A stretch of DNA of 64,000 nucleotides, taken from assembly GCA_028685185.1 (NCBI GenBank), contig JAQUEK010000001.1, positions 128,338 to 192,337 of the forward strand, written 5' to 3'. The position numbers and the translations under genes are program-made. The stretch comes from Candidatus Altimarinota bacterium. Its GTDB lineage: Bacteria > Patescibacteriota > Gracilibacteria > BD1-5 > UBA2023. The first letter of the stretch is position 1. Every line of letters starts with the position of its first letter. Of this stretch, positions 1-64,000 are shown in pieces. The notes under the pieces were generated by a model. It was not told the origin of the DNA and made no database searches. It saw only the letters and a list, made by a program, of their open reading frames with translations.

Positions 1-2
1 GA

Positions 3-221
3 GTTGTATTATTGGTCTCTGAGATATTCACTTCATTAAGCTTGCTTTCGATTTCCTCGATATTGTATTTTTTCGGTTTTATGATTTTTATTACCCTGTT
101 CAAAAAGAAAGACATATCATATAATAAGTGCAATACTATATATGCCAGATTCAAGAGAAGGAATATTATTTCGTATTTTACAACAGAACTTGATAAAAAA
201 AAGTCCATAGCAGTTTCTTAA
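3..221 (+). CDS. C-terminal end of a membrane protein (5' end outside window)
   Basis: The frame is open from the window edge to a TAA at 219-221, so this is the last 72 codons of a gene that starts upstream. It shows one hydrophobic segment of about 22 residues (rich in Leu, Ile, Phe and Ser) followed by a long basic tail starting with FKKKD and continuing with RFKRR. This is the look of a single-pass anchor with a cytoplasmic tail, or of the last helix of a polytopic protein. No LPXTG motif precedes the helix in the visible part. The family cannot be assigned. Confidence 0.5.
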   Translation, partial: VVLLVSEIFTSLSLLSISSILYFFGFMIFITLFKKKDISYNKCNTIYARFKRRNIISYFTTELDKKKSIAVS

Positions 222-538
222 AAATAATGCATAGAATATATGGATTTTTTATAAATTTTCAATTTTAAATTAATTTTGCACAAAATCATGTGTTTTATTA
301 TAATTTGATTATAACATATATGAAAATTTGAATAAGGAAGGCGTAGTAACTTTAGTCACGATTGCATTATTCGGGATGTTCAATATGTTTCTAGGTAAAA
401 CTGGTGAGAATGTTTCAAGAAAAGAGTAAAAACATTGCATCTCTTGATTGTAATGATTAGAATCAAAGTTCTGTAACTGAAAAAAAAGAAATATCCTTTT
501 CTTATATAACTGATTCTATTAGTATATTAAGCTCTAAA
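222..538. other. AT-rich gap without a convincing gene
   Basis: Between the partial membrane protein and the ABC importer there is no long open frame even with TGA read as Gly. A frame at 328-429 (TTG start, about 33 codons, one hydrophobic stretch, ends TAA) and an ATG at 320 that stops after eight codons are the only candidates. Neither has homology I recognise, so I treat the stretch as intergenic DNA with possible remnants. Confidence 0.4.
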
Positions 539-567
539 ATCCCAAAATATATTTTGGGATTTTTTTA
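539..567 (+). terminator. Rho-independent terminator upstream of the ABC importer
   Basis: A perfect stem (ATCCCAAAAT paired with ATTTTGGGAT around a 2-base loop) is followed by a run of seven Ts. It would end transcription coming from upstream. Confidence 0.75.
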
Positions 568-602
568 TTTTGTATAAACTATGGAAATATTAAGATAATA
601 AA

Positions 603-1229
603 ATGCTTGAAATAAAAAATTTAAGGCTGAAATATATTGATTCCAAGGATTTCATTTTGGATTGAATCTCTTTCAATCTCAGAAAATGAGAGATTTTTTC
701 AATACTATGACCTTCTTGATGCTGAAAGACGACCCTGATAAATGCAATAGGTGGTTTGCTCGATGAGAATGAAGTCATTCTTCATTGAGAGGTAAATCTT
801 CATAATGAAAACATTTGAATCGTATTTCAGACACCCTCCCTGATTCCATGGAAAACCGCATACGAAAACATTTCAATCGTATTAAAGAAGCAAGATGATG
901 AAAAGATCCTCAGATTATTCAAAATGGTCGATCTTCAGTGATATGAAGGATATTTTCCAAAAAAACTATCGATCTGAATGCAACAAAGATTGAATTTCAT
1001 AAGGGCATTGGCTATCGATCCTGATATATTGCTTTTAGATGAACCCTTTTCAGCACTCGATACAGTTACCAAGAAAAAGATAATGACGGAGTTCAAGGAT
1101 ATATTGGAAGACAGAAATATAGCATGTATTTTTGTCACTCATAATGAAAATGAAGCGGAATTCCTATCAAAAAAGATAATCTATCTTACACAGAAGCCTA
1201 CAAAAATTAAAAAAACGGAAAATGCTTAA
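603..1229 (+). CDS. ABC importer ATP-binding protein, NitT/TauT (SsuB/TauB) type
   Basis: Read with TGA as Gly this is a 208-residue ABC ATPase. Visible motifs are Walker A GPSGCGKTT (residues 36-44, three glycines from TGA), the Q-loop region VFQTPSLIPW, the signature LSIGMQQR (about 122-129) and Walker B ILLLDEP (about 142-148), then the switch histidine in VTHNE. The Q-loop context and short length match the nitrate/sulfonate/taurine family. It would energise uptake of a small molecule by the permease whose start overlaps its last codons (ATG at 1222, stop at 1227-1229), so the two are translationally coupled. No substrate-binding protein is visible next to it, so the substrate is unknown. 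Confidence 0.9.
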
Positions 1230-1983
1230 AAACAAATCAAATTACATAAGCATATGAGTTATATTCATATTTTTTATCATATGGCAACTATTAGGAACGT
1301 ATGGAATAGTCTCTACAGTTCTCATAAGTTCGCCGGAATTTGTTTTCAATAGACTCATGGAAATGCTTGGAGATTGATCTCTGGTTGAAAATCTGCAATT
1401 CAGTATATCGAACCTTACGATATGATTGATCATCTCTATATTATCAGGAATAATCCTATGACTTGTTTTCCATTTTTCAAATTTCCTGTATTCATTTTTC
1501 AAGCCCATGGTATTCTCTTTGAATTCATTACCTCTTATAAGCCTATTGCCTCTTATATTGCTTTGGTTCGGCTTTGAGGATTTTGCGAAAATCTTAACGA
1601 TAGTGGTATTCTGCACACCTACAATAATAATAAACATGTATAACTGACTTAAAAGCGTAAATAAGGACCTATTGCTTGTATCTAAGGCTTTCAGATTAAA
1701 CAGGATCAAACATATCTGGTCAATATTGTTTTTCTGAGCATTGCCATATATATTCACATGAATAAAAATTTCCATATGAAAAGCTATAATATGACTTGTC
1801 CTGTCTGAGATGTTCTGATACTGAAAATGAATATGATATCTTCTTTTCTTATATAGTTCAGCTTCTGACACGACATGATTATTGCTGATAACCTTTATTC
1901 TGCTGCTGATAAATTATGTATTTATATTCTTATTAAATGCCATAAAACTCAATATTTTAAAAAAATATGATTATAATGTTTAA
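1222..1983 (+). CDS. ABC importer permease, NitT/TauT (SsuC/ThiX) type
   Basis: This 253-residue protein has about six predicted membrane helices. The cytoplasmic EAA-type loop is recognisable in the C-terminal half (LPYIFTGIKISIG...AIIGLVLSEMFG) with glycines from TGA codons, as in binding-protein-dependent permeases of the nitrate/sulfonate/taurine family. The start codon lies inside the last codons of the ATPase gene. It should form a homodimeric channel driven by that ATPase. The neighbouring gene downstream is a tiny membrane protein, not the expected solute-binding lipoprotein. Confidence 0.88.
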
Positions 1984-2103
1984 AAAATAAAGGTTATTTT
2001 TATTTCAAAGCTATATATACAAAAAAACGATTTTAGAAAAATTTTTTGACATAAAAATAAACATGTGGTGAAATAGATGGTAATATAAAAAAATATAAAA
2101 TCT

Positions 2104-2325
2104 ATGAGAGATAAAATCGAGAATATTCTATTCAAGGAAATATCAAACACGAATATGATATGAATCATAGCGATGTTCATATTATTCATTTCCAGCATTT
2201 GAAATTCATTATGAAACCAACATATCTCATACAAGGCCAATCTTCTCGAATATGGCAGGATATCTTCTAAAAATCAGATGGTTGTAAATATAGATTGAAT
2301 CGATTATCTCCTAGTAAGAAAATAG
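2104..2325 (+). CDS. Small single-pass membrane protein of unknown function
   Basis: The frame encodes 73 residues from ATG 2104 to TAG 2323-2325. An N-terminal charged stretch is followed by one hydrophobic helix (about residues 17-34) and a C-terminal domain of about 38 residues rich in Asn, Ser and Tyr. It needs TGA as Gly at four positions to stay open. It follows the importer permease in the same direction and is closed by a terminator, so it may be part of that operon. I recognise no family. The upstream frame is closed by a nearby stop, which supports this start. Confidence 0.5.
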
Positions 2326-2331
2326 TTTCTG

Positions 2332-2365
2332 AAATCCGCCTCACAGCGGATTTTATTTTGATTTT
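2332..2365 (+). terminator. Terminator after the ABC importer cluster
   Basis: An 8-bp stem (AAATCCGC with GCGGATTT) closes a 6-base loop and is followed by a T-rich tract, just after the stop of the small membrane protein. Confidence 0.7.
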
Positions 2366-2408
2366 TTACCATAAATATTTAATATGATAAAAATAATCTG
2401 AAACATAT

Positions 2409-3695
2409 ATGACAAAAATAGAAAATGAAATATCAAAAATATCAGGAATATGGAAGGAATTCAATATCGAAGGTTATCTGAATGCACATAAGATAGCCAT
2501 GAAAGATATATCATTCTCCCCTCTTTGAAATGAGATATCAATACATGAAAATACGGAGATCTCATGCAGTTTGAATATCCTTAAAGACTGAAAGAAACTT
2601 AATATAAAGACTGAAGACTTCACATACAAGAATCTTTCGAAACTTATCGAGAAGAATCTGTTTTTGCTTGAAATATGAGATAAGGATGATGACAATATAC
2701 TTTTCCATACAAAAGAAAATATAACTTTTGATTCCAGAAAATTCATATTGAATAAGATCAAGTGATCCTTTCTCATGAAACAATGGGAAAAGGTAAAAAA
2801 TTTCAAACTTAAGGATTCTCTCAGTATAGAATGATTCTCTTATTCCATAAGCGAACAGGAAAGTTATTTCATGAATTCTCTCTGAGCTTTGAAAATACAA
2901 AAGGCGAACTCATGCAATTATTCTTATGCAATCTTATATAAGTCTGCTGATTTCCAAGATTTCTGATACGCTTCGAAATATTCTGATTTCAATGAAAGCA
3001 TCTCAGATGATTTCCTTAAGGATGTTCAAGATAAATTGCTAGCCAAATCAAATCCGAAAAAATCATCCCTTGAATCATGAAAATATAATATCACGATAAG
3101 AAACGATATGGTAGGTGAATTCCTAGACATGATGATGCAAGCCTGCAAAGCAGAATCCATAAGGCAAAATCAATCATTTTTCAGCAAATCCGACATATGA
3201 AAAACCGTTACAAGCAAAAAGATAACAATAAGATCAAATCCTAAAAAGGATGATTCCACTTTCAATAGCTTGTTCGATTCAGAATGAATAAGTTCCGAGA
3301 ATATCAGTATAATCGAGAATTGAATATTGAAGAATATTTTTCTTGATTCGAAGAACGCCAGAAAATTCAAGCTTGAACCGTCTTGAAATCCCACATATTC
3401 AAATCTTGAGATAATCTGAGAGCAAAACCCTGATTATCTGAAAAGCTCATCATTCCTTCTTACGAGCTTCCTTTGAATGAACACTACAGATATGACAACA
3501 TGAAAATTTGCCATGGAGGCTGAATGATTCGAGATAATCGACTGAAAGATAGGAGATTTCGTGAAGAACATATGATTCACATGAAATCTTAAGGATTTAT
3601 TTTTAAATCTTGATGTTATCTGAAATGATGTATATACTTATGCAAATATCTTTTCTCCGTCAATAACATTTAAGGATCAAATGCTAATATTCTAA
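2409..3695 (+). CDS. pmbA: TldE/PmbA-like protein (TldD/E family)
   Basis: The 428-residue protein ends with the signature C-terminal region of the TldD/TldE family: a stretch around SFLLTSFLGMNT, then FAMEAEGFEIIDGKI, a GFTGNLKDLF motif, and a final SPSI segment. No HEXXH zinc motif is visible, which fits TldE/PmbA rather than the catalytic TldD subunit. In Escherichia coli TldD and TldE form a metalloprotease that cleaves unfolded peptides (microcin B17 maturation, CcdA degradation). The TldD partner is not in this window. Length is close to the usual 440-450 residues. The next gene starts one base after its stop, so they are probably co-transcribed. Confidence 0.8.
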
Positions 3696-3696
3696 T

Positions 3697-4416
3697 ATGC
3701 AAGAAATTATAATAAAAATAGCCGATTTTCTGCAAATCAATCCAAATAATGATGTATACATATTATGAGTTTTTTTGGTTTTCATAATCATATATTCCAT
3801 TCTTTGAATAACAAAGATATATGAATCTCTTTTCTGAATAGTGCTTTGAATCTCAATACTTATAGTTTTACAGACCTTGCTTTGATATAATTGAGATAAT
3901 CAATATGTCCTACCGTTTTTCAGTAAGACATTTTTGCAATTTCTGATATCTTCATCCATTTATCTTATATTGATACTCTCGGTATTGATTCCGCTGAATT
4001 CATGATTGAACATAAATGAGCCTAGAAATCCATGAGTCAAGGTTGTTGTGACTTTGGCATTATCGGTTATATATACAATATTTTTCTTTTGAATATTATG
4101 CTGACTCATAGAAAAGATCTATATATTCAAATATGACAATATATTCAATTTCATAAAGAAAATACCTGCCTGGAATGATTTCATCGCATGATCATATATT
4201 TATGCCCTATTTATCAAGAATATCCATATAATAGTTGTTTTCTGAACCATATTCGTAATATATAAGCTTATATTTGCAGATATTATAAATGCATTGATGA
4301 ATTGATTCTATATCTCGATAAAAAATATGATTGCCTCAAGATGAGGCGGGTGATGAGGATGACATGACTGATGACACGAAGATATGGAAGAAGAAGATCA
4401 TTGACACTGACATTAA
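3697..4416 (+). CDS. Polytopic membrane protein with a Gly/His-rich C-terminal tail
   Basis: The 239-residue protein has about six hydrophobic segments and then a hydrophilic tail of some 25 residues. The tail is a glycine run followed by alternating His, Asp, Glu and Gly (for example HDGGHEDMEEEDHGHGH), most of the glycines being TGA codons. Such His/Asp/Glu tails commonly bind metal ions, so a role in metal sensing or transport is a reasonable inference, but I recognise no family. It begins one base after the TldE-like gene and ends at a bidirectional terminator shared with the yidD operon on the other strand. Under the standard code the tail is invisible. Confidence 0.7.
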
Positions 4417-4452
4417 AAAATAGAGATGTTTTGCATAGCATCTCTATTTTAT
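4417..4452. terminator. Bidirectional terminator between convergent genes
   Basis: A 12-bp stem (AAAATAGAGATG with CATCTCTATTTT) around a 10-base loop has A-rich DNA on the left and T-rich DNA on the right. It sits exactly between the Gly/His-tail gene (+) and yidD (-), whose stop is at 4453-4455. Confidence 0.75.
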
Positions 4453-4710
4453 CTATTTTCTTTTCTTTAATTCTTTCTCTACTGGATCATATCATCATTT
4501 GCTCAATGGATTACACCTCAATATTCTCCATGTTCATTTTAAGATTCATATAAATGCTCATCTTTTTTCAATCGACTCTTTCATATAATCGCTACAGCTT
4601 GGCGTATATCTGCAATATGGCGGCTTATTAAGTGATTTTGACCATATGCTATGATCAGGGCTCAAATATCTCTGATAAATCCCTATAATATATATTAGAA
4701 TTTTTTTCAT
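4453..4710 (-). CDS. yidD: Membrane protein insertion efficiency factor YidD
   Basis: The 85-residue protein carries the YidD hallmarks: IYQRYLSP near the N-terminus, [11 protein letters not shown] in the middle, and a C-terminal CNPLSKGGYDPV motif, two of whose glycines are TGA codons. YidD is a small membrane-associated protein that helps the YidC insertase place proteins in the membrane. The usual rpmH-rnpA-yidD-yidC order is not seen; here the gene follows a small exported protein by two bases and ends at a shared terminator. Confidence 0.9.
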
Positions 4711-4712
4711 GA

Positions 4713-5150
4713 TTATCTATCAGTAAGATCCTTTGCAAATTCCTCCATCTTACAACCATAGAAATGATAAGATAGATCATTTATTCATATGCTTATACCT
4801 TTTTTCACATCCTCTATCATTCTATTTACTTTAGAATCTCAATCTTTATCTCATTTGAAATATTTCGACAAGATGATTTTCTTTACTTCTTCTTCCTTTT
4901 TATTAGCATTCATTAAGAAAAATATTTCTTCATGGACCAATGCATTTGCATAGCAATATTCATCCAATCAGGTTTTCAATGTAATGCCGCTTTGCTGTTT
5001 ATCTCAAGAAAAATCCTTTGCATTTATCTCTCAAGCGCTCAATCAAAGAAGAAGCATAGCCATGAATGCAGTTTTTTTCGATAATGATGACATTGTAGCT
5101 TTTTTTTCTGGAGCTGGAGCAGTAACTGTATTGTCTGGAATGTTTTTCAT
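4713..5150 (-). CDS. Exported or anchored protein with an EF-hand-like loop
   Basis: The 145-residue protein has a hydrophobic segment at about residues 27-42 ending in AGEINA, consistent with an uncleaved anchor or a late signal peptide. The C-terminal half holds an acidic loop GDKDGDSKVNRM, matching the DxDxDG pattern of calcium-binding EF-hand/dockerin loops, with two of its glycines from TGA. Its stop is two bases from the yidD start, so the two genes are coupled. No full-length family was recognised; calcium binding is inferred from the loop only. Confidence 0.6.
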
Positions 5151-5262
5151 AGTGTATTTTAATTAATAATTAACATTCAGGAATACATATATGATAACTA
5201 AAAAAATGGTTTGTCAAATATAATTGATTTTTATCAAAAAAAGATATTACCTATATTTTTAA

Positions 5263-5288
5263 AAAATGGCTAGAATTCTAGCCATTTT
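5263..5288 (-). terminator. Terminator downstream of the beta-module surface protein
   Basis: A perfect 26-bp palindrome built on AAAATGGCTAGAATTC is followed, in the reverse direction, by six Ts. It lies 17 bases after the stop of the - strand gene at 5305. Confidence 0.7.
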
Positions 5289-5304
5289 CATAATATCAAA
5301 TTAA

Positions 5305-6306
5305 TTATTCCTTAATTTTTGTCTTTACCTTAAATACTATATTGTATTTTTCTCAGATAACTGCTGCTGCCTGAGATATGGTACCATAAGTGTTTGGTGT
5401 TGTTAATTTTATCCTTATTTTATCACCTGCTGAAACAGTTCAAGAAGTAGCCCATGATGGAATGGTAGTTGATCATTTCTGGTAAATCTTAATCATTCAT
5501 CCTGAACCTGTTACTGTCATACCTGTAACTCAAGATGGTATTGTTATAAGCTTGGATGCATATTCCAAATCAAGCTCAGCTCAATTTACAGCAGTATATT
5601 TTAATCTCAAGAAATCAGAGATGATTCTATCTTTTTTTGTAGTGACTGTAAATGTTGATGTCTTACCGCTTCATGTTCAGATAGTAACAGATGCTCTTGT
5701 CTTTGTCGAAAATTCAGGAGATGAGATTAATCTTACAGCAACCTTATTTCAAGTCCTAACAGTAGATGAATTTCAAGATATAGCAGAACCGTTTATTATA
5801 AGAGTTCCTCCTGAAACCGTAATAGGAGCTTCAACATCAAGTCATCCTACGGTAATGTTTCATGAAGTTATTCATGTACCTAATTCAACATTATTTTTAG
5901 GTGAAAATCTGAAAGAATTAGGAATAGTCCTTCTTGAATCTCTTTTTGTCGTAACTTTGAAGTTAGCAGAAACTCATCAGATAGTGACTGTTGCTACAGT
6001 CGTAGTGGAATAATTCTGTGATGATATCATCTTAACCTTAACAACATCGCTATTCTTTACTGTTCATGAAGTCATGATATCTCAGTTTACAGATACTGTT
6101 CATCATGAAACTGTAATTGGAGATGGTGCTGTTATTCATTTTACTGATATCGCGTTTGATGTAACCTCAGTATTAACCGGAACATTTGTCTTAGCGATAA
6201 AAGAAAATTGCTTAGGAGTAGTAACTTCCTCAGCGTAACTTAGGGCAAGTCCATTTGCAATAAAAGCTATTGCAGAGATAATAGAAACTATTTTTTTTGT
6301 TCTCAT
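5305..6306 (-). CDS. Secreted protein with tandem beta-type modules
   Basis: The 333-residue protein starts with a typical signal peptide (MRTKKI, hydrophobic core, cleavage near SYAEE). Two modules of about 95 residues share the pattern APITVSGG followed by NG, a VKV or VRL strand, and SVTIG near the end; a third, more divergent module follows with IKIYQKG. The residues are mostly Thr, Ser, Val, Gly and Asn, as in all-beta extracellular repeats. Many Gly positions are TGA. I infer a cell-surface or secreted beta-sandwich protein. No enzyme motif is visible. An isolated gene, closed by its own terminator. Confidence 0.65.
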
Positions 6307-6420
6307 AATATATATTATAAAAAAATAAATACCGAAGAATAATATCACACATTTTTGTCAAGTCAAACTTTTTGCATTTAACATATTTACAATAATTGTA
6401 TTTGATTTTTAAATAAAAAT

Positions 6421-8151
6421 CTAGAAACTTGTCTGCAGATCAAGCATTTTCCTGTATTCTCAATCCAACTTGCTTAGGATTTCGTGATTTCATCTCTCGA
6501 TTATCTTTCATTGTTTGATGACTATTATATCATCTGCCTCTTTCACTGTCTGCAGCCTATGTGCTATAACGATTACTGTTCTTCATCTGAAAAGATTGTG
6601 CAATGCTTCTGAAACTGCCTGCTCTGAGATGGAATCGAGGGCTGATGTCGGTTCATCCAGAAGGATGATATTAGGATTCTTTAACATTATCTTAGCGATG
6701 GCAAGCCTCTGCTTCTGGCCTCAGGAAAGCCTTATTCATCTTTCCCCTATTTCAGTCTCCAGCAGTTTCTCGAATTCAAAGATAAAATCACATTTCGAAT
6801 TTCTGATCACATCTTCTATTTCTTTATCTGTAGGTTCATAATTTAGTGCATATGTAAGATTCTCATATATCGTACCATCAAATACACTAGGATCTTGTGA
6901 TAGATATCATATTTGCATATAGTAATCCATAAGCTTGATTTCGCTCAATTTCTGATCATCTATAAGTATCTCTCATCCACTAGGTGAAATATATCACGCT
7001 ATCAACTTCAAAAGAGTAGTTTTACCTCATCCTGATTCTCAGACAAATGCTGTTTTTGTTCATTGCTTTATATCAAGGGAAAAATCGTCTATAATCTGGG
7101 TCTTGTCATCATAACTGAATGATATCCTTTCAAGCCGAATCGATCAATATGTATATTCAAAATGCTTTCATTCATCTATATTTTTCATTTTCGGGCTCTC
7201 ATCTATGAATTCCCAAAGCTTAGTGATATCAGAAAAATTCTTTATTATCTTCTTATATATTGAAGTCACATCATTTATACTCTTTTCAAAATATCAGACA
7301 ACTGTGATAACCAAAACAAGGTCTGAAAAATTTGCTGTTCATTCTAAAATCCGTGTTCATACGAAAAACAGAAGCAATCATCTTGTTATATTTGTCGTAA
7401 CATTTCATGTATTATAGGTAATATGTTCATATACATGCTGTTTTTTATTTATTTCAAGAGCTTCATTGATTTTTCAGTTCAGATTGCCTATTTCTTTATT
7501 TATCTTATTTGATTGTAGGATCTCGAACTTGCTCATTATATTTCTGATGAATTGTCTCATGTATTCTGATTCGACTGTCTTTTTCTGTATTCTGTAAAAT
7601 AAGCATTTTTTCTGCAGAAAATGTATAAGTAATCATACAATCGCCAACATGATCACAAATGCAATCAGATAATACAGGTTTATCGTAGAGATGATATAAA
7701 CAGCCATTATGAAGAAAATTACCGACATCGGTATATATGTCATGATTTCCTGTAATAATGTAGCCCATGTATCGATTCATTTCTGTACTATAGAAAGAGA
7801 TCTTCCTGTTCATATCTTTTCAAAGTAATTGTTTTCGATATGAAAGAATGACGGCAAAAGCATCTTATTAAGATTTTCCTGAACCTTATAATCTACATAT
7901 CACCATCTCAGCATCATATATGCAAGGATATGGAACAATATCATTCAAAATAATAATACAAAAAGTCCGTTATGAAAATCTTGGATTCTTCCATTTTGGA
8001 TATTTTGCGTCAACGATTTTATTATTATAGCTATGAATAGGCTATCTATTCACCAAAATGTGAACCAAACAACAGCTTTAGCAAGGAATTTCCTGTCTCA
8101 TTTCAATGGACTGAAAAATCTTTTTATCGTTTGAAATGTACTGTTTTTCAT
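6421..8151 (-). CDS. ABC exporter half-transporter (membrane domain fused to ATPase)
   Basis: The 576-residue protein has an N-terminal ABC membrane domain (about 1-320, several helices) and a C-terminal ATPase with Walker A ESGGGKTT, the Q-loop region [11 protein letters not shown], the signature LSGGQKQR, Walker [11 protein letters not shown] and the H-loop VIAHRL. Key glycines are TGA. This MsbA/LmrA-like layout works as a homo- or heterodimer that expels lipids, peptides or drugs. The start follows about 75 bases after the end of a second exporter in the same direction, so the pair may form a heterodimer. The last 300 bases are almost identical to those of that neighbour. Confidence 0.92.
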
Positions 8152-8225
8152 ATGTTTGGATTGATTTTAAAAAACAATTATATGAAATCTGATATAAAAT
8201 CAAAAAAATGTTAATTGAACAATAT

Positions 8226-9950
8226 TTAGAAACTTGTCTGCAGATCAAGCATTTTCCTGTATTCTCAATCCATCTTACTTAGGATTTCATGATTTCATCT
8301 CTCGATTATCTTTCATTGTTTGATGACTATTATATCATCTGCCTCTTTCACTGTCTGTAATCTGTGCGCTATAACAATTACCGTCCTTCATCTGAAAAGA
8401 TTGTGCAATGCTTCTGAAACTGCCTGCTCTGAGATGGAATCGAGGGCTGATGTCGGTTCATCCAGAAGGATGATATTAGGATTCTTTAACATTATCTTGG
8501 CGATGGCAAGCCTCTGCTTCTGACCTCAGGATAATTTTATTCATCTTTCTCATATTTCAGTTTCAAGCCCTTTTGGGAGTTCATTTATGAATTCACACCT
8601 TGAGGAGATTATTATCTCATCCAATTTAGATGGGTCGATATCATGATCCAATGCGTAAGTGAGATTATCCATTATCGTTCAGTCGAATACTGACGGCTCC
8701 TGTGTAAGATATCAGATATTCTTATAGTAGGAAATAAGATTTATGTCTGATAATTTCTGATCATCAACCGATATATCTCAACCAGTCGGATGTATATATG
8801 ATGCTATAAGCTTTATCAGAGTCGATTTTCATCATCAGCTCGGTCACACAATCGCAGTCTTCAGTCATCCTCTTATATCAAGACTGAAACTGTCGAATAT
8901 ATCACATGATTCATTATAGCAGTAAGTTACATTTTTCAGGGAGATATCTCATCTTGAATATTCAAATCGCTTAGGATTATTTATTCATCTGATTTCCTCG
9001 ATATTCTCAAAAGTATCTAAAAGCTTATCGACATCGACTATGGTAACTAAGATAGCCTTTACCTGTTTTGAAAATCACCATACATATTTGTTCATGGTTT
9101 CTATAAGCCCGTTTATCAGGATGAAATGGTATAATTCTACGGTTCATCTGATCACTCAGAAACCAAGTCAGAAAAAGACCAGAAGCTGCATTATGACAAA
9201 AATTCCCCTTATTCCTGAAGTCCAAATGCTTCATATGAATTCTTCCTTTGTCCTGTAATAAACAACATTCTTGCTTATATTCAGAAGTCTTTCCTCTTCT
9301 TTCCTTATTTTTGAATTCTGCAGTATCTCGAATTTCGACATTATGATCTTAAGGAAATTCTTATCGAATTCCACTCCCTCATTCTTTCTCAGTTTCCTAT
9401 ATTTCAAAGATGCATTGTTTCAATATGTTATGAATATGAAAAGCAGAAGGAATATCACAAGTATGAGAATGAAATACATGAATCATGCAGAAAAAAGCAC
9501 TATAAGCAGCGCGTAGGATATTGAAAATAAGATAATGATCATATCTGAAACATGTCACATCGAGATATCGACCCAACTATGGATTCATGACCATATGATA
9601 CTATTGAATCTTCATGTTCATATGCTTTCTACCTTGTTGTTATCCAGATTTATATATTTCTCAAGATAGATTCACCTCAGAGCATCCATCATTCAATAGA
9701 AAGTCTTGGCAAAATATCTGTTTCAGATAAATATGAAAATTATAGAAAAAACCTCAACAAGAATAAAAACTCATATCCAAAAATAGAAATCCTGAAGATT
9801 TTTCGATTGGATCGCTCAGACTATGAAAGCTAGAACTTGAACAAGAAAAACAGATTGGAATCAATCATACAGATTTGCGATCATATATATCGAAAAATCC
9901 TTTTTCCTGAAAGTAAGAGGATATAGAAGAGTTTTTAGTTTTTTGAACAT
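8226..9950 (-). CDS. ABC exporter half-transporter, tandem paralogue
   Basis: The 574-residue protein has the same layout as its downstream neighbour: a divergent N-terminal membrane domain (about 1-320) and a C-terminal ATPase with Walker A GPSGGGKST, signature LSGGQKQR, Walker [11 protein letters not shown] and H-loop IAHRL. Several of the motif glycines are TGA. The membrane domains of the two genes differ strongly, whereas the final 100 codons match at about 96 percent. This suggests a heterodimeric exporter with recent gene conversion of the ATPase ends. The start lies 11 bases after the stop of the frameshifted phosphotransferase gene upstream. Confidence 0.92.
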
Positions 9951-9960
9951 AATGTTTTAT

Positions 9961-10826
9961 TTATTTGTCATATTCTCAGCTGATCCATTTTTCTGCTATT
10001 CCCTTGTTTGATATATCCTCCCAAAAATATTCATTCAGAGCGAATGTTTTAGCATATAATCGGATTTTAGGAATATCCAATTTTTCTCAACTCAGCAACT
10101 GATATCTTAAAATGATTTCCATTGCAAATTCGGGATTTTCGAAATACATGAACATGAAATCGATATTCACATCTCAGAATGTCATATCTGAAAAATCAAT
10201 GATTCAAGATATTCCTTCAAAATCAGAGCATATGAAAATATTCCTTGAATACAAATCATTATGTAACAATCATTTCTTATATCATATTTCATTCAGATTA
10301 TCCCATTCGTAACTTAACTTATTAGCAAAGGATATCAAATCGGTTCAACATCTATCATTTATGAATTTTCTGGATTTTTCAAAAAATATTTTCGGTTTAC
10401 TATAGATAGGCAAATTCAAATCAGAAATTGAAATAACATCAAAATTATGCAAGCAATTCAAAAAGCCGCAATTTGTGATACTATTTTTTGTCTGCTTTTT
10501 CCGTTAAGATTTGATATTATCTCATTATTAAGCTGAAATCATCAAATTTTATCATATCATATGAAACTGAAATCATAGGGCACAAAAATAGGATTGGGTA
10601 TATTTATCTCAAGGATTTCAGATAATTCACTGAGTACAAATGCTTCTATCTTGAAATTCTTTCATTCAGCTTTAGGAAATCTGAAAATCAATTCTTCATT
10701 CAGCTCAAGTATATCATTATCGTATCATTCTGAGATTAATCTGGATGACATGATATTTATTTCCGGAAAATTATCTTTTATACTGAAAAGAAGTTTTTCA
10801 ATTAAATTGTTTTTATCTGAATTCAT
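9961..10826 (-). pseudogene. Aminoglycoside-phosphotransferase-like kinase, frameshifted
   Basis: Two frames together encode about 288 residues. The second part carries the Brenner motif HNDLYSRNI and the following IIDFSDMTFGD metal-binding motif of the APH/choline-kinase fold. The first part (ATG at 10824-10826) runs to about 10460, where five Ts after GCGGC (reverse strand) are one base short: it reads QIAAF and then leaves frame, while the continuation LNCLHNFDV is one frame over. The missing base in a homopolymer may be a sequencing error or a real inactivation. Members of the fold phosphorylate small molecules such as aminoglycosides, choline or homoserine; no substrate can be assigned. 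It lies just upstream of the exporter pair. Confidence 0.7.
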
Positions 10827-10857
10827 ATCAATATAATTTATTTCATAATTAGGCCGA

Positions 10858-12096
10858 TTACCTCATACTTATCTTCTGATTTCATCTTATGATGGATTTC
10901 ACATAGGTATAATTTGCATTGAGCTTAGGGACATATTCGTAAGATCCGTTATAGAATTTTCAGGCTTTTGAACATTTTTCCTTGTCGCTTAATGGAAAGA
11001 AAGATTGCAGATTCCTTTTTGTTGATTTCGATTTCTCTATCCAATATGCAAGAAAAAGCTTCGATGAATTTATAGGATGATAACATTGTCATTCTGTAAG
11101 TCAAAGATTTTTCCTGGCTTTCATTCATTCATATTTCATAAGGATATGATAATGTGTGAATGAGAAAGACCTATACGATTGTTCCCAACGATGAAGCTCT
11201 ACTTTTCATATCTGCTGAGAGAAATTCGTATATTCTTCAGTGCTCTCGCTTCTTGCAAAAGCTATCATAGAAGTTATGAGCTCTTTTTCTCAGATATCAT
11301 CTATAAGATTTTTCACCTTCGTTCAGTATATCTTATCCTCCTTCATCTCATTTATTGCTTGATTGCAGTAATATGCGAATTTAGGGACAGAGACCATTCT
11401 GACTTTAGAATCCAGAGGTATAGGCAAAAGCATTCATACTGCAATGTTTCAAGCTGGGATATTGAAAGAGCTGATCTTATTATTAGGGTTATTCCTGTCA
11501 TATTCCTTTCTGGAAAGATATCTGAATCTGTCCATCTGTGACAGCTTATCTATTATTCAATTGAAATTTATATATTTCACGGTCTTGATTATCGGCACTC
11601 TTTTCATTATCGGTTTTCGTCTCTTATCTCTCATAACCTTTCATCTTTCATCTTTTTTCGGAACATTCTTGAATTTTCAGGTATTGATGGTTTTTGTAAG
11701 GAAATCACCTTCTGTAACTCTATAAAAATCCAATCATGCATCATGTATGATTGAAACATTTCCCTTTTTTCGTCATTCCATGACAGAATGTTTCTCTTTC
11801 TTGAATTTATATCATTTTTCGAAAAATTCCTGATTATCATCCCAAAAAGGCTTTTTTGAAGCATCGAATTCGAATTCAGGCCTTTTTTCGCTTATATCTG
11901 AAATAATGCTTTCTGTCCTTGCCTTGAACTTATCAACCGCAAAGTATGCTCATCAGCTCAAAGCTCACAATATTCAAAGTCAGAATAATATCCTTCATAC
12001 CCTTAATGATCAGATCTTGCCCAATGAAGAAGATTGTCGTGATCAATTAATCTGCTCATTTCAATCGTTTCATTTATTATGATGTTTTTCCAACAT
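10858..12096 (-). CDS. Membrane-anchored extracytoplasmic protein of unknown function
   Basis: The 412-residue frame opens at ATG 12094-12096; an in-frame TAG shortly upstream supports this start. A polar N-terminus is followed by a Gly/Leu-rich transmembrane segment at about residues 33-50, then a long hydrophilic domain. Around residue 220 a segment begins AGNIAVGMLLPIPL, later followed by IAFARSESTEEYTNF and AYWIEK. The SES..E context is faintly reminiscent of lysozyme-like folds, but I would not assign that. The next gene downstream is the phosphotransferase, 31 bases on. Under the standard code the frame is cut repeatedly. Confidence 0.6.
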
Positions 12097-12229
12097 GAAT
12101 TCATATTTTATATAGTGCTATAAATTTTTATATTTAAAACATCGGAAATGTCAAACACAATATATAAATTAATCTTTCAAAAAATAGATTTTTGCGTATA
12201 AATATAGGGTTATTTAATAAATTAGGCAC

Positions 12230-13741
<1,512 letters not shown>

Positions 13742-13813
13742 TCTGATGTTACAATCTTTTGAATTTTTTATATCTTATGCTATACTCCCCACTAGAATAA
13801 TCTTTTTAAAAAT

Positions 13814-16255
13814 ATGGATTTACTGAATACATTAGAAATTATCCTGGCGCTATTAGTTATATTCTATATATCTTTTATTTATTTTAAGAAAAAAGTAGAT
13901 TTCAAAAGGTCTTTGAATATGACTTTTCTGAAAATCCTAATCCCGAAAAAAGATAGCGATCTTGATGAGAAAAAAGAGACTCTAAGGGATTTCAAGGAGC
14001 AGATTTCAATAATGGAGCAGTTGCTATCCTCACTTAAAACACTTTATTCCTGATCATTCAAATCAAAGATAATAGGTCAGGATTATATTTCCCTTGAATA
14101 CATGGCTGCGAAAAAGGAGATATTTTTCTATGTGGTCGTTCCGAAAAAAGCAAAGCTCCTGATCGAAAAGCAGATCACATGATTCTACACCGATGCCATA
14201 ATCGAAGAGGTTGAGGAATATAACATATTTGAGAATAAGAAAGCTATAAAAGCAGCGAGTTTCAGTCTGAAGAAAGATTTTTTCCTACCGATAAAGACAT
14301 ATCAGAAACTTGAATCAGACCCTATAAACAATATTACAAACGCTTTTTCGAAATTAAGTGAAAATGAGACTTGTGTGGTTCAGATACTGCTCAAGCCAGT
14401 CTCAGACAATTGGCAGGAAAGAACAGATAAGGTTATAAAGGAATTCAAAAAATGATTCAAATTTTCTATAAATCCTCTTCTATGGATTGTTGAAATAGTG
14501 AATTTCCTATGACAGGATTCCAAAGATAAGAAAGATTCTTGAAAGGATGATAGTAAGGATAATGATAAGGAAACACTAATAAAGGACAAATGAAAGAAAA
14601 CCTGATTTGAAATCATTCTTAGAGTCATAACGACATGAGATGATGAAATCCTTGCTGAAGCTCAGCTTAAGAATGTCATATGAGCCTTTTCTCAGCTTAC
14701 TTCACCATGATATAATTCATTCAAGAAAAACAAACAATCATCAAATACAGTCGTGCATAATTATATTTTCAGATATTTCAAGAACTGATTCTTCTCAAAG
14801 AAAAACATTTTGAACATCGAAGAGATAGCGTCATTATTCCATTTTCCACATTCTAAATATAATAAGACCCCGGAAATAAAATGGCAGACATACAAGATTG
14901 TCAAAGCACCTACCAATATATCAAAAGAATGAATCGTTCTCTGACATAATATCTACAGGTGAGAGAAGACAGAGATAAGAATTGCGAATGAAGATAGGTT
15001 CAGGCATTTCTATATCATCTGACAGACAGGTACCTGAAAATCATCATTCATACAGGTAATGGCAAGACAGGATCTGAAAAACAGGAATTGAATAGCGCTT
15101 ATGGATCCCCATTGAGATTTGGCTGAAGCATTGCTTCCTTTTATACCTAGAGACAGGGCTGATGATGTCGTATATTTCAATCCTGCGGATACTGCAAGGC
15201 CTATGTGAATAAATCTTCTCGAGGCGAATACTGATGATGAGAAGCAGTTGGTTGCACAAGATTCGATGAATATAATGCTCAAGCTTTTCTGAAATGAGAT
15301 ATTCTGACCTCGTATTCAGGATTATTTCAGAAACTGAGTCCTTACATTGATGGATTATCCTGGGTGATGAGCCATAACAGATCTTGTAAGATTATTCACT
15401 GATGATGATTTCCAGAAAGAAAGGGTCAGAACACTTAAGAATCCGATAGTGAAGGCATGGTGGACATACACTTTTGCAAAGATGTGAGACAGGGAAAAAT
15501 GAGAGATGATACCTTTTTGGGCGGCTAAATTCTGAGGATTCGTGACAAATACAATGATGAGGAACATAATCTGACAGACAAAGAGCTCGTTTGATGTCTA
15601 TGATATGATGCAAAGCTGAAAGATTCTGCTTATAAATCTTTCAAAATGAGTGCTATGAGATATCAATTCGAACCTGTTATGACTTATAATGGTTTCTAAG
15701 ATACAGATCGCTGCGATGAGAAGGCAGCTTATAGATCCGAAAGAGAGAAAGGATTTCTTCTTGTATATAGATGAGTTCCAGAATTATGTTACAGATTCGA
15801 TAGAATCGATATTATCAGAGGCTCGTAAATACCGTCTTTGAATGATCATGGCACATCAGTATATCTGACAGCTCCAAAAATCAGATGCCCTTACGAAATC
15901 CAATACCAATCTTAAGGATGCGATTTTCTGAAATGTATGATCTATGCTTTCATTCAAGATATGACCTGAAGATGCCGAGGTTATGGCAAAGCAATTCGCA
16001 CCATATTTCTCCGATCAGGATCTTATAAATCTTGATAAATTCAAATGAGTCTCAAAGATTAGTAATGACTGACAATCGACGCATGCTTTCAGCCTGAATA
16101 TCATAAATCCATATATAGAGAATTCTGAAAACACTTTCTTCGAAAGTGCCGATTATAAATTAGCCAAGGCATATAAAGAACTTTCCCGTCTGAAATATTG
16201 AAGGGATAGAGATTTCATAGAGAAAGAGATTATCTTTAGAATCTGATGAGTATAA
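13814..16255 (+). CDS. Membrane-anchored VirD4/HerA-like secretion or DNA-transfer ATPase
   Basis: The 813-residue protein starts with one membrane helix (about residues 7-26) and a basic stretch. A long cytoplasmic region of unassigned fold is followed by a P-loop ATPase domain with Walker A GQTGTGKSS near residue 403, a LMDPHGD motif, and Walker B YIDEFQNYV near residue 652, then AHQYIGQL and FKIGPEDAE. This is the layout of the DUF87/TraG-type ATPases widespread in CPR genomes, often annotated as conjugative-transfer proteins. It probably powers transport of protein or DNA. No other type IV secretion gene is adjacent; an exported protein follows after about 50 bases. Confidence 0.8.
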
Positions 16256-16305
16256 TGCATTTTTAAGTCTTACATATAGATTTAATTCATAAAAAATTCA
16301 AGCAT

Positions 16306-17160
16306 ATGAAAAAAATATTGATATCATTATCGTTGATTTCATTTTTCTTATCATTCAGATGAGAATCTTTCGCTGATGAGAATTGGGATTATTTCTTAAA
16401 ATGAAAAGAAAGCTGTATATTGGATAATACATTGTATCTGATATCACAGAAAGAACCCCCTTATCTCGAATATGATAATAAGGATATAGACAGCAAGTAT
16501 AATAAATATTTTCAGGATCTGAAAATAAATGTTGATGTGAGCTCTTGAAAAAATCCTTTTGAGAAAGCAAAAATCCTATATAAGGAAACACAAAACAAGA
16601 TATTCAACTGTGCTATTATGAATTCAAAACTGAAAATATGACAGAAGATAATTTCCCTCATAAATAGTAAAAGCTGATCTAAAACAAATACAGTAAATAA
16701 AATTGAAACTCAGAACAAAACCCTTATAGATCAGATAAAGGAAAACAAATGTATAGATTTCAATAAAGAGAACAGCACTTCTACTTTTAAGATAACACTT
16801 CTTGAAAATGTAATATATCAGAATTGCATATATGTTAATTATCTGAATTATCTTAATTCCTACGCATGAGAGAATATACAGCAGGTATTAAAGAATAACT
16901 CATGAACCAAACTTAAGACAAACACAGTAAATGATGTCATAAGCAAATCCTGAAATGATATAGCATGAGAAAAAATCCATTCGAAAACAGTATATAATCA
17001 AGCATTGATAGCTTATAGTGAATTCGAGAACACTTATGGTATCCATACGCTGCTTTTATTCATATATGACGATTATATATCCATAAGAAGCTGACTGGAC
17101 AAGACCTTAGCCCCATTATCACAATTATTCTACAAGATTCCGAAAGCTCAGAAGCAATAA
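16306..17160 (+). CDS. Exported protein of unknown function
   Basis: The 284-residue protein has a clear signal peptide (MKKILIS, hydrophobic core, cleavage near ESFADE). The mature part is rich in Asn, Lys and Ile, contains several cysteines (for example ESCIL, FNCAI, NKCID, QNCIY) and looks largely helical. No family is recognised. It follows the secretion ATPase in the same direction. After the TAA at 17158-17160 the same frame stays open for a further 36 codons, to TAA at about 17271, so the present stop could have shortened an older, longer protein. Confidence 0.6.
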
Positions 17161-17383
17161 GATTATATCAATAAAATAAAGACCAAAAACAAGAAGAACA
17201 TTTCAGAACAAAAAATGAGAGTGGTTATAACAACTATATATAAAACCAGTCTAATACAAATAATATTCGAATAAGGTATGATTATATTCAATATATTATA
17301 CCAACTAAGATTATTAATATTTATACGTCCAAACAGAAAGTTGTCTGAGTAATTATATATTTATTTCTATTAGCTTTTTTCTT
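17161..17383 (+). other. Possible gene remnant upstream of a terminator
   Basis: One frame continues the preceding exported protein past its TAA, and another, without a start codon, ends in a hydrophobic helix (VVGVIIYLFLLAFFLILN). The two together resemble the tail of a membrane protein broken by frameshifts. This is weak evidence and the stretch may be plain intergenic DNA. Confidence 0.3.
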
Positions 17384-17427
17384 GATTTTAAATGTTATTA
17401 TTTTTTAAAATAATAACATTTAAAATC
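17384..17427. terminator. Long perfect hairpin, bidirectional terminator
   Basis: A 17-bp perfect stem (GATTTTAAATGTTATTA with its complement) surrounds a 10-base loop of Ts and As. It lies between converging genes on the two strands. Its own stem is AT-rich, so pairing strength per base is low but length is high. Confidence 0.6.
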
Positions 17428-17453
17428 AATCTTATAAAAAACTTTTGATAAGA

Positions 17454-19073
17454 TTACATGCAAAATGATTCTGAACAAATACAAGAATCATATGGCTGTA
17501 TTACACTTCAGTTTAAACAATAGTTGTAATTATCAATCCATACTCAATCACTATAATTATTTGAATTATATGCACAACTCAATCATGTTCACTTTAAAGG
17601 ATCATTATCAACAAATAATGTACAAGTTGGTAATAATTCTTTATAAACCAAACGTAATTTTGTTGCTTGTCAAAAATCATATTCTCAGCTAGGCAAATAT
17701 CTTGAATCTTCTCAAGATGGTCAATATGAAATAGAATACCATCCAGCATCATATTTTATATTGCCCAAATAAGACATAGCTGCTTCTAAAGTAGGAGGTA
17801 TATACCATCAATCAAGTCATCATAGAGAAGTGAAAAACTGATTTGTTTTTGAATATGGAGACATATATATTGTTGATAACCCATCCGTATTAGGGAAGGC
17901 TGCTATACAATGTGTATCTGCATTTAATAATCCTGCTGTATTACATCATTGAGGATAATTAGGATTACCAGATGATATCACATAATATCATTCAGATAAT
18001 TTCCTATCTATATTAGGTGGGTAATCATAAGACACGGGATCTTTTATACAACGAACTGAAAACTGATAGCTTCGATTTAAATTGAAGGCAGGATCAAGGA
18101 AAGTACCATTGAAATTCAAAGTATAGGCATTGGTAGAATCATAAGAAGTTGATGACCAGAAAGTACCACTTGCCCCTCGATAGTTATAGTAAGCATCATA
18201 GTACCCTGCTAAAGGTAATATAAGTTTGGTGGCAAGATTATTTGCATTTCATAGTGTTTGGTTTGGGTATACATCGTAAGCAGATTGGAAGTCAGCTTTA
18301 GATGGTAACTTATATCATGATGCACATTGAGTTTGGGCTGCATCAAAATTGTGATATGTTCAGTATGATGCACTTGTTAATCATGATATATTTGTTCATA
18401 CATTACATGCTGACCAGATCTGTCAGTTTGATAGGGTTATATCTGGAGTATCACATCATGGGTATGTTGATGTAAGTTGAGCAAAATTTCCTATTGCATT
18501 TACATTACTATTTACTGTAAAACTACAAGTTGCACTTGTTTGTCATTCATTACATATGATTCATGTCCAGTTTGCAAAAACATATCATGAATTTGTATTT
18601 GCTGTAAGTACAGCTGTAGTTCAAGAATCCTTTATTCATCATCCTGTAATTGTCCCCATAGCAGATCAGCTTGCTGTTGTAATAACCGTATATGTTGAGG
18701 TCACAGGAACTGTACATGGTACAGCAGATCAGGCCTTACAATAATTTGTACATATATTCAATGCATCATCTTTTTTGATTTTTGATGTCGGGTCTAGAAG
18801 TATCTTTCAAGTCGTAAAAGTAATCTTATTCACCGATAGATCCAGCCCTAGAGTTGTATTAGCAGGAACTGTAACTGTACTCGCACCCACATCTATATCT
18901 CATAGGATTTTACATCATCATCAAACTGTCGGAAAAGTACAATCTGAAGTCACGGTCCATTTTCAGCTAGAAGGAATCTCACATGTAGCGGCATTTGCCT
19001 GAGAATAAAATATTATAGCTACAGTAAAGGCTATTATTAGCTTTTTTATATTTATTTTTGATATTTTTTCCAT
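17454..19073 (-). CDS. Secreted FISUMP-type surface protein
   Basis: The 539-residue protein begins with a signal peptide (hydrophobic core, cleavage near SQANAA). After an Ig-like Cys-containing region comes a module with the Fibrobacter-major-paralogous (FISUMP) pattern: YKLPSKADFQSAYD, LILPLAGYYDAYYNYRG, GTFWSSTSYDST and FSVRCIKD. A second, partly similar module follows (DGWYIPPTLEAAMSYL, RYLPSGEYDF, LRLVYKE). Many Cys residues suggest disulfide stabilisation. FISUMP proteins are exported and often surface-bound; adhesion is an inference. The gene is monocistronic, with a shared hairpin terminator downstream. Roughly half its glycines are TGA. Confidence 0.78.
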
Positions 19074-19329
19074 GATCATATTATTAGAGATAATTATTTC
19101 AATGTATATAAAAATCTTATGATTCCATTTGGCCTTAATCTTGGAATATCAGTATTTTTTATTAAATTATAATTTAACCAATACCCGAAATTCTTGAATT
19201 TAACTTAATGCTAATATATATATTGTATTTGTCAATATTTTTATATCAATCAACCATTAAAATAATATCATATTCCAAAAGGAATATCAAATAATTTATA
19301 TTAATGAATGTATAATGAAAATAGTAATA

Positions 19330-20313
19330 TTAGATTTCTTTCAGATTTATATCTCATAGCAGAGATCTCATATCTTCTTTTAGCTTTGCATAATATGTCA
19401 CTTTAACTTTTTTCTCAGGATGCATAAAACTTACCTTGTATGAATGAAGAAGCTGTCTTCCGATTCATAGGTGAAGCTTTGCAAAACTATTCTCTCATTT
19501 GCTTCAATATGCATTATCTCACAATATGGGACATCATATGCTAGCAAGATGAACCCTTATCTGGTGCATCCTTCAGGTCTCCAATACACATTCCAGAAGG
19601 CTGTATTTTCAATTTATATCATTTTTCAACACCTTATAGTTTGTCACAGCTTTTTGACCATTGATATCATCTATGACTATCTTATTCTCATTTCTGGCAT
19701 CTTCTATCCTTCTTAGCTTTTTTGATATATTCCCTTCTCAATTAAGATTTCAGACGCATATTGCCAAATAATGCTTATCTATCCTATCATTCTGAAGTTC
19801 CTTAAGCATGAAATCAAGTGCTTTTTTTGTCTTTGCTATCATTATTATTCATGACGTGTCCTTATCTATCCTATGTATCAAAGAGGGCTTGAAAGTAAGT
19901 GAATTCAGGCTATTTCAAAGATAATCCTGAACCTGCTCAATAAGTGATATATCCTTCGTCTTGAAATCTCAAGGATGAACAATTATTCATGGATTCTTAT
20001 TTATTATAAGAAGATGTCCATCTTCATATATTATATCTCATCTGTTTATTGCTGAACCTGATTTGTTAGAGCTTCACTCTGAAACCATGGCAGGTTTTGT
20101 AAGGGTTTCGTATTCATCATCATTCAGAAAAAGTTTTATCTCATCACCTATCTGTAATTTATATTCATTATCAACCCTTTTTGAATTGACTTTAATTTTA
20201 TTTTTCCTATTGAGCTTATAGACCAAAGAAAGGCTTGAATTTGTAAGCAATTTTTTCAAGAACTTATCAAGCCTCTGTGAAGAATCATTTTCTTCTATTT
20301 TAAATAATTTCAT
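19330..20313 (-). CDS. RluA-family pseudouridine synthase (RluC/RluD-like)
   Basis: The 327-residue protein has an N-terminal S4 RNA-binding domain (about residues 13-65, including SQRLDKFLKKLL) and the RluA catalytic domain with motif HRIDKDTSG holding the catalytic Asp, then HQIRVHLASIGCPILGD. Key glycines are TGA. Enzymes of this family convert uridines in 23S rRNA (or tRNA) to pseudouridine; the exact site cannot be told from sequence alone. It ends the - strand run that starts with the pilin cluster, with only 9 bases to the gene upstream. Confidence 0.92.
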
Positions 20314-20322
20314 TTTTTTCGG

Positions 20323-21279
20323 TTATTGGAATACGGTAAAATCTATCGTCTCATTTGTAGTTATCTGCTCAACATCTCTTCTTATATGTTTTTTGAATCA
20401 ATATGAATATCAGTCTGATTCTATTTTGGCATATTGGAGAGGTATAGGTAATAAAGGATTGAAAGTTATCTTATATTCAAGATAAGGCGCCAATTTTCAA
20501 TCTGACAGGATTAGCGAATTAACCATAGAAAATTTAAGGGTACATTTATTTGTGCTGCAATCAGCTCAGTTCGTTCATAATCCTGTTGAAGGAATAAAAA
20601 ATGGCGAGGTAGAATTATAAAACTGTTTTAGGGTTCATCAGGATCAGTTAAGATCAAGTCATTCTCTTGCTGATAAGCTAATTGCCGATGCTGAATTTAT
20701 GGTAGTTCAATTTATCATACCTGTCTCTCAGCTTGCAAAAAGTGTCTTTCAGCTTCCTGATAATATCCAGTTTATATATCAGCTTCAGGCTAAAGTTCAA
20801 GATAAGGATTCCTGTGTTCAGTCTCAGTTCAAGTCAGGCACCCTGAAAGTGAAATTAACACTATCCCAATCTATTCCTGATTTGTTTATCACAAGCTGCA
20901 CCGGTCTTCATGGTCATACCGCATTCCACTCTCATGTGCTGTATTCACTGTTTCATTCTCAAGGCCTAGGTATGACATTTCAAGATGCCGTTATCTGGAA
21001 AATATATCATGTTGCCGTCGTTAGGTGTGTATTTGCTCAGCTTTCATACGCAGGATTAGCTCAAGTCATAGCGAATAAGGCTTTTTCCACTCATGTAAAA
21101 CCGTTATAATAAGCCATATTGCTATTCTCTATTCATTTTACGCTTTGTGAAATGGGCATTATCTTATCAAGAAGATATATCGCAATAAGTGATATTATTA
21201 TAGTAAGGAATAATGTGATTATAAGTGCGGATCATTTCCTATCTGAAATATTTCCCAAAATATTTTTTCTTGCCATCAT
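20323..21279 (-). CDS. Type IV pilus-associated PilX-like protein
   Basis: The 318-residue protein has a basic N-terminus, then a Gly followed by SALIITLFLTIIISLIAIYLL, a single hydrophobic helix like those of PilX-type minor pilin proteins. The rest is a Gly/Ser/Thr-rich soluble domain with many TGA glycines and an acidic DLNGDGTQE loop that may bind calcium. Its start lies next to the stop of the GFTLIE prepilin gene upstream (3 bases between), a genetic pairing typical of minor pilin operons. It probably sits at the tip or base of a type IV pilus. Two alternative ATG codons (21279 or 21276) are adjacent. Confidence 0.7.
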
Positions 21280-21282
21280 ACT

Positions 21283-22437
21283 TTATTTTGTTTTATTAAG
21301 ATTAATGGTTGTCGAGATATTTACAGATGGATTCGAATTATTGAATTGAATCCTTTTCACCCATGCGAATCATAATGTTATATTCAACCTGACATAAGGG
21401 TTGACATTTGTATTTATATCTTTATCTCTCCATGATAATTTATAGTCTTTGGTCGGATATACGAAGAATCTCACATTCCTTACATTTATATATTCAGGAA
21501 AAAGCGGAACCCATTCATCATTTTCTCATTTAGGCAGATCATTTGTTCAGTTGCATTTGAAATCTGCGTTGCATTGCCAGGTATCGATTATTCAATCATA
21601 TTCTCATGAATCAGTTGTTGAAGCGACATGATCGAATCAAAGATCCCTTCAGTCAAGTCTAAGCATCTCTATATTTCACAGGCAAGCATCTCAGCTCATG
21701 CTTCAATCTGCATTCTCATCGCATGTTGCAGCAGGCGGAGCATTCGGGTCAAGCTTGTATCTCATCCTTAGGAATAATCTTTCATTAGTTTTTCATTTAC
21801 TCAGAAGATAGAGCTCCTTAACTTCATTCGAAGTGAAAACAACAGGTCAGATTCACAAATTCTCATCATCATCATCAGACCTTATGTTTCAATTCGAATC
21901 CTCATCTCCGAAATTAGGGTTTCACAGATATAAATCATTGCTCTTATTGCTGTTATAGTCTATGAATTGGAATGTATATTCTCAATATCTCTGATATTTT
22001 CAAGAAGCTGAATTTCAATACGTATTGAATGTGCTATCCAAACATCATCATGTTCACATTGAGGTTCCTGAGCTTCTGCAATAATAAAATCAATCTCAAT
22101 ATACGTTCGTCGCTATGTTTCATCAGCTTCAGTAGTTTCAGTATCATGTCGGATTCAGATAATGTCATGATTGTGTGGAAGTTCATATAGAAGACCTATT
22201 GAAATATTCATCATAATCAATCTGTCATCAGAATTCCTTTACAAGAGAAACCAGATTTTCTATAGAATAATAAAGATCCTTATTTATATCAGTCCTATCT
22301 GAAATCTTATTCCTAAGTATTCATATGTTTCATATGGCTTCGACCGCAATAACCATGACCATAGCAAAGATTGTCACCGAAACAAGCATTTCGATAAGGG
22401 TAAAACCTTTATTTCAGAAGATATTTCCTTTTTTCAT
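21283..22437 (-). CDS. Type IV prepilin-like protein (PilW-type minor pilin)
   Basis: The 384-residue protein carries a class III signal NKGFTLIEMLVSVTIFAM at residues 9-26, where the Gly before Phe is the prepilin-peptidase cleavage point and Glu is the conserved E5. The extended C-terminal domain is Gly/Asn/Asp-rich, with a run of four to five aspartates (SDDDDEN) and several Cys pairs. Such long minor pilins prime pilus assembly or contact surfaces. The gene is followed within 3 bases by a PilX-like gene and then an RNA modification gene. The main pilin, assembly ATPase and peptidase are not in the window. Confidence 0.85.
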
Positions 22438-22497
22438 ATAATCTCTTTTTCAATTTAATTTTTTATCCATTCTAATCCAAAATTATATTATAGGAAA

Positions 22498-22791
22498 TTA
22501 TTTTTTTCTTGTTTCCTTAAAAGCCTCTTCCATATAGAAAACATAATGTATGAAAGTTCCTAAGCTTCTTCATATTTTTATTCATGTGGGGTTTTTCCAG
22601 AAGCTTTTAGGTCAGATATGGAAAATGAAATTCATTATATCCAGGAATTTATTCTCATTTATAGGTTTAACTGATTTTTTGAAGATATGCTCTATAAAAA
22701 GAATCGCGCTCAAAATCACAGATAGCACAAAGTTATAGGCTATCAGCAACAATATTATAACCTTGTTTTTTTTAAAATCTTTCATATCCAT
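22498..22791 (-). CDS. Small membrane protein upstream of the pilin genes
   Basis: The 97-residue protein has a basic N-terminus (MDMKDFKKNK) and one hydrophobic segment of about 28 residues (VIILLLIAYNFVLSVILS), followed by a basic/aromatic C-terminal half. I chose ATG at 22789-22791 because a promoter-like element lies just upstream (22809-22850), whereas the longer frame to 22845 would overlap it. It precedes the pilin cluster in the same direction, with 60 bases between, and may be part of it. No family recognised. Confidence 0.55.
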
Positions 22792-22808
22792 ATGTTTTTG
22801 CTTAAAAT

Positions 22809-22850
22809 ATGGGGTCAATTTAACTATATAAGACCTAAAAGTCAAGTAAA
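22809..22850 (-). promoter_or_regulatory. Probable promoter for the small membrane protein/pilin cluster
   Basis: On the - strand TTGACT is followed after 17 bases by TAAATT, near-consensus -35 and -10 boxes, about 20 bases before the ATG at 22791. The call rests on pattern only. Confidence 0.4.
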
Positions 22851-22875
22851 ATATTCTTTACTAAAAAGATTTTTT

Positions 22876-22926
22876 AAGTATAAATAGGCAAATTTCAATA
22901 TTCAGTGAAGTTTGCCTATTTATAAA
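22876..22926. promoter_or_regulatory. Inverted repeat between divergent genes
   Basis: TATAAATAGGCAAA and its complement flank a spacer of about 20 bases. The repeat lies between two divergently transcribed genes, immediately before the + strand start at 22941, so it is not placed as an ordinary terminator. It could be an operator or a 5' leader hairpin. Confidence 0.45.
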
Positions 22927-22940
22927 TAAAAACCAGCAAA

Positions 22941-23570
22941 ATGAATTATTCCATTAACTCAAAAAACAGAAAGCTCAAATACAAGATACAATTGGTATTA
23001 AACAGGGTAAGCTTTAATTTCCTTAATCTCTCATGAAACCAGAAGATAACTCTCATATGAGCAATGATAGCGCTTATATCTTTGTTTATAAAATGGTTTA
23101 CTATAGATTATGAAAAAATCTCCAATTACAATTCATTCAGCATAAATGCATGATACATATGATATATAATAACGATATTGCTTTGAATCCTCATATTCCT
23201 TACTTTATCTAATACGAATAAGGAAAAGTTCAAATCGAAGACAAACCTGATATTCCATGATCATACAATAACAATATTCTTCTGACTGATAATATTCCTT
23301 CTGACCCTTGCTATATTTAACTCAATAAGATGATTCACGCTATCATTCCAATACATAACGATATGAAATTGAATAATATTCGAGCTCATATGATCAATAT
23401 TCATAATATTCTGATGAGTATTGGCTTACAAGGAGAAAAAAAACGAGCTTTTGAATAAGATATACATAGAGAATAATCTATTGAGCAATTCAGTCGATTT
23501 GGAAGAGTATAAAAACATTCTTGATTCTAAGCCAAATGTTGACAAAAAAAATATGAGTTTGCCAATTTAG
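22941..23570 (+). CDS. Membrane protein with about four helices, unknown function
   Basis: The 209-residue protein has a basic N-terminal region (SKNRKLKYK), four hydrophobic segments between about residues 35 and 160, and a charged C-terminal cytoplasmic tail. The segments hold TGA-encoded glycines in helix contexts such as ILLGILIF. No catalytic motif or family was recognised. It is read divergently from the small membrane protein/pilin cluster and is followed, after about 70 bases, by a sigma-like regulator. Confidence 0.6.
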
Positions 23571-23643
23571 CTTGACTTTTGTGAAAAAAAAATTATACAT
23601 ACCACAAAGGTTTTTTCATTTAAATTTTAATCTTTTGTAAAAA

Positions 23644-24687
23644 ATGACAACAAAAAGTACAGAAATTCAAACAAGCTTCACTGATATACTCAATAATCTC
23701 ACTGAAAAAGAAAAGATCATCATTTCCAGAAGAATAGGACTTAACTGAGAGAAAGAAACATTACAGGAAATCTGAAACGACTACAATATAACAAGAGAAA
23801 GAGTAAGGCAGATAGAAGATGTTTGAACAAAGAAAATCTGAAGAATCATAAAGACAACAAAATTAGTCAGAATACAGGAAGCCTGAGAGAAATTATTAGA
23901 ATTGCACGGTTGACTGCTTACAAAAGATAAGCTCGTAAGCTCAGTCATAAATGAATTAAAGATTGATTCTCCTATAAACTCATGAATAATCGAAGTTATC
24001 CTTCAATCAGATTTCAATATAAATAAAAGCAAACCTCAACTTGGTACAAAGACATACTTCTTCTTCCCTGAAGTAAATAAGAAAGCCATATCAGAAGTAC
24101 ATAAGGAAGCACTGAAGATACTTAAGAAGAAATGAGATATAATGGAGACTTCAACATTATATGAAATGATCAAGATAAACCTTTTCTCAACTTTCGGAAA
24201 GCTTGATACTATACTTATAGATTCAATCCTTGATGTTTTCACTGAAATAGTGAAATGAGAAGAGAAATACATAGGTCTTGAAAAATGGAAAATCCTTAAT
24301 CCTTCCACTCTTAAAGATAAGGCTATATATATAATGAAGAAAGGTAAATTACCGGTTCATTTTGTGGATCTTACAAATATGATATCTAATCATTTCTGAG
24401 AATCCGTTAAGGTTGCGACTATCCATAACGAACTTATAAGGAATAATGAATTCGTGCTTATAGGAAGATGAATATATGTATTAAAAGACTGGTGATATAA
24501 ACCAGGAACTGTTATAGATGTTATAGTCGACATTCTGAACAAATCAAAAAGCTCCCTATCAACTGAAGAGATAATAGCAAAAGTTCTGAAATCAAGAAAG
24601 GTTAAAAGTTCAACCGTATATATGAACCTGCAAAACAGGCAATACATTGAGAGGGTTTGAAGGAACCTATATCAGCTAAAGAAGTAA
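23644..24687 (+). CDS. Sigma-70 region 4-like DNA-binding domain fused to HARE-HTH-type domains
   Basis: The 347-residue protein begins with a sigma-70 region 4-type helix-turn-helix (about 18-57): LTEKEKIIISRRIGL, then LQEIGNDYNITRERVRQIE, the last part nearly identical to the -35-recognition helix of sigma factors. No sigma region 2 is present. The rest resembles HARE-HTH winged helices as found in the RNA polymerase delta subunit (for example TSTLYEMIKINL, KLPVHFVDLTNMIS and LSTEEIIAKVL). It probably binds promoter DNA or RNA polymerase and acts as a transcription regulator. It is monocistronic and closed by a strong terminator. Confidence 0.75.
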
Positions 24688-24694
24688 AAATTAA

Positions 24695-24722
24695 AATCTC
24701 GGAAAATTCCGAGATTTTTTTT
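24695..24722 (+). terminator. Rho-independent terminator after the sigma-like regulator
   Basis: AATCTCGGAA pairs perfectly with TTCCGAGATT across a two-base loop, followed by eight Ts. Confidence 0.85.
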
Positions 24723-24842
24723 AAAATTTTTATTGACAAAAGAAATCAATATGATTTAATAAGTTGATGAAAAGGTTATTGTTAAAGGAAAAACTCGATA
24801 TGTTACCAAAATATTCTACTTTTAAAATTTAATTTTTGTTAT

Positions 24843-25625
24843 ATGAATAAATTCGTTCTGCTTTCAATAAATATCATGATCATGGTCTTCCTTACGAACA
24901 TGAGTTCCTATGTCAATGCTGCTAGCTGAGATATAACATCCACTTCTGAAGTTGTAGCGTCTAGCTGATCTGAAGATTGATTCAAGATAGATTCGGTTAC
25001 AGTAACTGATGACAGGAATATATCATTGGTCTTTTCCGATGATCTTGCCCGTGAACCTTTGAATCTTGAGATAATAGATGAGAGCGGCATAGTGACGCCA
25101 ATTAATTCAATAACAATATGAACTTGAGCCACTGATTCAATATCGACAGAATATATGACATGAACAAGGCAGGAAGTACAGGTTTTCACAGCCAAGAAAT
25201 TAGAGCCTAACAAAAAATATTTCGTTGTTGTAAAAAATGCCAGAAGCATGAATTGAATTGTAATAGAACAAGATAAGGTGGAGATCCTTTTAGATAAAGA
25301 GATATTAGAAGATCAAGAAGTTGTAACTGATGAAAATCTTGAAAAAAGCGATATTTCAAAAGATGGCGAAAAACTCAAGACTGACACAACCATAAATGAA
25401 AATCTGAAAAGGCTGTCAGAGGAGAAATTCAATGAAACTGCAGTAAAATTAGAATCTGCACCTTGATTAGATGGTGATAATTCAGTTGTCTCTAAAGATA
25501 ATAAGGTAAACACTGATAACATAAAGGCATTACCTAAAACTGGACCTTCAATCTTTATCATGTTTTTCCTTTCCCTGTTTTTAGGTATAGTGATATTAAG
25601 TTTCTTAAAAAAGAAAAATATCTAA
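24843..25625 (+). CDS. Cell-wall/surface protein with C-terminal LPKTG sorting signal
   Basis: The 260-residue protein has an N-terminal signal peptide (cleavage near YVNAAS), an Ig-like domain (DSVTVTDDRNISLVFSDDL..., SbsA-like Big_5 pattern), a long acidic linker rich in Glu, Asp and Lys, and a classical sorting tail: LPKTG at residues 230-234, a hydrophobic helix, and a basic KKKNI end. LPXTG proteins are covalently attached to the cell wall by sortases. No sortase gene is in this window. It opens a run of three surface-protein genes in the same direction, the next starting 20 bases later. Confidence 0.85.
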
Positions 25626-25644
25626 TTTTTTTAATTAAAATTTT

Positions 25645-27078
25645 ATGAAAAAGAAAACATTACTGGCTTCTGCGATTTTAGCATTAGTATTATTGTCAGC
25701 TGCATATTTCCTTTTTTTGAGACAAACAGGCATTAATGGATTATATAACAGCATACAATGATTTGATAAGGTCGATAGGAATAAAGAGGTTTGCCTGAAG
25801 ATTGAGAAAAACAACACTACATCAATGGAATGCTTCACGCCTAATAAGATTGAAGATTTCCTGAAGGAAAAGGATCTTACTGAAAAGGAATTCATTGATA
25901 ACTTCAGATGATCTTCAGTTACAAAAGATAAGATTCTTACTTTTGATGAAGAGCCATTATTTTATCAATTGTATGACAAAATTCATCCAAACACATCAAA
26001 TATAAAAAATGTCTCTGAAACATATAAGGATATAAAGAAAAAGCTCGAATATCTAGTTAATAAGAACGAATGAGTCCTGGATGAATACCTTGCATATTAT
26101 TATATGAAAAACCTTGAATGAGACTATAAGGAAGCTGAAATATTCAAAAATAAGATTTGTACGAAATTCAAATTCATGTGTTCCAAAGATTTAGTATATG
26201 CGGTCTTCAAATGAAAGATATTAGATGATAAGAAAGCTCCAGTATCATGAGTAAGGATAAAGATAGCCTGAAAAGACAAGGAGGTCCTGAGTCAGACTAA
26301 TTGAGAATTTTACATTTCATCAGAAGTCTCACCTTATACAAAAGTAAGGTTATTATCAGTAAAAGATTGATACAGTGACTGAGTTGCAGATTTCGATATC
26401 ATATCCCCTGTCAGAAAACAGAATTTTGAAAGAGATTTTGTGATAAGCAAATCTGATAATCTTATAAAGATAGATACCAATAATCTGAAGATAGAATGAA
26501 AGTGAGTTTCGATAAGCAATAAGAACTATCTGATAAAGACAGATTGGAGCGAATATAGGATTCCTTTTGATTCGATAGTAAAGGAAAATTGAGCTGTTTT
26601 CGAATGAAAATTAAAGGTATATACATGGGAATTCAACAAATCGAGTGATCTTACAAGCCTAGTGAATAGTGATATTTTCGATGAGGTTGCATGATATGCA
26701 TGAGATCTTATGAAGACATTCTGAATGCCATACATAATGTTTCTTTCAGAAAGCTGAGAGAAGCTACATATATTAAAATCAAATCCGATGATACTGAAAA
26801 CAAGGATACAGGAAATGAGAGCCCTTGAAACAAACAAAGATAAGATATATGAGCCTCTTACAAAGAAAGATTTAGAATTCCTGGTAAGCAAATCGAAAGA
26901 ATTATGATGATATCCTATAGATAGAATGTTCCTGTTCAACAATAATATCCTTAGATTTCCGGCATTTTGGGTGTTCGATCAATATAAAGGAGTTTGGATA
27001 AATGAATGAATGAAGGTATTAAACACTGAGTGAGATTGAGAACTTAGATTCTATACCCTTTCAGAAAAAATAAAATAG
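25645..27078 (+). CDS. Membrane-anchored protein with a carboxypeptidase-regulatory-like domain
   Basis: The 477-residue protein has an N-terminal hydrophobic helix (about residues 6-24). The middle holds a CarboxypepD_reg-like beta module (VYAVFKGKILDDKKAPVSGVRIKIAG, then SQTNGEFYIS), a fold that often acts in carbohydrate or peptide binding on the cell surface. The C-terminal half is unassigned. Its position directly after the LPKTG protein (19-base gap) and before the 1102-residue protein suggests one surface complex. Numerous TGA glycines keep the frame open. Confidence 0.65.
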
Positions 27079-27194
27079 TCTTTACATATCAAAAAAATAT
27101 GGTTTAATACTATAGATTATTTTATATGGATGCTGAAACTGTTTTATAAAAATAAGCTTTTGGTTAATTTTCATTTATCATTTAAATTATCATT

Positions 27195-30100
27195 ATGAAA
27201 AATACTAAATTAATAATCAATATCATTTCCTCGCTTGGAATACTATTCGCATATTGAAATATGTATGCGAACTATGATTATGTATGTTCCTATAAGGTAG
27301 GAAAGTGTGAATATAGCACCAGCAACTGTTGGTGGAGCGGATGAGAGAAATATTGCCAATGAACTAGAAAGGATTTCACAACGATATGAAATACTAGAGT
27401 ATGATGTCCGACTTGATCAAAATCATCAAGCACTACTGCTTTCAATACCACTTCTACAAGCACTTTAGTCAATAATAGTTCATTTCTGTTTTGAGCAAAA
27501 GCTTGAATCTGGAATTGGAACTCTGTGAATTCCTGATGAAATTCGACTGATTTATCAGTAGCGACAAGCATCAATGAAAATTTCAAAGATATAAACGGTT
27601 CTAATGTGATATATAATACTGACACTGTCAGCTGTATAGTAAAAGTCTGATGAGATTCCGAAGCACCAACACTTAATACAAGTAATATAACCATTCAAAC
27701 AACTTCAGTATCAAGATTACAGACGACCTCAATAACCCCTTCGAATCTCCCCCTTAATACATATGATGATTTCAGATGAGCATGGACAGATTGAGTGAGT
27801 ACATATACTTCTATAGATAATATATGTAAGCTTGATGGAAAAACAGCAGCAAATCTATGAGAAGTCGAGTGAGTGAATTATGAATGTCTTACTGATTTAC
27901 CGCCAAAGGCTGAATACAGACATAATAGAAACTGGTGAATTTCAAATAGCTGAAGTCAGCTTTGATCATGATGGTGTATAAACACCGCAGTTGATTGGGT
28001 ATCTTGTAAACAATCTGTTGATTGATTTAGAATCACTGTTTCTTGTGATGACAGAGATTCATGATGTGCCGACTGATTCTATCTTAATTGAGTCTTCAAA
28101 TCAGGCAATTCATTCAATATATCAGCAGCAGGAGAATATGTAGTGAAAGTATTGGATAATACATGAAATTCAACAAGTAAGACAATAAACATAACAGAAA
28201 ACAGTAATGGTGACCTTAGATTCAGTTCTCAAAACAGCAGATCAAATGTAATCACCACAAGTAATTCATGAGAAAAAGTTAAGGATAAGACATGAAATTG
28301 GGTAAGTGATTTCATACAATGTTATCTTTCTAATAAAGTATCGTCATGTGATAATACCGATACATTAGAGCCAGATTGAAAGGTTACCTTCAATGGAGTA
28401 GATTGAATCGAATCATGAGGAATATGGGAGGCTAGGGCATGTACCAAAAATGATGTTTCACTTAACGCCGTATGTACTGGTGATACGGCTCCGACATGAA
28501 TCGCTGTATCCGGATGTAAAAGCTGATATGTCAACAATATTCAAGAAACCCAGATATTATCTTCAAACACAACCCTACCGAATGATTTCTGAATAATCGA
28601 CAATGCCGGAAATCTTCAATTATTGCATTATAAGGTTGATATTATAGATAGGACAGAACCGGAATTCATATCATCAGTTACTTCAAACTGATTAGCGGGA
28701 AACAATTGATTCAGCTTTGCAGTTAAAGATGAGGCACCTATCTGATGTTCTGCTATAAATACTATAAATTATTCGATAAATGTAACTTTGCCGGATAATT
28801 CATCCAGAGATATCACATGAGTAAAAAATGGTGCAACAAACCTTACTGTATTGGAAATCTATGAGGATTTCAATTTCACAGCTGCTTGAACATATAAGAT
28901 TAATTCTGTTACATTGACTGATAAGGCTTGAAATACAAGTGTAAAAAACCTTACAGACACAACATTTACAGTCTATCCTGCAGATATAAGTGAGACAAAT
29001 ACAATATATAGCAGGATTACATCTGCCAATTCAGCTTATTGAAATAACATCGATACATATGAATATGAATTAGAGTTGAAAGACCAATATAATAATCCAG
29101 TAAAGGAAAAATCATTATACTCTGTAGTTCAGACCTGAAATACAGTATTGCCCGTATTCGATACATCTTGAGATAAGGCAATCACAGAAATTGTATCCGG
29201 AACATCTGACAACGAGTGAAAGATAAAATTCAGCATAAAATCACTGGCGCCATGATCATTCAGAGAGAATTTCACGATAAAGATACGTAAATGGGATGCT
29301 TCAAATAATGAATTGACTGGTTTCTTCGAAATAAACAAGAATCCGAATACACAGAATTCATTCAAAAAACCGATAACCGCTACATTAGATATTGCTGACT
29401 GAGAATTATCAATATGAGCGACAGAAAAAGTGATGCTTGTATGAAATAATCTATGACATGTAACTGCTAGCAGCCGAATAATATTTAAGAACCTTGATAA
29501 GATTATTTCATCTGACAGAACTAACTATTCTATGTTTACAGGTTCATTATCAGAAACGGAAAATCTTATATCTACCATCAATGTGAAGCTTAATATAAAA
29601 GGGAGAAAGACTGCTACAAGCCTGAGGTTTTCAGAAAACCCTTATGTTACATATACAGTATGATCACCTGCGGTTAGGGTTTCATATTTCGTAAGAGCCG
29701 ATGATGGTGATGCTACTGATATAGACCTCAGCGATACGAGAATCAAATTCAACTGACTACAGGTTGCATGATGAAATACCCAATGAGTCTGAAATCAGAC
29801 TGTGGCGAACGATATCGCAAATAATTTCTCAGATCTGTCTGCATCTTCACAAAGATGAATGATAAAAAAGAATGCAAATGATCTAATCAGATGAATGATT
29901 TCAGGAATGACTGTAAAAGGTGTTAAATATGTGGATTGAGATGTTACTTTAAATTCAGATGATGATATAAGCTGAGTTGAAACACTTATAGTTACAAATT
30001 GAAATATCAAGATAACATGAAACATAAATACATCATGAAAGAAGTTCTGAATAATAGTATTGAAGGATTGATATGATGTAAATGCAGACTATAATTGAAA

Positions 30101-30503
30101 GTGAAATATATATATAATGCCTAATGTCAGATATATCAATGCCTTGATATATGCTGATTGATGATTGATGAGCACCGATGAAAGCTGAGTATTATATACA
30201 TCTGATTCGGCTGAAAGGACAGAAATACTAAAAAAACAGTTAGTTGTAAAGTGATCTGTATTTACACGTAATACAATCTGATGATCGTTAGAAGTAAGTG
30301 GATGAGAATATATTCTTCCATGACTATCTAAGACAACTAGTTTCGATAAGGCTATGATATATGATCTTAATGCTATAAGAATCGGTAATGAATGATATAA
30401 TACCTCTCCAAATAAGGATGTAAACCAATGAAAGAAAGGTAACTTCATAATCATATATAATTCATCCAACCAGACTGATCCGCCAAAATGATTTACCAAC
30501 TAG
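27195..30503 (+). CDS. Large secreted, multi-domain surface protein
   Basis: The 1102-residue protein, the longest in the window, starts with a signal peptide (MKNTKLII, hydrophobic core to FAYGNMYA). The Cys-rich N-terminal part (about 1-420) is followed by Ig-like or cadherin-like modules recognisable by repeating patterns such as DRTEPEFISSVT, FTAAGTYKINSVTLTDKAGN and DYKNQ-type strands. The C-terminal quarter is Gly/Asn/Asp-rich with parallel-beta-like spacing (VDGDVTLNSDDDISG, NGNIKITGNINTSG, NADYNGKGNIYI). TGA codons supply most of the glycines. I infer an adhesin or cell-surface filament subunit; no enzyme motif was seen. Confidence 0.7.
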
Positions 30504-30554
30504 TAATCAAATAAAAAAATCTCGGGATATCCCGAGATTTTTTTATTTGATTAC
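30503..30554. terminator. 52-base perfect palindrome overlapping two stop codons
   Basis: A 24-bp perfect stem around a four-base ATAT loop contains AAATCTCGGG/CCCGAGATTT with T-runs on both strands, so it can terminate in both directions. Its left edge falls in the TAG of the large surface protein and its right edge in the TAA of the converging gene. Confidence 0.85.
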
Positions 30555-31126
30555 TTCTGACTATCTAAAATTATTTCTTTCACTTTGATCGGTCCATCTG
30601 TCAATGCGATTTTTAATCTGAGCTCATTACATATCTTTTCAAGAAATCAGTTTAAGAATAATATGGTTCTGTTTTTTTCATCATCAGATTTACATGAGTT
30701 CATATTCAACGTTCATTCGCTTATAACTGAAGAGTATCTTTCTTCAGATGAGAATTCCTTCATTATGGATGAAATGGATCATGACCTGAATAAATATTCG
30801 AATACAGTTTTTTCAAGAAAGATATTTTTCATGCTCAGATCATCTTCAATTATTGAGCTTTCTGTAATATATCTTATGAAATCAGAAATATTTTCCATGT
30901 TTATATTAGGTATATTTATATTCATTTCATGATTTGACTTGCAATATGCCAAAATCATAAGAACAGATCTTGATTGTAGATATTTCTTGAACAGATCATC
31001 ATTTTTCAATAATTTATCAAAAAGTTCATATAGCTCCATGTTATTTTTTCTGTTTTCATTGAAAAAATCTGAAATCTCCTTTTTGAATTCTTGGAACTCA
31101 GGTATGTCAAAAATCGTTTCTCTCAT
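30551..31126 (-). CDS. Unknown cytoplasmic protein downstream of the 887-residue protein
   Basis: The 191-residue protein is charged and mostly helical with no signal peptide or membrane helix. It begins MRETIFDIPEFQEFKKEI and its stop lies within the terminator palindrome. I chose ATG at 31124-31126, four bases beyond the upstream gene's stop; the alternative ATG at 31181-31183 would overlap that gene by 53 bases. The close spacing indicates co-transcription and probably shared function with the large unknown upstream. No family recognised. Confidence 0.55.
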
Positions 31127-31130
31127 GATA

Positions 31131-33794
31131 TTATTGGTTAACGGATATTTTCCTTTCTGTTGATCTTCATAATCATGCATCATCAAGGAAATCTATAAAT
31201 GGATTATCATATGGCTTAAGCTGGATTTTTCATTTTATGCTTTCAACAACCTTTCATAATTCTATCATATCACCTTTTAAGGATCAATTTTGAAAGACTA
31301 TATAGTCTTTATCCCCTTTTTTCAATATGCTGAAATCCTTGATCTCATTATACATTCTTTTCTTATCTGAAACGTCGGTTCATAACCTATGCTGGAAAAA
31401 AATATTCTCTTCTATCGCAGATAGCCTTTTCTCTATTACTTTTGATACCTGTGTCATCTTATCAAGTCATTCGAATATATCTTTTCATCATATTGCCACA
31501 TCTTTTTTTGAAATATGACTTCCTGTGATCCTTCATTTCAATATATCTGAAGATCCTATGGATGTGAAGATATCTTCTGAAATAGGCTTAAGCAGGTTTT
31601 CCGGAGCTCATTTCATGAAGAATTTTATTTCATCTCATCATAAGCTCATGCAAATCTCATATCAAGGATATTTCCTTTCAAGATTGTTTCTCAGATTAGT
31701 GAATATTTTCATAAAATCATTCGTGATGCTATTCGCAGATTCGAGAATATTTCAATTCTTGTTTATATTCCTTAGTATATCCTTCATATTATGGCTTCAG
31801 AGATCCCTTATATCTATGAAAAATGCGACTCAAGGTCAATTTACCTTATGATATAGCATATCTTTAGTTAAAGCTCACTTATAGGTATTTTCAGTCAGAT
31901 CCTTTAATTTTTTCACATCCTTCACTTCTCACCGTTTCACAGCCTCAACAAATCTTTCATGCTCTCGTATTTTTGTCCTTGATATGAATTTTCAATTTTT
32001 GATTCAGTCCTTGCTTATTATATGAGGCAATATGAATTCTCAATTCACTATTATTCAATCTAGCAATTCCCTTATATCCTTATACAAGCTCATGTTTGCA
32101 GGAAGGTCTCATTTTCTCACCATTGTTATGATTTTTGTGCTTATCTCATTTCAAGAACCGAATATAAGGAATCTATCCTTTACGAGCTTTCAATCCTGAA
32201 TATGCTTGATTTCCAGATATCATCATCTAGTGCTATATGTATTTCAATTTACTATATCGGTGAATGTTTCATTTATATTCGAACCGAATGAATATTTTGA
32301 AAATATCTCCTTTTCCTTGATATTAAGCTCATCTATATTAAGAACCTTTCTTCATATCGATTCTCATTCCAATTCTGACCTGACTTTTGCGATAGAATGC
32401 AAGATATCCTCTTGTGTTTTTCATACAACTTTTCATCGTCTGCTCGATATCTTAGGGCAATATTCGCCTGCATCAAGCCTTATTCATTCCTTATGAGATA
32501 TGCTTTCGAAGCTTTTCATCATCTCTTCCTCAAGAAACTTATTATCTATTTTGACATTTCTTGGAACCTTGAACGTAAAGCTGTTATAATTATCCCAAAC
32601 TATGTTAATTCAAGGGTATTTCATACAGACTTTCCTTTTGAAATCGTTTAAAACCATATCAGCGAAAACTTGACTTACATTATCATTAAGCTTTTTGAGC
32701 TTTGAGAAAAATATCATTTGGAAGTCATCTCATTTTTTGAGTGTTTTCAATATTTTGAAGATGGGATTATTCCTTTCTATCTGAGCTGCCAATTTAAGAT
32801 TTTCCTCTCTGGATAATCTCATTCATTCGGAAGACTTGTTCAAAATCTCTTCAAGTTCCTGAGGATGCAGCTCTTCATGAATTTTTGCTATATTTCCGCT
32901 TATCAGCTTCTTTCTTAGAAGTTCAGCTCATTTCTCTATTCATATTATCGCTACAGCTTTTTTTATTCAGGAAAATCAAACTCATATGGATCTCTCTATG
33001 GCAAGATTAGTCCTGTTGTACGGGGATTGCACTATATTTCAGGTTTTTTCTATAGCTTTTCATGCCATACCCAAGGCTTTAGATGTCCTTCCTCATGTCC
33101 TAAGTGAAGCATTTATGATAAGCTTTCATGTTCATTTAAGCATAGCTCATGCAACTCAAGATCAAATAGCTATAACTCATAGCTCTGCTAGTGATTTTCA
33201 TTTCTCATATGAATCTCACCTGATAAGGTCAGATACATTCATTCAGAGTCATTTTATAATCATGTATAATCATTCTACCGTAAGTATGGATCAGAACATC
33301 TTTCATATTTCAGAAAGGGATGATTTTTTTATCTTGAGCGCTAGCTCATAATTTCATCAGACAATCCCATCAAATATACCCTTAAAGAATCTCTTCATCA
33401 TGGAATTCCTGTATGTATGCTTGTTTATACCATAAAATCCATATATGTTTTCAAGGGCATCGACTACCAGTTTTTCTTTGGATTGATCTATTCATGACCT
33501 TACAAGGATATTTTTCCTCAGCTCCATATATTCGCACTTAAGCTTTTCCACTTCTGCATTTGCTGTAACAGATGAGAATATTCATTTTTTCTGCCTTTCT
33601 ATGATCTTTTGTGCTTTTCGCTTAAGCTTGATGAAATCGCCCTCAGTGATATATCATTCTTTGATCTGGGATTTAAAATAATCATTATCTAAAGCCAATC
33701 TCTTATCGAAATCAACATTATCCTCAATTGTCTTTTTCTTGAAATAAGGGGTATAGGAAATATTTCTTGTATCTATGCTGTTTTTTCTGTCCAT
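31131..33794 (-). CDS. Large protein of unknown function (887 residues)
   Basis: The frame is open for 888 codons only if TGA is Gly. The N-terminal third is charged and helical (for example KLKRKAQKIIERQKK); about residues 180-290 are hydrophobic and Gly-rich (GVIAIGSGVAGAMLKGTGKLII), consistent with a membrane-associated section; the rest alternates charged helices and short beta stretches, with many Lys and Glu residues. I found no nucleotide-binding or catalytic motif. It is followed within four bases by a 191-residue unknown, and a 232-residue unknown is read divergently just upstream, suggesting a lineage-specific locus. Confidence 0.55.
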
Positions 33795-33923
33795 TTTATT
33801 TTTATTTATGATGAAATTGTACTATATATTCACCTAATAAACAATAAATACAGGGGAAATATCATTTGACAAATGGTATTTCTTTTTTAGAATTAATATG
33901 ATTAAAATATTTTCAACCATTAT

Positions 33924-34622
33924 ATGTCAAAAATAAGCAACGTTTTAAGACAATTTACTTGAAAGGAAACATCCATGAAAAACCAGGGCAACATGCTGTT
34001 ATCAGCAATAAAGATTGCTTTGGAGGAAAATAAGGTATTAGACCTTTTTTCAATTCCAGATAATCTTGAAATTAAATCATTGCACAGCAACGATGAATTT
34101 CCTGATTCGCTTTTCATCTGACTTGAATCCCATCTTTATAGCATGAAGGATATATTGTCATTCATAGACAAAAAGGTGTCTTCCGATAAGGATGCGACAT
34201 ATAATGATTATGTCGATTCTTGATTCTTCCATTCACTAAGGATCATTGAAGACAGATTATCATCAGAGATAACTAATCTTTTGAAAACTGAAGAAAAAGA
34301 CAGAAACAATGTATTCCATCTGACATATTCCTTAAAGAAAGCTGAATTATATCTATGATATATAAAAGATATATATCGTGCCTTATGACAAAAGAATCCG
34401 TCATACTTAAAATTGCTTGAAGAATGTTTAATGAAAATGGAGAACAGGATAAAAAAAGATAATTGACTGATGAGATTAGACGAGATAAGAAAAACTATAC
34501 ACTTTTATCCATGAATGAAAACATATTCAAACAGCTGATCGACCGTTAAACCATGACAAAAGAAAACAGAGAATACAAGATTAAGCTATAAGAAAATACT
34601 GACTGATATATTCCCTTTTTAA
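33924..34622 (+). CDS. Unknown helical protein, divergent from the 887-residue protein
   Basis: The 232-residue protein is highly charged and predicted helical, with segments such as KKVSSDKDATYNDY and KTEEKDRNNVFHLTYSLKKAELYLGYIKDIYRAL. No signal peptide, membrane helix or known motif is visible. Seven or more TGA glycines keep it open. It stands between a divergent promoter region and a strong terminator, so it is monocistronic. Its location next to the large unknown may point to a common role, but that is inference. Confidence 0.55.
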
Positions 34623-34637
34623 ATTAATTAAAAAATA

Positions 34638-34669
34638 AAAAATCCCATACAAGTATGGGATTTTTTTTA
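34638..34669. terminator. Bidirectional terminator
   Basis: AATCCCATAC pairs with GTATGGGATT over a two-base loop, with A-rich DNA to the left and eight Ts to the right. It separates converging genes ending at 34622 (+) and 34676 (-). Confidence 0.8.
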
Positions 34670-34675
34670 ATAAGA

Positions 34676-35791
34676 TTATTTTCTTATCTTATCTATGATT
34701 TCAATTTTCTTTTGGAATAATGCTCAGAATGCGAATAACGCGATTATGAAATCAACCAAAGCCCAAGGTGTTATGAATAAGGCTGTCAGGATAACTATTC
34801 ATAATTTCTTCCAGAATGATCCCTTATCTTTAAGATATCTGTTTATGAGAAATGATGAGAAAACCGTAACGATAACCAGCTTATATAAAACAAAGCTGAA
34901 AATATAAGCTACCAAGAATAACAGAGCGAACGGTATTCATATTATTGTCATGAGTAGTAACAGTATACAGAAAGGCACTACAGCAAAATATATCAATCAG
35001 TACACGAAACTCTTTCCTGTTCTTTTTTCAAGATTTTCTGAAACATCCTTGAAGAGTTTTTCAAAAGAGAAATATATTATGCTTCAGAATATCGCTAAAA
35101 ATAAGAATCTATATAGCAAGAAACCTATTATAAGACCCCAGAATCATCATTCTACATCATCACGATTACCTTTCTTATAATCATATGCCAGGCTGAACTG
35201 TTTTTTTCATATAGTCGCTTTTTCAAGATCAGAAGATTTATTTTTAGATGAATAAGCAAGATTTCAGTTTATCTTAGCTCAGGAATATACTAGAACCTTC
35301 TGGATATTGATATTAGAATTTCATCAGATGGTTCATCAGAAATTAAGATTTCATCAGTTTATATATCAGTCTCATTTCACATCAGCTTCAAATAGAAGGT
35401 TTCATTAGTTCAGAATAAGATTTCATCAGATTTTCACTCATTTTTTCACTTCAACCTGTCATCATACAATGATAAGGTCTCATCCGATATTTCATTCGAC
35501 TATGATATTTCATCATACGATCCTGACATCATCTCAGACATCACCTGAAATTATCACTGTTCATCATGCTGCAAAAATATCCTGTCATACGTTTTTATTT
35601 ACATTGACCATTCATCATGCTCAATAGAAATCACCTTTTATGTCAGTTTGTGTATTCACTATATCTCATGCCTCATAAATATCGGCTCAAGAAGTGAATG
35701 CTGCTCAGTTATTATTCTTAGTTACCGACGATTCAGCATAAGAGAAGGTTGGAACCAATAATAACAACATTATGATATAGAATTTTTTCAT
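34676..35791 (-). CDS. Bactofilin-like repeat protein with C-terminal membrane domain
   Basis: The 371-residue protein starts with a signal peptide (cleavage near FSYAES). Residues of about 30-190 form repeats with the spacing of bactofilins: DIYEAGDIVNTQTDIKGD, DIFAAGGTVIISGDVGDD and DLIVGGGQVEVKKGV, a right-handed beta-helix pattern. The C-terminal part has about four membrane helices. Bactofilins polymerise without nucleotide to form scaffolds; here the repeats appear exported or periplasm-facing and membrane-fixed, as in polymer-forming proteins of CPR genomes. About half the repeat glycines are TGA. It ends at a shared terminator. Confidence 0.75.
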
Positions 35792-35872
35792 ATTTATTAA
35801 GTTAACAAATAAACAACTGTTAATTATATCCATTCATGCTGTTATTTCAAGTAATACTGATTTGAATGATAA

Positions 35873-38800
35873 TTAAATTTTTCTTTTGTTGTATTTCTTT
35901 TCCAAAAATACATAGTACAAGGTTGGCAGGACTATAAGTGTGAAGAATGTCGATACTGTAAGACCGAAGATTATGGAAAGCCCTAAAGATGTCCATGTAG
36001 GATTGGATAATGTCAAAGGTATCATACCTAAAACCGTACAGATAGATGTCAGGAATACCGGTTCAAGCCTAGTCTTTACGGCATCGATTATACTTTCCTT
36101 GAATTCGATTCATTCCTTTATATTGGCATTTATCTTATCAAAAAGAATTATTCAGTTACGCACAACTATTCAGAATAGTGCAACCAATCATATCAGACCT
36201 GGAAATGAAAGAGGCTGACCGAAAAGAACCAATCATACGAATACTCAGATTAAAGAAAGAGGAATTGTAGTAAGAACAAGTATGGATTGTTTATAAGAAT
36301 CAAATAGTACAACAAGAGTTATAATTATAAAAAATATTCAAAAAATCATCGAAGTCATCAGACTTGTTACAGATTTTGCACTTTCTTCATTTGATCATCA
36401 TACTATTCCTTCATATCAAACAGGCATTTCATACTTATCAGTCTTTTGATTAAATTCAGCTAAAATAGATTTTCATGTTGTTGTTTTTCAAGCAGAGGCT
36501 GTTACAGAAATAACTCTTTTTTGACCTATTCTTGTTATGGAATTAGTCGAGGATTTAAGTTCATTTACCAATATATCACGAAGATATACATCTGTTCATT
36601 TTTGATTTTTAATTTTCAAATCCTTGATTTTATCAAGATTATTAGAACTTTCACTATTATAAATAGTTCTTACAATTATTTCATCAGTTCATTTAAGTAT
36701 TTTAGTTGCTTCTGCACCATCAACTACATTTCTTACAAATAGTCACACTTGTGCAAGAGATAAATCATACAGAGCAAGCTTATTTGAATCAAAGCTGAAT
36801 TTGAATTCAAGAGGAACTGGTTTTCTTGAAGATTCTATATTAATTGCTCCAGGAACTTTTGACAAAACTTTTTTATAATCATCTGCAATTTTTTGCATTA
36901 TATTGAAGTTTTCTCAATATATTTTGATTTCAAAATCAGCTCATGAAGCTGGTCCAGAAGCTACTTCTGCTATTGTTACTTTAATTCAATTAATTTTTTT
37001 AAATTCATTTCTGAATCTATCAGTCATATCTATTGATGTTTCTTTTCTTCAATATTCTTTTTTTATAAGATTTATTGTAATAGAAGCATAATTATCTCAA
37101 GAATTTGATCATCACAAACTTTTTCATCAACCACCTGATTGTGCTCATATGGTTGTTGCAAAACTGGTTACTTCTTTTTCTTTTAATAAAAGTGTTTCTA
37201 TTGGTTTAACAAGCCCCGAAGTTATATCTAGTTTTGTTCCTGGTTCAGCCTCAAAGTTAATTGTAAAAGTATCAGCATCAGTTTTTGGAAAAAAATCGCT
37301 TTTTAATATTCATAAACCAGGTAAAAATAGCGATAAAATAAATAATCATAAAACTCAAAACAAGAATATTATTGCTCTTTTTCTTTTGCTTATAATGTAT
37401 TCAAGAATGTGTTCATAAAAATTTTCAACCTTTGTAAGTTTAATAAATCAAGAATTCATAAATTTTGATAATTTTGATTCTTTTTTGCCTTTAATTTTAG
37501 TTTTATCAAAAGCAACTGCTAAAGCTGGATTAATAGTAAGCGCGACTACAAGAGATGAAAGAAGTGTAACTGTTATTATAAAAGGAATTGAGAATAAGAA
37601 TTTACCCATTATTCATGTCATAAATAACATTGCTGAGAATATATAAACTACTGTAAGAGTTGTTGATATTAATACATTCTTATAATCACGAATTACAAGA
37701 AGTGCAGATTCTCTAGTAGTGAATTTACCGGTTGCCTTATATTGATTAATTGCAGATATTACAACTATTGCATCATCAACTAGTAATCCTAGAGATAATA
37801 TCAAAGCAAACATAGTCAAAAAATTGAGAGTTTGTCAGAATAATGCCATTATTATAAAAGTCATCAAAAATACCAATGGAGCAGAAATTCATGCAACTAG
37901 TGCTTCTTTTATTCAAATTATTGCAAATAAAATAAAAAATACTAGTAGTACAGTTATAATTCAGTCTCTTACAAGGTGTTCAAGATCAAGTTTTATCCTT
38001 TCTGAATTATCTTGAATTGTCGTAATCTTTAGGTTTTTTGGAAGGATTCAGAGTGATTGCATTTCTTCAAGTTTTACTACTCATTCATCAATAAGGTTCA
38101 CTATTGATCATCATGTTTTCTTCACTACTCAAAGTGTTACTGCATTTGAAGGTATAACTAGTTTTCAATTGTCTCATTTATATGATAACCTTGATAAGGT
38201 TGTCCTTTTTGCAGGCGCTTCAAAAACATTTGCAATATCTTTAAGATATATTATTCAGCTATTTCATGTTTTTGAGATTACAAGGTTTTTAAGTGATTGA
38301 ATATCAAAAAATCTTTCATCAAGAGTTACAGTATGTTTATATTTGTCAACTGCTAAATCTCAAATGGGTATTGTAAAATTAAGTCAAGCTATTGCAGAAT
38401 TGACTGAACTTGCTGTTAAATTTAACTCATCTAATTTTTTTGGATCATATTCAACTCTGAATTCTGCTTGGTCTCATCATGATATTTTTACTTCAGAAAC
38501 AAGTATATTTTTCTCTAATTCATCTCTAATTTTCTTTCCATAATCATAAAGTTCAAATCAATTATAATCACCAGATATCGTAAATGTCCAAATTGGTGAA
38601 TCATCAAAAGAAATTTCTGTTACTACTGGATCTTTTGTATCTGCTGGTAAATCTTTTTTTGCTAAATCAGCTTTATCTTTCAATTCTCTCATTGCAGTCG
38701 GAATATCTTTATTAGATGTGAATTGCACTATAATCATCGATACACTGTTCTTTGAAGTGGAAGTCATTGTATCGATTCATTTGATTTTATTGATTTGTTT

Positions 38801-39073
38801 TTCTAATTTTTTGGTCACCAAATCTTCTACAATTTCTGGACTTGCTCATGGAAGTATTGTCACGACTGTTCACATTCAGATTTTTATTTCTGGATTAGAT
38901 TCTAATGGTAGGGTTTTTGCTGATAATAATCAAGCTATGATAATTATTATCACAAGAAGTATTATGAATCTTGTTCTTGTTAAAAAGAAATTAGACCAAC
39001 TATTATTTAATTTAGGATCGAATTTTAATTTATCAAGGTATTTTGACTTAATTTTGTGATTATTTTCTGACAT
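35873..39073 (-). CDS. RND-family efflux transporter (AcrB/MdtB type)
   Basis: The 1066-residue protein has the RND layout: an N-terminal helix (LVIIIIIAWLLSAKTLP region), a first large extracytoplasmic loop, helices with the proton-relay motif GLLVDDAIVVISA (two adjacent Asp), a second large loop, and C-terminal helices with VVRNGIILFDKIN and LTSICTVLGMIPL. It exchanges protons for drugs, lipids or other small molecules, normally with a membrane-fusion protein. That partner lies upstream in the same direction. The start is 3 bases from the stop of the hydrolase gene. An outer-membrane channel gene is absent from the window. Confidence 0.95.
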
Positions 39074-39076
39074 AGA

Positions 39077-39646
39077 TTAAATGTTATTTATTAATTTTTT
39101 AAATATTGATTCATCGAAATATATAGCATCATGGCTTCATAATATTTCTTTTTTATTTTTTATATTATCAAAATATTCCTTGGAAAATTCATCTGATTTC
39201 GATAAAAATATATTTCCGAATTTATTATACAGATTAATCTTATGCCTTATAGATGTTTCTCAAATTTTCTTGAATTGTATTATAGTTTCCAAAGGATAAG
39301 AAATAAAACTAGCAAAAATAAATGAACCCATGAATTTTAATCATCTCAAAGACAAGAATATCTTCTTCCTTTTAAAATTTTTGACTAATAATTTAATTTT
39401 ACTGCTTTCTATTATCGGATTATATAAAACGATTTTCTTTTTTAATTCTATAAGTTCTTTTTTATCTTCTAGAAATTCACATAAATATAAACATCATAAT
39501 GAATGTGCGATTATAATATCATATGGATTAAATAAATCTAAACTTAGACTTGATCTATGATCAAATATATCCGTATTTTCATTAAAATGGGTAAAACCTA
39601 TATTTTTTCATAATGAGGACCATCATGGCATGAATAATATTTTCAT
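39077..39646 (-). CDS. Small alpha/beta hydrolase between efflux-pump genes
   Basis: The 189-residue protein starts MKILFMPGWSSLGKN, an oxyanion-region pattern, and has the nucleophile elbow AHSLGCLYL with Ser49. A C-terminal GSHDAIYF supplies a probable catalytic His near residue 172. The size and motifs fit small serine hydrolases of the RBBP9/YdeN kind. The gene sits between the membrane-fusion protein (11-base gap) and the RND pump (3-base gap), so it belongs to their operon. It may process the pump's substrate, but the substrate is not known. Confidence 0.72.
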
Positions 39647-39657
39647 ATATTATTTAA

Positions 39658-41628
39658 TTATTTACTTTCTTCAACCAGATCTCAATCCTGAAGGTTCAAT
39701 GCTCAAGAAACAACAACTTTGTCTCATTCCTTTAATCAAGAGGTTATGACGACTTCTTTGCTATTTTGATCTCATATCTTTACCAATGTCGTCTTAACGA
39801 TATTTCATGATCATACAAGAAATACATTATATTCTCATTGTCATAAGCTTATAAGTGAAGAAAACGGAACTAATATGTGTTTATCCTTGCTTTTATCCTT
39901 TGAGATATATACATCAACGAAATCCCCCAGATTCAAACTATCAGGCTTTGTAAAAAAACTTACTTCTGACCTGAACATCTTTGTTGTAGGATCAGACGCA
40001 GGAGAAACCAAAGAAATAGTTCAAGTATAAGAATTATTCTGTCTTTTTATATCAACGATCTGTCATAGATTAAGATTTGTGACATCATCGCTGTTTATAT
40101 CGATCTTTATCTTTATATTATTATTGTTTCATATCATGAATGCTGGCGATCATGGATTAACAAGGCTTCAAATTTCAATATTCCTTGCTGTGATGACTCA
40201 ATCATAGGGTGCTATTATGGAAGTGTTATCAAGTCAAATTCATGCTAGATCCTTTCATCATTTCGCACTGTCTATCTGAGATTTTGCCTGAATCCTTTGT
40301 GAATTCAGCTTGGCATTTATCGAATCATAGTTGGTCTGAGCTATCTTCAATCAGTTATCCACAGCATCTCTTGCTTGTTTTACTGATGCTGTCGCATTTT
40401 CAAATTGTGTTTTTGTCAGACTTTCACTTCAGTTTACATTATCAAGCTGAGATATGTTTCAAGCTTTTATATTATCAAGCTGTGAAGATGCTGCGCTTAT
40501 ATTGTTATTATCAGCTTCTATGGTAATGCTATATTGGGTTTTAAGGGAATTTATTCAATTTATGACCGTGTCCAATTGAGTCTTCAATCATATGATTCAT
40601 CATTGTCATGTAGCTCAAGATTGAATCGATGAAGCTTTCGTTATCATTCCAGATATGGTATCCTGAGTGAAGCTTGATGAAGAAATCGAGTTATTAAGCA
40701 TTGTAGTGATATTGGTGTACAATTCATCTATTTTCGATAACACATTTATAGCATCATTGGCCTTTTTATCAAGAGAATCCCTGTCAGTTCAATATGTAGC
40801 GCTCAAAAATGAATCATATGAAGATTTCGCTGCTACAAATGATCTTTCGGCCTTCAATTTCGTATCGATATTCTTCGCTCATAGATATGATTCGAAGCTA
40901 TCATTGATATTTTTATTCTTATCTGAAACTCAAAGCGTAAGATCAGCTGAATTCAATGCTGAATCCATCTGAGTCAATGCAAGCGTCAATATGTTATTCA
41001 GATTTATATAGCTTGAAGAAAGGTTCATCTCAAAGCTTTTCTTATCCATATCAAGCTTATCATTTGCGCTTTTCAGCTGTATCTCGACATTTCTCTGGCT
41101 TATTCCTGTAGTTGATATGGTATTCTTTATTGTATTTTTGATGTTTTCCAACTGTGTCTTTGCTAATTCAAGCTGTTTTTCAGTGACCGCATAAGTGTTT
41201 TCCTTGGACATCTTCGCATTCTCAAGCTGTACTTTTGCAGACAGAAGATCATTTTTGATTGATTCCTCAGTATAAGAGAAGGCATTCAAAGAATTATTAT
41301 ATGCCGTATTCGCGTTATTATAAGAAGTTGCATAAGCAGAAGAACCAAGGTCTATCTTTGCAAGAACCTGACCTGCCTTTACATTCTGTCATACTTCAAA
41401 GAGAATATCCTTTATGACTCATGAAGATAATGAAGAAACAGGGGTCTCCATTATGGATGATACTTTTCAGACAAGCTTTATCTGCTCACTGAAAAAATCC
41501 TTTTTTATCGTAGCTATGCTAACATGTTTTTTTGGTGTGGGTTCCTCTTTTGGTAATGGCACATCACTTCAGCAAGAAGCCAGAAACAATGAAGATATAA
41601 GCAACGAAGAAACAATCTTTTTATTCAT
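39658..41628 (-). CDS. Membrane-fusion lipoprotein of the RND pump (HlyD/AcrA family)
   Basis: The 656-residue protein has a lipoprotein signal with lipobox LASC followed by Gly-Ser-Asp. Half-lipoyl domains flank a very long coiled-coil hairpin (about residues 90-450, with repeated Gln/Leu/Asn heptads such as QLELAKTQLENIKN). The N-terminal lipoyl motif reads GVIKDILFEVGQNVKAGQVLAKID and the C-terminal beta-barrel NLGQIVDIK. The usual length is 350-420 residues, so the hairpin is extended. It would link the RND pump to structures outside the membrane. Followed by the hydrolase and RND genes and preceded by an AbrB-type regulator. Confidence 0.9.
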
Positions 41629-41671
41629 AAAACAAAAATAATGATTAAATAATTTTAAATAGAAGAAAACT

Positions 41672-41908
41672 TTAATTTGCCATCTCCTTTCTTATATATT
41701 CCATGAATATCTCCATATCATCGGATTTCAGCATTCAGATAGCCTTGTTATGTTTTGTCACAACAACAAGATTATCTCATGGGTTTATATTCAAAGCTTC
41801 TCTCACTTCCTTAGGTATGACAATCTGTCATTTTGTTCAGACAGTAACAGTCGAATACATTTTCAGACCTCATTTTTTCTGCATATCAATGCATTCTTGG
41901 TTTTCCAT
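41672..41908 (-). CDS. AbrB/MazE/SpoVT-type DNA-binding protein
   Basis: The 78-residue protein contains the swapped-hairpin pattern VGTKGQIVIPKEVREALNI followed by PGDNLVVV, typical of AbrB/SpoVT domains that bind DNA as dimers. Two of the glycines are TGA. It is 43 bases upstream of the membrane-fusion gene, so it is a likely autoregulator of the efflux operon. It could also be an antitoxin of a MazE type, but no toxin gene is adjacent. Confidence 0.88.
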
Positions 41909-42077
41909 ATTGTATGATTTAGTATCTAAAGTAGGTTTAAGTATACTTATTTGACTTCCAATTGCAAATATTTTTTATAAAAAAATCAAGCAATGATATT
42001 AGATGAATATTTGTTTTAAATTTTCATTTTTATGAAAAATCATTACAATCATCTAATCTAAAAATTTAAAAAAATAC

Positions 42078-43124
42078 ATGTTTTCAATACACGACGAAGA
42101 GAATCTGAAGAAAATACTTATAGATGCCTGAGAGAAACCTTTCAGATATTCTCAGATAGAAAATGCGATATATAAGAATTACATAGCGGATTATGACGAT
42201 ATCTCTACCATATCGAATGCATCTAAGGAAATACTCAAGAAAAACTTCTTTTATTGCTCTCTGGAGTTAAAATCTGAAGTTACATCGGAAAACTGACAGA
42301 CCACGAAACTTCTTTTCAAGACAGTTGACGGAAAATTCATAGAATCCGTAATAATGAGGCATCTATGAGGAAGAAATACTCTATGTGTCTCTTGCCAGGC
42401 TGGATGTCCTATGTGATGTTCCTTCTGTGCGACTTGAAAGTTAGGATTCCAGAGGAATCTAGAATTCTACGAAATAGTGGAGCAGATAATGTATGCAAGC
42501 GCCCTTCTCAATAAAGAACAGAAAAATCTCAGAAATATCGTATATATGTGAATGTGAGAACCGTTCCTGAATTATGAGAATGTGAAAAAATCCATAGATA
42601 TAGCCTGTAAGCAGAAAAAATTGGATTTTTCAAACAGAAGAGTAACGATTTCAACTTGCTGAATCGTTCCCGGAATCAAGAGATTTGCTGTAGATTTTCC
42701 TCAAACAAGCCTTGCAATAAGCCTTCATGCTCCGACAGACGAGCTCAGGAAAAAAATCATGCCTGTAAGCTTCACTTATCCGCTTGATCTGCTGATGAAA
42801 TCTTTAGATGAATATACAGACATGACAAATAAAAGGGTATTTTATGAATATATAATGATCGCCTGAGTAAATGATTCACTAAAAGAGGCGAAAGAGCTTG
42901 CAGAATTATTGAGATGAAAGCTTGCACATGTGAATTTCATACCATATAATTCATGAGAATGAATAACTTGATCCGACTATAAGCCAACAGCAAAAAGACG
43001 GATTGAGGAATTCCAGAATATGCTTAATGATGTATGAGTAGCTTCGACAATAAGACATACAATGTGAGATGATATAGATGCTGCCTGTGGTCAATTAGCA
43101 TTAAAAAACAATGAGGAAAATTAA
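42078..43124 (+). CDS. rlmN: 23S rRNA/tRNA adenosine C2-methyltransferase RlmN
   Basis: The 348-residue radical-SAM enzyme has the CxxxCxxC iron-sulfur motif (Cys 110, 114 and 117 in CPMGCSFCATG), the GMGEPFLNY motif that binds SAM, and the catalytic Cys in the C-terminal DAACGQL. RlmN methylates A2503 of 23S rRNA and A37 of some tRNAs. A CGG codon in KRRIEEF falls at a normally conserved Arg position, consistent with CGG still meaning arginine. The start was chosen at ATG 42078. A TPR protein follows after about 85 bases. Confidence 0.95.
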
Positions 43125-43208
43125 GATTGATTTAGTATAAAAGAGAATAATAAATCTTGTAAAATAAATTTATATGTATAAAATATTACAGAAATAATTA
43201 AAAACAAA

Positions 43209-43757
43209 ATGAACGAATCCAAAGCGAAATACATAACTGATATTGAAGAGCTGAAATACAAATGAGATTATAAAATGGCAAAAAACAAAATCGAGCAATA
43301 TCTGTTGAAATATACCGATGATTACAGGTTATATGAGGAATTAGCCGACATATACCTTTATGAAGGAAATTTCAAGAAGGCTGAAAATGCCATGCAATTA
43401 GCTCAGAAGCTTCATCCTGAATCTGCAACCTGAACGTATCTGATGGGTTATATAAACATTTCAAAAGGAAAATATGCGCTATGAGTAGAGCTTCTAGAAA
43501 AATCGAACGAACTTTTCCCTAATAATGCTGAAATATTGAGAAATATGTGATGGTGATATAATATGCTAGGCCAAACCAAGAAATGAATCATGCTGCTTAA
43601 AAGAGCTTTGAATCTTAATCCTGAAGACAAGCTGATAATGGAAGATCTATGAGTTGCGCTTATCTGAGATTGAGACATTGAAATGTGAGAATTCTATCTC
43701 AAGAAAGCCTGAAAAGAGGATAAGATAGATGAGCTGAAATCAATGATGAAGTTCTAG
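43209..43757 (+). CDS. Tetratricopeptide repeat protein
   Basis: The 182-residue protein consists of TPR-type helices: YKMAKNKIEQYLLKYTDDY, LYEELADIYLYEGNFKKAENA, LMGYINISKGKYALGVELLEKS and NMGWGYNMLGQTKKGIMLLKRA. About four repeats give a helical solenoid that mediates protein-protein contacts. No signal peptide is visible, so it is probably cytoplasmic. It follows rlmN and is closed by a terminator. Its partner is unknown. Confidence 0.82.
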
Positions 43758-43778
43758 AAAGTAGAAATAATTCAAAAT

Positions 43779-43817
43779 TAAAAAACCTTAAGGTATCGAT
43801 ATCTTAAGGTTTTTTAC
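43779..43817 (+). terminator. Terminator after the TPR gene
   Basis: A palindrome built on AAAACCTTAAG and CTTAAGGTTTT, with an inner loop that can pair further, is followed by six Ts. Confidence 0.8.
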
Positions 43818-43886
43818 AGCAAAAAGGCATTTGCATTTATCATCTTTATATAATATAATTGATGCATTATCATTAATGCAATTATT

Positions 43887-46115
43887 ATGAGAAAAGTAAT
43901 TTGTCTCCTTTTTTTATTGAATATAACATCCTCAGCTTTTGCTGAAGCAAGCAAGATTGATTTCAAGTATATAAAATATGCCGGAGAATGATCATATAAT
44001 TTCTATATCGAAAATCCTCCCGCTAATTTCAATGAGATGAAAAGCTATGTGAATAGTAAAATCATTGATGCCTCAAACATAAAATCTGAGAATGGATATC
44101 TAAAGATAAGCAATATAAACCCTCTTAATTCAGAATTTTACGTTGAGAAGATGGCTGTCACATATTCTGATCTATGAGTTGCGCAATATACTGCAGATTC
44201 AACAACAGAAAAGATCAGGGTGAAAAAGCTTGCTGACATCTATTTCAAGTGAGATTATATGATGGAAAACAAATGATATACCGATATATATAACATACGT
44301 CTGAATAAAAGCACAAACAATATAAGCAGTTCATCATTTTCAGTGGAAAAGACTTATTCTATAAATATAAACGGAACTGATTTCCCTTTAGAGAAATACA
44401 CGCCTTCTATGGAAAAGGATAAATATTACCTAAATAACGATACTGTGACATTCTTGGCGAAAAACCTGAAAGAAGCAGATAATAGGATAACATTGAAGGT
44501 TGATTGATTGAATTCGAATTATATCAGCATAAAAAAAGAGAAATATTCAATACAAGATATATCAAAAATAGAGGTTTCAGAAGATTCGATGGATCCGAAT
44601 GTCAGGATATATTTCAGCAAACCCACAAATCTTACGAATATGGATAATAAGGATATATATGTGAACTGAAAAATCCTAGATAAGAACAATGTTACTTTAT
44701 GATGAAATCTGTTGGTAATAAAATATCCGCTTAAAAATCTATGATCCAACGTGAATAATCTGAACATTTATCTGAAGGATACATTGCAATGAGATTATTC
44801 AAATATAAAAACGGTCAATGTCGAAAACCTCATAAGGTTCAATATCACATCTGTGGATCTTTGAGATTATAAGAACCAGAATTTCACATTTAAGATAAAT
44901 TGAGATTCTGCAGCCTGATATTATTGAGAGCTTAATAACATCAAGGTCAATCTGAATGGGGTCGATTATTCATTATATTGAATCCAAGATTTAGTAAAGG
45001 ATGATAAATGACAGGTCGTTAAGGATATCGACTGAAATGACAAATTCAATATAATAAATAAGATAAGCACAAGGAAAATAACAAAATGAATAGAATTCGA
45101 TTTTGCATACAAGTATCTGAAAACCTGAGAAAACATCATATATGTCAAAAACAATAATTTCTGAAGAGAGACAAATAAGGTTTCATTTATTAAAGGCAGC
45201 AGCGCTAAAATGAATTTCAATTATATGACATGAAGTTTGTCTGCACAAAATAAGGAATCACTAAGCTTCGAACAATATCCTACACTGGATAACAAGAAGA
45301 TAGATTATCTGAACAAAAGCGAAACAGATTTCAATATATGAAAAATCAAATTGAATAATCTTTCAGACTGAAACACTTATAAGTTTGATTTCAAGATAAA
45401 GACAAATGTGAAAATTAATCCTTTCTCAAATCTTAAACTGAATCAGACATCTCTTTCAGCTTCATACAATTCTGATTGAACGATATCATTTTCATTTTCA
45501 AAAATCTGAACGAATGCTGATCTGTTATCTGAAAATATCCTGAGCCTGAGCTTAAATGAACTTTTCAATACAGTTGGAAACAATATAGAGCTTTCGATCA
45601 TAGATTTGAAGCTACAAAGATTCAATAATAAGAATGAATTTGAGAATCTGTATTCAAGCAGTTCATTCTATAAGATAAATCTGGCATATTTCTATAAGGA
45701 TACATGATGTTTTGATTGAATAAAGGATTATTGCTGAACGATATGAGTTGAGGATCCGATTCTAAGCTTAAGCACAAGCTATAATTGATCCGAAAGCAAG
45801 CTTGATACAAGCAGCACTTCAATCACAGCCAGCACAAATACAACAGTGACATCAAATAATAAGATCAATGTCAGTGCAATCCTTAATTATACTTATAAGA
45901 AAAGCAGCAACAATGCAGCGAAAAAGAAGCTGACCGATCATTACAATTCACTCAAAAAGAAGAAAATCGATTCGAAGAAACTTGTAAAGGTGAAAAATTC
46001 CATAAATACTATATTAAGGACATTAAAGAATGTGGAGGACAACAAGGTCAGAACATCGACTTGAAATAAGATAATCAAAGCCGAGATAAAAAAAATCAAT
46101 GCCAATTCCAAGTAA
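43887..46115 (+). CDS. Large exported protein of unknown function
   Basis: The 742-residue protein begins with a signal peptide (cleavage near SAFAEA). It is rich in Asn, Lys, Ser, Tyr and Ile, with repeated beta-type segments and no transmembrane helix after the signal. The C-terminal region includes a Cys-containing stretch (YKDTGCFDGIKDYCG), a low-complexity Ser/Thr section, and then a basic helical tail (KKKKIDSKKLVKVKNS). No enzyme family was recognised. Surface display or secretion is inferred from the signal and composition. Monocistronic with its own terminator. Confidence 0.62.
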
Positions 46116-46134
46116 TAGAAATTCAAGTGGAAAA

Positions 46135-46178
46135 AATAAGCAAATCCTGAAATCAATATCTCAGGATTTGCTTATTTT
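46135..46178 (+). terminator. Terminator after the 742-residue exported protein
   Basis: A 16-bp perfect stem (AATAAGCAAATCCTGA and complement) with a ten-base loop is followed by four Ts. Confidence 0.8.
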
Positions 46179-46245
46179 AAACAGTTTTGCTTGCATTTAT
46201 TGTAATTTTTATATAATCGAAATATTATTATAAATAAGTTTTCGT

Positions 46246-48045
46246 ATGCAAATCACATCAATTGAGATTCGTCAGAAATTCCTTGAATTCTTCAAGACAA
46301 AAAATCATTCGATCATCGAATCAGCTTCGCTTGTCCCTGAAAATGACCCATCGGTATTGTTCAACACAGCATGAATGCAACCACTTATCCCCTATCTACT
46401 ATGAGAGAAGCATCCTATGTGAACCAGACTTGCCGATGTTCAGAAATGCATAAGGACAAATGATATAGATGAAGTTTGAGATAATACTCACTGCACATTT
46501 TTTGAAATGCTTTGAAATTGGTCATTATGAGATTATTTCAAGGAGGATTCGATAAAATGGTCATACGAACTTTTGACTGATCCTAAATGGTTCTGAATAA
46601 ATCCAGATCATCTTGCAGTAACGGTTTACGAATGAGATGACGTTGCACCTAAAGATGAATTTTCTGCTTGAATATGGAAAACACTTGGAATTCCTGAGTC
46701 AAGGATAAGTTTCATGTGAGCCAAGGATAACTGGTGGGCTGCAGGACCTACATGACCTTGCGGACCTGATACGGAAATATTCTATTGGATTTGAGAATGA
46801 GAGCCAAGATGAAATGTGAAGGAAAATGATGAACAATGGATGGAGATATGGAACAATGTCTTCATGGAATATAACAGGCTTGAAGATTGAAGACTTGAAA
46901 AGCTTCCAGCACAGAACGTAGATACATGAATGTGATTGGAAAGAATAACAAGAACATTGAATAAAAGAAGCTCCGTTTACGATACTGATATATTTGAAGA
47001 TGTTATATTAAAAATAAAAGAGATAGTCTGAGAAGAGAATTACATCGAAAGAAGCGCTAGGATAATAGCTGATCATCTCAGGGCTGCTACACATATGATC
47101 GCTGATTGAGTTTATCCCAAGAATGTTGATCAAGGCTATATCCTTAGAAGGCTTATAAGAAGAGCTATAAGGGAATTCTACAAGATGTCATACGAATCAC
47201 CGGTCATCTCTGAAATCTGAAAGATATATATAGGAAAATTTGAGAATGTATACGCTTCAGTGAAAAACAACAAAGGAAAGATACTTGAAGAATTGAAAAA
47301 AGAAGAGGAAAAATTTAGCAAGACAATAAAAGATTGAATCAAAGAATTTGAAAAGCTCGTAAGATGATTTCAGATAGCATTTGAGAGAAGCGGGCAAAAA
47401 GTTAGTCAGATTGCCTGAGATAAGGCATTCAGGCTTTATGATACATATTGATTCCCTATTGAAATGACAGAAGAGCTGGCTAATGAAAACTGATTAACAG
47501 TTGATAAGGAAGGTTTTAAATCTGCATTCGAAAGACATCAAGAATTATCCAGAACTGCAAGTGAATGAAAATTCAAATGATGACTTGCCTGAGATTCTGA
47601 GATAGAGACAAAGTATCATACAGCAACACATATACTTCTTGCTTGACTAAGAAAAATTCTATGAGAACATGTAACTCAAGCTTGAGCTAATATCACGGCC
47701 GAAAGGATAAGGTTCGACTTCACTAATCCTGAAAAGATGACAAACGAACAAATCAAGCTTGTAGAAGATTTCGTAAATGATGTGATAAACAAAGATTCGG
47801 TTATGAATCTTGAAGAGATGAAGAAAGCTGATGCGATAAGCTCTTGAGTCTATTGAAGCTTTTGGGAAAAATATCCTGATGTGGTGAAAGTGTATACTTT
47901 GATTTGAAGTGATTGAGTCATATATTCAAGAGAGCTTTGCGGATGACCCCATGTAGAGAATACATCTTGAATGTGAAAATTCAAGATAATCAAAGAAGAG
48001 GCTTCAAGTTCAGGTGTAAGAAGAATTAAAGCAATCCTGGAATAA
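46246..48045 (+). CDS. alaS: Alanyl-tRNA synthetase lacking the usual C-terminal region
   Basis: The 599-residue enzyme charges tRNA-Ala. The catalytic core (residues 1-240) has [24 protein letters not shown] and [12 protein letters not shown], with glycines from TGA. The editing domain has its zinc-type motif HTATH at about 458-462 and CGGPHVENTS at about 565. Bacterial AlaRS is usually about 870 residues; here the DHHA1/C-Ala oligomerisation part after the editing domain is missing, the protein stopping soon after [11 protein letters not shown]. Compact AlaRS forms occur in reduced genomes. A four-Cys miniprotein follows after 76 bases. Confidence 0.95.
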
Positions 48046-48121
48046 AAATCCATGATTGAATGATTTGACTTATATTAAAAATAAGATTAAATATTCCTAT
48101 ATATTTTTTTAAAATCACCAT

Positions 48122-48289
48122 ATGGCAAAAGAAAATGAGAGTTCTATATGAGATCTATGAGACTGAACTGATTTCTTCATACCTTTAGGATGCCAGAAAT
48201 GTACAATTGATATCAATAACAGAGCTACAAGATGTTTTCCTGAATGATGTTATGAAGAACAAACAAACAAGGATAGGAACATGCAATAG
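48122..48289 (+). CDS. 55-residue four-cysteine miniprotein
   Basis: The short frame encodes MAKENESSIGDLGDGTDFF, then a segment with four Cys (GCQKCTIDINNRATRCFPEGCYEE) and an Arg/Asn-rich end. Two Cys pairs (CxxC and C(x4)C-like spacing) suggest a small zinc ribbon. Five glycines rely on TGA. Its stop at 48287-48289 directly abuts the stop of the converging SpoU gene at 48290. No family recognised; the call rests on the position after alaS, the open frame, and the paired Cys. Confidence 0.5.
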
Positions 48290-48760
48290 CTATACGAACT
48301 TATACATGAGTATTCCAGCTGCAGTCGCTACATTTAGCGACTGCTTTTTTCATAGCATAGGAAGCTCTATGACATAATCGGCCAAACCTATGATTTCCTT
48401 TCTTACTCATTCAATCTCATTTCACAATACTATGCATATATCCTCAGAAAGATCAGGATTGAATTTCCTGTAATCTATGCTGTTTTCATTTTGTTCTAGA
48501 ACCACAATCTTGAATCAATCAGCTTTAAGTTGAGAGATTATCTCAAGCGGATATTCATAATATTCCCAATCTATCATCATCTCAGCTCAAATCGCTGTTT
48601 TCGCTATATCTTTCCTTGGAGGGATTGGAGTGAATCATGTCAGGATTATCTTATCAAATCATGCACCGTCACAAGTCCTCATCATAGCTCACACATTAAG
48701 GCAAGATCTTATGGAATCCAGAAGTAAATATTTTTTATTGCTTTTGATTTGACAACTCAT
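48290..48760 (-). CDS. SpoU/TrmH-family RNA 2'-O-methyltransferase
   Basis: The 156-residue protein is a SPOUT-fold methyltransferase. Motif 1 reads SCLNVGAMMRTCDGAGFDK, motif 2 VLGNEIEGVRKEI, and motif 3 ELPMLGKKQSLNVATAAGI, the knot that binds SAM. Several of the glycines are TGA. It methylates ribose 2'-OH in tRNA or rRNA; the target cannot be inferred. There is no N-terminal substrate-binding extension. The DNA coding motif 3 also forms a terminator hairpin for the opposite strand. Confidence 0.9.
48321..48350 (+). terminator. Terminator hairpin inside the SpoU coding sequence
   Basis: GCAGTCGCT and AGCGACTGC pair around a six-base loop, followed by six Ts on the + strand. It would end transcripts of alaS and the miniprotein, yet lies within the converging methyltransferase gene. 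Confidence 0.8.
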
Positions 48761-48781
48761 ACTTTTTAATTAAATTAAAAA

Positions 48782-48800
48782 ATGTTACTGCAATGGTAAC
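48782..48800. repeat. Short hairpin at the left edge of the atypical segment
   Basis: GTTAC and GTAAC flank TGCAATG just before an AAAAAGGAG motif that recurs at 48971-48980 in front of a small gene. It marks the transition from resident to atypical DNA. An open frame starting here (ATG 48793, open to TAA 49165-49167 only with TGA as Gly) overlaps that gene in another frame and is not called. Confidence 0.35.
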
Positions 48801-48988
48801 GAAAAAGGAGAATTACATTATTCATTGATGCGATTATACCGATTCTATACTAAAATCAAATAGTTATAGAAAAAATGCAGCAGATCTTAAAGTCATGATA
48901 AACAACAGAATCAAAGAAGCTTATCTTGCAGGATTATCCTGCAAGATAATTCCCCACTGGCCAAAAACCGTAAAAAGGAGAATTTTCA

Positions 48989-49153
48989 ATGAACAAGATA
49001 TGTCTGATGATTTATGGAGCCATGCTGAATCTTTTCTCAGGACCTATCCTATGCGGATCCGCAGGAGTCGATCCCAGAGAGACTCCGCTTGGAACAGATG
49101 AGGAAATGGCTCGACTCAAAGAAAAGTTTGCACCTGCAAAAAACGGATGGTAA
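48989..49153 (+). CDS. Small exported protein with ordinary glycine codons
   Basis: The 54-residue frame has a good Shine-Dalgarno sequence (AAAAAGGAG about nine bases before ATG), which resident genes lack. The product begins MNKICLMIYGAMLNLFSG, a signal-like hydrophobic stretch with Cys residues, then a charged mature part with PRETPLGTDEEMARLKEKF. All its Gly codons are GGA. A strong terminator follows 17 bases after the stop. The combination points to a gene from an organism with the standard code. Function unknown. Confidence 0.5.
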   Translation: MNKICLMIYGAMLNLFSGPILCGSAGVDPRETPLGTDEEMARLKEKFAPAKNGW

Positions 49154-49170
49154 CATCGAATATGTAAAAC

Positions 49171-49197
49171 CAAAAGGTCCCCCAGGGACCTTTTGTC
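49171..49197 (+). terminator. GC-rich terminator in the atypical segment
   Basis: CAAAAGGTCCC pairs with GGGACCTTTTG across a three-base loop, followed by a short T-rich tract. It closes the small exported-protein gene. Confidence 0.75.
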
Positions 49198-49426
49198 TTA
49201 TGATGACGATAATTGAAAATCTGAAGACAACCAAAAAATTCGCCCTAGAGCGAACCTACTTGTTGATTTAGCAAAACATTGTAAAACAAGTTGAAACTAT
49301 AATCTGAATAATGTAAATTTTATGTTTTTGTTTTTGTTGGAGTCCACCTGTCGCCATTTATGCAGCGACAGGTGGATATCTTTATGCTGCGAGTAAGGGA
49401 TTAGTCTCTCGCAAATCGGTGGATCC
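49198..49426. other. Non-coding part of the atypical segment with several inverted repeats
   Basis: No convincing gene is present. TCCACCTGTCGC and its exact complement flank a ten-base spacer at about 49341-49374; TTCGC/GCGAA at about 49240-49256 and ACTTGTT/AACAAGT at about 49258-49291 form further stems. None has a T-run on the correct side, so they are not ordinary terminators. They may be recombination or protein-binding sites. Confidence 0.45.
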
Positions 49427-49921
49427 CTAAATTACCTGTCCGAGGCACTGGGTGCTTTTCATACTCATCTGACCTGAAGTTAGGACAATTTCCAGTGCCA
49501 TGCACTGTCCACCTCCTGAGAACGGGCCGTTCTGTGCCATGGCAGGCATTTCCGATTGGCTTGCTATCACAACAGATCCAGCAGCAGCTGGTCTGGTGCA
49601 AGCGATGGTATCACCTCCGAGGATACCGTAAGGCATGGTTGTGACAGCTGCAAGCGAAGTAAAGGCTGTCAATGTTACCGAATCAGCCGAAGCCCCGATA
49701 ATCGGGGGAGAATGAGAAGCGAGCACGGAAGATTGGAAATGGGAAGCGAGCGCCTGGCTGGGCATTATGGAATAGCCAGCGGCGATGCCGGAAGCCTTGG
49801 TCGATGATCCCAAAATACAGAGACTTGAACCTTTGCCGGGTGGTCCTGTGTCGGCTGCGAAAGCCGGGATGGCAGCCATGGCTGTAAGAGCTGCCAAAAT
49901 AAGAGAAATCAGTTTTTTCAT
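49427..49921 (-). CDS. Secreted Gly/Ala/Ser-rich protein, probably foreign
   Basis: The 164-residue protein has a textbook signal peptide (MKKLISLILAALTAMAAIPAFA). The mature part is rich in Gly, Ala, Ser and Thr, with four Cys residues. A GGAGG Shine-Dalgarno sequence precedes the ATG, which no typical neighbour has. All 17 glycines are encoded by GGN, none by TGA, and the GC content is far above that of surrounding genes. It ends with TAG. I recognise no family. It most likely comes from a donor with the standard code. Confidence 0.65.
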   Translation of the reverse strand: MKKLISLILAALTAMAAIPAFAADTGPPGKGSSLCILGSSTKASGIAAGYSIMPSQALASHFQSSVLASHSPPIIGASADSVTLTAFTSLAAVTTMPYGILGGDTIACTRPAAAGSVVIASQSEMPAMAQNGPFSGGGQCMALEIVLTSGQMSMKSTQCLGQVI

Positions 49922-50168
49922 GATGGACAAGTCCTCCATAAAGATTAGAAAAACACTTTAATGTACCGCTAACCTCGGGCCGAATATGAATTACATCTTA
50001 TGTACTTTCCCTCCATATCAGGTTGACTGCACATTGGCAAAACAGCTCCTCTTATCTGCTTGTTCTGGTTTTATCCAGTTATAAGACAGATTTCCTACAG
50101 ATTTTTTTCCTCCTTGAGTGGAATTTTTGATTTTGGCTTATGAACTGGAACTTTTTGTTTGAACATGG
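49922..50168. other. Upstream region of the foreign secreted-protein gene
   Basis: No gene is seen here. On the - strand it forms the leader of the secreted-protein gene and contains an AAGGAGG motif near 50107-50113 and the GGAGG ribosome-binding site near 49935. A promoter could not be pinned down with confidence. Confidence 0.35.
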
Positions 50169-50303
50169 TATAATCGCCAGTTCCTTTATTCTCCTCGGTT
50201 CACTTGACCAAAACGGAAATGTAGATAAATCTACGAAGGATATTTGTTTGAGTTTTTATTTTATATTTTAAAAAAGAGCCGAAACTCTTTTATGGCTCTT
50301 TTA
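50169..50303 (+). ncRNA. Possible short RNA with extended -10 promoter and terminator
   Basis: TGGTATAAT at 50166-50174 matches an extended -10 box. About 100 bases downstream a terminator-like stem (AAAAGAGCC with GGCTCTTTT, 50272-50302) follows, and a GTAGATAAATCTAC hairpin lies between. No protein frame fits. A transcript of roughly 120 nucleotides is inferred; the -35 region is weak. Confidence 0.35.
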
Positions 50304-50384
50304 TATTCGATAATCCTGTTTTGTCAAACTTTTTATATTGATATGTAAAATTATATTATCGCTGATTTTAACTAATCCGCCCCC

Positions 50385-50468
50385 TTATTGGGCACTTTCC
50401 CTGTATTAGGGAAGGATTTGCTAAATTATATCTCCCCTGTATCAGGGTGGATATCCAAAGTACAGGGA
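50385..50468. repeat. Short palindromic repeats at the right edge of the atypical segment
   Basis: CCCTGTATTAGGG (50399-50411) and CCCTGTATCAGGG (50435-50447) are near-identical small palindromes 36 bases apart; a related CCCCCTTATTGGG precedes them and a half copy TACAGGGA follows at 50461. They lie just beyond the dnaJ stop and could be boundary or recombination sites. Confidence 0.5.
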
Positions 50469-50470
50469 AG

Positions 50471-51160
50471 TTATAACCTATATTTTATGCTCTCCAATAA
50501 TCTCTTTACATCTTCTGGAACATCTTTCGGCATCAGAGCTTCGACAATGATATACATATCTCAAGTCAGGTTTCATGTCTTCCTTCATTTTCATGTGATC
50601 TTGAATCTTGTTCCGGGTTTTGTTCATTCGGGTATTTTCAACTTCAATTGCTCATTATATACAGTCTCTATATTAAGCTTTATCCCTAAGATCAAATCCA
50701 TAATAGGCACTTCATAGGTTTTTTCAACATCAAGCTTTGGCGGCTCCTCTTTTTTCGGCTTAGATTTAGGTTCTTGATATTGTGTATGTCGTGTGCCTCT
50801 TCATCAGTTTCAGAACATATCGAAAAGATCCTCAAATTCAAAATTCTGGTTCTGCGAAGATCTTTTCTGTCATCAATATTGTGAGAATATATCTTCGAAT
50901 CATCAGAATCATCATCAATTAGAAAATCAATCAAATTGGCTTCAAGACGATCAGAAACTATCATATTGCTTTCTTTTTTTCGCATCCTTAAGATTCATAT
51001 AAGCCTCATTAATCTCTTTGAATTTCTCTTCAGCTTTCTTATCTCATTTGTGCTTGTCAGGATGCCACTCCATCGCCTTTTTCCTGTAGGCTTTCTTGAT
51101 TTCCGCTTCAGTCGCAGTTCTGCTTATTCACAATGTTTCGTAATAATCTTTTTTCGCCAT
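50471..51160 (-). CDS. Short DnaJ-like co-chaperone without zinc finger
   Basis: The 229-residue protein has a J domain (residues 1-70) with the HPD motif in EWHPDKHKG and a QYDSF end, then a Gly/Phe-rich linker in which nearly all glycines are TGA. A single C-terminal substrate-binding-type domain follows (YEVPIMDLILGIKLNIETV, LKIPEGTKPGTRFKITGKG, GDMYIIVEALMPK). The CxxCxGxG zinc repeats of canonical DnaJ are missing and the length is about 60 percent of the usual. It stimulates DnaK ATPase in the known family. It is divergent from uvrC with 59 bases between. Confidence 0.88.
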
Positions 51161-51219
51161 GTATTTATTTATAAAAATATGTGACATTATACTGAAAAAA
51201 AGTAAAATAAGAAAAAATT

Positions 51220-53094
51220 ATGAACAAAAAAATTAAAGACATCCTTGAACGATTGCCACATGTTCCCTGAATATATATCATGAAAGATAAGAAGGGAAAG
51301 ATTATCTATGTCTGAAAATCCGTAAATCTGAAAAACAGGGTAAGCTCATATTTCAATTCAAAAACAAAACTGAATTTTGCAAAGCAGATAATGGTGGGAG
51401 TGATAGATTCCTTGGATTACATAGAAACCAGCAATGAACTTGAGGCGCTTGTCTTGGAGACAAACTATATAAAGAAAAACAAGCCGAAATATAATATCCT
51501 GATGAAAGATGATAAAAATCTGACATATATAAAGATTACAGATGATGTTCTGCCTGAAGTCTATAAGACAAGAATAAAGAATTCACATTGAGATTTCTTC
51601 TGACCATATACCAGCACTGTAAATGTGACCGACATATTGAAGGTTCTCAGAAAGATATTCAAGATAAGATCTTGCAAGATACATTTCTGAGTAGAGGAAA
51701 ATTGAAAAGTGAAAGTCTTATCAAGACATGGAAAAAATATACCGTGCTTGGATTATTACCTATGACTTTGCCCTGGTCCTTGCCTTCTTGATGAGGATAA
51801 GGTCACAGCCTACAGGAAAAATATCGAGAACCTAAAGAATTTCCTTAAATGAAACACTGCAAGGGTTTTAAAGGATTTAGAAGAAGAAATGCTCATAAAA
51901 GCAAAAAATCTTGAATTTGAAGAAGCTTGAAAACTCAAAGAACAGATAAGATCCGTTCGTGAACTTTCTGAAAAGCAGATTGCCCGCGATACCATAGCAT
52001 GAAACAATGATATACTTGCTCATCTTGAGAAATATGAGAAACATTTCATATGACTTACAGAAATAAGGGATTGAGAGATTGTGTGAATTCATAATTTTCA
52101 GATAGAAAATAAACTTGAAGAGGAAAAAGATGAATTGATCTGAGATTTTCTGAAACAATACTACGCTGATATAGGAGACCGGTCTCCTATGGAGACCGGT
52201 CTCAAAATTCATTTGATCATAAATGAACAAGTTATAGATAAGGTTCTTCTGGATTATCTTAAAATCAAATGAATATCAATTGAAAATCCGAGCATTTGAC
52301 CGAAAATAGACATCATAAACTTTACCAAGAACAATGTGCTCAATTTTGCATATAAGCAAGAGCTCTGACAGATATCAAAAAAGACACTGACAAGAGGAAC
52401 ACAAGCATCGATACTTGAAAAGCTATGATATGAGATCCCAATAAAATGAAATATAATATTCGAGTGCTATGATATATCCCATCTTTCATGAACCCATACC
52501 GTAGCTTCCAGAAGCATCATCATAAATTGAAAATCGGACACTTCGAAATATAAGAAATATAAGCTGAAGACTATTATCCCATGAGAGATAGATGATTTCA
52601 AATCACTAAGGGAAATACTGTCTCGTCGCGCAATCGAAGTATTAAAGGAAAATAATTGGCCAAGTCTTATAATTATAGATTGATGAAAATGACAGCTGAG
52701 CTCTGCGATCGAAGCAATCGAAACTGAAATCAGATCAGATCCAACAATATGATTTCCAAATCTCTGCTCGATAGCGAAACGTGAAGAGGAGATATTCATT
52801 CCACAGAAATCAGAACCTATAATTTTTGAAAAATGAACGCCTGAACTTATGCTTCTGCAGAAAATAAGGGATGAAGCACATAGATTTGCCATATCTTTCA
52901 ACAGGTCATCCAGAAATAAGGCAATGAAAAAGAATATCCTGGAAGAGCTTCCATGATTCTGAACAAAGGCCAGACAAAAGCTTTTGAAGCTAGCATGAAG
53001 TATAGATAACATAAAAAATGTCGATATAAATGAAGTCGAAAAGATAATAAACAAAACACAGATAGAGACATTGAAAGAATACGGGATTATTTAG
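51220..53094 (+). CDS. uvrC: Excinuclease ABC subunit C
   Basis: The 624-residue protein makes the two cuts in nucleotide excision repair. The N-terminal GIY-YIG nuclease is visible ([18 protein letters not shown]), followed by the Cys-containing CLDYYLGLCPGPC motif, a UvrB-binding UVR segment (LEFEEAGKLKEQI), the RNase H-like nuclease ([28 protein letters not shown]) and a C-terminal helix-hairpin-helix ([17 protein letters not shown]). Lengths are normal. An unusual palindromic GC-rich insert lies at 52171-52203. Its stop overlaps that of radA on the other strand by three bases. Confidence 0.96.
52171..52203. repeat. Palindromic repeat inside uvrC
   Basis: A 20-base palindrome contains GGAGACCGGTCTCC and is followed three bases later by another GGAGACCGGTCTC. 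It is in frame and adds residues [10 protein letters not shown]. Its GC content and codons (GGA, CGG, GGT) differ from the rest of uvrC. Confidence 0.7.
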
Positions 53095-54419
53095 ATAAGG
53101 TTATTCAGTTCCCCTACATTTTTAATTTCCTTTAATTTGATATCATTCAGTTTTGTCATTGTAATCTTTGATCAAGCTGGAATCACTATATTCTCGAATC
53201 CGAGCTTTACTGCCTCCTCTACCCTTTTTTGGATATTGAAGACATTTTTTATTATTCCTGTAAGCGATATCTCTCATATGAAAACGGTTTTTTCAAGAGG
53301 CTTTCATTTTTTCGATGATATGATTGCCGCTATTGTGGCTAGATCGACTCCTGGTTCCTGAATAGAAAGCCCTCTTGTAACATTCAGATAAACATCATAA
53401 CTATCAAGCTTTATATCTGTGAATTTCGTGATAACAGCAATCAGTAGATCAAGCTTTCATCATTGGATTCATCTTGCAGAACGCTTAGGGTATCAGAATT
53501 TTGTATATGTTGTAAGGGCTTCTATCTCTATTAGAATGGGTCTGTTTCATTCCATCGTCATAGCCATCGCAGATCAGCTTATCTTCTGATTGTCCTCATT
53601 TATGAATTCAAGTCATGGATTCTTTATATCCTGCAATCAAATTTCAGTCATAACGAAAAGTCATACTTCATCTGTCGGTCAGAATCTGTTCTTGAAGGTC
53701 CTTAAAATCCTATAATTCTCATATTTGCTTCATTCAAGGAAAAGTACAGTGTCAACAAGATGTTCCAATGTTTTAGGTCAAGATATGGAACCATCTTTGG
53801 TCACATGTCAGATGAGGATTATGGATTTCTTTGTCCTTTTGGTGAATTCCATGAACATCTCGGTTATGTATCTTACCTGAGTTATGCTTCCTGAACTTGC
53901 TCACAATGAATTTGAATATATGACACTTATCGAATCTATTATGATGAGATTTGAATTATCCTTTTCAAGCGTTTCCAGTATATCTTCAAAATCATTTGAA
54001 TTGAAAATCCTTATGTGCTCATTCTTGATCTTCAAACGTTTCGCTCTCTCGGATATCTGGTAGATATTCTCTTCTCATGAGATATATAAAGCAGTTTCTC
54101 ATTCTTTTCCATACCAATCAGCCATCTGCAACGCCAAGGTTGACTTACCTATTCATGGCTCTCAAGAAAGAAGTATAAGGCTTCAAGGAGTCAATCAATA
54201 TCATAGGACATTATTCAATTCCTCGCTTTTCAGCTTTATTTTCTGCACTTCATTTTTTGTATCAACAAAACCGAATATCTCTTGAGCTTTTCAGCTGATT
54301 TTTTTCTTGGGATTCTTTCATATCTCCTCGATTTCCTCATAGGTATTCCATTGCCCGCAAACTACGCATTTTCCAGACCATTTAGGAGATATGTTAGAAC
54401 AATTTGAACATTTGAACAT
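53091..54419 (-). CDS. radA: DNA repair protein RadA
   Basis: The 442-residue RecA-like protein begins with a CxxC...CxxC zinc ribbon (FKCSNCSN, CVVCGQW). The ATPase has Walker A GEPGIGKST near residue 87 and a KNRFG motif (FKNRFGPTDEVG) specific to RadA; the C-terminal LonP-like domain contains GVDLATIAAIISS. RadA drives branch migration in recombination. All the motif glycines are consistent with TGA decoding. Its TAA overlaps the TAG of uvrC on the opposite strand. Confidence 0.95.
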
Positions 54420-54428
54420 GATTATATA

Positions 54429-55145
54429 TTACTCAAATAATTTAACTAGGCTTACCCCGATGATTCAAATAAGGAAAAACAATATTATAAGTCATCTGTT
54501 TTTCGAATTATTATGAACCGTAGGAAGAAGATCTGATGCTCATATATAAAGAAGGCTTCATCCTGAGATCGCTAAAAATATGGAAATCATCTTTTCACTG
54601 TTCATTCATGATAGGAAAAAATAGCTCAATCAGAATCACACAGGTGCAGATATGGCAAAGATTACCATAAGTATTGTTTGTATTTTTTTCGTAAACTTGG
54701 AATGCCTAAGAAGTCATGATATCGATATCGAAACCGGGATCTGGTGTATCGCGACTCATGACAATATGACAAATCAGAGATATGATGAATTGAGATATCA
54801 AGCTCAGATTCATATTCAATCGAAAAGGGTATGTATGAACAATGCGATCCATGATACGATAGAAACATGATGATAATGACAATCATGCTCAACACAGCTA
54901 TGAATCATAAGAAAATTCTCGACAAAATATATGATAATGAATCATATGATGAAATAAAAAACATTATTCGGGTTGGTTTCAATGCTCTCAGGAAGAATGT
55001 GAACAATACTTATTGCAATCATCGATCATGCTCAAAGCGAAATTATTTTCTGTAAGAATCATTGTTCAATCTTTCACATATGTGTAATAACAAGTCCTGT
55101 AAGGCTTATCAAAAAAAGAATAATCAGAGATAAAATCATATCCAT
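54429..55145 (-). CDS. ZIP-family metal transporter
   Basis: The 238-residue membrane protein has about eight helices. Helix 4 carries the ZIP metal-site pattern HILPES (His49, Pro52, Glu53), and later helices show WIALFIHTLFDG and VAIHQIPVS, matching the conserved histidine motifs of helices 4-5. A His/Cys-rich loop (HSCVEHDCHYHH) between helices resembles the metal-binding loop of the family. It would move zinc, iron or manganese across the membrane. A perfect small inverted repeat (AAAACTTAT...ATAAGTTTT, 55279-55308) upstream may be an operator. It follows radA after a small gap. Confidence 0.85.
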
Positions 55146-56020
55146 AATATTAGTAATAATTTTCTAGATACTATTTTTTAAAATATCTTTGTCAATTTAA
55201 AAAAACAAAGATTGTCTTTCTTATAAGATAAATCTTTATTGTCAGTATAATATTTCATTAAGCCAATTTAGTGTTTTGAAAACTTATTTCATAAGTAGGA
55301 TAAGTTTTATCAAAATTAATTGTTTATACTCTTCTTGAACCAGAAATAACATAATCAGAAATCTCTCATTATTTGAAATGTTAGGAAAAAGTTCAAAATT
55401 AAGTTTAGATTGGTTCATGTTATATATATTATTGGCTACTATAATACATTAGTAAGCGTCATTGCAACGCTTACTAATAAACATATGTCAACACTACTGT
55501 CATTAAATTATGTTACAGTGTAAAATATCGCCTTAAAACAAAATCAAGTCTTAATAATTGTTGCAACGTACATCAGAACATGGTACGAAAACAACGAATG
55601 GTTCCTAAAAAACAAATACATCAATAGTTCAAATCATGCAAATCCTAATGTAAGCTAAGTTATGCTAGTTGTATAGCATTGCCGCTTTCCGAAATAAAGT
55701 TTTCCATTTATCTTTCATATACTTTTTAGTTCAATATATATATTGAAAAAATATGTGATTTCGAAAATGTTTTCATTTATTTCTTTAAAACCAAGGATTC
55801 TTCCTACTTAATGTAATAATAACACTTATCAAACCAATATATAAACTTAATAGTGAATATCTTTTGCATTAACCTTAAATTTGCTAATGTGAATCACTGT
55901 TATGTTTACGCTGTAATTATAATTTTATTTGTATAAAATACAAATGTTTTTTTTACGCTTATTGGTAGATAACTCTTTAAGCCAAAAAAAATTAGCAAAT
56001 ACTTTAGATATTTTTAATTT
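55146..56020. other. AT-rich region of about 875 bases without genes
   Basis: All six frames are broken by TAA/TAG even with TGA read as Gly. Two inverted repeats stand out: AAAACTTAT/ATAAGTTTT (55279-55308) and ATTAGTAAGCG/CGCTTACTAAT with a loop at 55448-55478. ATTGCAACG and GTTGCAACG occur at 55471 and 55560. It may contain promoters, a decayed gene or an unrecognised RNA. No tRNA, RNase P or tmRNA signature was found. Confidence 0.45.
55448..55478. repeat. Perfect hairpin in the AT-rich gap
   Basis: ATTAGTAAGCG and its complement flank nine bases. No T-run follows on either strand, so it is probably not a terminator; it could belong to an RNA or a protein-binding site. Confidence 0.5.
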
Positions 56021-56072
56021 AAAAAGATTCCAGTAAAATTGTACAAATTAATTGAACAATTTTATTGGAATC
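56021..56072 (-). terminator. Terminator of the beta-propeller gene
   Basis: In the - direction a 17-bp stem (GATTCCAATAAAATTGT with its near-complement, one mismatch) ends in a T-run, 57 bases after the stop at 56129. Confidence 0.7.
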
Positions 56073-56128
56073 TGATATTGAAAAAAATTAATTTTTATAA
56101 GATATTGGCTTATTTATAGGATAGATTA

Positions 56129-58414
56129 TTAATATCTCATTTCTGAAACCTTTGAGAAGCTTTTATCCATATCATTTACCTGTATCTTTGAATTGCTGAT
56201 TGTGTACCAGAAATTATTGAAATACAGATTCCTCAGTATAAATGAGCTTTCATACTCCCAGATCTTGCTTGCGAAGTATTCTCCGACAGTGCTTGACTGG
56301 TAGCAATAAGGGGGTACATAAGCGGAAGCCGGAGGGCAATATTCTCATCAGCCTATGATTTTCTCGCATTTAGGTGGATTTGATATCTGTGAAGCATATT
56401 TGTCGCATTCTTCCTTTCTTTTCTTCTCAAGGTCCTGTGCTTCGATATGAGTCACTCTTGCAAGCTCCTTTATTCATGAATTCTTGTCTATCTTTATAGC
56501 AACACTTCATTGGAATGCATCTGAATTCCTATATTGGTTAGATATGTCATTGGCATTCTTATATAATGTCACAGGAAGGAATAGTATATTATTTATCTTA
56601 TTCCATACAAACAATCTAGGGTTATTCAAGGCTTCAGAATAACTTCAGTTATCTCATAATGTAAGAGAATATTTCCTTAAAGGATTAGAGAAATTGGAAA
56701 CATCATATAAATCAACTTTGAGTCATGAATTCACAGTTCTTCAGTCTGAATTTGTCTTCGTATCATATCATATTCAGATGAGGTTATCTGCATCATATGG
56801 ATGCAGATAGGTCGAATATCCCGGTATTTTAAGCTCTCAAAGGATTTTAGGATTTTTCGCATCCTTAAGGTCGATGACGAATAAGGGATCTATCTGTTCG
56901 AAAGATACCAGATAGAGCTTATTTCATATGAATCTTGAACTCTGGAAATTCTCTCACTTAACTATATTTTCCAATGATGAGTAAAGATTGAGGCTTTTAT
57001 CTAATGTATAAAGGCTTATGGTCCTATCAGGCGAAAAGCTTGTTGTTATAATTCTGAACAGTCAATCGCTATTCTCATCCATCGAATATTGATTCAAAGG
57101 GCTACCAGGAATGATTGTGGAATTCGTATATTTCGCAATATCCTTCGAGATTGAAATCTTATGTATAAGTGTATTCTCTCATGAATTGAATACTGGCATA
57201 GCACATGACTGGACACATGGTGCTTTTATACATTGAATTGCAGGACATCTAAAATTATAATTCGTATAAAGATTGGAGGTAATATAAAGATTATCCAGAC
57301 TCATATAAATCTCTGAAACATCTCAGAACAATACCTTATTCTTTACAGGATTTTCCTTATTTTTAGTATCTATGATGGAAAGCGTGACTAGACTAGGATT
57401 GAAATTATATTTCTTCAAAGTGTCTATATCGGGTATGAAATATTCGACATCGCTACAAGAAACGGCTGTATTATTTGAGAGATTGTATGGTAGCATCTTT
57501 CATTTTGAAAGATAGTTTTGTGCTTTCTTATCTTGAGTATATCTTAATTCAGCCTTTTTAGGCAGTACTCTTGAAACCGAGAAATCAGTTTTGATTCTTG
57601 CATCATCCAATTGTGCTGGCATAGATCTTGTCATTGGACCATAGTAATTTACAAATGGGAAAGAGAAGTTAGAGGAAGAAAGCACATAGATATAATCCCC
57701 TATTTTTCTTGATTTCATGTAATTTCAATCAACCTGATAATATTTATCGACCTTAAGATTATTTATATCGCTCAGATCATAAACTATCACTACAGTCTTA
57801 GTATTTCTTGCAAACCAATAATATCAATAATTCAGATTATCATATTTCGTTGCGATTATCGAAAGCTTATTTCAGCTTATATAAAGTTCAGGGTTTATAT
57901 AATAATCAGGAAGCTTTATGGTCTTCAAAACTTTCAATTGCTGGTAAGGAAAAGCTTTCACGATGTAAACCTTCTTGTCTTTATTGTTGTAATAATAGAT
58001 CTTATCTCAATCATTCTTAATGATTTCAGATTCATCAACTCATGCAACCTGAATATTTGTCTGCGTGTAGTCCTTTGCGACCTCAGTAGGTGCAGCCGGA
58101 TTTCATGCTGTATCCGAAGCATTGTTTGATACTCATGTGACTCATTTATCGAACATAATGTCTCATCACACATTAGGTCAGCTGAATCATGGATATATAG
58201 ATGAATAATCCTTGATATATTTAAGCAATACGTTCTCAAGGTTTTCACAGCTTGAAAATTTCTGAAGCTTAAAATTCACGCTCAGATCCTTTACGCTCTT
58301 ATTCTCAAGATCAAGGATCTGGTTATCTGTCGGAACTGTCGCTGCGAAAGATATTGAATTCCAGAATCAGACTAAGCAAAAGATGCTCAGATATGCAAAT
58401 AATTTATTTCTCAT
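56129..58414 (-). CDS. Secreted protein with beta-propeller domain (Beta_propel family)
   Basis: The 761-residue protein has a signal peptide (MRNKLFAYLSIFCLVGF, cleavage near SFAAT). The large domain shows repeated blades with patterns such as NIQVAGVDESEIIKNDGDKIYYY, then KVFIVKAFPYQQLK-type strands, DVSNFSNPLRKYSLTLGD and FLPVTLYKN. It matches the secreted C-terminal beta-propeller family (PF09826) found in archaea and CPR bacteria. Cys-rich insertions (RCPAIQCIKAPCVQSC and CEKIIGGEYCPPA) probably form disulfides. It is likely an extracellular binding protein. A putative RlpA-like protein gene follows its upstream side in the same direction. Confidence 0.82.
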
Positions 58415-58488
58415 AAGTGATTTTATTATGAATAAAATGTTACCATTATAAACATATAAACGAAAAAATAAAGAAATGGTGACAAAAA

Positions 58489-59820
58489 TTACTGCAAAAT
58501 AAATCATCAGGAAAATATCTTGTAGAAAACACTGTAGAAATCATGTGAAAATCCTGTTATTGTTTTTGATGATAATATCTCGATATTTATGTTTTCGGAT
58601 AAATCAAAACCGACAAGGGATTCTTTAAAGAATACAACATCTCAGATTCAATAAAATGAATATTTTCTATCGCCTTGAGAGAAGATGATCTGATTAAGGT
58701 TATTTCATCATATTCTCGCTCTGTATGCTTCAAAACCTTTTGCAATATGTTCATTTTCAATCTTGAGATCGCCCAAAAATGATATATTTTCATCGAATAA
58801 TCTTTTTCCATTGAATTCATTTCTATCAAAAACATAAATGGAAAAAGTATCAGATGAGATCGAATCGCTTTCAAATCTTATCCTATATTCTCATTTCTCA
58901 TCAAGAGGAATCGAATATAAGAAATACTTATCTATGTCATTTTTCTCCAAAGTCACTTCCCTTTGTCATGGATATCTTATTATAAGCTTCAATGTTCTGT
59001 TATCGTTGAGAATTTTTCATCAGATATTTAGTGTCTCGTTTACCATATATGAATTCGGGATTTTCTGGTTCAGATTGACATTTGCCTTTGAAAAAAAATC
59101 TTCTTTTATATACGCCTTATAATAATTGCCCGGAACTTTTGAAACCTCTATGAACTCTGCTTTCTTTGTTCCTTGAAATCTTTTTGTAAGAAAATCAAAA
59201 GATGTTGTAGTCATATCCACAAGATTCGGAAATCTTGAACAGTTAGGACGGTCATTCACTTTTACAAGAAGGCTTTTTGAATTGAAAATGGTCTGTATGA
59301 AAGTGTTCAATGGAACATTGCATTTTGCCGCGGAAAAGAAATTCTGAGAATATATGTTTCAGTTTGCAGTCTTTTTTCATTCGAAGGAATCATTGTAATA
59401 CATCAATTCACCATATTTTGCATTTGATGAGACATTTCATGGTTGCTTTACGGAATCGCCAATCATGTTTTTTACCGAAATGTCGGATGTTTTGAAATCT
59501 TTGAGATATGCATTTATCATATTCATTGAATTCTTGATATTCTCTATTTGCTGATTTCAGGACTTATTATCATTTATCGAAACAAATTTTTCCAGAGCCA
59601 TGAAATAGCTGTTGATATTTGATATCTCATTGCTTATCTTAAGCTTTGAATCCTCTGATAAGGCTGGTTTTAATCTCATGTCCGATTTGATCTTCTTCAT
59701 TATCCTATTGTATGTGCTTTGAATTTTAGGGTTCTTCGATTCAAATGTCGATGCGTTGCTTGCATTTCAAGATGCTAGCAATATGCAGAAAACAGAAACC
59801 AGTGATATTACCCTTTTCAT
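58489..59820 (-). CDS. Exported protein with RlpA-like double-psi beta-barrel segment
   Basis: The 443-residue protein begins with a signal peptide (MKRVISLVSVFCILLASGNA). Residues of about 150-240 resemble an RlpA barrel: NIYSQNFFSAAKCNVPLNT, SLLVKVNDRPNCSRFPNLVDMT and FQGTKKAEFIEV. The VNDR segment is the RlpA hallmark; the exact catalytic Asp/His are less clear. RlpA proteins cleave glycan strands lacking stem peptides in peptidoglycan. An N-terminal helical region and a C-terminal beta domain are unassigned. The stop at about 58489 depends on reading the last bases of the frame; it could be a few codons longer. Confidence 0.68.
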
Positions 59821-59894
59821 TTTAGAAAATTAGATTTTAAGTGTTCGGATTATAAGGAAAAAAATAATAATTCAAAAGATTAACCTTTCAGTCA

Positions 59895-59928
59895 CAAAAA
59901 AAATCCAAGATTGGAAATCTTGGATTTT
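59895..59928 (-). terminator. Strong terminator for a - strand transcript
   Basis: AAAATCCAAGATT pairs with AATCTTGGATTTT over a three-base loop. Read on the - strand it is followed by a run of eight or nine Ts. It lies upstream of the RlpA-like gene and downstream of the structured-RNA region, which implies a - strand transcript ending here. Confidence 0.8.
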
Positions 59929-59929
59929 G

Positions 59930-60385
59930 TTTATAGAAAGCAAAAAGCCGGTCCTTTGGTAGGCCAACTTTTCAAGTTTTTGTCCCTACGGTCCAGCTAA
60001 GAAGTCATAAGACTTCGAATTTGATGCGAATCCGCAGTGGGTTCTCTCAACTCTAGAGAGAAGCTGTCATAAATGACAGTAGCTCCACTTTGGAAATATT
60101 TTTTGAAGAGTATCTTCTCCCGCCTCTTTTATGTTTTTATTTAGAGGGAGAAGAATGTTAAACTGTTATCAAATGATTAATAACACTTTACCACTCTTCT
60201 CCCATATTTTTGTGGGTCTATATTTTATTTTTGTTTATATAGAGTTTTTTATTTTTATTTTTTGAAAAAAAATTTTTGTTCGGGTTGCTGGGTGAGTTTA
60301 TCCAGTCCCTTTCGTGGAGCAATATGTTAATGATCTTTGCGGCTAATCTGTAGATTCAAAACTTTTTGGTTTGAAGTTACATAAT
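59930..60385 (-). ncRNA. Candidate long structured RNA of unidentified class
   Basis: No protein frame is open. The - strand sequence folds into several compensating helices: GAAGTC/GACTTC, CTGTCAT/ATGACAG, TTCTCTC/GAGAGAA and GTAGG/CCTAC. Long-range pairs are nested, notably GCTCCAC (60314-60320) with GTGGAGC (60082-60088) and CCGCA (about 60340) with TGCGG (about 60030). The GC-rich ends contrast with an AT-rich centre, and the transcript would end at the strong terminator at 59895-59928. I looked for and did not find the conserved cores of RNase P, tmRNA, SRP, 6S, T-box or common riboswitches. Class and promoter unknown. Confidence 0.55.
60114..60203. repeat. Mutually exclusive hairpin elements
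   Basis: CTTCTCCC occurs at 60114-60121 and 60196-60203 with its complement GGGAGAAG at 60146-60153 between them. The middle element can pair with only one flank at a time, as in RNA switches. It lies in the centre of the structured-RNA candidate. Confidence 0.5.
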
Positions 60386-60600
60386 TAACTTACACAGACA
60401 TAATAGCACATAAATCGTTTCTGCCCAAACTCCTGATATTGAACAATATATATTTTATGTTGTAATAAAAAATATATTCTATAATATGGCATACTTAAGC
60501 CATTTATATCAAACTAAAAAAATCCTTAATTTTTTTCGGAAAAACAGCTGAAAACCGCACAGATAAGCAGCGTTGTACAAAAAAATTTATCAATTTTCAT

Positions 60601-60628
60601 TTGATTAATTCGCCAAAATGTATACTAT
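60601..60628 (+). promoter_or_regulatory. Probable argS promoter
   Basis: TTGATT at 60601-60606 is followed after 14 bases by TATACT (or 16 bases to TACTAT), giving an expected start about 30 bases before the ATG. Pattern evidence only. Confidence 0.4.
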
Positions 60629-60663
60629 TGCGAAAACAATAATTAACATTTTTCTGACTTATT

Positions 60664-62517
60664 ATGCAAGAAATTAACAAAAAGATACAAGATATAGTGG
60701 CTGCATCTTATTGAATCCAGATATGAGATATCGGAAATTGGCTTAGTAATGCACCAAAACCTGAGTTTTGAGACTATACTTTCAATGTTTTCGAACTATC
60801 CAAACAATTGAAGAGAAATCCTAATGATATATCAACGGAATTGAAGAATGAATTCTCTAAATACAGTGATATCTTCGAAAACGTATCAAACATGTGATGA
60901 TATGTGAATTTCTTCTTGAACAAGGATATCCTTATAGAAGAATTCAATGATCTGAATATAGATGACAAGAGGAAAAAAGATGAAACAATAATAATAGATT
61001 ATATTTGACCTAACGTATGAAAACCTCTTCATATATGACATCTCTGTACACCTTCCCAATGACAGGCCACTATAAATATTCTCAGATATCTCGGTTACAA
61101 TATAATATCCGACTCTCACTTCTGAGATTGGTGAGGGATTTTTGGGAAACTAATTTATACATGGGAATATGGTATAGATCATGATTTATGATTAGATGCT
61201 TCAGAATGTAATAATTTATTATTAAAGGATAAGCAGAAAAATTATGCAGAAAATTATTTTAAAGAATGTATGCTTAAAAAATACTGAGTATTATATTTAG
61301 TAAAATTATATCAATTATTCTTTGAAATAAACGCTGATGACAGTCATGATAATATAGAAGAAGATGCTAGAAGAGAATTTCAATATTTATCAGGTGTATG
61401 AATAGATTTAAATAATGAAAAAGAAAGAATACATCATGAAAAAAATGTTGAATTATGGAAAAAATTTACTGCTATCTCAATTGAATGAATAGAAAAACAA
61501 TTGGAATTATTGAACGTCCGCGCAGATTATAATATCTGAGAAAGCTTTTATGAATGATTAGATCTTCCACGTCCTAATAATGAAGATTATCCTGATTTGA
61601 AATATGGCATGAAAGATATAGTTCAGGAACTTATAGAAAAATGAATCGCTACGAAGAATGAAGACTGAAGCGTTGGTGTAGTTTTTCCTGAAGAAACAAA
61701 AATACCTTCATGTGTATTACAAAAAAAGGATTGAACATGACTTTATCTTACATCCGATCTTGCTGCAATAAAATACAGGCTAATCAATTGGGATCCCTCA
61801 AAGATACTATACTTTGTAGATGTCACTCAACAGCTTCACTTAAGACAGGCCTTTTGGATAGCGAAAAAGGCTTGGTGAGATGATTTTAAAAATTTCGAGC
61901 TTATTCATAATTACAATTGATTCGTAAAGCTGAAGGAATGAAAAATGTCTACAAGAAAATGAAATTTCATAACATTAAATGATGTGATATCTGAATGATT
62001 CGACAGAACCGAAGGAATATTGAAAGAAAAATGAAGAAATCTATCTGAAGAAAACATCAGAGCAATTGCAATCTCAGCTATAAAATATTCATATCTATCT
62101 CAGGATCGCGAAAAAGACGTTGTGTTCGATTGGGATAAGGCATTGAGTTTTGAAGGAAATAGCGGACCGTCAATTCAATACGCATATGTAAGAGCAAACA
62201 AGATATTGAATTGAATCGAGATCTGAAGATATGACAACGTAGAGATAAATGCTCAAGATAAATCATTGATAAAGAAGCTTCTTGAATTCGAAAACAAGGT
62301 TTTGGATGCCGCAAGCAAATATAAACCGCATATAATCGCTCAGTATTGCTATGAATTAGCACAGGAATTCAACAGCTTCTATGTACATACCCCTAAGATT
62401 TTGGACGAGAAGGATATAGGATTGAAGAATTTCAGATTATCATTGATATTGAAAACTACAGAAATACTGAAAAAATGATTCGGTCTTCTTGCTATAAATA
62501 TGCCAAACGAGATGTAA
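60664..62517 (+). CDS. argS: Arginyl-tRNA synthetase
   Basis: The 617-residue class I enzyme charges tRNA-Arg. The HIGH motif is at about residues 123-126 (GKPLHIGHLCTPSQGQ) and KMSKS appears as KMSTRKG near residue 427-433; several of these glycines are TGA. The N-terminal Add-1 domain includes NWLSNAPKPEFGDYTFNVF, and the C-terminal anticodon domain ends with LLAINMPNEM, the family's typical end. Length is slightly above the usual 550-580. The M23 peptidase gene follows after 64 bases. Confidence 0.96.
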
Positions 62518-62581
62518 AAAAATAAATTGCATTTCGTAGGTTTTTTCTATAATCAAGATAATAATTCTAATGATTTTTTAA

Positions 62582-63760
62582 ATGAAATCTTATCAGATTC
62601 TCTTATTTCCGATATTGCTATCAGTCATCCTGTTTCCTTTCAGCCTTAATTCTGCTGATATTTATGAGATTTCCGATTGAAGCAGCAAAATCCTGAGCTC
62701 ATTGAATGAACATATAATAATCTGAACGGAAAAATTGGATTCGACTATCATCGCGTTCAGATCATGAGAGGATTTATTGAAGCCCAGCATATATTCAAGC
62801 TGCGATATGAACCAGAAGATCATCTATAAGAATGCCTTTCCGTCATGAAACCTTTATTTTATCCAGATTGATTTTACCGATAAAAGCTGTGATAGCGATA
62901 AGATATATATCAAAAATTGAGATATCATATATACCGATACCGAATTCAAGATAAATATAACCGATTATTCTAAGGAATTGGAAAGATTTTTGGATTACAG
63001 CGATTCTGATCTGAAAAAAGAGATAAAACAGAGCAATGTCTCAATGCATGAGCTTGATAATGAATCTTTCGCGCTTAAAGATAAATCAGACATATGATCC
63101 AGGGCGAAAAGGGTATCAAAAATCTATAGCATGAACTACAGCGAATTCAAATCGGTGACATTGGAATATATATATAAATCAAGAACAGGTCTTCGCTATA
63201 TAAGTCCGGTCAAATGAAAAGTGATTCCTACGCAAAAAACGCTTATACCGAACGCATGAAGATGATATCGTAAGGATGTTACAGATTGAATCCATCATTG
63301 ATATGATATCCTGGCTCCGAAATGATATCCTGTCCAAGCATTGTGAGATTGAGTTATCGTAAAGATAAAAAGGGATTTTGCATGGGGTAATTTTTCTAGG
63401 ATAAAAAGATGAAACCTGAATTTTGATGATAAGCTTGAAAATCTTGATATTTACAGATGAAATCAGGTCTGGCTCAAGACGCTTGATTGAAATATAACCT
63501 TCTATTCGCATCTATGAAAGATATCAAATGATATATATGAATGAAAAGTGGTCAAATCTTGAGAATATTTTTGAAATATAGATAAGACATGAGTTCCTGA
63601 TAGAGAATATAAGGATTTCCATCTTCATTTTGAAATCCAGCTTAATCCACATATCAAGGATAAGGTAAATTCAGAATTGGACATATTGAGATGGAATTGG
63701 TTCTGACAATGAAAAAAACAAGATTGGATATTGGACGAGCAGAAAAAGATTTTCATGTAG
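62582..63760 (+). CDS. Secreted M23 (LytM) peptidoglycan peptidase
   Basis: The 392-residue protein has an N-terminal signal peptide (hydrophobic core, cleavage near SLNSAD). The C-terminal domain contains HHGYDILAPKGYPV at about 238-251 (metal-binding His and Asp), a DGVIVKIK strand and the final FHLHFEI (HxH, near 347), the zinc ligands of lysostaphin/LytM enzymes. It should cut peptide cross-links in cell-wall peptidoglycan. In a host-dependent bacterium it might act on its own or a partner's wall. The terminator downstream lies inside the converging comM gene. Confidence 0.88.
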
Positions 63761-63765
63761 ATGTA

Positions 63766-64000
63766 TTATCATACTTTCCTATAACTCAAGGCTTCTGCAA
63801 TATGCGGAAGCCTTATTTTTCAACTTCATTCAAGATCAGCGATAGTTCTTGATAGCTTCAATATCCTGAAATAGACTCTTGTTGATAAGCTAAGCCTTTC
63901 CATTGCACTTTTCAAAAAATTGTCAGCCTCATCATCAAGTTTGCAAAATATCTCAATATCCTTATTTGTCATCTCAGAGTTGAATGTTATGTTTAAGTCC
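63766..64000 (-). CDS. comM: C-terminal end of ComM/YifB Mg-chelatase-like ATPase (partial)
   Basis: The last 77 codons of a - strand gene that begins beyond the window edge. They carry the C-terminal family pattern of YifB/ComM: NSEMTNKDIEIFCKLD, SAMERLSLSTRVYFRILKLSRTIADLEG and HIAEALSYRK. ComM is a helicase-like AAA+ protein that promotes branch migration during natural transformation. The gene converges on the M23 gene with only five bases between stops. A terminator for the + strand lies within it. Confidence 0.88.
63788..63820 (+). terminator. Terminator of the M23 gene within comM
   Basis: AAGGCTTC and GAAGCCTT form a stem (with an inner GCA/TGC pairing) followed by a T-rich tract. 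It ends the + strand M23 transcript inside the coding sequence of the opposite gene. Confidence 0.8.

Follow-up and report, generated by a model that had tools for sequence, protein, structure and literature searches.

A new structured RNA family of Gracilibacteria, conserved by shape rather than sequence

Introduction

The Gracilibacteria are a class of ultra-small, largely uncultured bacteria. In the window analysed here, a 64,000-nucleotide stretch of a genome from this lineage (1.17 Mb, 8 contigs), one intergenic segment of the minus strand raises the question of whether it folds by chance, hides a divergent form of a familiar RNA, or encodes a structured RNA of a kind not yet catalogued. 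To our knowledge, very few large conserved bacterial RNAs of unknown function have been found, and a literature search, with most subscription journals outside its scope, returned no earlier description of this RNA.

Results

Extent and organization of the RNA gene

A reading of the sequence alone had placed a candidate RNA at 59930-60385. A better placement of the RNA is about 59941-60393, with the following elements:

59941-60393, minus strand: whole RNA gene, ~450 nt, from the promoter-proximal 5' end to the terminator U-run; ends predicted from the −10 box and the terminator
60400-60428, minus strand: putative sigma-70-type promoter TTGGGC-N17-TATTAT, read from the sequence
60333-60393, minus strand: 5' hairpin domain P0, predicted fold only
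60321-60332, minus strand: single strand J1, CATTAACATATT, family consensus about CNUUAAMAAWU
60314-60320, minus strand: 5' arm of the long-range helix P2, GCTCCAC
60282-60309, minus strand: hairpin P3
60206-60281, minus strand: A-rich linker that includes a small hairpin and AACAAAAATAAAA-type motifs
60146-60203, minus strand: long hairpin P4
60106-60128, minus strand: hairpin P5, AAGAG/CTCTT, with a 13-nt conserved loop (L5)
60116-60120, minus strand: pseudoknot arm in L5, GGAGA
60092-60096, minus strand: pseudoknot arm in J5/2, UUUCC
60082-60088, minus strand: 3' arm of P2, GTGGAGC
60064-60079, minus strand: hairpin P6
60042-60062, minus strand: hairpin P7, predicted in the window and the closest relatives
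59973-60039, minus strand: P8 domain, predicted fold, primary sequence poorly conserved
59941-59972, minus strand: terminator hairpin with the conserved loop UACCAA
59896-59927, minus strand: second, stronger terminator downstream, read from the sequence and folded

The segment is indeed devoid of a protein frame, as had been claimed for about 450 bases of this strand: the longest sense open reading frame within the RNA has 34 codons, with TGA read as glycine. Folding of the RNA strand over 59890-60385 yielded −140.4 kcal/mol, compared to −88.1 ± 6.7 kcal/mol for dinucleotide shuffles (z = −7.8, with none of 100 shuffles as good), and the RNAs of relatives likewise fold far better than their shuffles. 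The strong 3' terminator proposed earlier is present, but there are two such hairpins, the RNA's own at 59941-59972 and the stronger one beyond it. A TATAAT-like box occupies the equivalent position upstream of the RNA in homologues, which also carry a similar terminator hairpin. The gene is probably transcribed.

Covariation supports a multi-helix core with a probable pseudoknot

Covariation among homologues was strong for P2 to P6 and for the terminator stem. The arms of P2 pair with a mean energy of −14.4 kcal/mol within their own genomes, versus −6.9 kcal/mol for arms taken from different genomes; none of 20,000 permutations reached the own-genome value, which exceeded the cross value in 35 of 35 genomes. 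With a pair probability of about 1.0 in the ensemble of the window, P2 confirms the long-range GCTCCAC/GTGGAGC helix of the sequence-only reading. The second nested helix proposed there, CCGCA/TGCGG, is rejected: the letters are present, but its pair probability is 0 and homologues showed nothing equivalent. The local hairpins number at least five (P3, P4, P5, P6 and P7), one more than the minimum of four counted before.

P3 and P5 both covary, with 0 of 20,000 permutations reaching the own value in each case, and P4 displays two-sided changes in all 19 counted pairs among 13 homologues. For P4 and P5 together in alignment A5, two-sided changes occur in 22 of 24 pairs and the covariation is 0.650, versus 0.229 after shuffling (none of 500 as high) and no more than 0.191 when partners were slid, a result somewhat favoured because A5 was fitted to a model carrying the P4/P5 structure. 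An apparent alternative pairing of the 3' arm of P4 with P5 was judged compositional. The terminator stem also reaches 0 of 20,000 permutations (14 sequences), and its UACCAA loop is kept in 11 of 14 close homologues. P6 gives the same figure in 14 sequences, although its arms were cut from predicted hairpins, which favours own pairing and makes P6 weaker than its number suggests. For some helix arms in these tests, the cutting points came from alignment and motif anchors, which were used alike for own and cross pairs. The permutation test ignores relatedness, and close relatives raise the cross values, which works against the result.

L5 contains almost invariant residues in 30 diverse sequences. 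The loop likely forms an H-type pseudoknot with J5/2, in which GGAGA:UUUCC in the window is replaced by GGUGA:UUACC in the sister family and by GGUGA:UCACC in others; 59 of 20,000 permutations reached the own value, a moderate level of support. Sister-family RNAs carry UUACCCAA twice, once in J5/2 and once in the loop of the terminator hairpin, an arrangement that might give the P5 loop a choice of two partners. The counterparts in the window read UUUCCAAA at 60090-60100 and CUACCAAA at 59955-59962.

Outside the helices, J1 is conserved 5' of P2 in the two best-sampled families and similar in others, and an A-rich linker was present in all families inspected. A 5' hairpin is found in most homologues, whereas the sequence of P0 is not conserved. 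Altogether, this stretch is a genuine structured RNA gene that stands alone and whose shape, rather than its sequence, is conserved.

The RNA lies outside the known families tested

No Rfam 15 covariance model matched the window above its gathering cut-off, consistent with the earlier statement that the cores of RNase P, tmRNA, SRP and common riboswitches were not found, and no Rfam match at E ≤ 0.5 was found in 13 homologous loci. Matches at relaxed thresholds (SSRC34, microRNAs) were judged chance. The models for GOLLD, ROOL and OLE matched neither the window nor the homologous loci, ARAGORN detected no tmRNA in the window, and the SRP domain IV motif was not seen in the RNA sequence. The same genome (G000) encodes a full-length RNase P RNA (RF00010, 163 bits, G000:C7:52031-52411) and a full-length tmRNA (RF00023, 91 bits, G000:C1:68882-69318) elsewhere. 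Since the helices covary beyond the permutation controls, the RNA is a new, uncatalogued structured RNA family; of the two outcomes envisaged earlier, a divergent known RNA or a new one, the results uphold the latter.

SRP RNA (RF00169) was searched for in 76 genomes of the order without a match (12 of 14 controls detected), and the M domain of Ffh (PF02978) was found in none of 341 genomes of the class (controls 14/14). Judged by these two components, the signal recognition particle looks absent from the class. Families of the class in which our RNA was not detected also lack the SRP protein domain, and the link between the RNA and the particle is one of co-occurrence only.

Distribution among Gracilibacteria

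BLAST revealed close copies in two genera of the RNA's own family (f1); most other hits of the DNA searches matched only the A-rich linkers and were judged meaningless. Covariance model R1 (four sequences) extended the set to further genera, R2 (13 sequences) reached the sister family (f2), and R3, built from 30 sequences, covered 70 positions of the core P5-J5/2-P2'. With R3 at E ≤ 0.01, homologues were found in 88 of the 353 class genomes, comprising 14 of 27 in f1, 43 of 48 in f2, and others in f28 (10 genomes), f32 (9), f6 (5), f29 (2), f34 (2), f25 (1) and f31 (1). E-values are rough, coming from short-calibrated models, and the search scored few candidates per genome under strict filters, so that the counts may be lower bounds. 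The single R3 match in f9 is probably chance, and so is the one match outside the class, among 380 genomes of the phylum (E 0.0097), which does not look like a copy.

Homologues keep the window's order of elements, as do the sister-family copies inspected by eye. On inspection, blocks resembling CTACTTTTCGATGGCAGCC and GGACGAYGGTGAATCACGTCC...ATCACCAAAGAACGGTAGGGAG recur in copies of f6, f25, f28, f29, f31, f32 and f34, and homology of these remote families rests on the 70-nt core and inspection rather than on a full-length alignment. Homologues are 380-540 nt long, usually in one copy and sometimes in two close together. In the f2 genomes G035, G037, G044 and G046, a second copy lies on the contig and strand of the first, at a distance of 0.6-0.8 kb (second-copy loci of the sister family: L081 with L123, L131, L082 and L083).

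R3 gave no match in many families of the class, nor in 13 of the 27 f1 genomes. Nearly all bases of one of the latter (G009) were searched again with R2 and R3 and held nothing credible, so the RNA is either absent there or diverged past recognition; the region upstream of argS in this genome, checked for a divergent copy, looks coding. Weak model matches in G014, G006, G034, G050:C18, G130, G120, G331, G129, G094, G246:C27, G341, G184, G030, G070:C45, G217, G213, G295 and G275 proved on inspection to be coding or unrelated. Two pattern scans of viral contigs, with patterns of the f2 and f28/f32 types only, gave 15 hits, none of them scored by R3.

Most of the f1-type carriers that have a name were deposited as Candidatus Gracilibacteria. 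In both f1 and f2, TGA is a sense codon, whereas the standard code seems to be in use in those carriers of f28, f29 and f6 that were checked. The RNA therefore spans several families of the class, on both sides of the change to TGA as glycine.

Genomic context

The site of the gene tends to be stable within a family, with a partner that differs between families. The RNA is commonly divergent to argS in f1 and divergent to ligA in f2; gmk is the divergent neighbour in f6, f28 and f29, several of which have ssb downstream, facing the RNA. A class of downstream gene conserved in the manner of riboswitches was not found, as the genes vary or face the RNA in other families. Because the neighbours change between families, there is no fixed target gene, and together with the RNA's own promoter and terminator this points to an independent gene whose RNA probably acts in trans.

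In the window, 56129-59820 (minus strand) encodes two proteins: the first, of 443 aa, starts like a signal peptide and has no match in Pfam, and the second is a Beta_propel (PF09826) protein; in the relative G011, the RNA is trailed by the same pair. G012 has two copies of the RNA, and ~0.6 kb from one of them lies an IS200-type TnpA-like frame (L032 4080-4394), recognised by eye.

Discussion

We consider it probable that the locus is an independent gene whose product, a large structured noncoding RNA, acts in trans as a housekeeping ribonucleoprotein scaffold, a role that we infer by exclusion and by analogy. Transcription would start near 60393 and stop at the hairpin near 59941. The core is closed by the long-range P2, which encloses P3, the A-rich single-stranded linkers, P4 and P5; the P5 loop probably reaches downstream into a compact H-type pseudoknot beside P2, and a second hairpin domain (P6-P8) would follow the core. 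We propose that P2 and the P5 pseudoknot form the rigid core of the scaffold, and that the conserved A-rich linkers and the UACCAA loop are where proteins or other RNAs make contact.

Several other readings deserve weighing. A trans-acting regulatory RNA, namely a 6S-like polymerase binder, a base-pairing sRNA or a sponge, would also have an independent promoter and terminator, and the conserved single strands (J1, the A-rich linkers and the UACCAA loop) could pair or bind regulators; yet the paired structure is far above that of a typical sRNA, no match to 6S RNA was found, and helices are the main thing conserved, which leaves this reading unlikely. It is less likely still that a lineage-specific large RNA performs a central function for which other bacteria use different machinery, such as protein targeting in a class with no detectable signal recognition particle, or works as a ribozyme or an RNA-only assembly. 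As for a new ribozyme in particular, a multi-helix core with a pseudoknot and with loop residues that are invariant across 30 diverse sequences would suit one, but the known ribozyme families gave no match, and neither the A-rich linkers nor the variable peripheral helices point specifically to catalysis; we regard it as quite improbable.

The remaining readings fare worse. A cis-acting leader, a riboswitch or attenuator for the next gene, is suggested by the terminator preceding a gene on the RNA's strand (58489-59820), which also follows the RNA in one relative, G011. Other carriers, however, have different or convergent downstream genes, an alternative antiterminator was not seen, and the downstream gene in the window appears to have its own TTGAAT/TATAAT-like promoter, making a leader very unlikely. 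A very divergent RNase P, tmRNA or SRP RNA would fit the size range, and an order without detectable SRP RNA leaves room for the last of these; but RNase P RNA and tmRNA are both accounted for elsewhere in the genome, domain IV is not seen, and an SRP RNA would lack its Ffh partner, since the M domain is undetectable in 341 genomes. That reading is largely refuted and most improbable. A non-functional chance fold in A+T-rich intergenic DNA could explain the patchy detection in the RNA's own family, but is refuted by the covariation, with compensatory changes on both sides in 22 of the 24 pairs counted, and by the permutation tests, and we give it next to no credence.

The scaffold RNA thus favoured invites comparison with well-studied molecules. 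RNase P RNA and tmRNA have a long-range closing helix and a pseudoknot, and are of similar length to the RNA described here, which has such a helix and probably such a pseudoknot; they are nevertheless separate genes in this genome, and our RNA matches neither in sequence or structure. Bacterial SRP RNA is likewise a stand-alone housekeeping RNA gene, again without a match to ours. An RNA so old and elaborate almost certainly does a job that nobody has described, and for that reason merits functional study; with a structure supported by covariation, it can be transcribed and solved directly.

The RNA is categorically new in the sense that it lies outside every known RNA family tested; as a broad kind, it joins GOLLD, ROOL and OLE, which are also large multi-helix stand-alone bacterial RNAs from comparative genomics. 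At 380-540 nt it is smaller than ROOL, studied at 659 nt, and GOLLD, many of which exceed 800 nt (PMC12286853). No function has been described for GOLLD and ROOL, which are encoded in phages and prophages (PMC12286853), whereas our RNA keeps a stable site within families and no viral copy was found in the two pattern scans. Among large conserved bacterial RNAs of unknown function, those with recently solved structures proved unusual (PMC12286853), and the family described here adds a Gracilibacteria member to that broad kind.
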